The notes beneath the pieces were generated by a model that was given only the letters and a program-made list of their open reading frames with translations, was not told where the DNA came from and ran no database searches. The position numbers and the translations under genes are program-made. A DNA stretch of 49,344 nt from Merismopedia glauca CCAP 1448/3 (GTDB lineage Bacteria > Cyanobacteriota > Cyanobacteriia > Cyanobacteriales > CCAP-1448), in contig NZ_PVWJ01000021.1 in the NCBI RefSeq assembly GCF_003003775.1, positions 1 through 49,344 on the forward strand. Direction: 5' to 3'. Below are positions 1 through 49,344 of this stretch, piece by piece (position 1 is the stretch's first letter; each line of letters begins with the position of its first letter).

Positions 1-297
1 GATACACGCTACTTGATTGCCATTTTGGGAAACAACACCTAGTTTATAAGACTTTGAAGCTTAACTGAACCGTATTGGGTAATAGTTTGGAAGTCAGAAG
101 TCAGAAGTCAGAAGTCAGAAGTTGAGAATATGCGCTACGCTCAGGCGGTGCTAACGGATTTTGTCCTGCGGACACGCTACGCGAAAGGATTTCGGGGTGC
201 AACTTAACTACATCAATCCGAACTTAGCTAAGTAGGGTGAGCAATGCCCAGCCTACCCAGAAATGGCACAATGTAGTACCTGCATTTAAGTCAAATT
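1..297. other. Non-coding region upstream of the photolyase gene
   Basis: I see no convincing gene here. A seven-base tandem repeat (AAGTCAG, about four and a half copies) lies at 91-122. It is followed at 125-200 by GC-richer repeat-like sequence with CGCTACGC and GCTACGCG words, and near 232-262 by a degenerate form of the GGTAGGCAATGCC-type palindrome that recurs at 8370. No Shine-Dalgarno sequence is visible before the ATG at 298. The promoter of the photolyase gene should lie here, but I cannot place it. Confidence 0.5.
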
Positions 298-1728
298 ATG
301 TCCGATCTAATTATATTTTGGCATCGCCGAGATTTGCGACTGAGCGATCATGTGGGATTAACCGCAGCTAGAAAAGCAAGTAGCCAAATTATCGGTGTAT
401 TTTGCCTCGATCCGATGATTTTGCACAGAGAAGATATTGCAGCTAGTCGAGTTAGTTATTTAATTGATTGTTTGCAAGCTTTACAGGAAAGCTACTTAAA
501 TGCTGGCAGTCAATTACTAATTTTCTCAGGGTCGCCAGCTAAAGTAATTCCCAATCTAGCTAAAACTCTACAAGCTCAAGCTGTATTTTGGCATCAAGAT
601 GTCGAACCCTATGCCAAAAGTCGAGATGTAGATGTGGCTCAAGCGTTGAAAGAGCAAGGGATTCGGGTAGAAACTTTTTGGGATCAATTATTACACTCCC
701 CAGCAGAAATCTATACCGGAAACGAAAAGCCATACACGGTTTATACTCCTTTCTGGAAAAACTGGATTACTAAACCAAAATCTGAATCACTTTCCCAAAT
801 AGCAAACTTGACTGGGTTGAGTGTAGCAGAGCAAGAAATAGCTACCCAAGCTGGTGCTATAGCCTTACCTAGCGCCAAAGATTTAGGATTCGTATGGGAT
901 GGCGCATGGCTATTGCCTGCTGGAGAATCGGCGGCTATTGACCAATTAGAGGCTTTTAGCTCTAGCGCCATCTTTGATTACCAAGAACAACGCAACTTTC
1001 CAGCTATAGATGGAACTTCCAGGCTCAGTCCCGCCTTGAAGTTTGGTACGATTGGGATTCGCACGGTTTGGGCGGCAACTTTAACTGCATTTGAGCAAAC
1101 CCGCAGCGAGGAATCTCAAAAAGCGATTCAAACTTGGCAACAAGAACTAGCTTGGCGCGAATTTTACCAACACGCGCTGTATCACTTTCCTGAGTTAGCG
1201 AATGGCCCCTATCGCCAGCAGTTTAATAACTTTCATTGGGATGAAAACTACGATCGCTTTGAGGCTTGGTGTGCTGGTGAAACTGGTTACCCCATAGTTG
1301 ATGCAGCGATGCGCCAATTAAATGAAATTGGGTGGATGCACAATCGTTGTCGGATGATTGTCGCGAGTTTTCTCACCAAAGATCTGTTAATTAACTGGCA
1401 ATGGGGAGAAAAATACTTCATGCAAAGGCTAGTCGATGGGGACTTAGCCTCTAATAATGGAGGTTGGCAGTGGAGTACCTCTAGCGGGATGGACCCCAAA
1501 CCCTTAAGGATTTTTAACCCAATTACTCAAAGCCAAAAGTTCGATCCTGAAGGGGAATATATTCGCCAATGGGTGTCGGAATTACGTTCTGTTGATTCAG
1601 AAGATTTAGTTACAGGTAAAATATCCCCTATAGAGCGTCAAAGCTTGGGCTATCCTCAGCCTATAGTCGATCACAATTTGCAGCAAAAAGAGTTTAAGCG
1701 GCGCTATCAGTTGTGTAAGGGGGATTGA
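298..1728 (+). CDS. phr: Deoxyribodipyrimidine (CPD) photolyase
   Basis: Uses blue light to split cyclobutane pyrimidine dimers in DNA, with FAD as catalytic cofactor and an antenna pigment in the N-terminal domain. The 476 residues match the family's usual length. The N-terminal alpha/beta domain starts at once with [13 protein letters not shown]. The FAD-binding domain (about 200-465) contains [29 protein letters not shown] and [21 protein letters not shown]-type sequence. [14 protein letters not shown] is the form I recall for cyanobacterial class I CPD photolyases. The start at 298 is chosen because the next residues are the family's N-terminal strand. It stands alone: a MITE and an O-antigen-ligase-like gene follow. 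Family assignment is firm; the nature of the antenna (8-HDF or MTHF) is not decided by what I can see. Confidence 0.95.
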
Positions 1729-1865
1729 GAGGAAAGGAAGACGGAAGAGGGCAGAAGGAAGCAGGAAAAAGCCATGAAAGGCGCAACCTCTACCATTTAA
1801 TTACGTCGTTCTACTTATAAAATTTAAATGCACAGCAGGTTATCACCCATAATTTCTGCCACATT

Positions 1866-2049
1866 AGACCTCTTGCAAAACTTAAGACGTATCGATTGGA
1901 GTAACGAGTAACGAGTAACGAGTAATAAAATTAGTTCCCATCTTTTAGAAATTAAACCATTGCTTAACGACTTTTATGCAGTTTTATGCGGTTAATTAGT
2001 GAAAAATGAGGGCGAAACCTCTTCAATTTCTGACTTATGCAAGAGGTCT
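1866..2049. mobile_element. MITE, copy 1 (12-bp TIR, 3-bp target duplication ATT)
   Basis: The ends are AGACCTCTTGCA at 1866-1877 and its exact reverse complement TGCAAGAGGTCT at 2038-2049. The flanks are ATT (1863-1865) and ATT (2050-2052), a 3-bp target duplication. The 184-bp element has no coding capacity for a transposase. It contains an AACGAGT tandem repeat near 1899-1924. A second element with the same ends lies at 10007-10168. The ANT-type 3-bp duplication is what I recall for the ISL2 group of the IS5 family, so mobilisation by such a transposase is an inference. The right 44 bases are now the first codons of the next gene. Confidence 0.85.
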
Positions 2050-3322
2050 ATTGACTCACCTCAAACTCTTTCGGCATCCTCAACCTCAATTACAGTTTGC
2101 TTGGAACTGCACTACTTGGGGATTGCTTTTATTATCTGTAATGCCGCCTTTTGGGGCATTAGCATTATTAATAGGGGCGATCGCTCTTTGGTGTCAAGAG
2201 TGGCGATCGCTCCTCCAAGACCGTTTTCACTGGGTTCTGGGAGTCCTTGGGGTATGGCTAATAGCTATCTCCTCTGTGGCGGCAAACCCTGGTGATTCTT
2301 GGTTAGGCTTGGGGAATTTTTTGCCCTTTTTTCTCTTGTTTGCTGCTTGGAGTCGGTTAATTCAAACTCCTCATCAACTACGCCAAATCGGTTTAATTTT
2401 AGTCTTCAGTTCGATTCCAGTTTCTATTCTGGGCTGCGGTCAGCTTTGGGCTGCTTGGGCAGGCATATCACAACTAGAACCAATTTTAGGCTGGATATTA
2501 GTCAAAAATGGCGAACCTCTGGGAAGGATGTCATCGACTTTTATGCACGCCAACACTTTGGGTGCTTACTTACAACTAGTATTTATTTTAGGATTGGGAC
2601 TCTGGATTGAGGCGAGAGATCATCTAGGGCGTGAGAAAATTCCAGGTAAATTGCAGCTAATTTGGTTGAGTATTGCCGTAATATTGGATGGTGTAGCTCT
2701 AGTATTTACTAACTCTAGAAATGCTTGGGCGATCGCGGCTCTAGCTTGTTTAGTTTTCGCTCTCTATCGGGGATGGGTATGGCTAGTTGGGTTAGTTGCG
2801 GGTATGGTTGGGGCTATAGCTTGGTCGGCTTTTGGGCTAGAACCTGGGCGTTATTGGCTCAGAAAAGTGATTCCAGCCTTTTTTTGGGCGCGTTTAACCA
2901 ACCAAATGTATCCCGATCAGCCTCTAGCTTTACAAAGAACCACCCAATGGCAATTTGCATGGGATTTAACTTTAGCTCGTCCTTGGACGGGTTGGGGTTT
3001 GCGAAATTTTACGGCTTTATATCTAGAGAAAACCCAAACTCAGCTAAATCATCCCCATAATCTATTCTTGATGCTGACAGCCGAGACAGGTATCCCAACT
3101 ACGTTATTATTTTTAGGGGCGATCGCCTTCATCTTGGCACGGGCGATCCTAATTCTAATTCGTCAGGCAGCCGACAGACTAATTTTGTTTACCTACTTAG
3201 TCGCGTTTACAGGCTTGATTTTATTTAATACTGTCGATGTCAGTTTATTTGATTTTCGGGTGAATACCTTGGGATGGCTGATTTTAGCCGCCATTTGGGG
3301 CGTTGTGCGACTTGGTAGTTAA
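2006..3322 (+). CDS. O-antigen ligase / polymerase family membrane protein (Wzy_C-like)
   Basis: An integral membrane protein of 438 residues with about ten to twelve hydrophobic segments. The Wzy_C-type region includes GRMSSTFMHANTLGAYLQL (about 170-190), FTNSRNAWAIA, WDLTLARPWTGWGLRNF and the loop motif HPHNLFLMLTAETGIP (about 345-360). Members transfer or polymerise lipid-linked glycans at the periplasmic face; cyanobacterial relatives are often annotated as bicarbonate transporter IctB by distant similarity, which I do not adopt. The start is odd: ATG 2006 lies inside the MITE, so the first 15 residues come from the mobile element. Removing the MITE and one ATT restores an in-frame ATG at 1828 with a different N-terminus (MHSRLSPIISAT then LTHLKLF). 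Function in glycan assembly is inferred from family only. Confidence 0.8.
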   Translation: MRAKPLQFLTYARGLLTHLKLFRHPQPQLQFAWNCTTWGLLLLSVMPPFGALALLIGAIALWCQEWRSLLQDRFHWVLGVLGVWLIAISSVAANPGDSWLGLGNFLPFFLLFAAWSRLIQTPHQLRQIGLILVFSSIPVSILGCGQLWAAWAGISQLEPILGWILVKNGEPLGRMSSTFMHANTLGAYLQLVFILGLGLWIEARDHLGREKIPGKLQLIWLSIAVILDGVALVFTNSRNAWAIAALACLVFALYRGWVWLVGLVAGMVGAIAWSAFGLEPGRYWLRKVIPAFFWARLTNQMYPDQPLALQRTTQWQFAWDLTLARPWTGWGLRNFTALYLEKTQTQLNHPHNLFLMLTAETGIPTTLLFLGAIAFILARAILILIRQAADRLILFTYLVAFTGLILFNTVDVSLFDFRVNTLGWLILAAIWGVVRLGS

Positions 3323-3358
3323 TAAAAAAGAGCAGCATTCCTGTAACTACTGCTGCTC
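3322..3358 (-). terminator. Intrinsic terminator for the minus strand (Hlip transcript)
   Basis: GAGCAGCA (3330-3337) and TGCTGCTC (3351-3358) form a perfect 8-bp stem with a 13-base loop. Read on the minus strand the stem is followed by TTTTTTATT (from 3329 down to 3321), the expected U-tract. It lies about 180 bases past the stop of the Hlip gene and just past the stop of the converging O-antigen-ligase-like gene. On the plus strand it lacks a good U-tract. Confidence 0.75.
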
Positions 3359-3387
3359 AATTATGCTGTGATTGGAGACATTAGACA

Positions 3388-3497
3388 ATTAATACCATTT
3401 TCATTGGGTTGGGCTACATGATAGGTGTGTAGATAAATTGCAATGCAACGTCTCTACGTTTGGATCTGTAGCGTGACTTTCAAGAATTGGTATAAGG
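3388..3497. repeat. Dispersed MITE-like repeat, copy A
   Basis: About 105 bp running from AATACCATTTTCATT to CAAGAATTGGTATAA, whose ends are imperfect inverted repeats (TAATACCA against TTATACCA). It contains TGCAATGCAACGTCTCTAC and TTTGGATCTGTAGC. A second copy with the same order of blocks lies at 41777-41880. No coding capacity. It separates the Hlip stop codon from its likely terminator. Confidence 0.75.
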
Positions 3498-3536
3498 ATC
3501 GGGCAGAAACTCTCAATTGAAGAATTTAGTGAAAAA

Positions 3537-3689
3537 CTAGATCAGACCCAAAAAGTGGAGTACACCTTGACCGCTTACTAACTCAGTTGCTAAAGCAGCA
3601 ACAAATCCTAGCATGGCGAAGCGTCCGTTCCAGTTTTCTGCTTGGGGAGTAAACCCAAATTTTACGTCGTTGCGATTATCAGTTTGCAT
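3537..3689 (-). CDS. High-light-inducible protein (Hlip, one-helix chlorophyll-binding)
   Basis: A 50-residue protein too short for most gene lists. It has an N-terminal acidic stretch (MQTDNRNDVKFGFTPQAENW), then the ELIP/Hlip helix NGRFAMLGFVAALATELVSG (about 21-40) and the C-terminal GVLHFLGLI. The family signature ExxNxRxAMxGF is present as ENWNGRFAMLGF. Hlips bind chlorophyll and carotenoid in the thylakoid membrane, associate with photosystem II assembly intermediates and dissipate energy under high light. AGGAG lies 9 bases before the ATG. A minus-strand terminator lies at 3322-3358. Family assignment is firm. Confidence 0.95.
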   Translation of the reverse strand: MQTDNRNDVKFGFTPQAENWNGRFAMLGFVAALATELVSGQGVLHFLGLI

Positions 3690-4337
3690 GACTTGACTCT
3701 CCTGGAGTAAAGTTTTTTGGATTTATGTAAACAAATATAACAAATATTTCCAGAATGACAAGATACGGTTTGCCGAATATTTTAGATCTTCTGTCTTTAC
3801 TTTTGATCGCACCTTAGTATCAGACTATGACCGAAGTTTAGTAACGGATGATACATTTATTCCTTATTACCACGAGAGCCTATTTCTGTGTCATATCTTG
3901 TGGCGACATCTAGTTAAATCATTGCCTACAATTAATCAAGAATTCCCCCTCGGAACTGCTCTCAAGTTTCTGCAACACATGGATACGATCTGACTTATTT
4001 AGTAACCCAAGTTGCTAGTGATAAATTGGATGTACTCTTGGGGGATTGGGGGACACGCAGAGGAAAATTTAATTAGCAATCAACAATCAACAATCAACAA
4101 TCAACAATTAATAAACAAGTCAAAGATAGTAACTAGCAACTTACGTTAGTAGTAGCTTAAATTATGTTAAACAACTCCATTGCCAGCAATTCCGGAAACA
4201 TTTAAAGAAAATTTATATACCAAAAATTGGGCATATTTGACCAGCTTTTTCACGCTATTTTCACGGTAATTAGTTAACTTGAATCCAGTATTCATATTCA
4301 AGTAATTATTAATAGAGTGAAGCGGGAGCTTTAAGAT
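3690..4337. other. Divergent intergenic region between Hlip and the FAAL gene
   Basis: This 648-base stretch must hold the Hlip promoter (minus) and the promoter of the biosynthetic cluster (plus). A seven-base AACAATC tandem repeat (about four to five copies) lies near 4075-4108. The sequence 4160-4337 is AT-rich and contains the paired TTTTCACG motif (4247-4265). GGGAG at 4324-4328 is the ribosome binding site of the FAAL gene. An open frame without ATG or GTG near 3697-3993 resembles nothing I recognise. Confidence 0.5.
4247..4284 (+). promoter_or_regulatory. Paired TTTTCACG motif upstream of the FAAL gene
   Basis: TTTTCACG occurs at 4247-4254 and again at 4258-4265, spaced 11 bp from start to start. 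It is followed by a TAATTAG-TTAACTTGAAT block ending at 4284. The same arrangement, with the same 11-bp spacing and a similar downstream block, is found at 16415-16452 before the NRPS gene. The site is 54 bases before the ATG at 4338. An operator or activator site bound by a dimer on one face of the helix is an inference. Confidence 0.5.
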
Positions 4338-7300
4338 ATGGTAAATATTCAAAATCAACCTAAAAATAATCGAATTGCCGAGTTTGCTAATTTAGTGGAA
4401 CTCTTGAGATGGAGAGCCTCAGAACAAGGAAATAATAAAGCTTATACATTTTTAGAAGATGGAGAGCAAGAGAGTGCCAATCTAACTTATCAACAGCTAG
4501 ATCTGCAAGCCAGAGCGATCGCAGCCTCCCTACAGACTATAGCCAAAAAAGGCGATCGCGCTTTGCTTTTATATCCCTCTGGTTTGGAATTTATTGCGGC
4601 ATTTTTAGGTTGTTTGTATGCAGGAGTAGTAGCTGTTCCAGCTTATCCTCCCAGACCAAATCAAAAAATTGTTAGATTAAAATCCGTCGTCGCTGATGCT
4701 CAAGCTCATATTGCTTTAACTACTAAATCCTTATTACCAAAAATTAGAGAGCAGTTTGCGGAAGAGTCAGAATTAACTGCAATTAAATGGTTAGCTACTG
4801 ACGCAGTAGAGGTAAATTTAGCTGCTAATTGGAAATTACCAGAAATATGTAGCGATACTCTTGCCTTTTTACAATATACCTCTGGTTCTACTGGCAATCC
4901 TAAAGGGGTAATGGTCAGTCATAACAATTTAATGCACAATGAACGACTGATCAAAATGGCGTTTGGACATTCCCAGAAAACCATTTTCGTGGGTTGGTTG
5001 CCCCTATTTCACGATATGGGGTTAATTGGAAATGTTTTACAGCCGCTTTACTTAGGTATCCCCTGCGTATTAATGGCTCCGACAGCGTTCTTGCAAAAAC
5101 CGATTCGTTGGCTGCAAGCAATTTCTCGCTACAAAGCTACTACAAGCGGTGGACCTAATTTTGCATATGAACTGTGCGCGCGCAAAATTACACCCGAACA
5201 GTGCGAAGGGTTAGATTTGAGCAGTTGGGATGTCGCTTTTAACGGTTCAGAACCGATTCGCGCCGAAGTTTTAGAACAATTTGCTAGTGCTTTCAAACCA
5301 TGTGGATTCAAGCGTCAAGCCTTTTATCCTTGTTATGGGATGGCGGAAACTACCCTATTTGTATCTGGAGGGTTAAAAAATGCACCCCCAGTTTTATATC
5401 CCGTCGATACTGCTGCTTTAGCCGAAAATCGAGTTGTGGCTGCTTTTGGCAATGAAGGTAAGAGTCAGACAATCGTTGGTTGCGGTCAAACCTTTTTTGA
5501 TAAAATTGCGATCGCTAACCCAGAAACAAAAACCCTCAGTTCCCCGAATGAGGTGGGAGAAATTTGGGTTTCCGGTCAAAGCGTGGCTCAAGGTTACTGG
5601 AATCGTCAGGAATTGACTCAAGAAACCTTCAACGCCTATCTAGCGGATACCAACCAAGGACCATTTCTCCGCACTGGAGATTTGGGATTTATGAAGGAAG
5701 ATGGGGAAATCTTTATTACAGGTCGCCTCAAAGATGTCTTAATTATCCGAGGACGGAATCACTATCCTCAAGATATCGAACTTACCGTTGAAAAGAGTCA
5801 TGCAGCCTTACGGGAAGGTTGCGGTGCTGCTGTAACTATAGAAGTTGATGGTAGCGAGAAGTTGGTTATCGTTCAAGAAGTAGAACGCACCCACCTGCGG
5901 AAACTAAATGTAGATGAAGTTGTCGAAGCAATTCGCAAAGCAGTATCTCAAGAACACGAATTGGCTGTTCATGCGGTTAACCTCCTCAAAACCACCAGTA
6001 TTCCCAAAACTTCTAGCGGTAAGCTTCAGCGTCATGCTTGTAAAGCCAGATTTATCGATGGAACTCTAGAATCTGTTGGTAGTTGGATGATGGGAGAAAT
6101 CGGGAAAGATGGTAGAGACGTAGCACCGCTACCTCTGGAAAATGTGGAAGATGCTAGAGACGTAACACCGCTACGTCTAGGAGATGATGCACCTGTAGAT
6201 GAATTCACTTCCCCAGAAATTAGCCGAGAACGAGCAGATAGGCTGATTGATTGGGTACGAGAATATGCTAACAAGCGGTTGAATTCTCGCTTAATGGACG
6301 AACGTCGTTGCATTGCACCTTATGTAGTTCTAGATTTAGGCAATCAGGGATTTTTTGGAATGCAAGTTCCCGAAAAGTATGGCGGATTGGGATTGAGAAC
6401 CAGCGATATGGTGCGGGTAATCGAACAGGTAGCGGCGATTGACCTGAGTTTAGCCACTTTTATTGGAGTAAATAATACTTTAGGGGTGCGTCCGATTCAG
6501 CGCTACGCTACGGCAGAGATGAAGGCTCAAATCCTCCCAATTTTGGCTCAAGGACGACAATTAGCCGCCTTTGCAGTCACAGAACCAGGTGCGGGTTCGG
6601 CGGTGAGGTCTGTTTCATCTAAAGCCATTCCAGATGGTCAAGGCGGCTGGAAGTTGAGAGGGACTAAGATTTGGAGTGGTTCTTCAGCTTGGGCGGGCTT
6701 TATTAACGTTTTCGCGCAGGTTGTCGATGAAAATGACCAACCAGATGGATTTGCTGGTTTCGTCGTTCCTCAAGGTTCCCCTGGTTTGCGGATGGGACCT
6801 GAAGCTTTGACGATGGGGATGCGGGCGATGGTACAAAATACAGTTTATCTAGAAGATGTACCTGTAACTCGCGCCAACTTGTTAGGAGAAATAGGACAGG
6901 GGTTCGTCGCTGCCCAAGATACCATGATGTTTGCCAGATTGGGCATTGCGGCGATGAGTTTGGGGGGAATGAAACGGTGTTTCCAAATTATGCACCGCTA
7001 TGGTAGTAATAGAACGATCGCCACAGGAAGGTTGTTAGATAACCCTGTGACTTTATGTCGGATGAACGAACTGGGAAATGCGATCGCTACCGTTGATACC
7101 TTAGTATCTACAGTGACGGGGTTAATGGATGCTGGGGTAGAAGTACCTGAAGAAGCCTTAGTCGCTTGCAAAACCTCCGCACCAGAGTTCTTTTGGAAAG
7201 GGGTAGATAACCTGGTCCAATTGTTGGGTGGTAGGGGTTATGTAGAAAGTAACTTAGTTCCCCAAATGTTCCGCGATGCCAGACTTTTCCGCATTTTTGA

Positions 7301-8348
7301 AGGACCAACCGAAACTTTGAATATGCATTTGGGTTCTAGTGTAGTTCATAACAGCGAACCTCTATTTAGATTCCTGTCTCAAACCTTGGGAATGCCGCAA
7401 ATTGCCGATAATTTACGCAATGCAGGGGCACAAATCAAAGAACGGTGCTTATCTTCTCCGTCTGCTGTTGGCGAAACCTCTTCGGCTTTGCGTTGGGCTT
7501 ATATTCTGACTGGGGAATTAGCTACCTACGGGATTTTACTAGCTATTTTGAAGTATCGGCACTCTGCCAAGTTAGAACGGGCTATAGCCTGGATTGAGGA
7601 CTGCTATGCAGATAAACTAGCTGATGCGATCGAAGCTAGTACTAGTCAATCGATGTTGGTGAGTGTTGATGCTACTAACGAAATGCTAGCAGAATACGAG
7701 CTTGCGATCGGAGATTTGGAGCAAACTTTGGCGGGAGAAGATCTGGAATTAAACGATTTGCTACGCCGTCAGGCACCAACTCGTAATAATAAGTTATCTG
7801 TGGAGACGGGGAGACACGGAGACGGAGAGACACGGAGACGGGGAGACGCGGAGATAAGAATAAGTCCAACTTTATCTCAAAACCAAGAGATGATTCCGAC
7901 AAAACTTCCTCTACCTCAAGTTGAGTTGCAAGTAACTGCACCTGCCAAAACTGTTTCCCAGAAACATTTTCAGCCAACTAAAGTTAGCGCCGAGGCGATC
8001 CAAGATTGGGTAGTTAAATGGCTCAGTCAACAAATCAAAGTCAGTACTCAAGCTATTAATCCTAGTAAATCCTTTGCCGATTATGGGATGGATTCGGTAG
8101 TAGCTGTGGAATTAGCCCAAGATTTAGGGGAATGGCTGCATCAACCTTTGGATGCCACCGTAGCTTGGAATTTTCCGACTATTAAAGCCTTATCAGTTCA
8201 TTTGGCAAGTGAAAGTCAGAGTGTCAAGCCAGAAAGTCCTAGTCCAGTAGTTGCTCTAGAACCACCCAAAGTGGAGTATGGAATAGAATCCCTCTCAGAA
8301 GCCGAAATAGCGAGACTATTGGCTGATGAAATCGCCCAAATTCGTTAA
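4338..8348 (+). CDS. Fatty acyl-AMP ligase - acyl-CoA dehydrogenase - ACP fusion protein (cluster starter)
   Basis: 1336 residues, three parts. Residues 1-590 are a fatty acyl-AMP ligase: YTSGSTGNPKGVMVSH near 179, GWLPLFHDMGLIGN, CYGMAETTLF, RTGDLGFM. Residues 640-1065 are an acyl-CoA dehydrogenase: FFGMQVPEKYGGLGL, FAVTEPGAGS, GGRGYVESN, and FEGPTETL holding the expected catalytic Glu. Residues 1210-1290 are an ACP with GMDSV, phosphopantetheine Ser 1253. FAAL activates free fatty acids as acyl-AMP for transfer to an ACP; the fused ACAD suggests alpha,beta-desaturation of the loaded chain (inference). GGGAG lies 9 bases before the ATG. The FAAL-ACAD linker carries two palindromic repeats in frame and the ACAD-ACP linker a tandem repeat. 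It probably feeds the KS encoded next. Confidence 0.92.
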   Translation: MVNIQNQPKNNRIAEFANLVELLRWRASEQGNNKAYTFLEDGEQESANLTYQQLDLQARAIAASLQTIAKKGDRALLLYPSGLEFIAAFLGCLYAGVVAVPAYPPRPNQKIVRLKSVVADAQAHIALTTKSLLPKIREQFAEESELTAIKWLATDAVEVNLAANWKLPEICSDTLAFLQYTSGSTGNPKGVMVSHNNLMHNERLIKMAFGHSQKTIFVGWLPLFHDMGLIGNVLQPLYLGIPCVLMAPTAFLQKPIRWLQAISRYKATTSGGPNFAYELCARKITPEQCEGLDLSSWDVAFNGSEPIRAEVLEQFASAFKPCGFKRQAFYPCYGMAETTLFVSGGLKNAPPVLYPVDTAALAENRVVAAFGNEGKSQTIVGCGQTFFDKIAIANPETKTLSSPNEVGEIWVSGQSVAQGYWNRQELTQETFNAYLADTNQGPFLRTGDLGFMKEDGEIFITGRLKDVLIIRGRNHYPQDIELTVEKSHAALREGCGAAVTIEVDGSEKLVIVQEVERTHLRKLNVDEVVEAIRKAVSQEHELAVHAVNLLKTTSIPKTSSGKLQRHACKARFIDGTLESVGSWMMGEIGKDGRDVAPLPLENVEDARDVTPLRLGDDAPVDEFTSPEISRERADRLIDWVREYANKRLNSRLMDERRCIAPYVVLDLGNQGFFGMQVPEKYGGLGLRTSDMVRVIEQVAAIDLSLATFIGVNNTLGVRPIQRYATAEMKAQILPILAQGRQLAAFAVTEPGAGSAVRSVSSKAIPDGQGGWKLRGTKIWSGSSAWAGFINVFAQVVDENDQPDGFAGFVVPQGSPGLRMGPEALTMGMRAMVQNTVYLEDVPVTRANLLGEIGQGFVAAQDTMMFARLGIAAMSLGGMKRCFQIMHRYGSNRTIATGRLLDNPVTLCRMNELGNAIATVDTLVSTVTGLMDAGVEVPEEALVACKTSAPEFFWKGVDNLVQLLGGRGYVESNLVPQMFRDARLFRIFEGPTETLNMHLGSSVVHNSEPLFRFLSQTLGMPQIADNLRNAGAQIKERCLSSPSAVGETSSALRWAYILTGELATYGILLAILKYRHSAKLERAIAWIEDCYADKLADAIEASTSQSMLVSVDATNEMLAEYELAIGDLEQTLAGEDLELNDLLRRQAPTRNNKLSVETGRHGDGETRRRGDAEIRISPTLSQNQEMIPTKLPLPQVELQVTAPAKTVSQKHFQPTKVSAEAIQDWVVKWLSQQIKVSTQAINPSKSFADYGMDSVVAVELAQDLGEWLHQPLDATVAWNFPTIKALSVHLASESQSVKPESPSPVVALEPPKVEYGIESLSEAEIARLLADEIAQIR
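6112..6180. repeat. Two in-frame palindromic repeats in the FAAL-ACAD linker
   Basis: Copies at 6112-6136 and 6154-6180 follow the pattern TAGAGACGTAGC - short loop - GCTACGTCT. They encode RDVAPLPL and RDVTPLRL. The first copy has one stem mismatch (GCTACCTCT). The same palindrome occurs in frame at 13237, 13303, 18526 and 18988, and in intergenic form at 41814. It sits between two folded domains, so it adds linker length without breaking the frame. Confidence 0.85.
7801..7856. repeat. In-frame GAGACACGGAGACGG tandem repeat in the ACAD-ACP linker
   Basis: Degenerate tandem units of GGAGACACGGAGACGGGGAG type encode a hydrophilic Arg/Gly/Glu stretch (VETGRHGDGETRRRGDAEI, about residues 1155-1173). 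The same repeat family is in frame near 11320-11391, 11617-11680, 13211-13290 and 18489-18520. Confidence 0.8.
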
Positions 8349-8369
8349 TTAAGCTGGATCTGCGCTCTA

Positions 8370-8394
8370 GTAGGGTAGGCAATGCCTACCTTAC
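8370..8394. repeat. Palindromic intergenic repeat
   Basis: GTAGGGTAGGCA and TGCCTACCTTAC flank a single central A, a near-perfect inverted repeat, 22 bases after the FAAL gene stop. Related sequences occur near 232-262 and 26729-26742. There is no U-tract directly after it, so it is not called a terminator. The rest of 8349-8610 shows only AT-rich spacer and an AAGG ribosome binding site about 10 bases before 8611. Confidence 0.6.
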
Positions 8395-8610
8395 CGCGTC
8401 TTCTCTAAAAAAAATCCTGTAGAGAAAATCCGGAATCGAGCCACAAACTCTTGGTTCTCTAAATAAGAGCAAGTTTCTAACTATTTAAATAAACCTATCA
8501 GGGAGCGGCAAGCTATAGGACTTTTCAAGTTCTAAAAGCATAAATTTAGGCTGTCCGCCCTACTTTATTTATGGTTTAACCCTTATTCAAATCACTAGAA
8601 GGTAGCCAAT

Positions 8611-10005
8611 ATGACTCTGAGCGCTGAAAGGATTGATTACCGAGAATTATTGCAAAAAGCTTATGTAGAACTCCAAAAAAGTCGCGCTCAGGTGCAGGAA
8701 ATGCGATCGCAGCAAACAGAACCTATCGCTATTGTAGGTATGAGTTGTCGCTTTCCAGGAGGTGCAAATAGCCCAAATGCCTACTGGAAGTTGCTTAAAG
8801 AGGGAAAAAGCGGGATTAAGGAGATTCCAGGCGATCGCTGGGATGTGGATTCTTACTACGATGCAGATTTTAATGCACCTGGGAAAATGTATGTGCGTTC
8901 TGGTGGGTTTATCGATGGTGTAGATACCTTCGATCCTCAGTTTTTCGGGATTTCTGAGCGAGAAGCGGCGGGAATCGATCCACAACAACGGTTGTTATTA
9001 GAGGTAGCTTGGGAAGCTTTAGAAAATGCCGGACAAACCTTAGATAAAGCTACTTTTAAAGAAACTGGTACGTTTATTGGCTCATTTATGGATGATTACC
9101 TGCGTCTGAATACAGGCAATCGGAAGCAAATTGATGCTTATAACAGTTTAGGAACCTTGCGCTGTATGACTGCGGGACGTTTGGCTTATCTGCTGAATTT
9201 GCAAGGTCCCACGATGCAGTTAGATACGGCTTGTTCTTCTTCTCTCGTCGCCGTGCATTTAGCCTGTCAAAGTTTAAGAGCTAGAGAATGCAACATGGCT
9301 CTAGCTGGAGGGGTCAATTTGATGCTGTCTCCCGATGTGACTATCGGTTTATGCAAATTGAGAGCTTTAGCTACTGATGGACGTTGCAAAACCTTTGATG
9401 CAACAGCAGATGGATACGTGCGCGGTGAAGGGTGTGGAGTAATCGTGCTGAAGCGTTTATCGAGTGCTTTAGCTGATGGAGATAATATCCTGGCTACGAT
9501 TCGGGGTTCGGCAATCAATCATGATGGGGCGAGTAATGGTTTAACGGCTCCTAATGGAGTGGCACAAGAAGCTGTGATTCGCAAAGCTTTAGCAAATGCT
9601 GGAGTGCAGCCATCAGAGATTCAATATGTCGAAACTCACGGAACGGGGACATCTTTAGGCGATCCAATTGAGGTTTTAGCTTTAGGAAAAGTGCTAAGTG
9701 AAGCGAGAACTACCGAGCAACCTTTAACTATCGGTTCGGTCAAAACTAATTTTGGTCACCTAGAATCGGCGGCGGGAATGGCTAGTTTGATGAAAGTGGT
9801 ACTTTCTCTACAAAATCAGCAAATTCCGCCCCATTTACATCTCAAAGATCCAAATCCCTATATTCCTTGGCAGAAATTTCCCCTATTAGTTCCCCAAAAA
9901 TTAACCCCTTGGTCAGCTAAAGAAGGTACGCGCCTAGCTGGAGTCAGTTCTTTCGGGATGAGTGGAACTAACGTTCATTTAATTGTGGAGCAAGGAGAAA
10001 ACTAA
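8611..10005 (+). CDS. Free-standing type I ketosynthase (first half of a split PKS module)
   Basis: 464 residues. A short N-terminal helix (RIDYRELLQKAYVELQKSRA, about 7-26) resembles a docking helix. A complete KS domain follows from EPIAIVGMSCRFPGG (about 37). The catalytic Cys is in DTACSSSLVAVH, the two His in VETHGTGT and NFGHLESAAGM, and the domain ends with GMSGTNVHLIVEQ. It should catalyse decarboxylative condensation of the FAAL-loaded acyl chain with a malonyl unit. The AT, KR and ACP of the same module are in the next gene. The gene stops directly after the KS at TAA 10003-10005. AAGGAG at 9993-9998 would have served as ribosome binding site for the next gene before a MITE landed between them. 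Confidence 0.93.
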   Translation: MTLSAERIDYRELLQKAYVELQKSRAQVQEMRSQQTEPIAIVGMSCRFPGGANSPNAYWKLLKEGKSGIKEIPGDRWDVDSYYDADFNAPGKMYVRSGGFIDGVDTFDPQFFGISEREAAGIDPQQRLLLEVAWEALENAGQTLDKATFKETGTFIGSFMDDYLRLNTGNRKQIDAYNSLGTLRCMTAGRLAYLLNLQGPTMQLDTACSSSLVAVHLACQSLRARECNMALAGGVNLMLSPDVTIGLCKLRALATDGRCKTFDATADGYVRGEGCGVIVLKRLSSALADGDNILATIRGSAINHDGASNGLTAPNGVAQEAVIRKALANAGVQPSEIQYVETHGTGTSLGDPIEVLALGKVLSEARTTEQPLTIGSVKTNFGHLESAAGMASLMKVVLSLQNQQIPPHLHLKDPNPYIPWQKFPLLVPQKLTPWSAKEGTRLAGVSSFGMSGTNVHLIVEQGEN

Positions 10006-10006
10006 T

Positions 10007-10168
10007 AGATCTCTTGCAAAATTATTTGAGAAATCGATTACGGTCGCTGCAATTTCGGAGGAAACCTCCTAAATCGCGACCTCCCCTTCTTCCTTCTTCC
10101 TTCTTCCTTCTTCCCTCTTCCTTCTTCCTTGACTCAACTAACAATTCTAGTATTTATGCAAGAGGTCT
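10007..10168. mobile_element. MITE, copy 2 (TIR AGATCTCTTGCA, target duplication AAT) at the KS/AT gene junction
   Basis: The left end AGATCTCTTGCA (10007-10018) and right end TGCAAGAGGTCT (10157-10168) match with one mismatch, and are the same ends as the MITE at 1866-2049. AAT at 10004-10006 and 10169-10171 is the target duplication. Inside lies a CTTCTTC seven-base tandem repeat (10085-10130). No transposase frame. The element sits on the stop/start overlap of the KS and AT genes. Confidence 0.85.
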
Positions 10169-10169
10169 A

Positions 10170-13100
10170 ATGTTGATTCAGCTTTTTCAACCAGAATCTC
10201 AATTATCCATACAGCGTCCTTACCATTTGCTGACCTTATCGGCGAAAACTCCCACTGCTTTGACAAAAATGGCAAAAAGTTATCAAGAATTCGTCATGGA
10301 GCGTCCTAGCGACGATCTGAGTCATATTTGCTTCAGTGCCAATACCGGACGTACCCATTTCGATTATCGCTTAGTGGCGATCGCTTCTGACCCAGCAGAG
10401 TTACAAGCTCAATTGGAGGTAAGTCAACCCTCTCTAGTACCTTCTCAATCGCCCAAAGTAGCCTTTCTGTTTACTGGACAAGGTTCTCAGTATGTAGGGA
10501 TGGGAAAACTGTTATACGAAACTCAACCTACTTTTCGCAAAACTCTGGATAAATGCAATGAGATTCTGCAACCTTATCTGGAACATTCTTTACTCTCAGT
10601 TCTGTTTGAGGATAATTCTCGACTCCACCAAACAGCTTATACTCAACCAGCTTTATTTGCTTTAGAATACGCCCTGGCTCAATTATGGACTGCTTGGGGG
10701 ATTGTTCCTAATGCCGTGATGGGTCATAGTGTGGGGGAATATGTCGCTGCTTGTGTAGCGAAGGTATTCAGTTTGGAAGATGGGCTGAAGTTAATTGCTG
10801 CAAGGGCAAGATTGATGCAATCTTTGCCCCAAAATGGCAGCATGGTGGCGGTATTTGCTTCCGAATCGCGGGTGCAAGAGATTTTGGTTCCCTATGCTGA
10901 TGATGTCCAAGTTGCGACTATCAATGGTGCGGAAAATGTCGTAATTTCTGGATTAACGATCGCAGTAGACCAAGTTTTAGAGCAATTGCACTCTCAAGGG
11001 ATGACGACTAGACCTTTACAAGTTTCTCATGCTTTCCATTCTCCCTTGATGACACCCATTTTAGAAGAGTTTGCACGGGTGGCGAGTTCGGTTGAGTTTC
11101 ACCTCCCGCAAATTCCTCTGATTTCTAATTTAACTGGGGAAATGTTTCATTTTGGAGAAATACCAGACGCAAGCTATTGGTGTCGTCATCTCAGGGAAGC
11201 GGTACAGTTTGCTAAAGGGATGGAAACTTTGCATCGAGAAGGGTTTGAGGTGTTCCTAGAATTGGGACCAAGTTCCACTTTACTCAATATGGGACAAAAG
11301 TGTTGGTCATCAGATGGGGAGACACGGGTTTCGGCTTCGCTCAACCCAAAGGGACATGGGGACACAGGGACACGCAGAGGAGATGATGGCGGGAAATTAC
11401 CTTTATCTAGTGCTTCTTGGCTCCCATCTTTGCAAAAAGGAGGAGATGACTGGCGACAAATACTGACTAGTTTAGGTAAATTGTATCTAAAAGGTGTGGC
11501 TGTCAATTGGTCTGGTTTCGATCGCGATTACAAGCGTCAACGTCTGGTTTTGCCTAATTATCCTTTTGAAGGGAAAAGTTTTTGGAGTACTTCTCCAGTT
11601 TGGAAAGATGAAGAGGGATACGGAGACGTGGGGACACGGGGACGCGGAGAGGAAGAGAATAGACAGGGAGAGAATGGGTTTATAGAAGTTAATGAGAGCA
11701 ATTTGGCAGGAAAAGAATTAATGGCAGACCAAGAAAGCACTAATGTGGCATCTGCTTCTTTAAACTGGTTTTATAAGTGGAATTGGCAACCAGAAGCTTG
11801 GGTTAAGGGTGAGGAAATTCCTGCTGGTGCTGTTTTAATTTTTAATGATGCAGATGACGTAGGAACTGGGTTAGCTAAGTTGCTAGCTGGAGATAAATAT
11901 CAAACTTATTTAGTTAATCCTGGTAAAAAGTTTAAGAAAAAGAAGAAAGGGCAATTTAAGATCGATCCTGCTCAAAAATCAGATTACGAGCAGCTTATCT
12001 CCCAAATTAAAGATAAGGGAATGGCGATCGCTGCTATAGTTCATCTTTGGTCGGAAAATCCCGATAGTATCTTGTTATTGGGGCAAGCTTTAGTCAAATA
12101 TGCTCCTAATGAGCAGATCGCTTTACTGGTAGGAACTCAAAATGCATATAGTACTTGCGATCGCGATCCTGTCGATGGCTACTATGGATCTATTAGTGCT
12201 ACCTTGGCTCAAGCTTTGGGTCAAGAAAATCCACAAATTAGCACTAAGATAGTCGATTTTGGCGGCAAAGGCGATTATAGATCTGTTTTACTAAAAGAAT
12301 TAACAGCTAAAAGCAGTCAAGAAGGGATTATCGCCATCAGAGATGGACGAAGACTAGGGCGAAACTTGGTGAGGATGGAGGAAGAGCTATCGCTAGAAAT
12401 TAATACTATCGAATCCCATCAGTCAAGAAATCGATTCCCAATCCCCAATCAAATTCAATCTGGCGAAACTTGGCTAATTACTGGGGGAACTAGTGCTGTA
12501 GGTGCGGAAATAGCTTTGGGTTTGGCACAGCGATCTAGAATTAATCTAGTTCTAACTGGACGGCAAAGTTTACCATCGCGAACTGAGTCTAAAAATTCTT
12601 ACCATTCCCATTATAACACGCAACACATCGAGTTGCTAGAAAAATTAGAAAATCTGGGCAGCACGGCTATTTACGAAGCCGTAGATATCACCGACTTAGC
12701 GGCAATGCAGGGATTAATAGAGAAAATTAAAGCTAAATTCGGCTCTATTCACGGGGTTATCCATGCAGCAGGAGTCCAAGATCGGGTTAACTTCCAAATG
12801 GTGCAAAAGTCTCCTGAAGCGATCGCCAAAGTCTTAGCACCCAAGGTACAGGGTACGATAATTTTAGATCGGGTTACTCGTCAAGAACCATTACGCAACT
12901 TCATTCTAATTTCTTCTGCGGCGGCTTCTCGTCCAGAATGGAGCGCTAATTTAGCTGATTACGCGGCTGCAAATGCTTTTATGGATGCTTACGCCAGCTA
13001 TCGACGTAATACTTTAGCACCTGGAAGCACGGTTGCGCTGAACTACTCTTTATGGCGCGATACAGGGATGACTAATATTGGAGGATTACCTCTATTATGG

Positions 13101-16100
13101 GCAGCTAAAGCCAAAGGACTGAACCCTCTAGAGCCAGAAGCCGCCGTCAGTGCATTTTTTAAGGCGATTTCCCTAGATTTACCCGTGGTTCATTTAGTAG
13201 ATTGGGAAATGGGGAGACGTGGGGATGAACAAGACTGTAGAGACGTAGCACCGCTACGTCTGGGAGACACGGAGACGCGGGGAAGCGGGGATGAAGAAGA
13301 CTGTAGGGATGTAGCACCGCTACGTCTGCAAGATGATGAACAGCGCGAGGAATTACCTGTTTCTAGCGCGGTAAATCTGCACCAAATAGTTAGGGAAGTG
13401 CTAACGCACCATCTCAAGGTTCCCACAGCACAGATTGAATGGGATAGAAGCTTTCCAGAACTGGGTTTAGACTCTTTAGCTGCGATTGAAGCGATTAAGG
13501 AACTATCTAGCACCCTGAAGACGGATTTATCAGCTACTTTACTATTTGAACATCAAACCCCCAACCAACTGGCGGATTATTTAGAGGAACGTTATGGGGA
13601 TGCAATAATAGCAGTTGATGTACCAAAAGCGATCGCACTACCAGATCTAGAAACGTCTTCCCCTAGTTTAACCCAAACCCAAACCCCAACAGAAATAGAC
13701 GACATTGCGATTATTGGGATGGCGTGTAAAGTTCCAGGTGCAGATAATGTAGATGAATACTGGGAATTACTGAAAGCAGGACGTTCTGCAATCAGTGACG
13801 TTCCCGCATCTAGATGGTCGCCTCAAGACTATTATGACCCTAATGCGATCGCAGGACACGCTAGCTATTCTAAACGGGGTGGGTTTGTTAACGGTGCTTT
13901 TGATTTCGATCCCATGTTTTTCGGGATTTCTCCCAAAGAAGCTACAGCAATGGACCCCCAACAGAGGTTATTTTTAGAAGTAGCATGGCAAGCTTTGCAA
14001 CAAGCGGGTTATGGTGGGAAAAATCGAACTAGGGAAATTGGGGTGTTTGTGGGTTGCGGGTTGAATAGCTATGCAGAACACTTTACCAACTACCAGTATT
14101 ACCAAGTTTTCAAACAACAGTTAGAAACCAGTAGCGACTTTAGTCATTTGTCGGGGGAAACTAAAGCCGAATTACTCAAAAAACTGACTCAAATCTTGCA
14201 ACCAGCCGAAATATTGCCGGAAACGGCGGCTGGAAATGAGTTAAACGAGATTGCAGCCAGAGTCAGTCATTGTCTGGATCTGACGGGACCTAGCCTTTCT
14301 ATTAGTACAGCTTGCTCTTCTTCTCTTGTAGCCTTGCATTATGCTTGTGAAAACCTGCGTTCTGGGCAAATTCCGATGGCTATTGTGGGTGGAGTTAACT
14401 TAAATATCAGTCCAACTCCCTTTACCTTCCTCAGTCGCGTCCAAGCTCTTTCTCCCACTGGTGAATGCTATCCTTTTGACGATCGCGCTAACGGCTTAGT
14501 TTTAGGAGAGGGTGCGGGTGCGTTGATTCTCAAACCCCTGAAACAAGCCTTAGCTGATGGTGACTTCATCCACGCTACCATTAAAGGTTCAGCCGTTAAT
14601 AACGACGGACATTCCCAAGGTATCACAGCACCGAATCCTCGCGGTCAAGCAGAAGCAATTCGGAAGGCGTATACTAACTTTAAAATCGATCCAGAAACGG
14701 TTTCTTATGTAGAAACTCATGGTACTGGAACTTTACTGGGAGATCCGATTGAAATTGAAGGTTTAAACCAAGCTTTTGGGACTTTTACCCAGCAAAAAGG
14801 CTTTTGCGGGATTGGTTCGGTGAAATCTTCCATCGGTCATTTACTCTCAGCTTCGGGTATTATCAGCACCATCAAGGTAATTTTAGCCATGCGTCACGGT
14901 TATTTACCTGGAACTTTAGGCTTTGAGAAACCCAACCCCCATATTAACTTTGCAGAGACACCTTTTTATGTAGTTGGTGGTTCGGGAGTACCCTGGAAAA
15001 GTAACGAAACTCCTTTGCGCGCGGGAGTCAATGGATTTGGATTTGGGGGTACTAACTGTCATGTGATTTTAGAATCACTAACAGAAGTAGGGGCGCAACG
15101 CGTTGCGCCCGTACAGAAGTCAGAAGTTTTGTTTTTCTGTTTAAATGCCAGGAATCCGCAAGGATTGAAGAAAGTTGCGTCAGAATTGCGCTTGCATCTT
15201 CTCCAGCATCCTGATTTAGAAATTTCCCAAGTTGCTTATACTCTCGCTAATTCTCAAAGGGAACTTGCTTATAAAGCTGCTTTTTCAGCTAATAACCGCA
15301 CTCAATTAATCGACTCTCTCACAGCTATTATTTCAGAACAACCTCACGCAGAGATTTATTTAGGTAAATCTAATCCTCAACGGGTGACACCAATCCATTT
15401 GGTATTAGATGGAGAGAGTAGAATTAGTGTTAAAGAACCAGAGATTTTGGGTAAATCTTTCCCTGAGTTTCACCAAGCATATATTAGTTGTATAAAACTA
15501 GGTACTAAAAAGATTCATGACTTTGCAGTGCAATATGCTTTAGGCAAGTTATTGATGTCTTTGTCAGTGCAACCTAGTAGTATTTTGGCGGAAAAATCGG
15601 GAGTTTTAGTAGCTGCTTGTTTATTAGGAAGATTGAGTTTAGCAAATGCGATCGCCGAACTTACTGATTCTCTCATGGCAGATGTCGATATTGCTTTAGA
15701 ATCTACCTGGAGTTGTCCTTTAATTACACCTGGGGGAACTTTTAGAAATTCAGTTTCTCTATCTATTTCGCAACTCAAAACCTTAGTTGAATCATCCAAG
15801 GAATTACCCAAGATGGATTCTCTAGAAAATCCAGGTGCAATTTATCTTCAACTGGGAGGTTCTCGATCTCTCAAAGATCGGTTGGCTGTTAACGAAGAAC
15901 AATGGATCTCAATTGGTGTCAACTCTACCCAGCTATTAGGAAATATCTCTCAATTGTATGTTTTAGGAGTGCGTTTCAATAGTGCGGGTTTGTATCCTGT
16001 TGGTACGAGTAAGGTTCTACTTCCTACTTATCCTTTTGAACGGAAAACCTACTCAATTTCTGTAGCTGAAACTGAAGGATATAAAGGTAGATTAGTGGCG

Positions 16101-16175
16101 ATCGCTACACCTTTTAGTTTATCTTCTCATGAACGTCAACCAAGTTACTTGGCTTTACAGAAAACGATGAAGTGA
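10170..16175 (+). CDS. Polyketide synthase: AT-KR-ACP-KS-(decayed AT)
   Basis: 2001 residues from ATG 10170. A TTG frame extension to 10014 lies wholly in the MITE and is not used. An AT starts at FTGQGSQYVGMG (about 100), with GHSVGEY holding Ser 187 and HAFHS, the malonyl-type motif. A KR follows with TGGTSAVGAEIA (about 770) and the Tyr in DYAAANAF. ACP has GLDSL with Ser 1102. The second KS (about 1175-1640) has STACSSSLVALH with Cys 1382 and VETHGTGT, plus about 25 extra residues before the Cys. Residues 1657-1965 keep AT-like order but lack GQGSQ, and GHSxGE reads AEKSGV, so this AT looks dead. There is no DH, ER or terminal ACP; the next protein begins with an ACP. Repeats occupy several linkers. 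Confidence 0.92.
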   Translation: MLIQLFQPESQLSIQRPYHLLTLSAKTPTALTKMAKSYQEFVMERPSDDLSHICFSANTGRTHFDYRLVAIASDPAELQAQLEVSQPSLVPSQSPKVAFLFTGQGSQYVGMGKLLYETQPTFRKTLDKCNEILQPYLEHSLLSVLFEDNSRLHQTAYTQPALFALEYALAQLWTAWGIVPNAVMGHSVGEYVAACVAKVFSLEDGLKLIAARARLMQSLPQNGSMVAVFASESRVQEILVPYADDVQVATINGAENVVISGLTIAVDQVLEQLHSQGMTTRPLQVSHAFHSPLMTPILEEFARVASSVEFHLPQIPLISNLTGEMFHFGEIPDASYWCRHLREAVQFAKGMETLHREGFEVFLELGPSSTLLNMGQKCWSSDGETRVSASLNPKGHGDTGTRRGDDGGKLPLSSASWLPSLQKGGDDWRQILTSLGKLYLKGVAVNWSGFDRDYKRQRLVLPNYPFEGKSFWSTSPVWKDEEGYGDVGTRGRGEEENRQGENGFIEVNESNLAGKELMADQESTNVASASLNWFYKWNWQPEAWVKGEEIPAGAVLIFNDADDVGTGLAKLLAGDKYQTYLVNPGKKFKKKKKGQFKIDPAQKSDYEQLISQIKDKGMAIAAIVHLWSENPDSILLLGQALVKYAPNEQIALLVGTQNAYSTCDRDPVDGYYGSISATLAQALGQENPQISTKIVDFGGKGDYRSVLLKELTAKSSQEGIIAIRDGRRLGRNLVRMEEELSLEINTIESHQSRNRFPIPNQIQSGETWLITGGTSAVGAEIALGLAQRSRINLVLTGRQSLPSRTESKNSYHSHYNTQHIELLEKLENLGSTAIYEAVDITDLAAMQGLIEKIKAKFGSIHGVIHAAGVQDRVNFQMVQKSPEAIAKVLAPKVQGTIILDRVTRQEPLRNFILISSAAASRPEWSANLADYAAANAFMDAYASYRRNTLAPGSTVALNYSLWRDTGMTNIGGLPLLWAAKAKGLNPLEPEAAVSAFFKAISLDLPVVHLVDWEMGRRGDEQDCRDVAPLRLGDTETRGSGDEEDCRDVAPLRLQDDEQREELPVSSAVNLHQIVREVLTHHLKVPTAQIEWDRSFPELGLDSLAAIEAIKELSSTLKTDLSATLLFEHQTPNQLADYLEERYGDAIIAVDVPKAIALPDLETSSPSLTQTQTPTEIDDIAIIGMACKVPGADNVDEYWELLKAGRSAISDVPASRWSPQDYYDPNAIAGHASYSKRGGFVNGAFDFDPMFFGISPKEATAMDPQQRLFLEVAWQALQQAGYGGKNRTREIGVFVGCGLNSYAEHFTNYQYYQVFKQQLETSSDFSHLSGETKAELLKKLTQILQPAEILPETAAGNELNEIAARVSHCLDLTGPSLSISTACSSSLVALHYACENLRSGQIPMAIVGGVNLNISPTPFTFLSRVQALSPTGECYPFDDRANGLVLGEGAGALILKPLKQALADGDFIHATIKGSAVNNDGHSQGITAPNPRGQAEAIRKAYTNFKIDPETVSYVETHGTGTLLGDPIEIEGLNQAFGTFTQQKGFCGIGSVKSSIGHLLSASGIISTIKVILAMRHGYLPGTLGFEKPNPHINFAETPFYVVGGSGVPWKSNETPLRAGVNGFGFGGTNCHVILESLTEVGAQRVAPVQKSEVLFFCLNARNPQGLKKVASELRLHLLQHPDLEISQVAYTLANSQRELAYKAAFSANNRTQLIDSLTAIISEQPHAEIYLGKSNPQRVTPIHLVLDGESRISVKEPEILGKSFPEFHQAYISCIKLGTKKIHDFAVQYALGKLLMSLSVQPSSILAEKSGVLVAACLLGRLSLANAIAELTDSLMADVDIALESTWSCPLITPGGTFRNSVSLSISQLKTLVESSKELPKMDSLENPGAIYLQLGGSRSLKDRLAVNEEQWISIGVNSTQLLGNISQLYVLGVRFNSAGLYPVGTSKVLLPTYPFERKTYSISVAETEGYKGRLVAIATPFSLSSHERQPSYLALQKTMK
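11312..11391. repeat. In-frame repeat after the first AT domain
   Basis: Units of GGGGACACGGGGACACGCAG type are interrupted by a palindrome with arms GGGTT and AACCC (about 11325-11346). The translated stretch is ETRVSASLNPKGHGDTGTRR, low in complexity and unlike PKS sequence. A further tract lies at 11617-11680 (EEGYGDVGTRGRGEEENRQG), just before the KR structural subdomain. Both are in frame. Confidence 0.75.
13211..13327. repeat. In-frame tandem and palindromic repeats in the KR-ACP linker
   Basis: Palindromes at 13237-13261 and 13303-13327 (pattern TAGAGACGTAGC...GCTACGTCT) each encode CRDVAPLRL. Between and before them are GGAGACACGGAGACGCGG-type tandem units. The whole block lies between the KR and the ACP, encoding roughly residues 1014-1053. 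Confidence 0.85.
15087..15126. repeat. In-frame GTAGGGGCGCAA palindrome plus AGAAGTC tandem repeat after the second KS
   Basis: The palindrome 15087-15114 (GTAGGGGCGCAA ... TTGCGCCCGTAC) is followed by AGAAGTCAGAAG (15115-15126). The same composite, palindrome then AGAAGTCAGAAG, is intergenic at 40690-40729. Here it encodes VGAQRVAPVQKSE in the linker between the second KS and the decayed AT. Confidence 0.85.
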
Positions 16176-16240
16176 ATTTGAATTTATGCGCTTATTACTT
16201 TACTGGTAAGCTGCTCTGCATTTAAATTATATACTTGGTA

Positions 16241-16269
16241 GGGGTGCAAGGTTTTGCATCCCTGTTTTT
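16241..16269 (+). terminator. Terminator-like hairpin after the PKS gene
   Basis: GGGGTGCAA (16241-16249) and TTGCATCCC (16254-16262) pair with a 4-base loop and one G-U pair, followed by TGTTTTTA. It belongs to the common GGGGCGCAAAGC/GCTTTGCGCCCC repeat family of this window, here with a usable U-tract 66 bases after the stop codon. Confidence 0.6.
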
Positions 16270-16414
16270 ATGTTTCACGCATTAGCCGCAGGGTAGGCGC
16301 AAAGAAGAGAGAGTAAGGAACCACATTGGCGCAGCCTGCCGAAGGCTTAGACACAAAGTTCACAAAGGGATTAATCAAAGATTAGTTCACGAATCCAATA
16401 GGATTGGTATAAGG

Positions 16415-16452
16415 TTTTCACGTTGTTTTCACGATGAATTGCTAAGTTGAAT
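16415..16452 (+). promoter_or_regulatory. Paired TTTTCACG motif upstream of the NRPS gene
   Basis: TTTTCACG lies at 16415-16422 and 16426-16433, again 11 bp apart, followed by GATGAATTGCTAAGTTGAAT. This matches the site at 4247-4284 at about three quarters of positions over 38 bases. It lies 123 bases before the ATG at 16575. I infer a common regulator or promoter element for the two cluster transcripts. Confidence 0.5.
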
Positions 16453-16574
16453 TAGTGATGTTATTGAGGTAGGTGTTAATGAAAAATAAGATGGCGATCG
16501 CCGTTCGTAAATATTATTCAAATTAAATAGCCAGTGCTGCATTTTCAAGATTATTTTTCAACTATATAGATGGC

Positions 16575-19500
16575 ATGAGTGTTATGAGTTTAGAAGTTCA
16601 AATATTTAACTTGGTTTCTAGAATTACCGGACATCAAGTAGTAGATTTAGAACCAGATTTATTTCTAGAAAGCGACCTGGGTTTAGATTCTATTAAAATT
16701 GTAGAATTGCTGAATGGTTTGATTCAACTAATTCCTGAATCCGAGCAACCAGAGTTTGTTAAAGCTGTACCGATATCTAAGCTGATGCAAATCCAAACTT
16801 TGGGAGAGTTAACCCAGATTGCGGATAGTTGGGTAGTTTCTCAACCAGAAAAAACTGGTTCAACAGAAGCTTTAGAAACAGTTAAAGAAGTAACCGCAGA
16901 ACTAAATAATCTAGAAATTATAGATAGCCAATATTTACATTTAGTCAGTTATTGGTTGACTAACTCTAATAGTTTGTTTGCCACTATTAGATTAGAAGGC
17001 AATTTAAATATAAAGGTTTTACAAGCAAGTTGGCAAGATTTAATTGAGCGTCATCCTCTACTGCGATCGCACTTTATCATCTCTGGTGCTACTCGCTTCC
17101 AAGATTATCGATTGGAAGTAGTAGATAATCCAACTTTACCAGAAATTCCAGTCACCGAGCTACGACATATAGATCGATCTACTCAAACTAAAGTCATTCA
17201 CGAAGTATTACAAAGATTCCTCAATTGGGAATGGAAGCTAACCGAATTCCCTCTACATAAGTTCTTTTTGATTCGATTAGAAGATAGTGTTTATCAATTA
17301 GTTTTAGCGAACGAACATTTAATTTCTGATGGTTTGGGTAACCACATCATACTTCGGGAATTAATGGAGATTTATCGCGCTAAGGAGACTGGGGACGAAC
17401 CAAATTTACCTCCAGCGACGACAGTGGAAGAATATTTAAAAGTCGTCAAAGGGATGAATAACTGGAAAGATTCAGAAGCTGGATCTGCTTCAGTCAAAGA
17501 AACGTATTTTTGGAATCCGACAGGCAATACTTTAGCTTCAATTCGTCCTCAATATGCTAATTTACCCTATTGTTTAGGTAAAGAGTTAACCGCAAAGTTA
17601 ATTAGTCAAACTAGTATTTGGCGGTTACCCCTGAACTCACTTTTATTAGCAGCTTTCTTAAAAACAGTTGCTCAGTTTGACCAAGATTCTACATCTTTTA
17701 TTTTACAAGTTCCTACTAGCGGTAGAGTTTATCCAGGGATAGATGCTTCGGATATAGTTAGTAGTTTTGCCCAAAATTTAGGATTGAGTTTTCCTACTTC
17801 TATTGTCGATGAACCTTGGGAAATATTATTAAAACAAGTGCATCAAGAAGTCCAAACTGGATTACTCAATCACGATGACAAAGTACAAAGTCATCAAATG
17901 GCGATCGCTTTTAAAAATAGCATTCCTCTCCAAGATGGCGCAATCCCAGAACATATACTACCTATGTTCCAAAGTGCGGCTAAATCTAACCTTTACGTGC
18001 CATTTACCGGACATACTCAGATTAAGACTCAGTATGGTTCCCTTAAGGTAACAGATTATCGCGCAGGGGGAATCAATGCGGCTGGAACTATCGATATTTT
18101 ACAGGAGATTTTTGACGACAATCTCCATCTATTTGCTAGTTACGATGGAGGCTTTTTCCCGAAATCTCTGATTGAAAGATTGATGGGAGAATATATTAAT
18201 CAGTTAGAAGAATTAGCGAATCTTAAACCTTCTTTAGTCGCAGATAAGCCACAATTGTTTCTTGATACTCAAATCGATTCACAAATTAAAATTATACTCC
18301 AGCAAGCAGTTAGAGAAATTGCTCATATTTCGATTACCGATGCAGATTTAGATCTGGATTTGGAAGCAGATATGGGGATGGATTCTCTAGAAATGGTGCG
18401 TTTGGTAGCGCAACTAGAAAACCAACTCGGTAAAGTAAATCGTCAACGTTTACTCGCTTGTCGTAGTCTTCGAGAGATGGGGATGGTTTTGGGAGAGACA
18501 CGGGGACACGGAGAGGTAGAGGATAGTAGAGACGTAGCAATGCTACGTCTGGGAGATGGTAGAGAGACAGAATTACTACCTCTGGGAGATAAGATTGCAG
18601 AGATACCCTATTTAGAGATTATCCAACAAGTCGATCGCACTCCAGATGCGATCGCCATTCTTGATGGAGAGACTCAAGTTACGTATCGAGAGTTACACCG
18701 TCTTTCCAATCAAGTAGCGCGCTATCTCACAAGTCAGGGTGTGAAACCAGGAAAGCTGGTAGGGGTAATGTTAGATAGAAGTCCCTTACTGTGGGTGGGA
18801 ATTTTAGGGATTCTCAAAGCAGGTGGTGCTTATGTACCTCTAGATCCGGCTTATCCTCCCCAAAGGTTGCAATATATGCTGCAACACGCAGAAATCGAAG
18901 TTCTGTTAACTGAAAGTGGTTTAAATGAGCAAATAAATCGGATTTTAATGCCAGATTTACCTTTGCAAACCCTGATGTTTTTGGATAGTAAAGACGTAGC
19001 ATCGCTACGTCTCCATACCCCAGATATAACATCCCTACGTCTAGTTAATCGGGAGATGTGGTGTCGGGAATCGGATGCAGATTTAGAATACGTGAATCAT
19101 CCCGATGACTTGATGACTGTATTGTATACCTCTGGTTCTACCGGACAACCTAAAGGGGTAATGCTGAATCATCGAGGTTATCACAATCGTCTCAAATGGA
19201 TGCAAAAAGCTTTCAATTTGAGTGTAGGCGATCGCGTGGCGCAAAAAACCTCTTGCTGTTTTGATATTTCTGTGTGGGAAATCTTCTGGGGTTTAATGGT
19301 AGGTGCGACGGTTTGTCCAGTTAAGCGAGAAATAGTAACTAATCCGTGGGATTTGGCAGCTTGGATGAAAAAAATGCAGATTAGCGTCATGCATTTCGTC
19401 CCTTCTTTGTTTGGCGAATTCATTCAAGCTATGGAAAGAGAAAACCAAGCTTTTCCGCACCTGCGTTGGCTGATTTTTAGCGGGGAAGCACTACCTGTAG

Positions 19501-21515
19501 CTTTTATCGCGCGGTGGATGGAGATTTATGGCGATAAAGTTGGTTTAGCTAATTTATACGGTCCTACTGAAGCTTCAATTGATGTTACGGCTCATATTAT
19601 CAAAGAATTGGGAGAATTTAGTATCCCCATTGGTAAAGCCATTGATAACGTAGATATTCTGATTTTAGACGATCGAATGCAACCAGTTTCCCCAGGAGAA
19701 TTGGGAGAGTTGTGGATTGGAGGAATCCAACTAGCTCAAGGATACCTCAAAGATCCGGTGAAAACCGCAGCAGCATTTCACCCTAACCCCTTCCCCCACA
19801 TTATAGGGAAGCATTTGTATCGCACGGGAGATCTAGCTAAAGAATTACCGGATGGGAGTATCGAATATCACGGAAGAATCGATTCTCAAGTCAAGATTCG
19901 CGGTTTTCGAGTCGAACTCGGTGAAGTTGAAAGCGTTTTAAGCAATCATCCAGAGATTCGGGAAGCAGCAGTTATAGTTGTAGATTACGATTCCGGACAC
20001 AAGCGGTTAATCGCTGGTTTAGCTGGCAATGAGGTTGAATCTAAACAACTGCGGCAATATTTGCAACAATACCTGCCAGATTATATGATTCCCCATCGGT
20101 TTGTGTGGTTGGCTAGTCTACCCAAAAACCACAACGGAAAACTCGATCGCAAGGCGTTACGATCTACAATCGATGGTAACCCCGAAGCTGCACCTACTCC
20201 AGAATACCTGCCTTTGGGTTCTGCTCAACGGTGGTTGATTAATTACTTTGAGCCACCTTATCAATGGTGCGGCTATACTCGTTTTAGATACTGCGATCGC
20301 TTAGATTCTACAGTATTTACTCAAGCTTTCAATTTACTGGTAGAACGTCATTCAGCTTTGCGAACTAAGTTCTTACTAAATAAGGGACAATGGCAGCAGC
20401 AAGTAGTTAACCTGACAGAATCCGTCACCGTTCAATTCTACGATGGAACAAGTTTAGATTCCAAGCAACTAGAGTTAGAAATCACCAATCTAATTCAAGA
20501 AACCAGCAAAAACTTGCAGATTAATCGCTTCCCGTTAATTAAGGCTTTAGCGATTCAAGTAGAACCTGCTAGCTGGGAAATTGTCTTCATCGCACACCAC
20601 CTAATCGCTGATATGGTAAGCGGTGGGATTCTATTTAGTGATTTTTGGCAAGCTTACAGAGAATTGCTGATTAATCCTAATTTTATCTTTCCTAACTCTC
20701 CCCCAGCTAGCTATAGCGATTACGTCAACTTGATGCAACAAGCCGAAGATCGGGGAGAACTAGCTCAAGATTTAGAATATTGGCGATCGCAGTTTCCCAG
20801 TCCCGAATTTGCGTTCCATGTTCCCTTAGATGGAGTAGAAGGCGCAAATATCCAAGCTTCTACCGCTAAACAGCGTTTTATCCTTCCTAAACCTGCTAGC
20901 GAACAATTACTCAAGGGTGCAAAACAGCACTATCGCACCAGCTTATATCCTCTCTTGCTAGCTCCTTTATATCAGCTTATGGCAACTTGGAGTCAGCAAC
21001 CTTGGGTAGTTATCAGTCATCGAATGCATGGGAGAAATCCGAAGCAAACTGATGATTTTATGGGTACAGTTGGTAACTTTGCCGTCAATTTTCCTGTAGG
21101 AATCGAAGTTAACCAAAATTGGGAAAACGTAGTTCAGCAAATCCATCAAAAACTAGAAGAAGTACCTGCAAATGGAACTACTTTTGACTGGATTGGAGAT
21201 CGTCTTCCCAGCTATATCTATCCAGATTGCCATTTAACCCCCGTTCGAGTCAATTATCTGGGAAATCGAGCCTTACCCTCTTCAGACTTATTCCAGTTTG
21301 CAGAATCAGACTTAGATAGTCGCTTTTCTCTTCCAGAACAGAAACGAACCACCTTATTAGAGTTCTTCCTCTCCGTAGTCGATGGCGAATTGCAGCTAGA
21401 GATCGAATACTCTCGAAACTTTCACGCAGAGGCAACTATTAGCGATCTAGGCACGCAATACCTAGATTTAATCTCAAAAATGCTCTCCTGCATAAACCAA
21501 CCCGCTTTAACCTAA
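16575..21515 (+). CDS. Nonribosomal peptide synthetase with order ACP-C-ACP-A-C-like
   Basis: 1646 residues. ACP1: GLDSI, Ser 39. Condensation domain (about 110-545): motif EHLISDG near 247, so the first His of HHxxxDG is Glu while the catalytic second His stays. ACP2: GMDSL, Ser 604. Adenylation domain (about 676-1199): LKAGGAYVPLDPAYP, YTSGSTGQPKGVM at 851, NLYGPTEASID, YRTGDL, NGKLDRKAL. Pocket residues read by hand as D-I-W-H-I-S-L-I-D plus Lys, close to serine codes. A C-superfamily domain follows (about 1210-1640) with HHLIADMVSGG near 1340 and VRVNYLGNRALP, resembling epimerase or terminal C domains. No carrier domain follows the A domain and there is no thioesterase, both unusual. Repeats lie before the A domain and in an A-domain loop. 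Confidence 0.9.
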   Translation: MSVMSLEVQIFNLVSRITGHQVVDLEPDLFLESDLGLDSIKIVELLNGLIQLIPESEQPEFVKAVPISKLMQIQTLGELTQIADSWVVSQPEKTGSTEALETVKEVTAELNNLEIIDSQYLHLVSYWLTNSNSLFATIRLEGNLNIKVLQASWQDLIERHPLLRSHFIISGATRFQDYRLEVVDNPTLPEIPVTELRHIDRSTQTKVIHEVLQRFLNWEWKLTEFPLHKFFLIRLEDSVYQLVLANEHLISDGLGNHIILRELMEIYRAKETGDEPNLPPATTVEEYLKVVKGMNNWKDSEAGSASVKETYFWNPTGNTLASIRPQYANLPYCLGKELTAKLISQTSIWRLPLNSLLLAAFLKTVAQFDQDSTSFILQVPTSGRVYPGIDASDIVSSFAQNLGLSFPTSIVDEPWEILLKQVHQEVQTGLLNHDDKVQSHQMAIAFKNSIPLQDGAIPEHILPMFQSAAKSNLYVPFTGHTQIKTQYGSLKVTDYRAGGINAAGTIDILQEIFDDNLHLFASYDGGFFPKSLIERLMGEYINQLEELANLKPSLVADKPQLFLDTQIDSQIKIILQQAVREIAHISITDADLDLDLEADMGMDSLEMVRLVAQLENQLGKVNRQRLLACRSLREMGMVLGETRGHGEVEDSRDVAMLRLGDGRETELLPLGDKIAEIPYLEIIQQVDRTPDAIAILDGETQVTYRELHRLSNQVARYLTSQGVKPGKLVGVMLDRSPLLWVGILGILKAGGAYVPLDPAYPPQRLQYMLQHAEIEVLLTESGLNEQINRILMPDLPLQTLMFLDSKDVASLRLHTPDITSLRLVNREMWCRESDADLEYVNHPDDLMTVLYTSGSTGQPKGVMLNHRGYHNRLKWMQKAFNLSVGDRVAQKTSCCFDISVWEIFWGLMVGATVCPVKREIVTNPWDLAAWMKKMQISVMHFVPSLFGEFIQAMERENQAFPHLRWLIFSGEALPVAFIARWMEIYGDKVGLANLYGPTEASIDVTAHIIKELGEFSIPIGKAIDNVDILILDDRMQPVSPGELGELWIGGIQLAQGYLKDPVKTAAAFHPNPFPHIIGKHLYRTGDLAKELPDGSIEYHGRIDSQVKIRGFRVELGEVESVLSNHPEIREAAVIVVDYDSGHKRLIAGLAGNEVESKQLRQYLQQYLPDYMIPHRFVWLASLPKNHNGKLDRKALRSTIDGNPEAAPTPEYLPLGSAQRWLINYFEPPYQWCGYTRFRYCDRLDSTVFTQAFNLLVERHSALRTKFLLNKGQWQQQVVNLTESVTVQFYDGTSLDSKQLELEITNLIQETSKNLQINRFPLIKALAIQVEPASWEIVFIAHHLIADMVSGGILFSDFWQAYRELLINPNFIFPNSPPASYSDYVNLMQQAEDRGELAQDLEYWRSQFPSPEFAFHVPLDGVEGANIQASTAKQRFILPKPASEQLLKGAKQHYRTSLYPLLLAPLYQLMATWSQQPWVVISHRMHGRNPKQTDDFMGTVGNFAVNFPVGIEVNQNWENVVQQIHQKLEEVPANGTTFDWIGDRLPSYIYPDCHLTPVRVNYLGNRALPSSDLFQFAESDLDSRFSLPEQKRTTLLEFFLSVVDGELQLEIEYSRNFHAEATISDLGTQYLDLISKMLSCINQPALT
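18489..18550. repeat. In-frame tandem repeat and palindrome between ACP2 and the A domain
   Basis: A GAGAGACACGGGGACACGGAG tandem-type tract (18491-18520) is followed by a palindrome at 18526-18550 (TAGAGACGTAGC...GCTACGTCT) that encodes SRDVAMLRL. It lies in the linker between the second carrier domain and the adenylation domain. Confidence 0.85.
18988..19044. repeat. In-frame palindromic repeat within the adenylation domain
   Basis: A copy at 18988-19012 (AAAGACGTAGC...GCTACGTCT, encoding KDVASLRL) and a degenerate half-copy at 19023-19044 (encoding DITSLRL) lie about 35 codons before the YTSGSTG loop. This is a variable surface region in adenylation domains, so the fold may tolerate it. 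It is the only copy of this palindrome I see inside a domain rather than in a linker. Confidence 0.8.
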
Positions 21516-21518
21516 TAA

Positions 21519-21616
21519 ATTGTTGATTGTTGATTGTTAATTGTTGATTGGGGACTGGATTGTCCTCCTTGTCCTCCTTGTCCCCCCCTCTTCCCTCTTC
21601 CCTCTTCCCTCTTCCT
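21519..21616. repeat. Seven-base tandem repeats between NRPS and transporter genes
   Basis: TTGATTG-type units at 21519-21551, CCTCCTTGT units at about 21564-21583 and CCCTCTT units at about 21584-21616. No ribosome binding site is visible before the transporter ATG at 21623. A similar TTGTTAA/TTGATTG tract lies at 22769-22801 before the SRPBCC gene. Confidence 0.8.
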
Positions 21617-21622
21617 TAAATC

Positions 21623-22780
21623 ATGCCAAAAATCCCAAAATCTTTGTTTGCTGAAGGATTACCAGCTTTATATGCGATCGCTTTCCTCGCTGGAATTTCT
21701 ATCGGCTTATTTAATCCTTTTATCTCCACCTTCATGACAGAACATCAAGTTGAGGAAGTGTGGATTGGAGCTAATTCTACCATCTATTTTCTAGCTATCG
21801 CTTTAGGAACTCCCTTAATTCCTAAAGTATTGCGCCAAATTGGACTCAGACGGACGATGATGCTGGGTTTAATTTTAACAGGATTGAGCGCTCCTTTATT
21901 TCCTCTCACTAACCAACTGAGTTTATGGTTTTTAATCCGCATCGTGATGGGGATGGGGGTATGTTTGTATCTTGTATGCGAACAAACTGGGTTAAACTAC
22001 TTTTGTCAGGAAAGCGATCGCGCTTTAGTAAATGGTCTTAATGCCTTATTTTTCAGCTTTGGATTTGGAATTGGTCCGGTAATGGGGGCTTCAATTTACA
22101 AATACTCTCCTAATTTAGCTTTTGCTTTAGGTGGTGCTTTAATTCTCAGTGGTGCAGTTGTAGTTTGGCTGAGTTTACCAGAAAAACAGATTACTTTCCA
22201 TCCCCTCAAGGGTAACCACCTGGTTAAAAAGTTGACTATTCCCCTTCAAGGTGCATTTGCATACGGTTTTACGGTCGCTACCTTAGTTTCTCTTTATCCA
22301 GTTTATCTACTCAAGCAAAATCAAAGCTTAGAACAGATTGGCTATACCTTTTCCTTCTTTGTTGCTGGTAGCGTTCTCGCTACCGTTCCCGTAACGCATT
22401 TAGGCGATAAATTCGGTAGAGGGAAAATTCTTAGCTTAATTGCAGGTGTATCTCTATTTTCCCTACTCTCTTTATCTATAAGTCCTTATCCCCAGCTTAA
22501 TCCCCTATTTTCTTTCCTCGCTGGTGCTAGTGTCAGTCCCATTCTTCCCCTAACATTAGCCTTAATTGGCGAAAAACTGCCAACATCACAACTATCGGCG
22601 GGAAGTAGTTTATTAACCGCTACCTATAGCCTTGGTTGTACAGCAGGTCCTCTATTATCTTCTCTGATGATGAATCAATTTAACGAGCAATACATTTTTA
22701 GTTTAGCAATTCTCATTTTTACGGCATTTATGATCAGTTTAAGTTTGATTAAACCAGCACCTAAAATTGTTAATTGTTAA
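21623..22780 (+). CDS. MFS transporter, probable exporter of the cluster product
   Basis: 385 residues with about 11-12 hydrophobic segments in two halves, typical of a major facilitator of the drug-efflux type. The first intracellular loop contains the motif-A-like KVLRQIGLRRTMMLG (about 70-85), and the second half has THLGDKFGRGKILS (about 253-266). The preferred start is ATG 21623, since the protein then begins a few residues before the first membrane helix. It lies 107 bases after the NRPS gene on the same strand. Its job as product exporter is inferred from position only. Confidence 0.85.
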   Translation: MPKIPKSLFAEGLPALYAIAFLAGISIGLFNPFISTFMTEHQVEEVWIGANSTIYFLAIALGTPLIPKVLRQIGLRRTMMLGLILTGLSAPLFPLTNQLSLWFLIRIVMGMGVCLYLVCEQTGLNYFCQESDRALVNGLNALFFSFGFGIGPVMGASIYKYSPNLAFALGGALILSGAVVVWLSLPEKQITFHPLKGNHLVKKLTIPLQGAFAYGFTVATLVSLYPVYLLKQNQSLEQIGYTFSFFVAGSVLATVPVTHLGDKFGRGKILSLIAGVSLFSLLSLSISPYPQLNPLFSFLAGASVSPILPLTLALIGEKLPTSQLSAGSSLLTATYSLGCTAGPLLSSLMMNQFNEQYIFSLAILIFTAFMISLSLIKPAPKIVNC

Positions 22781-22824
22781 TTGTTAATTGTTGATTGTTA
22801 ATTAACGTAATTGAGGAGAAAAAA

Positions 22825-23256
22825 ATGTTAGAAGTTTACACTGAAATTACGATTGATGCACCACTCCATAGAGTTTGGGATAATTTAATTAATTTCTCGC
22901 AATACCCTCAATGGAATCCTTTTTTAATTAATGCTAAAGGTGAAATCAAAGTTGGTTCTCAACTTCAGATTACAGCGCAGCCACCTGGGTTTAAACGTAT
23001 GACGATGAATCCTACTATTGTTAAAGTAGAAAATTGTCAAGAATTGCGTTGGAAAGGAAAAGTGATCGCTCCAGGCATCTTGGACGGAGAACACATTTTT
23101 AAACTTGAAGAAGTCGCACCACATCGAACTAAGTTGATCCAACAAGAATTCTATTCTGGTTTATTAGTTTTGTTGATGGCAAAGAAATTAAAAACCAACT
23201 CTCAAAAAGGATTTGAACTCATGAATCAGTCCTTGAAAAAACTGAGTGAAACTTAA
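22825..23256 (+). CDS. SRPBCC (polyketide cyclase/dehydrase-like) domain protein
   Basis: 143 residues from ATG 22825, chosen over an upstream frame extension because GAGGAG lies 6 bases before it and EVYTEITIDAPLHRVWDNL is the usual family N-terminus. Motifs include APLHRVWDNLINFSQYPQWNPF and the long C-terminal helix LLVLLMAKKLKTNSQKGFELMNQSL that closes the helix-grip cavity. SRPBCC proteins bind hydrophobic ligands; some act as cyclases or dehydratases in polyketide pathways, many have other roles. The place between transporter and P450 suggests a tailoring or binding role. Substrate unknown. Confidence 0.8.
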   Translation: MLEVYTEITIDAPLHRVWDNLINFSQYPQWNPFLINAKGEIKVGSQLQITAQPPGFKRMTMNPTIVKVENCQELRWKGKVIAPGILDGEHIFKLEEVAPHRTKLIQQEFYSGLLVLLMAKKLKTNSQKGFELMNQSLKKLSET

Positions 23257-23285
23257 ATATAGCAATCCTATTTTGTTTTTAATTT

Positions 23286-23340
23286 TGTGGGGTAGGCTTC
23301 TAGCCTGCCCTAGGGACAGCCGGGACGGCTATCCCACAAC
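23286..23340. repeat. Palindromic intergenic repeats
   Basis: Two adjoining inverted repeats: GGTAGGC-TTCTA-GCCTGCC and GGGACAGCCGGGACGGCTATCCC. The second is of the same family as 25841-25871. They lie between the SRPBCC and P450 genes, with no clear U-tract. Confidence 0.7.
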
Positions 23341-23402
23341 TAATTTAGACAAGCTATATAATAAACCCTTTCAAACCACTTCAAAACTGAGACTTAATTA
23401 GC

Positions 23403-24743
23403 ATGAATTTTCATTCAATTTTCGATCTATATGCTCCCCAATCACCTAAGCTGACTCCTGGATTATTTGAATCTTGGATAGCGATAATGAACATGGGTAA
23501 TGACCCAATTAGTTTATTCAATCAACTGCACGCTAAACATGGAGATATAGTTCGTTTAAATCTAGGAATCAATCAAGTTTTTTTAACCAATCATCCAGAG
23601 CATATTAAATATTTTTTACACAAAAATGCATCGAATTATCAAAAAATTAAACGTCTCGAAAATGCCACAAAAAGATTATTTGGAGAAGGATGGACTGACT
23701 CAATTAATCGAGAAATAGTCAAACCATTTTTCCAAGCCGAACAATATGTAGGAATGGACAGTCAGATTGGGGATATAACTCAACAAATGCTCGACCGTTG
23801 GCGCACCTATGCAGATAATCAACAACCTGTAGATGTAGCAGCAGAAATGATGCGTTTAAGTCTATCTTTCACTGCTCAAAGTTTTATTAGCAACGATCTA
23901 GATGGTGGGACTAATCAGATCGCACAAGAGATAGAAACCATTATGGACTATCTCAATCACCGTGCTACTTCTTTGAATCTTCCTGAAAGTTTCCCCACTC
24001 CAGCTAATCGTAAATATTTAGGATGTGTAGGCAACTTGCAAACAGAAATAGATCGAATAATTGCCGAACATAACCCTGATAAATCCGATCTAATTTCTGT
24101 GTTAAACTCATGGCGAGATCCAGAAACGGGAAAAGGATTAAGCCGCACGCGCTTAAGAGAAAGACTTTTATGGATGCTAATACCCTCTTTTGAACCAGTT
24201 GGCAGAGTGCTAGGTTGGGTTTGGTATCTATTATCATTGCATCCCAATGTAGAACAACAAATGCACGCAGAAATAAAACGAGAAATAGGCGATCGCTCCC
24301 CTACTTTTGCAGATATACCTAGTCTAGAATATACCAAAGCGATCGTTCAAGAAACTCTGCGAATTTATCCACCTTTTTGGGTAATGGGTCGTCAAGCTAT
24401 CCAAGATGATACCATTGGGGACTTCCATATTCGGGCTAAATCTACAGTTTTATTCAACATTTATGGTGTACACCACCATCCTCAATACTGGGACAATCCA
24501 GAAGAATTTTACCCCGAAAGATTCTTATCGAACGAGCAAAATCGCACAGCTTTTCTGCCCTTTAGTATCGGTTCTCGTGCTTGTTTAGGATATAATCTTT
24601 CTCTGATGCAGATCATCTTAGTTATAGCGAAAATATCTCAAATTTACCGCTTATCTTTATTACCTAACCAAGCAATAAAGCCAATTGCAAGAGCATCTTT
24701 AATTCCCAATAGAAGTATTCAAACGAAAATTTTTTATAAATGA
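23403..24743 (+). CDS. Cytochrome P450
   Basis: 446 residues, normal length for a soluble bacterial P450. The heme loop FSIGSRACLG holds the ligand Cys 394. The K-helix motif is ETLR (317-320), and the meander has NPEEFYPERFL. Start is ATG 23403; the N-terminus has no membrane anchor. P450s insert oxygen into C-H bonds or catalyse related oxidations, here probably on the cluster product or its fatty chain (inference). The I-helix is odd: where AGxETT is expected the sequence reads IPSFEPVGR, with Pro and Val in place of the acid-alcohol Thr pair. It has a gap of 146 bases to the SRPBCC gene and 63 to the PEP-CTERM gene. Confidence 0.93.
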   Translation: MNFHSIFDLYAPQSPKLTPGLFESWIAIMNMGNDPISLFNQLHAKHGDIVRLNLGINQVFLTNHPEHIKYFLHKNASNYQKIKRLENATKRLFGEGWTDSINREIVKPFFQAEQYVGMDSQIGDITQQMLDRWRTYADNQQPVDVAAEMMRLSLSFTAQSFISNDLDGGTNQIAQEIETIMDYLNHRATSLNLPESFPTPANRKYLGCVGNLQTEIDRIIAEHNPDKSDLISVLNSWRDPETGKGLSRTRLRERLLWMLIPSFEPVGRVLGWVWYLLSLHPNVEQQMHAEIKREIGDRSPTFADIPSLEYTKAIVQETLRIYPPFWVMGRQAIQDDTIGDFHIRAKSTVLFNIYGVHHHPQYWDNPEEFYPERFLSNEQNRTAFLPFSIGSRACLGYNLSLMQIILVIAKISQIYRLSLLPNQAIKPIARASLIPNRSIQTKIFYK

Positions 24744-24806
24744 TGAACTTTTCTGGAAACCCTTCAGTTTCTCTTGTATAACTATATTAATTATTTCAAC
24801 TTTAAA

Positions 24807-25802
24807 ATGATGCGTACCTCATCTGTTTCAATATTAATTGGATTAACAGCTACCCTAACTGTTTCTGCTCCTATAGCTGCTCAAGCTGCTAGTTTTAACT
24901 TTGATGCTCTACCGAATATTAAAGTACGTCCACTTTCATCCACAAACCAACTTAATTTTTTTGGAGATTTATCTACAAATCAAGGCTATACAGCATTTTT
25001 CAATTTAGATCCTAATGCCCCAGATCAAGGTCATAGAGAAATTAGTTTAAATTCCCCAGGAAACATTGCACCCTATTATACTACAGGTCGTCATGCAAGT
25101 ATTGAAGATCCATCAACCAATGCTAATAGTTCGGCTTCTTTAACCGGTGGAAATGGTTTTACTAGCTTTTTTAGCTACCTAACCAATAATAATCTTGACC
25201 TCAGCCAAATTGGGTTTAGTTATGGTCAAAAAGAAGGCGTTGATTTCAAGAAAACCTGGAATTTTGGTGAAGATAAACTAGGTCAAGATTATTTTGCTAG
25301 TCCTACTTCTACCCTTGAAGAAAGAATCTATCAAGCCAATCCTAATGATGTCGAAATATTCCTCACTTACGGCGACACGAAAATTATTGATATAGGTTAT
25401 ACACCTTTCTATTCTTTATTTGATTATGGAGCTACCACCTCAACTATAGATGACGCAGAAGCAGTGATCACAGAACTAGTTTCAGCTAATACCAGAAGTG
25501 GACTAAACGATCCGTTATTAGCTGGTTTAGCCAATGCGTTTTTAAAAGATGTCAAGAAAGCTGGCGGTAAAGTTCAATTAGTTTACGAAGATTTCGCGGT
25601 TGATGATGTTGGCTTTACCTTTGGTGGTGGAGGTGAATATGGCGTAGTACGCCTTCCTTTCCCTCTGACTATCAGAGCAGGAGCAGCAGTTCCAGAACCA
25701 TCTACAGTCTTGGGTAGCCTCTTCCTAGCAGGCTTTTTTGGTACAGTTGCCTATCGCCGCAGATCTCGTAGTCAAAAATCCACTAAAAAGCTGAAATTTT
25801 AG
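24807..25802 (+). CDS. PEP-CTERM sorting domain protein, secreted
   Basis: 331 residues from the ATG pair at 24807/24810. A signal peptide (about 1-30, MMRTSSVSILIGLTATLTVS then an APIAAQAAS cleavage region) leads to an extracellular domain of unknown function rich in Asn, Ser and Gly. The C-terminus is a PEP-CTERM signal: VPEPS, a hydrophobic helix VLGSLFLAGFFGTVAY, and basic RRRSR. Such proteins are exported and processed by an exosortase at the cell envelope. It is 63 bases after the P450 gene on the same strand, so it may be co-transcribed. I know no role for a PEP-CTERM protein in polyketide assembly; it could be a passenger. Confidence 0.85.
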   Translation: MMRTSSVSILIGLTATLTVSAPIAAQAASFNFDALPNIKVRPLSSTNQLNFFGDLSTNQGYTAFFNLDPNAPDQGHREISLNSPGNIAPYYTTGRHASIEDPSTNANSSASLTGGNGFTSFFSYLTNNNLDLSQIGFSYGQKEGVDFKKTWNFGEDKLGQDYFASPTSTLEERIYQANPNDVEIFLTYGDTKIIDIGYTPFYSLFDYGATTSTIDDAEAVITELVSANTRSGLNDPLLAGLANAFLKDVKKAGGKVQLVYEDFAVDDVGFTFGGGGEYGVVRLPFPLTIRAGAAVPEPSTVLGSLFLAGFFGTVAYRRRSRSQKSTKKLKF

Positions 25803-25840
25803 GCTTGAAAGTTGATATATCTCTAATTAATCTCAAAATA

Positions 25841-25871
25841 TTGTGGGATAGCCGTCTCGGCTGTTCCACAA
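25841..25871. repeat. Palindromic intergenic repeat
   Basis: TTGTGGGATAGCCG and CGGCTGTTCCACAA form an imperfect 14-bp stem around TCT. Same family as 23310-23340. It lies 39 bases after the PEP-CTERM gene and 39 before the thioesterase gene. No U-tract. Confidence 0.7.
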
Positions 25872-25909
25872 GATCGTATTAGTTAAAATTAGCCTATAAA
25901 ATCAAAAAT

Positions 25910-26731
25910 ATGCCTAAGATTTATTTATCTGCCGCCATGAGTCAGACTCAAACTAATTCGGCTAAATATATTAAGAGTTCCCCTTGGGTACTTAAATCGA
26001 AGAACACCAACTCAAATCCACAAATTCGCCTTTTTTGCCTACCTTTCGCGGGAAAAGGTGCTTCTATCTATCACAATTGGTATCAAGACCTCCCACCAGA
26101 AATAGCCGTTCACCCAATTCAACTTCCTGGAAGAGAAAACCGCCTCAACGAACCTTTATTGACCGAGCTTCCAGCTTTAATTGCAACTTTAACTGAAGCT
26201 ATCTATCCTTATTTAGATCGCCCATTTGCCTTTTTCGGTCATAGTATGGGAGCGCTGATTAGTTTTGAATTAACTCGCCAAATCAGAAGAAAATACGGAC
26301 TAGAACCAATTCACTTATTTATTTCCGGTCGCCTCGCACCTCAACGGCGGCGTTTGCGTCCTCCCTTGCACAACCTTCCTGAAGAGGCATTTATAGACAA
26401 ATTGCGTTCTTTTAATGGTACTCCCGAAGCCGTACTGCAAAACCTCGATTTAATGAACTTGCTGATTCCGATTTTGAGAGCAGATTTGGGAATGTGTGAA
26501 AAGTATACCTATCAACCAGAAGCACCGTTTAATTGCCCCATTTCCTGCTTTGGAGGTTTAGAAGATCGAGAAGCTGAATTAGAAGATTTAGAGGGTTGGA
26601 AGGAGCATACTAGTAGTTCTTTTCACCTGAGAATGCTCCCAGGAAATCATTTTTTCCTACTTGATACTAAACAACTAGTTTTATCGGCTGTGATGGCAGA
26701 TTTGAGGGCGCATTTGTGTCTACACAGGTAG
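25910..26731 (+). CDS. Type II thioesterase (alpha/beta hydrolase, GrsT-like)
   Basis: 273 residues. Motifs: LFCLPFAGKGAS near the N-terminus (oxyanion strand), GHSMGA with the nucleophile Ser (about 113), and GNHFFL with the catalytic His near 248. The Asp is probably in the region around CFGGLEDREAE. Type II thioesterases release stalled or wrong acyl groups from carrier domains of PKS and NRPS lines. Its presence supports the enclosed synthetases being active. A second possible start, ATG 25937, is nine codons in; neither has a clear ribosome binding site. It is the last gene of the apparent cluster. Confidence 0.9.
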   Translation: MPKIYLSAAMSQTQTNSAKYIKSSPWVLKSKNTNSNPQIRLFCLPFAGKGASIYHNWYQDLPPEIAVHPIQLPGRENRLNEPLLTELPALIATLTEAIYPYLDRPFAFFGHSMGALISFELTRQIRRKYGLEPIHLFISGRLAPQRRRLRPPLHNLPEEAFIDKLRSFNGTPEAVLQNLDLMNLLIPILRADLGMCEKYTYQPEAPFNCPISCFGGLEDREAELEDLEGWKEHTSSSFHLRMLPGNHFFLLDTKQLVLSAVMADLRAHLCLHR

Positions 26732-26735
26732 GGTA

Positions 26736-26854
26736 GGCATTGCCGATTTGAAGTATGAATTGTTGATTGTTGATTGTTGATTGGGTTTTCTTTCGCCCTT
26801 ATTTCTCACTATTTTGACTTCTGACTTCTGACTTCTGACTTCTGACTTCTGAGT
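26736..26854. repeat. Tandem repeats and a dispersed repeat arm
   Basis: A GGCATTGCCGATTTGAAGTATG block leads into TTGATTG seven-base units (26736-26783). It recurs inverted at 33789-33827 with one mismatch. Further on, five units of TTCTGAC lie at about 26814-26854, the reverse complement of the unit at 91-122. No gene in 26732-27046. Confidence 0.75.
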
Positions 26855-26901
26855 TCATGCACTAGTTCATACCTTGATTCAGCAACGCCATAATTGCTAC
26901 A

Positions 26902-27009
26902 TATAGCAGTTCTGGTTTTGATGAAGTACTCATGGGCGGGCTTTTCTCCCCACTCCGCAAGAATTCCAAAAAAAGTAATTTGTACCTCACTCAATTGAGA
27001 ACTGCTATA
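26902..27009. mobile_element. MITE with 12-bp perfect TIR TATAGCAGTTCT
   Basis: TATAGCAGTTCT at 26902-26913 and AGAACTGCTATA at 26998-27009 are exact inverted repeats framing a 108-bp element without coding capacity. The outer TA on both sides would fit a TA target duplication, as used by IS630/Tc1-type transposases (inference). A GGGCGCAAAGCTTTGCACCCC palindrome follows at 27012-27032. Confidence 0.75.
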
Positions 27010-27046
27010 AAGGGCGCAAAGCTTTGCACCCCTACTCTACTGAAAT

Positions 27047-27991
27047 TTAATGTTTATCGGCTTGACGATACCAATCCAAGGTTTGGCGAAGTGCTTCCTT
27101 TAAGGGAGTAGCATGATTTCCAAAGGCTTGGATATATTTCCTGCTATCGACGATAAAAGGATGTTCAAATTCGTACATCATTTCTACTGTTTCTTTCGCT
27201 TCAGGAATGAATAAACCCGCAATCTGCATCATCAATTTACCCATAGATTTAATTTTGGGGGGGTGTCCAGCTTCTGCAAAAGCTATTTCTAGAAACTGGC
27301 GGGTAGTAACAGTTTCTGCGTTGGGAACGTGCCAAATTTGCCCAAGTGCTTCCTCTTTTTCTCCCAAAACTACTAAGGCTTTGCCAAAATCACTAATAAA
27401 CGTGTAAGTATGGGGTAAATCGATGTTGCCAATTCCTTCAGTCGATTTACCTGCCAAAATTGCTGGAAAAACCCGCTCTCCTACCAAGGAACCGAGAACT
27501 AGAGGACCAAAAAAATCGGAACTGCGACCTATAGCTACCCGAATTTGCCCCTTTTGGTGAGCCGCAAGGAGTTCTTCTGCCATTCGCGCGCGGGTGCGAC
27601 CTTTACGAGTTATGGCAGCATTGGGCAAATCTTCCTTTAAAGGAGTATTGACTAAGCCATACATATAAAGGTTATCTCCGACGATGAGCTTAGCACCATT
27701 AGCGGCAACTCCTGCCACAATAGCAGCTTGTAATGGGGGAAATTTTTGGGGCCACTCAGTATAAGCTGGTTGAGCGCATTGATAGACTACTGTAGACCCT
27801 GCGGTGACGGCTTTGGTACTAGTTGGATCGTAAGCATCAGCAGCAACAACTTCAACCCCTTGGGGTACATTAGCTTGACCACTGCGATTAACCATCCGAA
27901 TTTGCTTACCGCGAGCTAAAAGTTCTCGCATGACGGCTTGTCCTAAAGGACCCGTGCCAAAGATTGTATGTAGTTCTAGGTCTGATGTCAT
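27047..27991 (-). CDS. NAD-dependent epimerase/dehydratase family protein
   Basis: 314 residues from ATG 27991. An in-frame upstream ATG at 28021 would add ten residues but lies ahead of the usual N-terminus. The Rossmann start HTIFGTGPLGQAVMRELLARG binds NAD(P), and RMVNRSG suggests NADP use. GDNLYMYG carries a Tyr near the usual catalytic place but without the strict YxxxK spacing, so it is an atypical extended SDR. Proteins of this form are annotated as NAD-dependent epimerase/dehydratase; no substrate is known to me. It lies 79 bases downstream of the DUF4386 gene on the same strand, with a MerR gene upstream. Confidence 0.75.
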   Translation of the reverse strand: MTSDLELHTIFGTGPLGQAVMRELLARGKQIRMVNRSGQANVPQGVEVVAADAYDPTSTKAVTAGSTVVYQCAQPAYTEWPQKFPPLQAAIVAGVAANGAKLIVGDNLYMYGLVNTPLKEDLPNAAITRKGRTRARMAEELLAAHQKGQIRVAIGRSSDFFGPLVLGSLVGERVFPAILAGKSTEGIGNIDLPHTYTFISDFGKALVVLGEKEEALGQIWHVPNAETVTTRQFLEIAFAEAGHPPKIKSMGKLMMQIAGLFIPEAKETVEMMYEFEHPFIVDSRKYIQAFGNHATPLKEALRQTLDWYRQADKH

Positions 27992-28070
27992 TTTAGGAAT
28001 TTTAAACGATTTATGGAGCAATTATGAGGTTTATAGCTCTGTATTTTGAGCTAATTAGATGTATCTAAAT

Positions 28071-28817
28071 TTATTGAAGAGAAGAAGCTTCGACAGCAAC
28101 CATTTGTCGCTGAGTTAAGGTTCTAGCTCGTCGCCAAATAACTATTCCAGTAGCTAGAAACCAAATTTGCAACATACTAACTGATACGGAGATGTAAGCG
28201 CCTAAATCTACCCCAAATAGCTCGACTAGCTGAACCAACAATAGGGATGCTGCAACTAAGGCAAACCAGCCAATCCAGTTGGGCAAAATTCGGGCTTGGC
28301 GAATAGCAATAGCTACAGTTATCAGCCAAAGAGCCGTAAATAAGCTGACTCCCAACACTTCGCCAATTGAACCACCGTAGTCATTTAAAGCTTTGTAGAC
28401 AACTGCGATCGCTTCTTTGGTAGCATCTGATGTTGCTGGATCTACATACACTTTGGCTAAAGCTGGCATAGCGACTAACCACCTAATAATACCTAACGTC
28501 CGCCCGATGGTTGAGGCTATTCCCAAACCAGTTCCTAGATAGAACCAAATCCGGTTCACTTGCTTTCCCGTCACAATTTGAGAGGTTAATAAAGCGACAG
28601 GAAAAAACAGGACTGAATAAATTAAGTAAATCGAATATCCAATCGTCACTGCCAGAGAGTTATCTACCAAGCGGGGTAACATAACGTTAGCGGGATCTCC
28701 AAGACTGACGGGCCAGTTAATGGCTGCTCCCAGGATGGCTACTGGCAAAAACATTAATAAACCTTCTACAATCAGCAAAATACCTGTATTTCTGTAAAAA
28801 CTAGAACTTGTTGACAT
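28071..28817 (-). CDS. DUF4386 family membrane protein
   Basis: 248 residues from ATG 28817, chosen because MSTSSSFYRNTGILLIVEGL is the family-like N-terminus; the longer frame to 28892 adds unlikely sequence. Six to seven hydrophobic segments (GILLIVEGLLMFLPVAILG, IGYSIYLIYSVLFFPVALL, and others) with a GKQVNRIWFYLGTGLGIAST loop. DUF4386 proteins are small integral membrane proteins of unknown function, often beside regulators. A MITE lies upstream and a MerR-family gene beyond it, suggesting the promoter region was altered. Confidence 0.65.
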   Translation of the reverse strand: MSTSSSFYRNTGILLIVEGLLMFLPVAILGAAINWPVSLGDPANVMLPRLVDNSLAVTIGYSIYLIYSVLFFPVALLTSQIVTGKQVNRIWFYLGTGLGIASTIGRTLGIIRWLVAMPALAKVYVDPATSDATKEAIAVVYKALNDYGGSIGEVLGVSLFTALWLITVAIAIRQARILPNWIGWFALVAASLLLVQLVELFGVDLGAYISVSVSMLQIWFLATGIVIWRRARTLTQRQMVAVEASSLQ

Positions 28818-28892
28818 AAGATTAACTTTATTTTCTATACCGAACCACCATAAACTCTCACATACTGTCAGAGTCAAGAAAGAGATGGACAT

Positions 28893-29125
28893 GACTTACG
28901 CAAGTCCCCCTTTTTAAGGGGGATTTAGGGGGATATTCGGGGGTTGAAATGGTTGGTTTTTCGTTATCCAATTTACTTTGGAGATGCGACAAATCTTGGT
29001 AGGGGACGGTTGCTGAAGTGCCAGACGCAGGTTCTGGCACCGCAACCTCCGCAATGCTTTGCGCCCCTACAGATAATTTATATGTAGCAAATATTTAGTG
29101 ATTTGGTATTAGTTGTGCGTAAGTC
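28893..29125. mobile_element. MITE-like element with GACTTACGCA ends
   Basis: GACTTACGCA at 28893-28902 and its reverse complement TGCGTAAGTC at 29116-29125 bound 233 bp without coding capacity. Inside are a CCCCCTTTTTAAGGGGG palindrome (28906-28922) and a GGTTGC/GCAACC plus GGGGCGCAAAGC-type block. No clear target duplication is seen. It lies between the MerR and DUF4386 genes. Confidence 0.65.
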
Positions 29126-29134
29126 CTGATGGGG

Positions 29135-30001
29135 TCAGAGGTGAGAACGCTTACTGGTAACAGGAATTTGCAATTCTACAACGACAGGTTCGTCTAGTAC
29201 TCTATCGGTTTCTTTGCCAAACAGATGAATTTCTCGAAATGCTCCCACTGGAATCAAGTTATTAGTTCCAATCCACTGATAAAGAGCAGTAATTCCTTGA
29301 GCAATATCTTGCAACATACCACTGTGAACTAAGCTAGCCATTTGGCTAACGCTGGTAAGTTCTCTAATTTTGACAGGAGATTGAGGCAAAAATTGCTTGA
29401 GCGATCGCACTTCTATTGATTCATCTAAAATAATCCCAAATTCCATATCAATATCAACTTCGCTATATTCAGCTAAGTGATACAGGACTATCTCTGCACC
29501 CTTGGGTGTCAGTTTTTGTGCTTCTAACCACTCGTACAATAGATTTGAGGCTTGGTGCCGATAAGTTCCCATATCTTCAATTGTGGGGACAAGCTGCCTA
29601 ATAGAAGCTATTTCGGCATAATTAACCGACTTAAGAGTAACATCGTATCCATAAGGCTGTTCTTCTTGCTCGATTTGCCTCAGACGAGCCACTACTCGAT
29701 TTAATCGCGATCGCGTATCTTCTAGTTGCTGAGCTAGTTCTGCCTGTTTGAGCAACAACATACTGCGTAACTGTTCTGGGGAAAGCTCGTTATCTAGCAA
29801 GCTGACTATTTGCTCTAAAGACAATCCCAAATCCTTCAAGGCTAAAATTCGTTGCAGACGAGGTAATTGCTCGATAGTGTAGTAACGATAGTCGGTAAAG
29901 CGGTCTACTTTAGCAGGTTTGAGCAATCCCAGATTGTCATAGTGACGCAGCATCCGCACCGAAACTTGACCAAGTTGGGAAAATTCACCGATTCTGAACA
30001 T
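29135..30001 (-). CDS. MerR family transcriptional regulator with GyrI-like effector domain
   Basis: 288 residues from ATG 30001. The N-terminal winged helix has FRIGEFSQLGQVSVRMLRHYDNLGLLKP and DYRYYTIEQLPRLQRI. A dimerisation coiled coil covers about 75-115. The C-terminal half (about 120-285) is of the GyrI/BmrR effector type that binds hydrophobic drug-like ligands, with HLAEYSEVDIDMEFG and VELQIPV. Such regulators twist spaced promoters and activate nearby efflux or modifying genes. The DUF4386 and epimerase genes downstream on the same strand are candidate targets. Confidence 0.88.
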   Translation of the reverse strand: MFRIGEFSQLGQVSVRMLRHYDNLGLLKPAKVDRFTDYRYYTIEQLPRLQRILALKDLGLSLEQIVSLLDNELSPEQLRSMLLLKQAELAQQLEDTRSRLNRVVARLRQIEQEEQPYGYDVTLKSVNYAEIASIRQLVPTIEDMGTYRHQASNLLYEWLEAQKLTPKGAEIVLYHLAEYSEVDIDMEFGIILDESIEVRSLKQFLPQSPVKIRELTSVSQMASLVHSGMLQDIAQGITALYQWIGTNNLIPVGAFREIHLFGKETDRVLDEPVVVELQIPVTSKRSHL

Positions 30002-30097
30002 AACTAGCAACCCCCTTTATCTCGAACAATATCCTAAGATCCAAAGGTAATAACCCTATCTCCCAGCTTTCGCCGTAGCACCCAGGGAAAAAGATCG

Positions 30098-31711
30098 ATG
30101 AAAGATAGAATTGTTGATGATGATAAGCTGTCTCAAGGGCAGAGATCTGCCCAAGTTGAGATTTCCTGGGTAATTGGCTTACTAGTAGCAGCTTTAGTCT
30201 TATTTGTGACTAATTTAGGCACATTACCCCTAAGAGATTGGGATGAGGGGACAGTGGCTCAAGTAGCTAAAGAAATAGCTTTTTCTGACTGGAGCGATCG
30301 CCGTTGGTTATTTCCCACTCTCTATGGCGAACCCTATCTCAATAAGCCACCATTGATGCATTGGTTAATCGCTCTGACTTATCACTTCGGTGGGGTGAAT
30401 GAGTGGACTACGCGACTACCAGGAGCAATTTTAAGCGCCATTTCTGTGCCTTTACTCTACAGTGTAGGGCGGGAAGTTTTCCTGAGTCGGACTCCTTGCA
30501 TCTATTCAGCTTTAGTTTATTTAACTTTTCTCCCTGTAGTCCGTCACGGACGCTTGGCGATGCTAGATGGAGCGGTTTTGTGCTTCTTCATGCTGCTGAT
30601 TTGGAGCGTGTTGCGCGCTCGTCGAGACTTGCGCTACGGTCTAGTTACAGGTATCGCTTTAGGGCTAATTTGCCTGACTAAAGGAATGATGGGGCTAATT
30701 TTAGGCGCGATCGCTCTACTATTCATCGCTTGGGATACCCCCAGATTGTTAGCTAGTCTTTACCTCTGGTTAGGTTTAGGCTTGGGATGTCTACCTGTAG
30801 CTGGTTGGTATGCGGCTCAATGGTATCACTATCGCGAACTATTTTGGGAAGTTGGGGTATTAGGTCAATCTTTTTCGAGAATTTGGACACCTGTAGAACA
30901 GCATCACGGACCTCCCTGGTATTATTTGCTAGAAATCCTCAAATATGGCTGGCCCTGCTTATTATTTATCCCTCAAGGCATCCAACTAGCTTGGTCAAAT
31001 TGTAATCTGGGATGGGCAAAATTGGCTTTAGTCTGGAGTTCTGTCTACCTAGTCGCAATTTCAATGATGGCGACTAAACTCCCTTGGTATGTTTTACCAA
31101 TTTATCCAGCCTTATCCCTCATCGTTGGCGCTCAACTTTACGAAACGGAAACTCATTGGTCTAGCAATTACCGATATCTTAAGACCTGGACGATTGGTTT
31201 AACTATCTTGGGTTTAGGTAGTGCGGTCGCTGGTGTGTATTTCTCTGGATTCTGGAGTCAAGCCGATCTGGGTTTGGTCTTGATTTTAGTTGCTTTCTCC
31301 CTAACTTTACTGGTAGGAGCGATTTTGCTGGCTCAAAGAGATCGCCAGTTTATTGTGATTCTTCTATGGGGAACGTATGTATCTTTGTTCCTCTTCATCA
31401 AGTCTCCCCATTGGATTTGGGAACTGAATGAGGCGTTTCCAGTGAAGCCAGTCGCCACAATGGTGAAAGCTTTTACCCCAGAAGGAGAGACTATCTATAC
31501 CTCTTTTGAGTATTCGCGTCCCTCTTTAAACTTTTATAGCGATCGCCAAGTGATGGCGGTGAGTCTCGATGAGATCCGTCAACATTGGCAGGAACGAGAG
31601 CCAGTATACTTGCTACTAGAGCCAAAAGCGATCGCCACCTTAAAACTACCCCACGCGCAAAGGCTAGATACTACTGGCGGCTGGACATTATTAACTCGCC
31701 AACTTCCATAA
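30098..31711 (+). CDS. Glycosyltransferase family 39 (ArnT/PMT-like) membrane protein
   Basis: 537 residues, about 11-13 membrane segments. The first large extracytoplasmic loop has LPLRDWDEGTVAQVAKEI (about 46-63), with the Asp-Glu pair typical of GT-C enzymes, followed by LNKPPLMHWLIAL, a hallmark of ArnT-like proteins. The C-terminal soluble part is short. GT39 proteins transfer a sugar from a polyprenyl-phosphate donor at the outer face of the plasma membrane, to lipid or protein. It diverges from the MerR gene (97 bases apart). The acceptor cannot be told from sequence. Confidence 0.88.
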   Translation: MKDRIVDDDKLSQGQRSAQVEISWVIGLLVAALVLFVTNLGTLPLRDWDEGTVAQVAKEIAFSDWSDRRWLFPTLYGEPYLNKPPLMHWLIALTYHFGGVNEWTTRLPGAILSAISVPLLYSVGREVFLSRTPCIYSALVYLTFLPVVRHGRLAMLDGAVLCFFMLLIWSVLRARRDLRYGLVTGIALGLICLTKGMMGLILGAIALLFIAWDTPRLLASLYLWLGLGLGCLPVAGWYAAQWYHYRELFWEVGVLGQSFSRIWTPVEQHHGPPWYYLLEILKYGWPCLLFIPQGIQLAWSNCNLGWAKLALVWSSVYLVAISMMATKLPWYVLPIYPALSLIVGAQLYETETHWSSNYRYLKTWTIGLTILGLGSAVAGVYFSGFWSQADLGLVLILVAFSLTLLVGAILLAQRDRQFIVILLWGTYVSLFLFIKSPHWIWELNEAFPVKPVATMVKAFTPEGETIYTSFEYSRPSLNFYSDRQVMAVSLDEIRQHWQEREPVYLLLEPKAIATLKLPHAQRLDTTGGWTLLTRQLP

Positions 31712-31832
31712 CTACGGGAAATACTACCTGTTGATGCAACTAAATAGTAGTCAGGCGATCGCTACTTAGTACAAAATTAAAAATAGAAATAAAATTTAAA
31801 CTTTTTCTCATTTTTAATTTTACTTCTCCTCA

Positions 31833-33683
31833 ATGACTGCCACACACCCTGCTGATGTGCTGACAAATCAACCACCAATCCTCACTCGTCCTGCGGGGCG
31901 CTTGACCAAGTTCATCAATCACCTTCAACCTTCTCCAGAAGCTGTCGTCCTCATTTTGGCAATCCCCATCGGCATTGTCACTGGTTTAGGTGTGATTGCC
32001 TTTCATTACTTAATTAGTTGGATTCATACTCTACTGCTAGAAGACTTCATGGGCTTAGTCTTTGGCTGGGGTAGCTGGACATTAGCCTGTGTCCCAACTT
32101 TGGGCGGAATTTTAGTGGGGCTGATGCGTTGGCGCTGGACAGATCTAGGCCCTAGTATGTCTTCCCTGATTGCTGCAACTAGAGAAGCAAAAAAGTCTCT
32201 GCCACTGCGCCCCATAGCCAAAATGGTAGCGGCGGCAATTTCTTTAGGGAGTGGGGCTTCCTTGGGGCCAGAAGGACCGAGTGTAGAACTAGGGGGCAAT
32301 TTTGGCATTTTGCTCAGTCGCATTCTCCAAGTGTCTCAAGAACGGCAGCAATTGCTTTTGGGGGCTGGGGCGGCGGCTGGTTTAGCGGCTGGATTCAACG
32401 CGCCAATCGCTGGGGTGTTTTTTGCCTTAGAAATCGTTTTAGGCACGACTTTTGCCACTTCAGCCGTCAGTGTGGTAGTGCTAGCGGCAGTAGTCTCTTC
32501 TTTGGTTGCCCAATTTGGCTTGGGTTCTCAACCCGCTTTTGCTTTACCCGCTTATGAGGTACGCAGTCCCCTAGAGTTACCTTTATATATGGGTTTAGGC
32601 TTTTTAGCTAGTCTGGTTTCTTGGGCTTACCTCCAGTCAATCCAATGGGCGCGTCGTTGCTTTCGGGGAGAGGTAACTGGATTAACTTGGTTGGGAAGAG
32701 TTCCTAAGCCTGTTGCGCCAGCGATAGGTGGTCTTTTTGTCGGTATAGCGGCTCTGCAATGGCCCCAAATGTTGGGTGTGGGCTACGAAACGATTGAAGC
32801 GATGCTGCAAGATGTCAAGTTTTCCTTAACCTTGCTGCTAGTTTTGCTGGTTGTTAAGCTAGTTATGACTTCAATTAGTTTGGGTAGTGGTTTCGTAGGT
32901 GGAATATTCGCCCCAGCCATGTTTTTAGGCGCTTCGCTCGGTTCTGCCTACGGGAAAATTTTAGCTCTAATTTTGCCAGCCAGTATGTTTAATATTGCGG
33001 CTCCCCCTGCTTATGCAATGGTAGGTATGGCAGCAGTTTTGGCAGGCAGTGCTAAATCCCCTTTAACTGCTATCTTGCTATTATTTGAGCTAACTCGCGA
33101 CTATCGCATTGTTTTACCATTAATGGCAGCAGTAGGAATTAGCGTTTGGTTAGTAGAAAGATTTAATTCTCTACCAGAAACTAAGGATAGTTGGCAACCT
33201 TTAGGGCTTAATTTGCAAAAAGATCCAAATCTGGAAATTTTGACGGAAATTCCGGTTTCTGAAGCGATGCACGTCCCTAACCTAAACTTGAAGGCAACTA
33301 TGCCCTTACTAGATGCTGGTTTAGCTCTAACTGCTCACCGTTGCCGTAGCGCTCTGGTTCTAGATGAGAGTGGTGGCTTAGTTGGAATCGTCACTTTACA
33401 AGATATTTACCGCTCTATAGCCCGTTGTCAAGGGCGATCGACTCCAGAAGAAGTCCAAAATTTAACCTTACAAACTGCCTGCACTACTAATCTAGTATAT
33501 GCTTATCCCCATGAATCTCTAGCTCAAGCCACAGAGCATATGGCGGCTAGAGGACTTCACCAGCTACCAGTAGTCGATCCAACCAATCCTAATTTGGTTT
33601 TAGGGATATTAGAGCAAGAGGGGATTAATTTAGCTTGCAGCGTCGCTCATACTCGCAAAGCTTTATCTCCTTACCAAAAGTAG
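31833..33683 (+). CDS. CLC family chloride channel/transporter with C-terminal CBS pair
   Basis: 616 residues. The membrane part (about 1-450) has the selectivity motifs GSGASLGPEGPSVELGGN (about 137-154) and GSGFVGGIFAPAMFLG (about 353-368). The gating Glu is kept in GPEGP, where GREGP is commoner. Two CBS domains follow (about 470-600: VSEAMHVPNL, SALVLDESGGLVGIVTLQDIY, HQLPVVDP). CLC proteins move chloride as channels or proton exchangers; CBS pairs bind adenine nucleotides. The conserved gating Glu leaves both modes possible. A terminator lies at 33863-33903. Confidence 0.92.
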   Translation: MTATHPADVLTNQPPILTRPAGRLTKFINHLQPSPEAVVLILAIPIGIVTGLGVIAFHYLISWIHTLLLEDFMGLVFGWGSWTLACVPTLGGILVGLMRWRWTDLGPSMSSLIAATREAKKSLPLRPIAKMVAAAISLGSGASLGPEGPSVELGGNFGILLSRILQVSQERQQLLLGAGAAAGLAAGFNAPIAGVFFALEIVLGTTFATSAVSVVVLAAVVSSLVAQFGLGSQPAFALPAYEVRSPLELPLYMGLGFLASLVSWAYLQSIQWARRCFRGEVTGLTWLGRVPKPVAPAIGGLFVGIAALQWPQMLGVGYETIEAMLQDVKFSLTLLLVLLVVKLVMTSISLGSGFVGGIFAPAMFLGASLGSAYGKILALILPASMFNIAAPPAYAMVGMAAVLAGSAKSPLTAILLLFELTRDYRIVLPLMAAVGISVWLVERFNSLPETKDSWQPLGLNLQKDPNLEILTEIPVSEAMHVPNLNLKATMPLLDAGLALTAHRCRSALVLDESGGLVGIVTLQDIYRSIARCQGRSTPEEVQNLTLQTACTTNLVYAYPHESLAQATEHMAARGLHQLPVVDPTNPNLVLGILEQEGINLACSVAHTRKALSPYQK

Positions 33684-34022
33684 CTTAGATTCAGTGGTAG
33701 TTGGATTCTACCGCCATCGGCGATCGCACTTAAGTACCTGTACCAAATTCATTTAACATTTGGCTAAGTAACGAGTCAATGGGAAGCTATCAACAATCAA
33801 CAATTCATACTTCAAATCAGCAATGCCAGATATTCTATATGTTGATAAGAACAAGTATGCAGAATAGAGCCGAGAGGCTCAACTAGAATCCTCTGGCTCT
33901 ATTTAAAATCAAATAATAGATTGACTATTTACCAAAGCAACTTTCAGGGAGTTACTCGTAGGATCTGGCTGAGTCTATCTCCCTAGCTTTTGCTTCTATA
34001 ATTGCTCCTTTGATGAGGCAAA
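33684..34022. other. Intergenic region between converging CLC and cyAbrB genes
   Basis: No gene. It holds an inverted copy (33789-33827) of the repeat found at 26736-26774, and a hairpin (33863-33903) between the two converging genes. Confidence 0.6.
33863..33903 (+). terminator. Hairpin terminator between CLC and cyAbrB
   Basis: AATAGAGCC (33863-33871) pairs with GGCTCTATT (33895-33903), and AGAGG (33873-33877) with CCTCT (33890-33894), with one bulged G. The stem ends in TATTTAAAA on the plus strand, a modest U-tract. It could serve both converging transcripts. Confidence 0.6.
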
Positions 34023-34427
34023 TTAGCTTTCTTCTGATTCAGAGTCTACAGCATCTGCTTCTACTTGTGTCAGATGAATATGCTTGCGTCCAATAGAGAT
34101 TTTAAACTCATCTCCTGGCTTCAAATTCATCTGTTTTGTGTAAGCAGAACCAATTAATAAATTGTAATTTGACTGTACGGCAATTCGATAGCTAGCGCTA
34201 CGACCACCACGTCCATTACCATTTTGTTTGCCATCTAACTTAATCCCTTCTGCATCAATCAGAGCATTAAGAAATTTCATCATATTTACGCGCTCTACAC
34301 CATTTTTGGTGATAGTATAGTAGCCGCAAGCTCTAGCTTTTTCTTCTTTACTAAGACTTCCTAGCTCTTTAACTTTTTTGAGGAGTTCTTCACCAATTAA
34401 GGCTTCGGTTTTTTTCTTCTTATTCAT
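34023..34427 (-). CDS. cyAbrB family transcriptional regulator
   Basis: 134 residues from ATG 34427; the codon before is TTG and gives no better start. The cyanobacterial AbrB form is clear: MNKKKKTEALIGEELLKKVKELG, a central KARACGYYT and FLNALIDAEG, and a C-terminal swapped-hairpin-like domain with SYRIAVQSNYNLLIGSAYTKQM and PGDEFKISIGRKHIHL. CyAbrBs are DNA-binding regulators of carbon and nitrogen genes and cell differentiation in cyanobacteria. It diverges from the Rrf2 gene. A small hairpin with U-tract lies in its leader (34480-34509). Confidence 0.9.
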   Translation of the reverse strand: MNKKKKTEALIGEELLKKVKELGSLSKEEKARACGYYTITKNGVERVNMMKFLNALIDAEGIKLDGKQNGNGRGGRSASYRIAVQSNYNLLIGSAYTKQMNLKPGDEFKISIGRKHIHLTQVEADAVDSESEES

Positions 34428-34802
34428 CAACTTGCATCTAAAACTAATCAGTTAGTTTGCCCTGAAGGTTTTGCGTACCAAAAAAGCTAGTTGCCATGAC
34501 CTACTAGCTATTTAGGGACTGCTGTATCTTTCAGGGTGTTTCTGTCAACTACCGTTGACTATATTTATTATATATACCATTATTTGGAGTGATTTGTGAC
34601 TGGCAAAATTAAAGCGATCGCTCTATCCCAAACTTATAGATGCTGAAAAATTAATACAATTATAATCATCTAGTTTATTGGATTTTGGTCTATCTTTTTC
34701 AACTGAGTTTTAGACTACTGGTAAATATACTGGTTTTGCTCAAACTTAAGTAACAGATTTGCTGAAAAATCCTGCTAGTGTTAAGTTAGTTTTTCTGACA
34801 AA
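34428..34802. other. Divergent promoter region of cyAbrB and Rrf2 genes
   Basis: 375 bases, AT-rich, without a gene. It contains a minus-strand hairpin with U-tract (34480-34509) and one HIP1-like site near 34614-34622. Promoters of both regulators must lie here; I cannot place boxes with confidence. Confidence 0.5.
34480..34509 (-). terminator. Possible leader terminator upstream of cyAbrB
   Basis: On the minus strand AGCTAGT (34509-34503) and ACTAGCT (34491-34485) form a 7-bp stem with an 11-base loop, followed by TTTTT (34484-34480). It ends about 53 bases before the cyAbrB ATG. The stem is short and AU-rich, so it may be weak or by chance. Confidence 0.3.
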
Positions 34803-35246
34803 ATGAAGTTGACAACTCGCGGACACTATAGCGTCAAAGCCTTATTGGATTTAAGTTTACAACCAAGTTATGGACCTAGTTCTGTGAAGGCTATAGCTTC
34901 TCGTCAAGATTTACCACCTGCTTATTTAGAGAAATTATTAATTACTTTACGCAAAGCTGGATTAGTTGATGCAACTAGAGGTACTCAAGGTGGATATCAA
35001 TTAGCCAGAGAACCAGCACAAATCTCTTTAGGACAAATCCTAGAAGCTGTGGGAGAATCGATTGAACCACTACCAAAACAAATACCAGATGTCAATTTAG
35101 CTGAAGATTGGGTCACATTAAGTCTTTGGCGGCGTTTGCACCAAAAACTCAAAGAAGCGCTTTATAGTATTACTCTAGCTGATTTATACTACGATGCCCG
35201 CAGTTGGCAAGCTGCACATCAAGAAGAAACTAGTTTTATAATTTAG
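34803..35246 (+). CDS. Rrf2 family transcriptional regulator
   Basis: 147 residues. The winged helix starts at MKLTTRGHYSVKALLDL and continues with SVKAIASRQDLPPAYLEKLLITLRKAGLVDATRGTQGGYQLA, the classic Rrf2/IscR form. No cysteine occurs anywhere in the protein, so the [2Fe-2S] cluster of IscR or NsrR cannot be bound in the usual way. It may sense another signal or act as a cofactor-free repressor. It is divergent from cyAbrB; the GFA and CbiB genes follow downstream on the same strand. Confidence 0.9.
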   Translation: MKLTTRGHYSVKALLDLSLQPSYGPSSVKAIASRQDLPPAYLEKLLITLRKAGLVDATRGTQGGYQLAREPAQISLGQILEAVGESIEPLPKQIPDVNLAEDWVTLSLWRRLHQKLKEALYSITLADLYYDARSWQAAHQEETSFII

Positions 35247-35314
35247 ATTCCTACTAGTTATTAAACCACAAAGGCACAGAGGACATAAAGAGATAATAGA
35301 GGTGATTGTTGAAA

Positions 35315-35704
35315 ATGGAAAGTGTTTATGCTGGAAGTTGTCACTGTCAAGCCATTAGATTTCGAGTGACGGTGGAAAAACACGAAGCAGTTCAGTGTAA
35401 TTGTTCTATTTGCCGTAAAAAAGGTTTTTTACACCTCATAGTACCACCAGAAAACTTTGAGTTAATATCTGGTACAGATGCTTTGACTACCTACAAATTT
35501 AATACAGAGATTGCTAGTCACACTTTTTGTCGTTATTGTGGCATTCATGCCTTTTATCGTCCTCGTTCTCATCCCGAATGGTTTGATGTTAATCTGCGGT
35601 GCTTAGATGAAGATGTAATTTCTAATTTTGACATCTCTTTATTTGATGGAGTAAATTGGGAAGAAAATGTGGCGCAGCTAAATACGGAGCAGGGGGAGAG
35701 TTAG
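35315..35704 (+). CDS. GFA family zinc protein (glutathione-dependent formaldehyde-activating-like)
   Basis: 129 residues from ATG 35315; the TTG extension is not needed. Zinc-binding cysteines of the GFA fold: GSCHCQAIRF, CNCSICRKKG and FCRYCGIHAFYRPRSHP. The family was named for S-hydroxymethylglutathione formation, but most members are of unproven function. Its stop codon lies four bases before the likely start of the CbiB gene, so translation may be coupled. Confidence 0.85.
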   Translation: MESVYAGSCHCQAIRFRVTVEKHEAVQCNCSICRKKGFLHLIVPPENFELISGTDALTTYKFNTEIASHTFCRYCGIHAFYRPRSHPEWFDVNLRCLDEDVISNFDISLFDGVNWEENVAQLNTEQGES

Positions 35705-35708
35705 GGGA

Positions 35709-36668
35709 TTGGGGAGTGGCTATATATATGTATTAATTCTCGCTGCTTTAATAGATTTTGCTCTAGCAGATCCCCAAAATTGGCTTCACCCAGTTCAAGT
35801 TATGGGAAAGCTAATTAGTTTTTTTTCTGAGATGGCTATTAAATATTTTCAGCAACCCAAACTGCGACGTTTATGTGGTGTGGCTTTGGGAATATTACTG
35901 ATAGGTGGAAGCGCTTTAGTCGGTTGGGGAGTAGAACAGCTATGTCGTCAATTACCGTTAGTAATTGGGGTAGTCGCAGAAAGTGTGATTTTAGCTAGTT
36001 GCTTTGCTGGTAGAGGGTTAAGATTAGCGGCTATAGATGTTTTAACTCCCTTAGAACAGGGAAATATTAGCGCTGCACGTCAGAAACTAAGCTTATATGT
36101 GGGTCGAGATCCAGAGAATTTGTCAGAATCAGAAATCTTGCGGGCAGTTTTAGAGACGGTAACCGAAAATGCTGTAGATGGAGTGATGGCACCGCTATTT
36201 TACGCTGTAGTGGGTGGTTTACCCCTAGCGTTGGCTTATAAGGCTGCTAGTACCCTTGATTCTATGATTGGATACCGCAATGAACCTTATACCGATTTAG
36301 GTTGGTTCAGTGCTAGGTTGGAAGATTATTTAACTTGGCTACCTTGCCGTTTGACGGTGGCGACTTTGGGATTGATGACGGGTAAGTCTAAATTAGTTTG
36401 GAGTTTGTGCGATCGCGATGCGAGGAAAGATCCTAGTCCTAATTCCGGCTGGAGTGAGTGCAGTTACGCAGCTATTTTAGGGGTGCAGCTAGGGGGAACG
36501 AATTGGTATCAGGGTACTCCCAAGTCTAAACCTTTATTGGGAGATGCTTTGTTTCCCATTACCCCTAGCTCTATCTTTGAAGCACTGCGACTCACTCGCT
36601 ACTGTTTTTTAACTTGGCTGGCTATAGGAATTGCCACTCTTTTAGCTTTCAGGAGATTTATCCCTTAA
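35709..36668 (+). CDS. cbiB: Adenosylcobinamide-phosphate synthase (cobalamin biosynthesis, CbiB/CobD)
   Basis: 319 residues, membrane protein. The N-terminus YVLILAALIDFALADPQNWLHPVQVMGKLI is the family hallmark, as are SLYVGRDPENLSESEILRAVLETVTENAVDGVMAPLFYA and YKAASTLDSMIGYRNEPYTDLGWFSARLED. It joins aminopropanol phosphate to adenosylcobyrate during assembly of the nucleotide loop of vitamin B12 or pseudo-B12. The best start is TTG 35709, because no in-frame ATG precedes the first helix; the nearby ATG in TATATATATG is out of frame. AGGGG just before may serve as ribosome binding site. No cobalamin riboswitch is seen upstream. Confidence 0.93.
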   Translation: MGSGYIYVLILAALIDFALADPQNWLHPVQVMGKLISFFSEMAIKYFQQPKLRRLCGVALGILLIGGSALVGWGVEQLCRQLPLVIGVVAESVILASCFAGRGLRLAAIDVLTPLEQGNISAARQKLSLYVGRDPENLSESEILRAVLETVTENAVDGVMAPLFYAVVGGLPLALAYKAASTLDSMIGYRNEPYTDLGWFSARLEDYLTWLPCRLTVATLGLMTGKSKLVWSLCDRDARKDPSPNSGWSECSYAAILGVQLGGTNWYQGTPKSKPLLGDALFPITPSSIFEALRLTRYCFLTWLAIGIATLLAFRRFIP

Positions 36669-36672
36669 AAAG

Positions 36673-37128
36673 CTATTGCCAAGGATCTTCTATGGCTCCT
36701 TCTCCACCTACAGCAATATCAGTGCTATAAATATCAGCATTAGCTAATTGTAAACCATCCATTGAGGCGGCATAGACATTGCTATCATAAATTTTGGCAC
36801 TGGCAAAGTTGACATTATTGAGATTTGCCTGTCTCAGATCGGTGTTAATCACAATTGATGCTGATAAGTTGGCACCTGTCATGTTTGCGCCAGTTAAATC
36901 TGCACCTTCTAAGTTAGCATTACTTAAGTTAGTTCCTTGCAAATTAGCATTTCGCAAGTCAGCACCAATTAAATGAGCATTAGTTAAGTCTGCACCTGCT
37001 AGATTACAACCAGAACACTCACCGGTTGTCAGTAATTGTTGAACCTCTTGCTGATTAGCAGCTTGGAGTGTACCCGCAACAGCCAAAGAAGTTACTAATG
37101 TTAAAGCTGTCAAAAACGCACGTCGCAT
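36673..37128 (-). CDS. Secreted pentapeptide-repeat protein
   Basis: 151 residues. A signal peptide (MRRAFLTALTLVTSLAVAG, cleavage near LQA-AN) is followed by a short CSGC motif and then about sixteen pentapeptide repeats of A(D/N)Lxx form (about 42-135), folding as a right-handed quadrilateral beta helix. Two of the Cys (GECSGCNLAGADL) occur in many cyanobacterial relatives. Function is unknown; such lumenal or periplasmic proteins are common in cyanobacteria. It converges with CbiB, four bases between stops. Confidence 0.88.
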   Translation of the reverse strand: MRRAFLTALTLVTSLAVAGTLQAANQQEVQQLLTTGECSGCNLAGADLTNAHLIGADLRNANLQGTNLSNANLEGADLTGANMTGANLSASIVINTDLRQANLNNVNFASAKIYDSNVYAASMDGLQLANADIYSTDIAVGGEGAIEDPWQ

Positions 37129-37417
37129 AATTCTTTCTTCCTTAGTGGGAAAATTAATTTCCGTTCTCTGCCTCTATCCAATTGCTAGATCGTATCTACC
37201 CTAGGTATATATATTATAACTGAGTATAGATTCTGATATCTACTATCTGCAATTTTAACTGCGTATTATATGCACTTGGTAGGCTGATTTTCCCCTTTAA
37301 TTGTTAAGTTTTATGTTGTGTGATTTCTAGAGATAGTTTGAGTTGGTCATGTCGTTCAAAGTAGTAAGTATTTATACCTTAATTAATAGTTAAGCTTCAC
37401 CATCAGTATCAAAAAAA

Positions 37418-37954
37418 ATGACTGTAGAAGTAGTTGAAATTCTCTCATCTGAAGAGTTACGCCGAACCGTGAATCGTTTAGCCTCACAGATAGTTGAAAA
37501 ATCGCGAGATTTATCGCAATTAGTCTTGTTAGGAATCTATACCAGAGGCGTAACTTTAGCTAATTTATTAGCGCAACAAATTATGGCTTTAGAAAAGGTG
37601 AGTGTAGCTGTAGGCGCTCTAGATGTTACTTTCTATAGAGACGATCTAGACCGAATTGGAATGCGAACACCAGCTAAGACTAATATTCCTGTAGATATGA
37701 CTGGAAAAACCGTAGTTTTAGTTGATGATGTCATCTATAAAGGAAGAACGGTACGAGCGGCTTTAAATGCTGTGTTAGAATACGGCAGACCAGAGGTAAT
37801 TTGGCTAGTGGTATTAATAGATCGGGGACATCGAGAGTTACCAATTCATCCTGACTTTACAGGTAAACTCCTCCCGACTGCTAAAGAAGAACAAGTCAAG
37901 GTTTATTTCCAAGAACGCGATGGACGTGATGGAGTAGAGTTAATTGCTGATTAA
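37418..37954 (+). CDS. pyrR: Bifunctional pyr operon regulator / uracil phosphoribosyltransferase
   Basis: 178 residues, the usual length. The PRPP-binding motif [18 protein letters not shown] (about 105-122) and [13 protein letters not shown] fit PyrR well. In many bacteria PyrR binds pyr mRNA to attenuate transcription and also makes UMP from uracil. In cyanobacteria the RNA role is not established, and no pyr genes lie beside it here. Start ATG 37418. Confidence 0.92.
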
Positions 37955-38139
37955 GGCGAAGTAGGTAGAGCGATCGCATTTGGGGTAATCAAGACAGTAA
38001 TCAATCATACCAATTGAATCTATACTTTGTCCTCAGAAAGTTTGGGTTAATATTCTCGGCTTAAACTAAAATAACTAAACCCACCTATGCTATAAACTTT
38101 CTAGCTGTTGAGCTATTAGCGATCGCTCTTTCCAAAATT

Positions 38140-38697
38140 ATGATTCACTTGAATTTATCCTCCATATTGGTTGGTATTTTAGTACTTGCTTGTAACTCCC
38201 CTACCTCAACTTATCTTCCCTCCAGTACATCAACTCCTCACAATCCCTCCGAAACAATTATTTCACCCAAACCGCCTATTCCAGAGAATTTTGGTCAGAA
38301 TTTACCTATCACAGCCAAAACTACCCTCAAGAATCAAACTATCGAGATAGAAGTAGCTCAAACCCCCCAACAGCAAACAATTGGATTAATGTACCGAAAA
38401 GTTTTACCAGCCAATCGGGGAATGTTATTTCCTTTTAACCCGCCTCAACCTGTCAGTTTTTGGATGAAAAATACGCTAATTCCCTTAGATATAATCTTCA
38501 TCAGCAATGGGAAAGTTAGATCTATTGCTAGTAGTGTTCCTCCTTGTCAAAAAGACCCTTGTCCCACATATGGTCCAACCAATAGTAGAGAGATCATCGA
38601 CAACGTACTTGAATTGCCAGCTGGACGCGCTCAAGAATTAGGTCTGCAAACTGGATCTGAGATCGAGATTGAGTTTATCAAAACTTTCCAACCTTAG
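38140..38697 (+). CDS. DUF192 domain lipoprotein
   Basis: 185 residues. An N-terminal lipoprotein signal with lipobox LVLAC (Cys 18) leads to a Pro/Ser/Thr-rich tether (about 19-55) and a DUF192 domain (about 58-180): EVAQTPQQQTIGLMYRK, NRGMLFPF, VSFWMKNTLIPLDIIFI, VLELPAGRA. DUF192 is a small beta-barrel of unknown function found at the envelope in many bacteria. Placement outside the plasma membrane follows from the lipobox. Confidence 0.88.
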   Translation: MIHLNLSSILVGILVLACNSPTSTYLPSSTSTPHNPSETIISPKPPIPENFGQNLPITAKTTLKNQTIEIEVAQTPQQQTIGLMYRKVLPANRGMLFPFNPPQPVSFWMKNTLIPLDIIFISNGKVRSIASSVPPCQKDPCPTYGPTNSREIIDNVLELPAGRAQELGLQTGSEIEIEFIKTFQP

Positions 38698-39267
38698 ATC
38701 CCTAATTCCCACAGCGTTGACATCCTCAACCCAGTTTTTTAATATTTTTTTAACATTTCCCCTGTGCTTTTGAGTCAACAAGAGATAAAAATATAGTTAC
38801 TATTACAACAATTAGTAAACCTTTAGAAAAATAAAGAAATTTCTCAGCAAAAATATGGTAAAACTTTAGCAAAATCAAGTAACGTTTCATAATAGACTTT
38901 AACAAACTAGAAACTTGCTGAATTTATCGTTCTGTAATCAGGTAGCATTCCTCTCTCAAAGTGGGAACTAAAACTACAGAGTGGGGGTTTCATAAATCAA
39001 AAGTTGACTGAGTATAAACACTCAGTAAAAGTAAGAGTAAAATCTAGTATCAAAACTTTGATGTCTGCTAACCAGTTAAAATTCAGAGACGATTAAAAAA
39101 GTTTTAACTCTTTGATCCCCAAAGAAAAAAACTAGATTCTGGTGATGCAGGGCTGGCTGACTTCAACTATACCTAAATGTATAGATCGGTAGCTACATGG
39201 AACCTTCTCCAGAAAGAGTCAATCACAAAAGTGAAGAGGTAATATAACCCAAAAGGAGGTGAGAAAA
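38698..39267. other. Long AT-rich intergenic region before the DUF2949 gene
   Basis: 570 bases without a convincing gene. A 7-bp hairpin ACTGAGT/ACTCAGT lies at 39007-39026. The sequence ends in AAAGGAGGT (39252-39260), an unusually complete anti-16S match before ATG 39268. A long leader or a small RNA is possible; I cannot support either. Confidence 0.45.
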
Positions 39268-39462
39268 ATGGGTACGGCAAGTTATACAAAATTAGTGCGG
39301 TTTCTTCAAGAAGAGTTAGCCATATCTTCATCCGCTTTACAAGTAGCTTTAAAACACGTAGAACAAGATCCAGGACCTTTACCAATGGTTCTGTGGCAAT
39401 ATGGTTTAGTCACCCTAGAACAGTTAGATATAATTTACGACTGGCTGGAAACTGCAACATAA
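39268..39462 (+). CDS. DUF2949 family small protein
   Basis: 64 residues from ATG 39268, preceded by AAAGGAGGT with 7 bases spacing, which decides this start over the upstream GTG. The sequence MGTASYTKLVRFLQEELAIS, ALKHVEQDPGPLPMVLWQYGLVTLEQLDIIYDWLE matches the small helical DUF2949 proteins of cyanobacteria, of unknown function. The strong ribosome binding site suggests high translation. Confidence 0.82.
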   Translation: MGTASYTKLVRFLQEELAISSSALQVALKHVEQDPGPLPMVLWQYGLVTLEQLDIIYDWLETAT

Positions 39463-39493
39463 AACTTACAGCTTTAACTAGGAGCAATTAACA

Positions 39494-39574
39494 ATGTTTT
39501 TTGTGTTCAGGTTTTCTGTCTTTGAGCGATGGCGACAATTTAATCTAGAAAATAGCGAAAGGGTAAGTCGATAG
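39494..39574 (+). CDS. Possible 26-residue small protein
   Basis: ATG 39494 with AGGAG about 10 bases before it opens a frame of 26 codons (MFFVFRFSVFERWRQFNLEN then SERVSR) ending at TAG 39572-39574, inside the loop of the terminator at 39558-39588. The peptide would be basic with a hydrophobic start. I know no family. It lies 31 bases after DUF2949 and could be chance. Confidence 0.3.
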   Translation: MFFVFRFSVFERWRQFNLENSERVSR

Positions 39575-39590
39575 ATGACTTACCCTTTTC
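39558..39590 (+). terminator. Intrinsic terminator after DUF2949
   Basis: AAAGGGTAAGTC (39558-39569) and GACTTACCCTTT (39577-39588) form a perfect 12-bp stem with a 7-base loop, followed by TCTAATAG. With the terminal T's of the stem this is a good plus-strand terminator for the DUF2949 transcript. Confidence 0.85.
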
Positions 39591-39652
39591 TAATAGTAAA
39601 AATCTCAAACTATTTAGGCTATCTATTCCTTCTTCCTTCTTTCTAACTAACT

Positions 39653-40693
39653 ATGTTAAATACTAATGATAAAATTGCGATTCTCTTACATCAAGGTATT
39701 AATTCAGTTCTCGGAAAAACTGGTTTAGCTGTGCTACGTTACACTCAAGCATCTGTAGTTGCAGTCATCGATCTAGATAATGCTGGTAAATCCTTAAAAC
39801 AACTCACTGGAATTAATAAAGCAATTCCCATAGTTGCTTCCGTCCAAGAATCATTAATATATGAACCCAATGTCCTACTAATTGGAATTGCGCCATCAGG
39901 AGGTGCTTTACCATTAGCTTGGTGGGAAGAAGTTAGAGAAGCACTGATAGCTGGTTTATCGATAGTCAATGGATTGCATACACCCATCGCTTCCTATCCT
40001 AATGTACCGAAACTTCTCAGGAAAGAACAATGGATCTGGGAGATTCGCCGCGAACCACCTGGATTAAGTATAGCTGCGGCTAAGGCGCGATCGCTCTCCT
40101 GTCAGCGCGTTTTGACTGTGGGTACAGATATGGCTATCGGCAAAATGTCTACTAGTATTGAGTTACAGCGCGCTACCGAAAAACGGGGTATTCGGGCGAA
40201 ATTTCTGGCAACTGGACAAACTGGAGTGATGATAGCCGGATCTGGCATAGCTTTAGATGCTGTGCGGGTAGACTTTGCTGCGGGTGCAGTTGAACAAATG
40301 GTGATGGATTGTGGCGATGATTGCGATATCTTGTATATAGAAGGACAAGGCTCGTTGCTACATCCAGGATCTACGGCTACTTTACCCTTAATTAGAGGTA
40401 GCCAACCCACGGCTCTCATTTTAGTACATCGTGCTGGACAAACCCACGTTCGCAACTTTCCAGATGTGAAGATTCCCCCATTAACAGATGTAATTAAACT
40501 CTATGAAATGGTAGCTGGATGCGCTGGTGCTTTCGATCCAGTGAAGGTAGTGGGTATAGCTCTCAATACAGCCCATCTGGATGATACTCTAGCTCTAAAT
40601 GCGATCGCCCAGGTAGAGCAAGAAACTGGACTTCCCTGTATAGATCCAGTTCGTTGCGGTGCTGACAAGCTAGTACATGAAGTCAGAAGGTAG
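39653..40693 (+). CDS. DUF1611 domain P-loop protein (DgcN-like)
   Basis: 346 residues. An N-terminal Rossmann-like part (ILLHQGINSVLGKTGLAVLRY, VVAVIDLDNAGKSL) precedes a P-loop-like VGTDMAIGKMSTSIEL (about 156-171) and ILYIEGQGSLLHPGSTATLPLIRGS. DUF1611 proteins are often linked to D-amino-acid or dipeptide epimerase genes; relatives called DgcN act in D-glutamate use. No epimerase gene is next to it here, so substrate is unknown. Its stop TAG falls within a palindromic repeat (40690-40717). Confidence 0.82.
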   Translation: MLNTNDKIAILLHQGINSVLGKTGLAVLRYTQASVVAVIDLDNAGKSLKQLTGINKAIPIVASVQESLIYEPNVLLIGIAPSGGALPLAWWEEVREALIAGLSIVNGLHTPIASYPNVPKLLRKEQWIWEIRREPPGLSIAAAKARSLSCQRVLTVGTDMAIGKMSTSIELQRATEKRGIRAKFLATGQTGVMIAGSGIALDAVRVDFAAGAVEQMVMDCGDDCDILYIEGQGSLLHPGSTATLPLIRGSQPTALILVHRAGQTHVRNFPDVKIPPLTDVIKLYEMVAGCAGAFDPVKVVGIALNTAHLDDTLALNAIAQVEQETGLPCIDPVRCGADKLVHEVRR

Positions 40694-40729
40694 GGGCGCA
40701 AAGCGTTGCGCCCCTACAGAAGTCAGAAG
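40690..40729. repeat. GTAGGGGCGCAA palindrome with AGAAGTC tail (intergenic copy)
   Basis: Palindrome 40690-40717 (GTAGGGGCGCAA...TTGCGCCCCTAC) is followed by AGAAGTCAGAAG. It is the same composite as the in-frame copy at 15087-15126 in the PKS gene, with two base differences in the palindrome. It supplies the stop codon of the DUF1611 gene. Confidence 0.85.
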
Positions 40730-40762
40730 TGAAAATCTTCTATCTATAAGTTTTTGAGCTTT

Positions 40763-41539
40763 ATGATGAACTTGAAAGACAAAATAGTGTTAATTACAGG
40801 TGCTAGTAGCGGTATTGGTGCTGCTTGCGCTGAAATATTTGCTGAGGCTGGTGCTAAGTTAATTTTAGTAGCTCGTCGCCAAGACAGGTTAGAGGAAATA
40901 GGGAGGGAACTTAAGGAGAAATACAGTTGCCAAAGTCATTTGATAAGATTAGACGTGCGCGATCGCGATCAGGTTGCTGCTACTTTCGCTTCCTTACCCC
41001 CAGAATGGTGTGCTGTCGATGTCTTGATTAATAATGCGGGTTTGTCTCGTGGGTTAGATAAGCTGTATCAAGGTAACATCGATGATTGGGAAGAGATGAT
41101 CGATACCAACGTTAAAGGATTGCTATACGTCACGCGATCGCTAGTTCCAGGAATGGTAGCACGCGATCGAGGTCATATTGTCAATATTGGCTCTATAGCT
41201 GGTCATCAAACCTATCCAGGTGGGAACGTATACTGTGGTTCTAAAGCGGCTGTGAGGTCAATTTCGGAAGGTTTGAAGCAAGATTTACTAGGCACTGCCA
41301 TCCGCGTCACTTCTATCGATCCAGGGATGGTAGAAACTGAGTTTAGCCAAGTTAGGTTTCATGGAGATAGCGATCGGGCACAGCAAGTATATCAAAATCT
41401 CACACCTCTAACCGCCTATGATATCGCTGAGGTCATATTTTTCTGTGTCACTAGACCAGCCCATGTCAATATTAGCGAAATGTTACTAGTTCCCACAGAC
41501 CAAGCCACAGCTACATTAGTTCACCGCCGGACTCCTTAA
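40763..41539 (+). CDS. SDR family NADP-dependent oxidoreductase (YdfG-like)
   Basis: 258 residues from ATG 40763 (a second ATG follows at once). Cofactor motif ITGASSGIGAACAEIF, then NNAG, and the catalytic site with Ser in IGSIAGH and YCGSKAAV for Tyr and Lys. The C-terminal DPGMVETEFSQVRFHGD resembles YdfG, which reduces 3-hydroxy acids such as serine and malonic semialdehyde. The true substrate is not known. It follows DUF1611 on the same strand. Confidence 0.88.
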   Translation: MMNLKDKIVLITGASSGIGAACAEIFAEAGAKLILVARRQDRLEEIGRELKEKYSCQSHLIRLDVRDRDQVAATFASLPPEWCAVDVLINNAGLSRGLDKLYQGNIDDWEEMIDTNVKGLLYVTRSLVPGMVARDRGHIVNIGSIAGHQTYPGGNVYCGSKAAVRSISEGLKQDLLGTAIRVTSIDPGMVETEFSQVRFHGDSDRAQQVYQNLTPLTAYDIAEVIFFCVTRPAHVNISEMLLVPTDQATATLVHRRTP

Positions 41540-41586
41540 ATTAGATTAAAACATTTAGCGAGTTTAATGTTAAAATTGTAGCTCTT

Positions 41587-41658
41587 GGGCGATTAGCACA
41601 GTGGTAGCGCGCTTCCTTCACACGGAAGATGTCACTGGTTCGAGTCCAGTATCGCCCA
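41587..41658 (+). tRNA. tRNA-Val(CAC)
   Basis: A 72-base cloverleaf. Acceptor GGGCGAT (41587-41593) pairs with ATCGCCC (41651-41657), discriminator A. The anticodon stem CTTCC/GGAAG encloses loop TTCACAC, so the anticodon is CAC for GUG. The T arm ACTGG-TTCGAGT-CCAGT is perfect. CCA is not encoded. Confidence 0.93.
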
Positions 41659-41776
41659 TACAGAAATTACTTACTGTTTAACGATTCAATATACTTCTTA
41701 TGTAAGTATTTGTTTTCACATATTAAATCGTCACATTTTTTTTGAATTAGTTGCCAGGATTAACTTACTACCGCGT

Positions 41777-41880
41777 TATACCATTTTCATTTTCTTGGGC
41801 TAGACATTGGGGTGTAGAGACGTTGCAATGCAACGTCTCTACTATATTTGGATCTGTAGCATGACTTTCGAGAATTAATA
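41777..41880. repeat. Dispersed MITE-like repeat, copy B
   Basis: Same block order as 3388-3497: TACCATTTTCATT, GGGCTA, TGTAGA, TGCAATGCAACGTCTCTAC, TTTGGATCTGTAGC, TGACTTTCGAGAATT. In this copy the centre is a perfect 13-bp palindrome (GTAGAGACGTTGC / GCAACGTCTCTAC, 41814-41842). It lies between the tRNA and the converging thymidylate-synthase-like gene. Confidence 0.75.
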
Positions 41881-41901
41881 TTAGATTTTAACCTCCACGA
41901 T

Positions 41902-43455
41902 TTAATTAGATCGCTCTGTTCTAGTTATCACCATATTCTTATCTTGCTCATAGTCAATAACTCCCAATTGAGATAAACTAATTTCTGCTTTTTGTAATTC
42001 AGTTCCTAAATATAAAGCGTGTTCCACTTCTAAATAAGGACATTCTTTCGCAATTTGTTGATAAAGTTGTTTCGCAGATTTTCCTGAAAAACAATTAACA
42101 ACTTCTCCAGAACCTGGAGTCATATGTTCAACTACAATTTTGGAATCAGCCACTGAAATGACAAAGCTACCAGCAGGATCTTTAAAACTACGTTGCTGGC
42201 AAATTTTATTATATTGAGATGCAATTAAATTTTCTGCATTCTCCCAACAATCATCATAAATATGGGCACTTTGACTAATAATAATTAAAGCACCCACCCC
42301 CCTCAATGCTCCCTCTAGCGGGGACGAAGGGGGGTGATAACGAGAAACTATCTCATCGCAAATATGTTGCTGTAAAGCGCGCAATCCCATTGCATTAGCG
42401 GGCCACGCCGAAAACATATCATTGCTACGAAAAGTAGCTGTTAAAGTTAATTTACGATCGACTACTCTCAGCCAAATATGATTTAAACAAGGTGGACTTT
42501 TACTTTCATGGTCTTTGACATCCCACAAAGACATTACTGCTCTAGCTGAATCAACATCTATGGCTAACTTATTAATAACTTGCTCAATTTGATCTTGACC
42601 AAACCAATATCTTAAGCGTTGTCCATATGTATAAACATTTTCTGGTGTTGGGTTTCCTTCGTCAACCCAACCTACAACTTGGGGGATATATTCTTGAATA
42701 AAATCTCTATTACAGGGTAAATAATTGGGTTCTGGAAAGTAGAAATCGGCTGGTTCATCTGTCACAATAGCAGTTAAATTTATTAACTCTTGCCACTTTC
42801 CACCATAAGCATTAGGCTTAATTCTTCCGGTATTCTTAATTCTATGAATGATTTTTACCCAAGTTTCAGCGATAGTTTTACCTTCAATTCTGTGACCATA
42901 AATGGGACCAGGTAAAATATTAGGTACTACTTCAGTAAATGGTAATTCTATCGGTACATTCCAAGGTGGAAGACTTGGTAAATGAGTAAAACCTTTGGTG
43001 ATTTCTACAGCTTCTTTCAGCTTACTAACAGTTCTCCATTCTAAAGAGTGTCGCAACTTTTCTAAAAGTGGTTCCTCAATTTCTCTATCCAAATAACCCG
43101 CAACTTGAGAATTAATTAACCAACAATCTTGACCAGTATCAGTTTTCCCCAATCTAAAACCTTGTTCTAGAAAATCTCTGAAACAACTAACCGAACCAGA
43201 ATTTTTATCTTCTTTAGTAGCATTAATTAATACTAATCTTCTCACCCAAGGATTAGCTAATAAATTCCTAACCAATAAAGAAATTCCCCGTGTGGGAGAA
43301 TATAAATGTCCGATCGCCGCATATTCTGATGGTTCTAAATATTTAGCTACAGTCTCTTTCAGCGTCCACCCTGTTACAACAACAACACTTCCAGTTCCAA
43401 TAATTAACTGATTAGCCTTACAAACAGGTAAAAATTTATTTTTTATTGTTGACAT
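41902..43455 (-). CDS. MtrA-like / thymidylate-synthase-like fusion protein (DUF4346 type)
   Basis: 517 residues from ATG 43455. The N-terminal part (about 1-180) resembles the MtrA-like domain: EYAAIGHLYSPTRGISLLVRNLLANPWVRRLVLINATKED. The C-terminal part (about 250-450) has the thymidylate synthase fold: YTYGQRLRYWF, SPPCLNHIWLRV, LTLTATFRSNDMFSAWPANAMGLRAL and SAHIY. This combination is known from archaea and cyanobacteria and is annotated DUF4346 or thymidylate synthase-like. The reaction is not certain: nucleotide methylation or hydroxymethylation is likely by family. A palindromic repeat (42291-42336) adds about 15 residues in frame just before the SQSAHIY motif. That is unusual in a conserved enzyme. 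Confidence 0.8.
   Translation of the reverse strand: MSTIKNKFLPVCKANQLIIGTGSVVVVTGWTLKETVAKYLEPSEYAAIGHLYSPTRGISLLVRNLLANPWVRRLVLINATKEDKNSGSVSCFRDFLEQGFRLGKTDTGQDCWLINSQVAGYLDREIEEPLLEKLRHSLEWRTVSKLKEAVEITKGFTHLPSLPPWNVPIELPFTEVVPNILPGPIYGHRIEGKTIAETWVKIIHRIKNTGRIKPNAYGGKWQELINLTAIVTDEPADFYFPEPNYLPCNRDFIQEYIPQVVGWVDEGNPTPENVYTYGQRLRYWFGQDQIEQVINKLAIDVDSARAVMSLWDVKDHESKSPPCLNHIWLRVVDRKLTLTATFRSNDMFSAWPANAMGLRALQQHICDEIVSRYHPPSSPLEGALRGVGALIIISQSAHIYDDCWENAENLIASQYNKICQQRSFKDPAGSFVISVADSKIVVEHMTPGSGEVVNCFSGKSAKQLYQQIAKECPYLEVEHALYLGTELQKAEISLSQLGVIDYEQDKNMVITRTERSN
42291..42336. repeat. In-frame CCCCCCTTCGTCCC palindrome within the thymidylate-synthase-like gene
   Basis: CACCCACCCCCCTCAATGC and GCGGGGACGAAGGGGGGTG are imperfect inverted arms. 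On the coding strand the block reads YHPPSSPLEGALRGVGA, directly before LIIISQSAHIY. This CCCCCTC/GAGGGGG type of repeat is usually intergenic in cyanobacteria. Confidence 0.8.
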
Positions 43456-43539
43456 CAAGCTACAAATTATATTTAGAATCAATATTTATAAATTGTAGGT
43501 TGGGTTGACGTAAGGAAACCCAACACTATCGATAAATAT

Positions 43540-44190
43540 ATGAACGATAGATTAAGTAATTCAAATTCCGATCTCGCCGCAATCATTCTCGCTGGTGGTA
43601 AAAGTTCTCGGATGGGAACAGATAAAGCACTAATCGAGATTGAAGGGATACCTTTAATTCAAAGAATTACCCAGATTGCCCAAGGTTTAACCCCTCAAGT
43701 ATACGTTGTCACCTCTACTCCAGAAAAGTATCAAAGTTATCTCAAAGGGTGCGAACTAGTCAAAGAAATCGATCCCCAAGGACCATTAACGGGCTTTGCT
43801 GAAGGTTTAAGCTGGACACATACCGAATGGGTACTACTGCTGGCTTGTGACCTGCCTAAACTCAAATTAGAGCCACTACAGGAATGGGTATCTAGACTGC
43901 CAGAAATTGCTCCAGAAGCTATAGCTTACCTACCCCATCATCCTAAAGGTTGGGAACCCCTGTGTGGATTCTACGGCCGCAGTAGTTTACCCCACTTACA
44001 AGCATATATTGCCAGTGGCGGGCGATCGTTTCAAGAATGGCTAGCTCAACACCTAGTCATCGAAATTCCTCTAGCTGAGCCAGATTTGTTATTTAACTGC
44101 AATACTCCAGCCGATTTAAATAATATTCTCTCAAATTTCAGTCTGGCTCTAGATAATTGTGACTTAAAGAAAAAGATTGCCGAAAATTAA
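43540..44190 (+). CDS. mobA: Molybdenum cofactor guanylyltransferase, C-terminus altered by a transposon
   Basis: 216 residues. ILAGGKSSRMGTDKALIEIEG is the nucleotide-binding start, and LLACDLPKL the metal-binding site. PHHPKGWEPLCGFYGRSSLPHLQAYI and LFNCNTPADL near the end complete the MobA pattern. It joins GMP to molybdopterin to form the bis-MGD cofactor of enzymes such as nitrate reductase. The last ten codons and the stop (44158-44190) are the left end of the Tn7-like element, so the original C-terminus is lost; the catalytic part is whole. Excising the element would join this frame to the TPR frame at 48178. Confidence 0.9.
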   Translation: MNDRLSNSNSDLAAIILAGGKSSRMGTDKALIEIEGIPLIQRITQIAQGLTPQVYVVTSTPEKYQSYLKGCELVKEIDPQGPLTGFAEGLSWTHTEWVLLLACDLPKLKLEPLQEWVSRLPEIAPEAIAYLPHHPKGWEPLCGFYGRSSLPHLQAYIASGGRSFQEWLAQHLVIEIPLAEPDLLFNCNTPADLNNILSNFSLALDNCDLKKKIAEN

Positions 44191-44205
44191 AGGATAAGCT
44201 TGCCG
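44164..44205 (+). repeat. Left-end TnsB-site-like repeats (two)
   Basis: TTAAAGAAAAAGATTGCCG at 44164-44182 and TTAAAGGATAAGCTTGCCG at 44187-44205, 23 bases apart. They match the first two repeats of the right end in sequence and spacing. Binding by the element's TnsB is inferred from the arrangement in Tn7-type ends. Confidence 0.7.
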
Positions 44206-44226
44206 AAGCCTGATTCAGACTGGCTT

Positions 44227-45234
44227 TTCAGGGGGCGACAAGCGCCCCCAAACCATTAGATAGAGAAGCTTTCAGCCTGTAGACTCTCTGAAAAAATTGC
44301 TCACTTATTGACAACAAACTCTGCAAAAAGAAAAATAGTCAGGATTTATGGTAAAAAGAAACGGTCTCATCAATTCAACAAGACCGTCACCATAAATGTT
44401 CCCACCATTTTATCAAACATTGCTCGAAAAATACCTCACTGCATCACAATTAATTACAATTAAAATGCTGGTCTGGTTGCTTCAGAATCAAAAGCAAGTC
44501 AAGATAGAAAGACTCGCCGCCGCCTTGCCTATACCAATACAACAGAATAGTCGCCGTAGGCATCTACAAAGGTTTTTGAAGTTGGATGTAAAGAAGTGTT
44601 GTTTTGCTATGGTTTCCCATCATTAAAGCCATCATCAATCGCCAATTTAAAATTGGGTCACAACTAATTGTTGCCCTTGATGGAACTAAATGGAAGGAGC
44701 GTAATGTTTTAATGGTTAGTGTCATTATTCAAAACCGAGGTTGGCCCGTATTTTGGTGCTTACTGGAAAAAAAGGGTAGCAGCAATCTACAACAACAACA
44801 ACAAGTTTTACGCCCTGTTATCCGACTTTTAAAAATGTATAAACTAGTGATAATCGGGGATAGAGAATTCCACAGCATTGAACTGGCAAGCTGGCTGAAG
44901 CAAATGAAGGTGAGCTTTGTACTTCGACAGAAAAGCGACACCACATTTCGACAAAAGCTATGACTTCAGCCTGGTTACAAGGACAAAGAATTAAGTTACA
45001 GGGGCAACAACGATATGTTTCTCGGCTAAGTGAGAACGGTAGAAATAGAAGAAGACATAGCAATTTTCTCATCGGTTTAAGTGGTGAAACTTGGATGATA
45101 GCTTTTGATGCGTGTCAGTTATGGGTACAAGAATTCATGTATTTGAATCGCAATAAGAAGTCATTTTATCAACGGGGTTTGAGAGCTATAACGCTGATAC
45201 AGCAACTAACCTAGCCACCTGGTCGCCCCCTGAA
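44227..45234 (+). mobile_element. IS4-like insertion sequence, copy 1
   Basis: TTCAGGGGGCGAC at 44227-44239 and its reverse complement at 45222-45234 are perfect 13-bp terminal repeats around about 1.0 kb. A hairpin ACGGTCT/AGACCGT lies just before the transposase start. The first 220 bases are nearly identical to the copy at 49118-49344 (two differences seen), so movement was recent. Its right end cuts the 3' end of tniQ. I find no clear target duplication. Confidence 0.85.
44396..45214 (+). pseudogene. IS4-like transposase, frameshifted
   Basis: Three overlapping frames (44396-44626, 44604-44963, 44960-45214) together give one transposase: FPPFYQTLLEKYLTASQLI, then KIGSQLIVALDGTKWKERN, then KLVIIGDREFHSIELASWL. 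LDGT and GDREF carry the first two acidic residues of an IS4-type DDE site. Frameshifts near 44605-44620 and 44955 break it. The second copy may be the source of active enzyme, but only its start is in the window. Confidence 0.85.
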
Positions 45235-46459
45235 CCTGACGCTTTAAAGTTGCATAATCAGTAGCTCTTTTCTTAATAGCAGTGGCTAAAGATTTTGAAA
45301 TATGAGTTAAAGGGCTGTAACTTTTATATCCAAGACGATAAGCTAACTGGGTAAGAGTTGGCGGATGTTCTTCAAATAATGCTTGTTGCATTGCTGCTCT
45401 TGTAGCTTCAATATCTTGCCTACTGCTATAAGTAACAGAAGATTTTCTTCGGCGTTGGCTAGTTTTGGACGCTAAAATAGCTAGTTTATCAAGAGTTATT
45501 TGATTAACCTTGACTTGGAGAAAATCAACAACAGAAGTAGAGAGTGTGTAACAGATTTTCAGTAACTCAGAAATAATAGGAATTGTTGAACCTTGATGCC
45601 AATGAAGAAATTTATAATGATTGACTCGCAAGAAACGACCTAAAGCTGAAATATTACCATTGGTTAATTGATTAGCATAAAGCTTGATAGCTTTATTAAT
45701 ACTATCTCTTGGAGGTATAGAGTTAAATAAAACAGCTTTTGAAAGTAATTCTCCTAAAGCACTAGCCACCCAAATATCCCATTCAAGAGATTGAGCTATA
45801 TTTGGACAATGCTGTAGAACAGAAGAATAATGTCCGCCCAACCAAGCATCACATTTTAAGCAATACCCTGGACGAGTCGTCTGCCAAAGAGGTACAAATT
45901 TTTGATGGCACTGAGGACAAATAGATTGCAAAGGTCGATGATGCTCCAAACAAATGTTGACAGATTGAAGCGACCATAATAAAGGAGAGTAAATCACTTT
46001 TGAGCTATCACGCCATTCTTGATAACACTGAGGACACCATGCAAAATCAGTCCTAAGTAACTCTTGAGATGGCAAAACTTCTGCCCAAGTCAGCAGTGTT
46101 AAAAACTCCAAATCATCGCGCAGAGTAAGTTGATTCAAAGCGGCTACGAATTGCTTGGCTTTTACAGAAGTTCCATTTAAAGATTTAATATAATATTGTC
46201 CATATACTTTTACTAAACTAGGGTAATAATACTGTTGTATATCATCTGATTTAGAGAATTTTTTGTGAATTTCAGCAGCGATTAAAGTTCCGACAGCCAC
46301 ACTATGAGCTTCGGCTAAACGAGCAACGTAGCTAGTTATACTCTCCACATAAGGCGTTCCGATTCCTATCGGTTCAAGATGGAATAAAGAACTACGCGGT
46401 GGAATCTTAGGGCGTTCTAAGTCCCATAATTCATCAGTTTGATTAACATCAACTTTCAT
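45206..46459 (-). CDS. tniQ: TniQ/TnsD-like target-selection protein, 3' end cut by an IS
   Basis: 417 residues in frame. An N-terminal TniQ domain (PIGIGTPYVESITSYVARLAEAHSV) is followed by zinc-binding motifs CPQCYQEW, CPQCHQKF and CLKC (about 145-205). A C-terminal helix-turn-helix-like stretch (TLTQLAYRLGYKSYSPLTHISKSLATAI) follows. TniQ links the target to the TnsC ATPase in Tn7-like elements. The last codons after KRQV come from the IS end, so the natural C-terminus is lost. Its ATG overlaps the end of the tnsC remnant by 11 bases, the usual coupling. Longer than the TniQ of type V-K CRISPR elements. Confidence 0.85.
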   Translation of the reverse strand: MKVDVNQTDELWDLERPKIPPRSSLFHLEPIGIGTPYVESITSYVARLAEAHSVAVGTLIAAEIHKKFSKSDDIQQYYYPSLVKVYGQYYIKSLNGTSVKAKQFVAALNQLTLRDDLEFLTLLTWAEVLPSQELLRTDFAWCPQCYQEWRDSSKVIYSPLLWSLQSVNICLEHHRPLQSICPQCHQKFVPLWQTTRPGYCLKCDAWLGGHYSSVLQHCPNIAQSLEWDIWVASALGELLSKAVLFNSIPPRDSINKAIKLYANQLTNGNISALGRFLRVNHYKFLHWHQGSTIPIISELLKICYTLSTSVVDFLQVKVNQITLDKLAILASKTSQRRRKSSVTYSSRQDIEATRAAMQQALFEEHPPTLTQLAYRLGYKSYSPLTHISKSLATAIKKRATDYATLKRQVQGATRWLG

Positions 46460-47420
46460 TATCTTGTGTCCCTACAGGATCTCGTTTTGGTTTTCGTTTC
46501 CCAACACGTCCTTTCTTAAGAGAAGCTCCCTGTACTACATCAGGAGTAACAGAAGTAGTTAAATTTCCTATGAAGTAATAATTAGACTCTTGCTTGAGGC
46601 GTAATTGACCCTGCTCTGATTCTTGAAAAATCTGGTTAATTCGTCCTTGGCTGAAAGCTCCCTGCTCCAAATGTTTAATAGTTAATGTTGCTGCATCTTC
46701 TTCATAAGCAAATCTCAATGAACGAGTCAACCAATTTTTAAGAATTCCCACACAACCGACTGAACCAGAAAATAGATATTCGTAATAATTTTCTAAATAA
46801 GGTTCTTCTTCTAAGGGAAGATGCTTCTGCAATGTTCTAATAACCCTAATAAATTCAGTAACATCTTCAGCCTCATCAAGTTGGTAAGGAGTTAAATGAA
46901 TATCTTCACTACGTCTTCCTACTTGTCCATTGAGAGTTGAACAATTAAGAAGCTCATAAGTTCCAAATAAGATATGTACTGTTCCCGTCAGATTCGCAAT
47001 TGATTTAATCCAATTCATTTGATGCAGCATTTGGTGTCCACCGGACATCATTAACAAATGTTGAGCTTCATCTACTAGGAAACATCTTAACTGGCGATAC
47101 CGAAATACCTTTTCCATTATTGCTTCTTTTGCTTCTGCTTCTTCAAGGTAAGCTGCTCTTTCCTTAGCTGTTAAATTGATTCTTTTACTAGATTTCTGTC
47201 GAGTGCGACGTAATTCAACTGTGGCTAATTTAACTTCTCGCTCTGAACGATTCTGGAAAGATTTATAATATTGGGAAATACACCGAATCCACTGCCCTTT
47301 GACATAAGCATAAGCTGTTCCCATGTCAAAAGGGTCATAACGCACTGGGACATCTGTCCTTTCTATTTCTGGTTGGATAAACGAATCATCTATTGACCAA
47401 TAAGTAAAGGTAATTTTTGG
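46449..47420 (-). pseudogene. TnsB C-terminus fused to TnsC C-terminal part by deletion
   Basis: The frame begins in the TnsB C-terminal barrel (TYWSIDDSFIQPEIERTDVP, VRYDPFDMGTAYAYVKGQW, SEREVKLATVELRRTRQ) and passes near codon 80 of the GTG-started part directly into TnsC (YRQLRCFLVDEAQHLLMMSG with Walker B, then FGTYELLNCSTLNGQVGRRS). The Walker A part and TnsC N-terminus are absent, so no working ATPase is expected. Fusion without a stop means the deletion happened to stay in frame. The usual GTG 47345 start is not natural. Confidence 0.85.
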
Positions 47421-47992
47421 TTATTTGCGTGTTTCCTTGAAGATGAGGCGGAGTGGTTAAGTCTAATTCCCAGTAGAAGGCTGATTGCTGATAAGCTGCA
47501 CGAGAACCAAGCCGTTTTTTAGTTTGTTCATAACCGGAACGTTGCTTGATTCTGTGGCAGAAAGTCACATAGCTTGGTAGTTCCTCTGGATTTTTGGTTT
47601 TTTCCCATTCGTGTCTCAAAACTCCGTAAACTGCCATTCTCCCTTTTTGTTTGAGCGTTTCGTATGACAAAAAAATCTGGAACATGAGTCACTGTTACCG
47701 TTCTGCCATTTTTGGCTTTGACTTTTAGGCTAAGACGGTAGGGTTGATCATAGTATTCCAAAACATCATTGTCTTGCTCATATTCTTCGCTTGCTGGTAA
47801 TTCCACTTTATGGGACTCGAACTGAATTGTTCTGCCCATTTTCATACTGGAGTAACTGCCAACAACGTTGATTCCATTGCTTCTGACTCGCCGCACAGGT
47901 TCTGATGACCGAATTTGTTCAATCACAGAACGCGCTTGTCCTGATATTTTGAAGCGGTGACACCAATTCTCAAACTCTTGTGCGTTGAGCAT
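47386..47992 (-). pseudogene. TnsA-like domain joined to TnsB N-terminal fragment, core deleted
   Basis: From ATG 47992: MLNAQEFENWCHRFKISGQA, KMGRTIQFESHKVELP, DVLEYYDQPYRL and HVPDFFVI give an N-terminal TnsA-like endonuclease domain, with Asp in PDFF. The frame then changes (47700-47640) to YETLKQKGRMAVYGVLRHEW and PSYVTFCHRIKQR, KRLGSRAAYQQSAFYWELDL, TTPPH, the part of TnsB just before its catalytic core. The DDE core is gone and the frame ends at 47386. The TnsA-type and TnsB-type parts suggest the ancestor encoded a fused TnsA-TnsB protein. Confidence 0.82.
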
Positions 47993-48020
47993 TTTTACTA
48001 AAAAAAGTGGCTTGGACTCA

Positions 48021-48171
48021 CGGCAGGCTTTGACTTAAATTCTTCGGACTGGTGGCAACTTTATCATTTAACTGAAGTCCAACACCTACTTGGCACAAAT
48101 CGTAATAATCAGGCTTACAGGCTTTGATGCGGCAAGCTTATCCTTTAATTTTCGGCAATCTTTTCCTTTAA
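48021..48171 (-). repeat. Right-end TnsB-site-like repeats (four)
   Basis: On the minus strand from the end inward: TTAAAGGAAAAGATTGCCG (48171-48153), TTAAAGGATAAGCTTGCCG (48148-48130), TTAAATGATAAAGTTGCCA (48071-48053) and TTTAAGTCAAAGCCTGCCG (48039-48021). The first two match the left end in spacing. More sites at one end than the other is the rule in Tn7-type elements. Confidence 0.7.
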
Positions 48172-49142
48172 GTCACAATAGTTATGAAATTCCAACTCTA
48201 AGATCGGCAATTTTACAAGAGAAGGCACATTTACGAGCAGCCTATTACTGGCTTAATTTGTACGCTCCTAGTACCAACGCCTCTTGTCTAGAAAGAACGC
48301 GAGGGTGTTTGGAAGCTGCGCATCATTTGAGACAGATTCAAGCATGGAAACTAATTAGTCAGATTTTGTGGCTCCAGCTTGAGGGTGAAGGATCTGGCTT
48401 TTTGTACCAACAACTGGGAGATTCTGGACTTTTTAAAGAGCAAATAGATCTATATCTTCCTCTAGTTGGAAAAACCGATGAGTTTCTCGATCTCCTCTGC
48501 TGGCAGGGATTAGGAGAAGCTTATACCCATTTAGGTCGATATCAACAAGCAATAGAGGCTTTTAAGAGTTTACTCCAACTAGCGCGTCAAAAATCTCATC
48601 TTTTAGTAGAAGCACGAGCTTTAGAAGGTTTAGGACGTTGTTACGGAAATTGGGGAAACTATCAAACTGCTCGAGCTTATTGCCAAGAAAGCTGGTATTG
48701 CTTAGATCAATTTAAAGACGAGGGCGATAGAAATAGCGATATTAAACAACAAAAAGGTCAAACTTTAGCAACATTGAGCTATGTCGCGATCCATTTACGG
48801 CAATATCGACGAGCGATCGCTTGTGGCGAACAAGCTTTGGCGATCGCCCGTGAAATAGACGATCTGGAAACTCAATGGTATGCTCTTGGCAGATTAGCTA
48901 TCTCTTACGCTCAACTAGGTCAAGGTCAAAAAGCCTTTAGATCTCTAGAGCAACAGTATCGACAACGCCATCAAAACCAGGATTTGAGGCAAGTTAGCGC
49001 TCTCTTAATTAATTTTGGTCTTATATGTTGCTATCAGCGCAAATTCCAGCTAGCAAGCCAATGTGTGCAGGAATCTTGGGAAATTCATCAGCAGATGGGC
49101 GATGCTAACGGTCAATGTTCAGGGGGCGACAAGCGCCCCTAA
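48090..49142 (+). pseudogene. TPR-repeat protein fragment, truncated at both ends by mobile elements
   Basis: The open frame starts in the Tn7-like end (to 48177) and ends in the second IS (from 49118), so native sequence is 48178-49117, about 313 codons. It has several TPR units: WQGLGEAYTHLGRYQQAIEAF, EGLGRCYGNWGNYQTARAYC, LSYVAIHLRQYRRAIACGEQ, LGRLAISYAQLGQGQKAFRS. Two GCGATCGC sites show it is native chromosome. The segment YEIPTLRSAILQEKAHLRAA looks like the inner part of a longer cyanobacterial TPR signalling protein; its original start is not visible. Confidence 0.75.
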
Positions 49143-49344
49143 ACCATTAGATAGAGAAGCTTTCAGCCTGTAGACTCTCTGAAAAAATTGCTCACTTATT
49201 GACAACAAACTCTGCAAAAAGAAAAATAGTCAGGATTTATGGTAAAAAGAAACGGTCTCATCAATTAAACAAGACCGTCACCATAAATGTTCCCACCATT
49301 TTATCAAACATTGCTCGAAAAATACCTCACTGCATCACAATTAA
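49118..49344 (+). mobile_element. IS4-like insertion sequence, copy 2 (runs off the window)
   Basis: TTCAGGGGGCGAC at 49118-49130 starts a copy nearly identical to 44227 onward. The only differences I see in about 220 bases are one base near 49140 and one near 49266. It cuts the TPR gene. Confidence 0.85.
49287..49344 (+). CDS. IS4-like transposase, 5' partial
   Basis: ATG 49287 opens MFPPFYQTLLEKYLTASQL, identical to the start of copy 1. The gene continues past the window edge, so whether it is intact cannot be judged here. Confidence 0.8.
   Translation, partial: MFPPFYQTLLEKYLTASQL

Follow-up and report, generated by a model that had tools for sequence, protein, structure and literature searches.

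The segment 44158-48177 of the window, which is the whole 49,344-nucleotide stretch analyzed here (contig C21 of a 5.2 Mb cyanobacterial genome assembled in 254 contigs, with completeness given as 99.97), is a single Tn7-like element. Very probably (about 0.92), it derives from a compact cyanobacterial Tn7-like transposon without cargo, consisting of a tnsAB fusion, tnsC, and one tnsD-type tniQ, and represents a copy that suffered internal deletions and was inactivated recently. Its features are collected in Table 1.

Ends, remnants, and breakpoints

The boundaries given in the original prediction hold, as do the inverted repeats of about 48 bp that it described, which are alike at 47 of 48 bp. 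The arms at 44156-44205 and 48130-48179 face each other and are 98% complementary across 50 nt, and the element termini read TGTGAC...GTCACA. The near 5-bp target duplication was likewise recovered. Two TnsB-site-like repeats at one end and four at the other had also been proposed, and a scan of region 44108-48227 with TTAAAGGATAAGCTTGCCG at ≤5 mismatches found exactly six sites, two on the left and four on the right, against a mean of 0.09 and a maximum of 2 in 300 shuffled sequences. Allowing 6 mismatches brought in a single internal site (46675-46693), and the shuffles then reached 4; the inner right sites are themselves weak, with 4 and 5 mismatches to TTAAAGGATAAGCTTGCCG. Judged from their sequence, the ends therefore carry what would be expected of a Tn7-like element, namely several putative TnsB sites (2 + 4) and TGT...ACA termini.

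Table 1 Features of the Tn7-like element and its borders (positions in the window)
Feature	Position	Strand	Remark
Left target-site duplication copy, ATAAT	44153..44157	.	4/5 match with right flank
Left terminal inverted repeat with two TnsB-site-like repeats (44164-44182, 44187-44205)	44158..44205	+	
IS4-like insertion sequence	~44227..45235	+	Transposase frame split into three, one part with DDE_Tnp_1
tniQ/tnsD remnant	45236..46459	-	Residues 1-407 of 524 of intact parent; ORF extends to 45206 within the IS
tnsC C-terminal part	46449..47118	-	DEAQH stretch retained, Walker A gone
Deletion junction 4 (674 bp lost)	47112..47118	-	In-frame TnsB-TnsC join
tnsB C-terminal part without tail	47112..47415	-	1-nt insertion near 47402
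29-bp tnsB island	47416..47444	-	Between deletion 2 (387 bp, DDE core) and deletion 3 (282 bp)
tnsB part directly upstream of DDE core	47443..47664	-	
Deletion junction 1 (830 bp lost)	47658..47664	-	Frame-shifting, at short imperfect repeat
tnsA N-terminal part	47658..47992	-	Ends after PDFFV
Two inner, weaker TnsB-site-like repeats of right end (48021-48039, 48053-48071)	48021..48071	-	
Right terminal inverted repeat with two site-like repeats (48130-48148, 48153-48171)	48130..48177	-	
Right target-site duplication copy, ATAGT	48178..48182	.	4/5 match with left flank

About 3 kb of tns sequence is still present. Fragments of TnsA, TnsB, TnsC, and TniQ all lie in one cluster on the minus strand, in the order that had been predicted; the TniQ part of that prediction needs amending, as the last 117 codons of this gene have been replaced. 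When the TniQ remnant was used as a query among named genomes, one locus was obtained, L087 of Nostoc sp. FACHB-110 (NZ_JACJRU010000020.1, L087 4111-9694). It holds an element of 5.5-5.6 kb with the same ends and with intact ORFs for tnsAB (860 aa), tnsC (379 aa), and tnsD/tniQ (524 aa); no further ORF of ≥90 aa was found between its ends. At the DNA level, the identity of the window segments to this element is 98% over 524 bp, 99% over 222 bp, 100% over 29 bp, 98% over 304 bp, and 97% over 1883 bp, and the left end matches at 95% over 73 bp. The two elements thus share ends and gene order, and every retained tns segment is 97-100% identical; L087 differs in having complete tnsAB, tnsC, and tnsD, a tandem second copy of one end, and no IS inside. 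Because an intact parent of this identity exists, the collapse by internal deletion is shown, and each break can be located with a precision of a few bases. The ends do match those of a Tn7-like family, and the original reading of a collapsed Tn7-like element stands. Against our explanation, the duplication of the window element has one mismatch in five, and L087 itself is without a target duplication (flanks TCTAT and CATAG or GTTCG).

Compared with L087, the window copy has four tns deletions of 830, 387, 282, and 674 bp. An additional ~350 bp of the parent, including the last 117 codons of tnsD, is gone, and the IS4-like insertion, which the original prediction lacked, occupies its place. 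By eye, junction 1 shows an imperfect 7-nt repeat and the other junctions 0-2 bp of microhomology. Deletion 1 shifts the frame, deletions 2 and 3 are multiples of three, and deletion 4 fuses the tnsB and tnsC frames, as had been proposed for the TnsB-TnsC join; separately, a 1-nt insertion lies in the tnsB C-terminal part. Deletions 2 and 3, with the 29-bp island left between them, look as though they arose together in a single complex event. Numbered as in the parent, the losses comprise HIDHT 469, VVDGG 538, and SVIER 573 of TnsB, EEWK 118 of TnsAB (the window TnsA ends before it), GVTGVGKTT 59 of TnsC, and everything beyond residue 407 of TnsD. We take the three TnsB motifs to be the DDE residues, EEWK the TnsA active site, and GVTGVGKTT the Walker A motif, which fits the alignments to solved chains. 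The absence of the DDE core and of Walker A, noted from the window alone, is thus confirmed on alignment to the intact parent. With the TnsD C-terminus lost, TniQ is broken too, and the deletions and the IS replacement together leave no complete tns protein. On the aligned sequences, this is a case showing decay led by deletions, not by point changes.

In our proposed course of events, the element would have arrived by ordinary cut-and-paste transposition following horizontal spread, and its interior would have been lost via end joining that used little or no microhomology. As the motifs for catalytic TnsA and TnsB and for ATP-binding TnsC are deleted, the copy can no longer mobilize itself; mobility would be possible only if the cell contained TnsAB, TnsC, and TniQ from this family.

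Possible movement in trans

The original prediction held that the element might still be moved by an intact relative. In the host, neither a second copy of the element ends nor a complete tns set with window-type ends was found elsewhere in the 254-contig assembly. A TniQ profile search of the host genome matched only at the window element. Searching that genome with the full L087 element returned the retained pieces on C21 at 95-100%, with the two ends cross-matching at 90-96%, and four further pieces at 66-90% on contigs C221 and C64. The deleted segments were not found elsewhere in the assembly at high identity, the one match being at 66% on C221. The only other TnsAB/TnsC sets seen in the host genome are those of C64 and C221, which belong to another TnsAB/TnsC family; those encoded on C64 share 41% (TnsAB) and 29-32% (TnsC) identity with the proteins of the Nostoc L087 element. 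No ends were detected on the fetched C64 and C221 stretches at ≤7 mismatches of 25; both contigs stop near the tns genes, and their ends may therefore be missing. With C64 divergent and the fetched stretches without ends, these sets were rejected as the likely driver.

Across the order, at least 31 of 388 genomes, the host's among them, have end-like sequences (two first-look candidates were scored per genome). All 141 fetched loci, taken without hand-picking, were then audited for facing ends, which were present at 19 loci and formed 28 distinct pairs. Six pairs have perfect 5-bp duplications: the full element L043 and five gene-less elements, L047 (274 bp), L057 (201 bp), L062 (508 bp), L068 (773 bp), and L070 (415 bp). 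The window element and L011 (274 bp) have 4/5 duplications. Over 54 shifted positions used as a control, the mean was 0.09 perfect duplications (maximum 1) and 0.63 with at least four matches. The duplication is absent at 11 loci (L009, L010, L012, L046, L048, L051, L066, L073, L087, L100, and L105). In the duplication-bearing short elements, the longest stop-free frame is 37-95 codons. As perfect duplications are far above the shifted control, the family transposase seems to act in trans. There are two end layouts, the second site being direct (window, L047) or inverted (L043, L062, L068, L070), which places most of the duplication-flanked short elements outside the window's own subgroup. Relatives of the 274-bp L047 are scattered and mostly partial, occurring in 29 of 368 genomes, among them that of the window; the source genome of L047 (G373) gave no match and is probably outside the 368.

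It could then be asked whether the window copy itself was a working non-autonomous element, made elsewhere and moved here in trans by an intact relative. Its ends are intact, and the 6 of 28 facing-end pairs with a perfect duplication, against a mean of 0.09 in the control, speak for such movement. Nevertheless, we regard this as unlikely. The element is present in a single copy in its own genome, without the further copies of the deletion derivative that a MITE-like element would have left, and no copy with the window deletions was among the matches listed from the 388 genomes of the order, two candidates being scored per genome. The nearest relative after L087, G124:C38 (92% over 1178 bp), has kept tnsC, but its tnsB deletion is its own and differs from those of the window. 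In the host assembly, no intact tns set with the same ends was found. A further IS copy flanks the element (49118-49344, where the contig stops; identity 99% over 227 nt), which suggests that the IS step, at least, took place at this site. Movement in trans, judged from sequence, is plausible for the family; since no copy with the window deletions was among the listed matches, this support does not extend to the window copy. Support for the suggested mobility in trans is thus indirect: no intact relative with the same ends was found in the host genome, but other cyanobacteria have elements without genes whose ends are related and which are flanked by 5-bp duplications.

Insertion site, age, and constraint

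In mobA, the element is inserted 13 codons beyond the NTPADL stretch, slightly farther on than the 3' end expected from relatives: mobA ends within ~20 codons of NTPADL in 13 of 14 of them and runs on in the other (L117). When the element and one duplication copy were removed in silico, the mobA frame continued stop-free into a downstream TPR frame, and a MobA-TPR reading frame may therefore have been split. No TPR match was found in the 14 mobA loci, and a search for the empty site via the TPR gene found no mobA in 12 loci, own locus included; TPR repeats match widely. No tRNA gene adjoins the insertion. A tRNA attachment site was considered and rejected, since none was found in the 10 relatives fetched and the only tRNA gene in the window, tRNA-Val (41586-41659), lies 2.5 kb from the element. 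Searches of phages gave no match, and viral contigs no exact match to the element end or to junction 4.

MobA is 60% identical to that of the only other genome of the host's family compared, whereas the element is about 97-99% identical to the Nostoc copy at the DNA level, which points to horizontal spread. Between the window and L087, 6 differences in the tnsC C-terminal part are synonymous and 2 are nonsynonymous (dN/dS 0.09); for tnsD, the counts are 19.5 and 24.5 (dN/dS 0.34). Polarization with L041 assigned 4+3 synonymous and 2+1 nonsynonymous changes (7 and 3) to the window branch; these counts are tiny, and 31 tnsD changes (10 synonymous, 21 nonsynonymous) stay unpolarized and fall outside them. 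Given the low dN/dS, on small counts, most of the divergence seems to predate the loss of the interior.

Alternatively, the low tnsC dN/dS could mean that the remnant is still under constraint. A remnant kept for function might block related transposons in a dominant-negative manner, through the in-frame TnsB-TnsC fusion and TniQ; besides the low dN/dS and the in-frame join, it has open frames of 222 (tnsC) and 408 (tniQ) codons. We find this highly improbable, as the fusion is without the TnsB tail and Walker A, its frame sits behind frame-shifts, the TniQ C-terminus is lost, open frames are expected at ~2-3% divergence, and the relatives L041 and L007 are broken in other ways. The least probable reading is that the deletions are an assembly artefact: this is a draft of 254 contigs whose contig terminates in a copy of the same IS, but repeat collapse does not explain four tns junctions with at most a short imperfect repeat, and no other contig carries the missing parts at high identity, although completeness is given as 99.97. 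We therefore retain the reading of an inactivated, internally deleted copy.

Relation to known elements

The closest solved structure to the TnsAB proteins is chain M of 9bw1 (888 bits for L087 and 978 bits for L043). The TniQ proteins of L087 and L043 are nearer to TnsD of 8v32 and 9bw1 than to TniQ 8fcu_P, and the window TniQ remnant scores 266 bits with TnsD 8v32_J and 151 bits with TniQ 8fcu_P; 9bw1, 8v32, and 8fcu are, we presume, type I-B entries. The element belongs to the fused-TnsAB branch, to which the I-B2 and I-D CASTs also belong. L043 is a second full element of the subfamily, 5718 bp long, with a perfect TTAAG duplication and the same three genes; no further ORF of ≥100 aa was found inside it.

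According to a review (PMC11406308), cyanobacterial fused-TnsAB elements include I-B2 and I-D CASTs as well as unstudied non-CRISPR elements, a 5-bp target duplication is a general feature, and Tn5469 of Fremyella diplosiphon is free of cargo, encodes one TniQ, and apparently shows no preference for its target. By this description, L087 and L043, cargo-free and with one TniQ, resemble Tn5469. A 4909-bp pair of end-like sequences (L012) was found in Tolypothrix PCC 7601, with the duplication absent; going by the length and strain of Tn5469, L012 may be that element. A survey states that 96% of its Tn7-like transposons carry at least something (PMC8649781); if "something" is taken as cargo, cargo-free elements would be a minority.

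L087 shares the core of the type I-B2 and I-D CASTs, that is, fused TnsAB, TnsC, and TnsD; it differs from them in having one TniQ and no other ORF of ≥90 aa, and no tRNA gene adjoins the window insertion. Judged by ORFs, L087 (≥90 aa) and L043 (≥100 aa) encode only the three tns proteins, and the window genome has a single TniQ match, so they are not placed among the CASTs. The lack of CRISPR parts in the original prediction fits a parent with only three such ORFs.

With bacterial MITEs and internally deleted transposons, the window element shares retained ends, a lost coding part, and the need for a transposase in trans; unlike MITEs, it still has its roughly 3 kb of tns sequence and is single-copy. 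By title or the start of the abstract, no literature on Tn7-like MITEs or deletion derivatives was found, a weak negative drawn from a set mostly free of subscription papers; a 2024 review of prokaryotic MITEs mentions "Tn7" two times, once with regard to its attachment site and once within a reference.

The window element is a dead representative of a known kind of element, and its loss is unusually well documented. More tentatively, and with the odds somewhat against it, cyanobacterial fused-TnsAB transposons may support a class of Tn7-family non-autonomous elements, internally deleted to gene-less forms of ~200-770 bp and mobilized in trans with normal 5-bp duplications, the deletions arising in end-joining bursts at unclean excision-gap repair. 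The tiny duplication-flanked elements with related ends suggest that in nature the transposase of this branch, which also serves the I-B2 and I-D CASTs, mobilizes DNA without genes in trans.

A second Tn7-like family in the same genome

Besides the window element, a second Tn7-like family is represented twice in the M. glauca genome, by one set on contig C64 and another on C221; on C64, TnsC is followed by a protein with LuxR-HTH and AAA_35 domains. A TniQ profile search of this genome matched the window only, with no match accompanying the C64 or C221 set. The TniQ of the second family may lie in an assembly gap or be too diverged, or the family may work without TniQ.

Coordinates of Tn7-like sets, related loci and the insertion site
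Feature	Locus	Positions
TnsAB (902 aa) + TnsC (484 aa)	L014 (G000:C64)	5082-9241
TnsAB, partial + TnsC (516 aa)	L013 (G000:C221)	26-2658
tnsB deletion	L041 (G124:C38)	9636-9638
Remnant, Nostoc sp. C057 plasmid	L007	7365-9510
Tandem transposon end	L087	9596-9694
mobA-TPR frame, element removed	window	43540-44157 + 48183-49117
Second IS4-like copy	window	49118-49344

Intact and broken relatives

In the intact Nostoc element L087, one transposon end is present twice, in tandem; no target duplication was found at the borders of this element. The tnsB deletion of L041, a 92% identical relative, differs from that of the window and begins ~18 bp away from where the DDE-core deletion in the window begins, a near-coincidence that reflects either a hotspot or chance. 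In the L007 remnant, a 528-aa TniQ is left, together with 190 aa that match the C-terminal part of TnsC. The remnant adjoins an IS5 transposase gene and lies beside a second Tn7-like set, the annotation of which is split into several short pieces.

The mobA insertion site

The TPR ORF to the right of the element is broken by a second IS4-like copy, in which the contig terminates. Elsewhere, at the mobA locus of genome G007 (L117), a 489-aa open frame encodes MobA fused to a long second domain. When the element was removed in silico, the mobA frame continued into the TPR ORF with 0 stops. Judging from this sequence, mobA and the TPR ORF may have been a single reading frame that the element interrupted.
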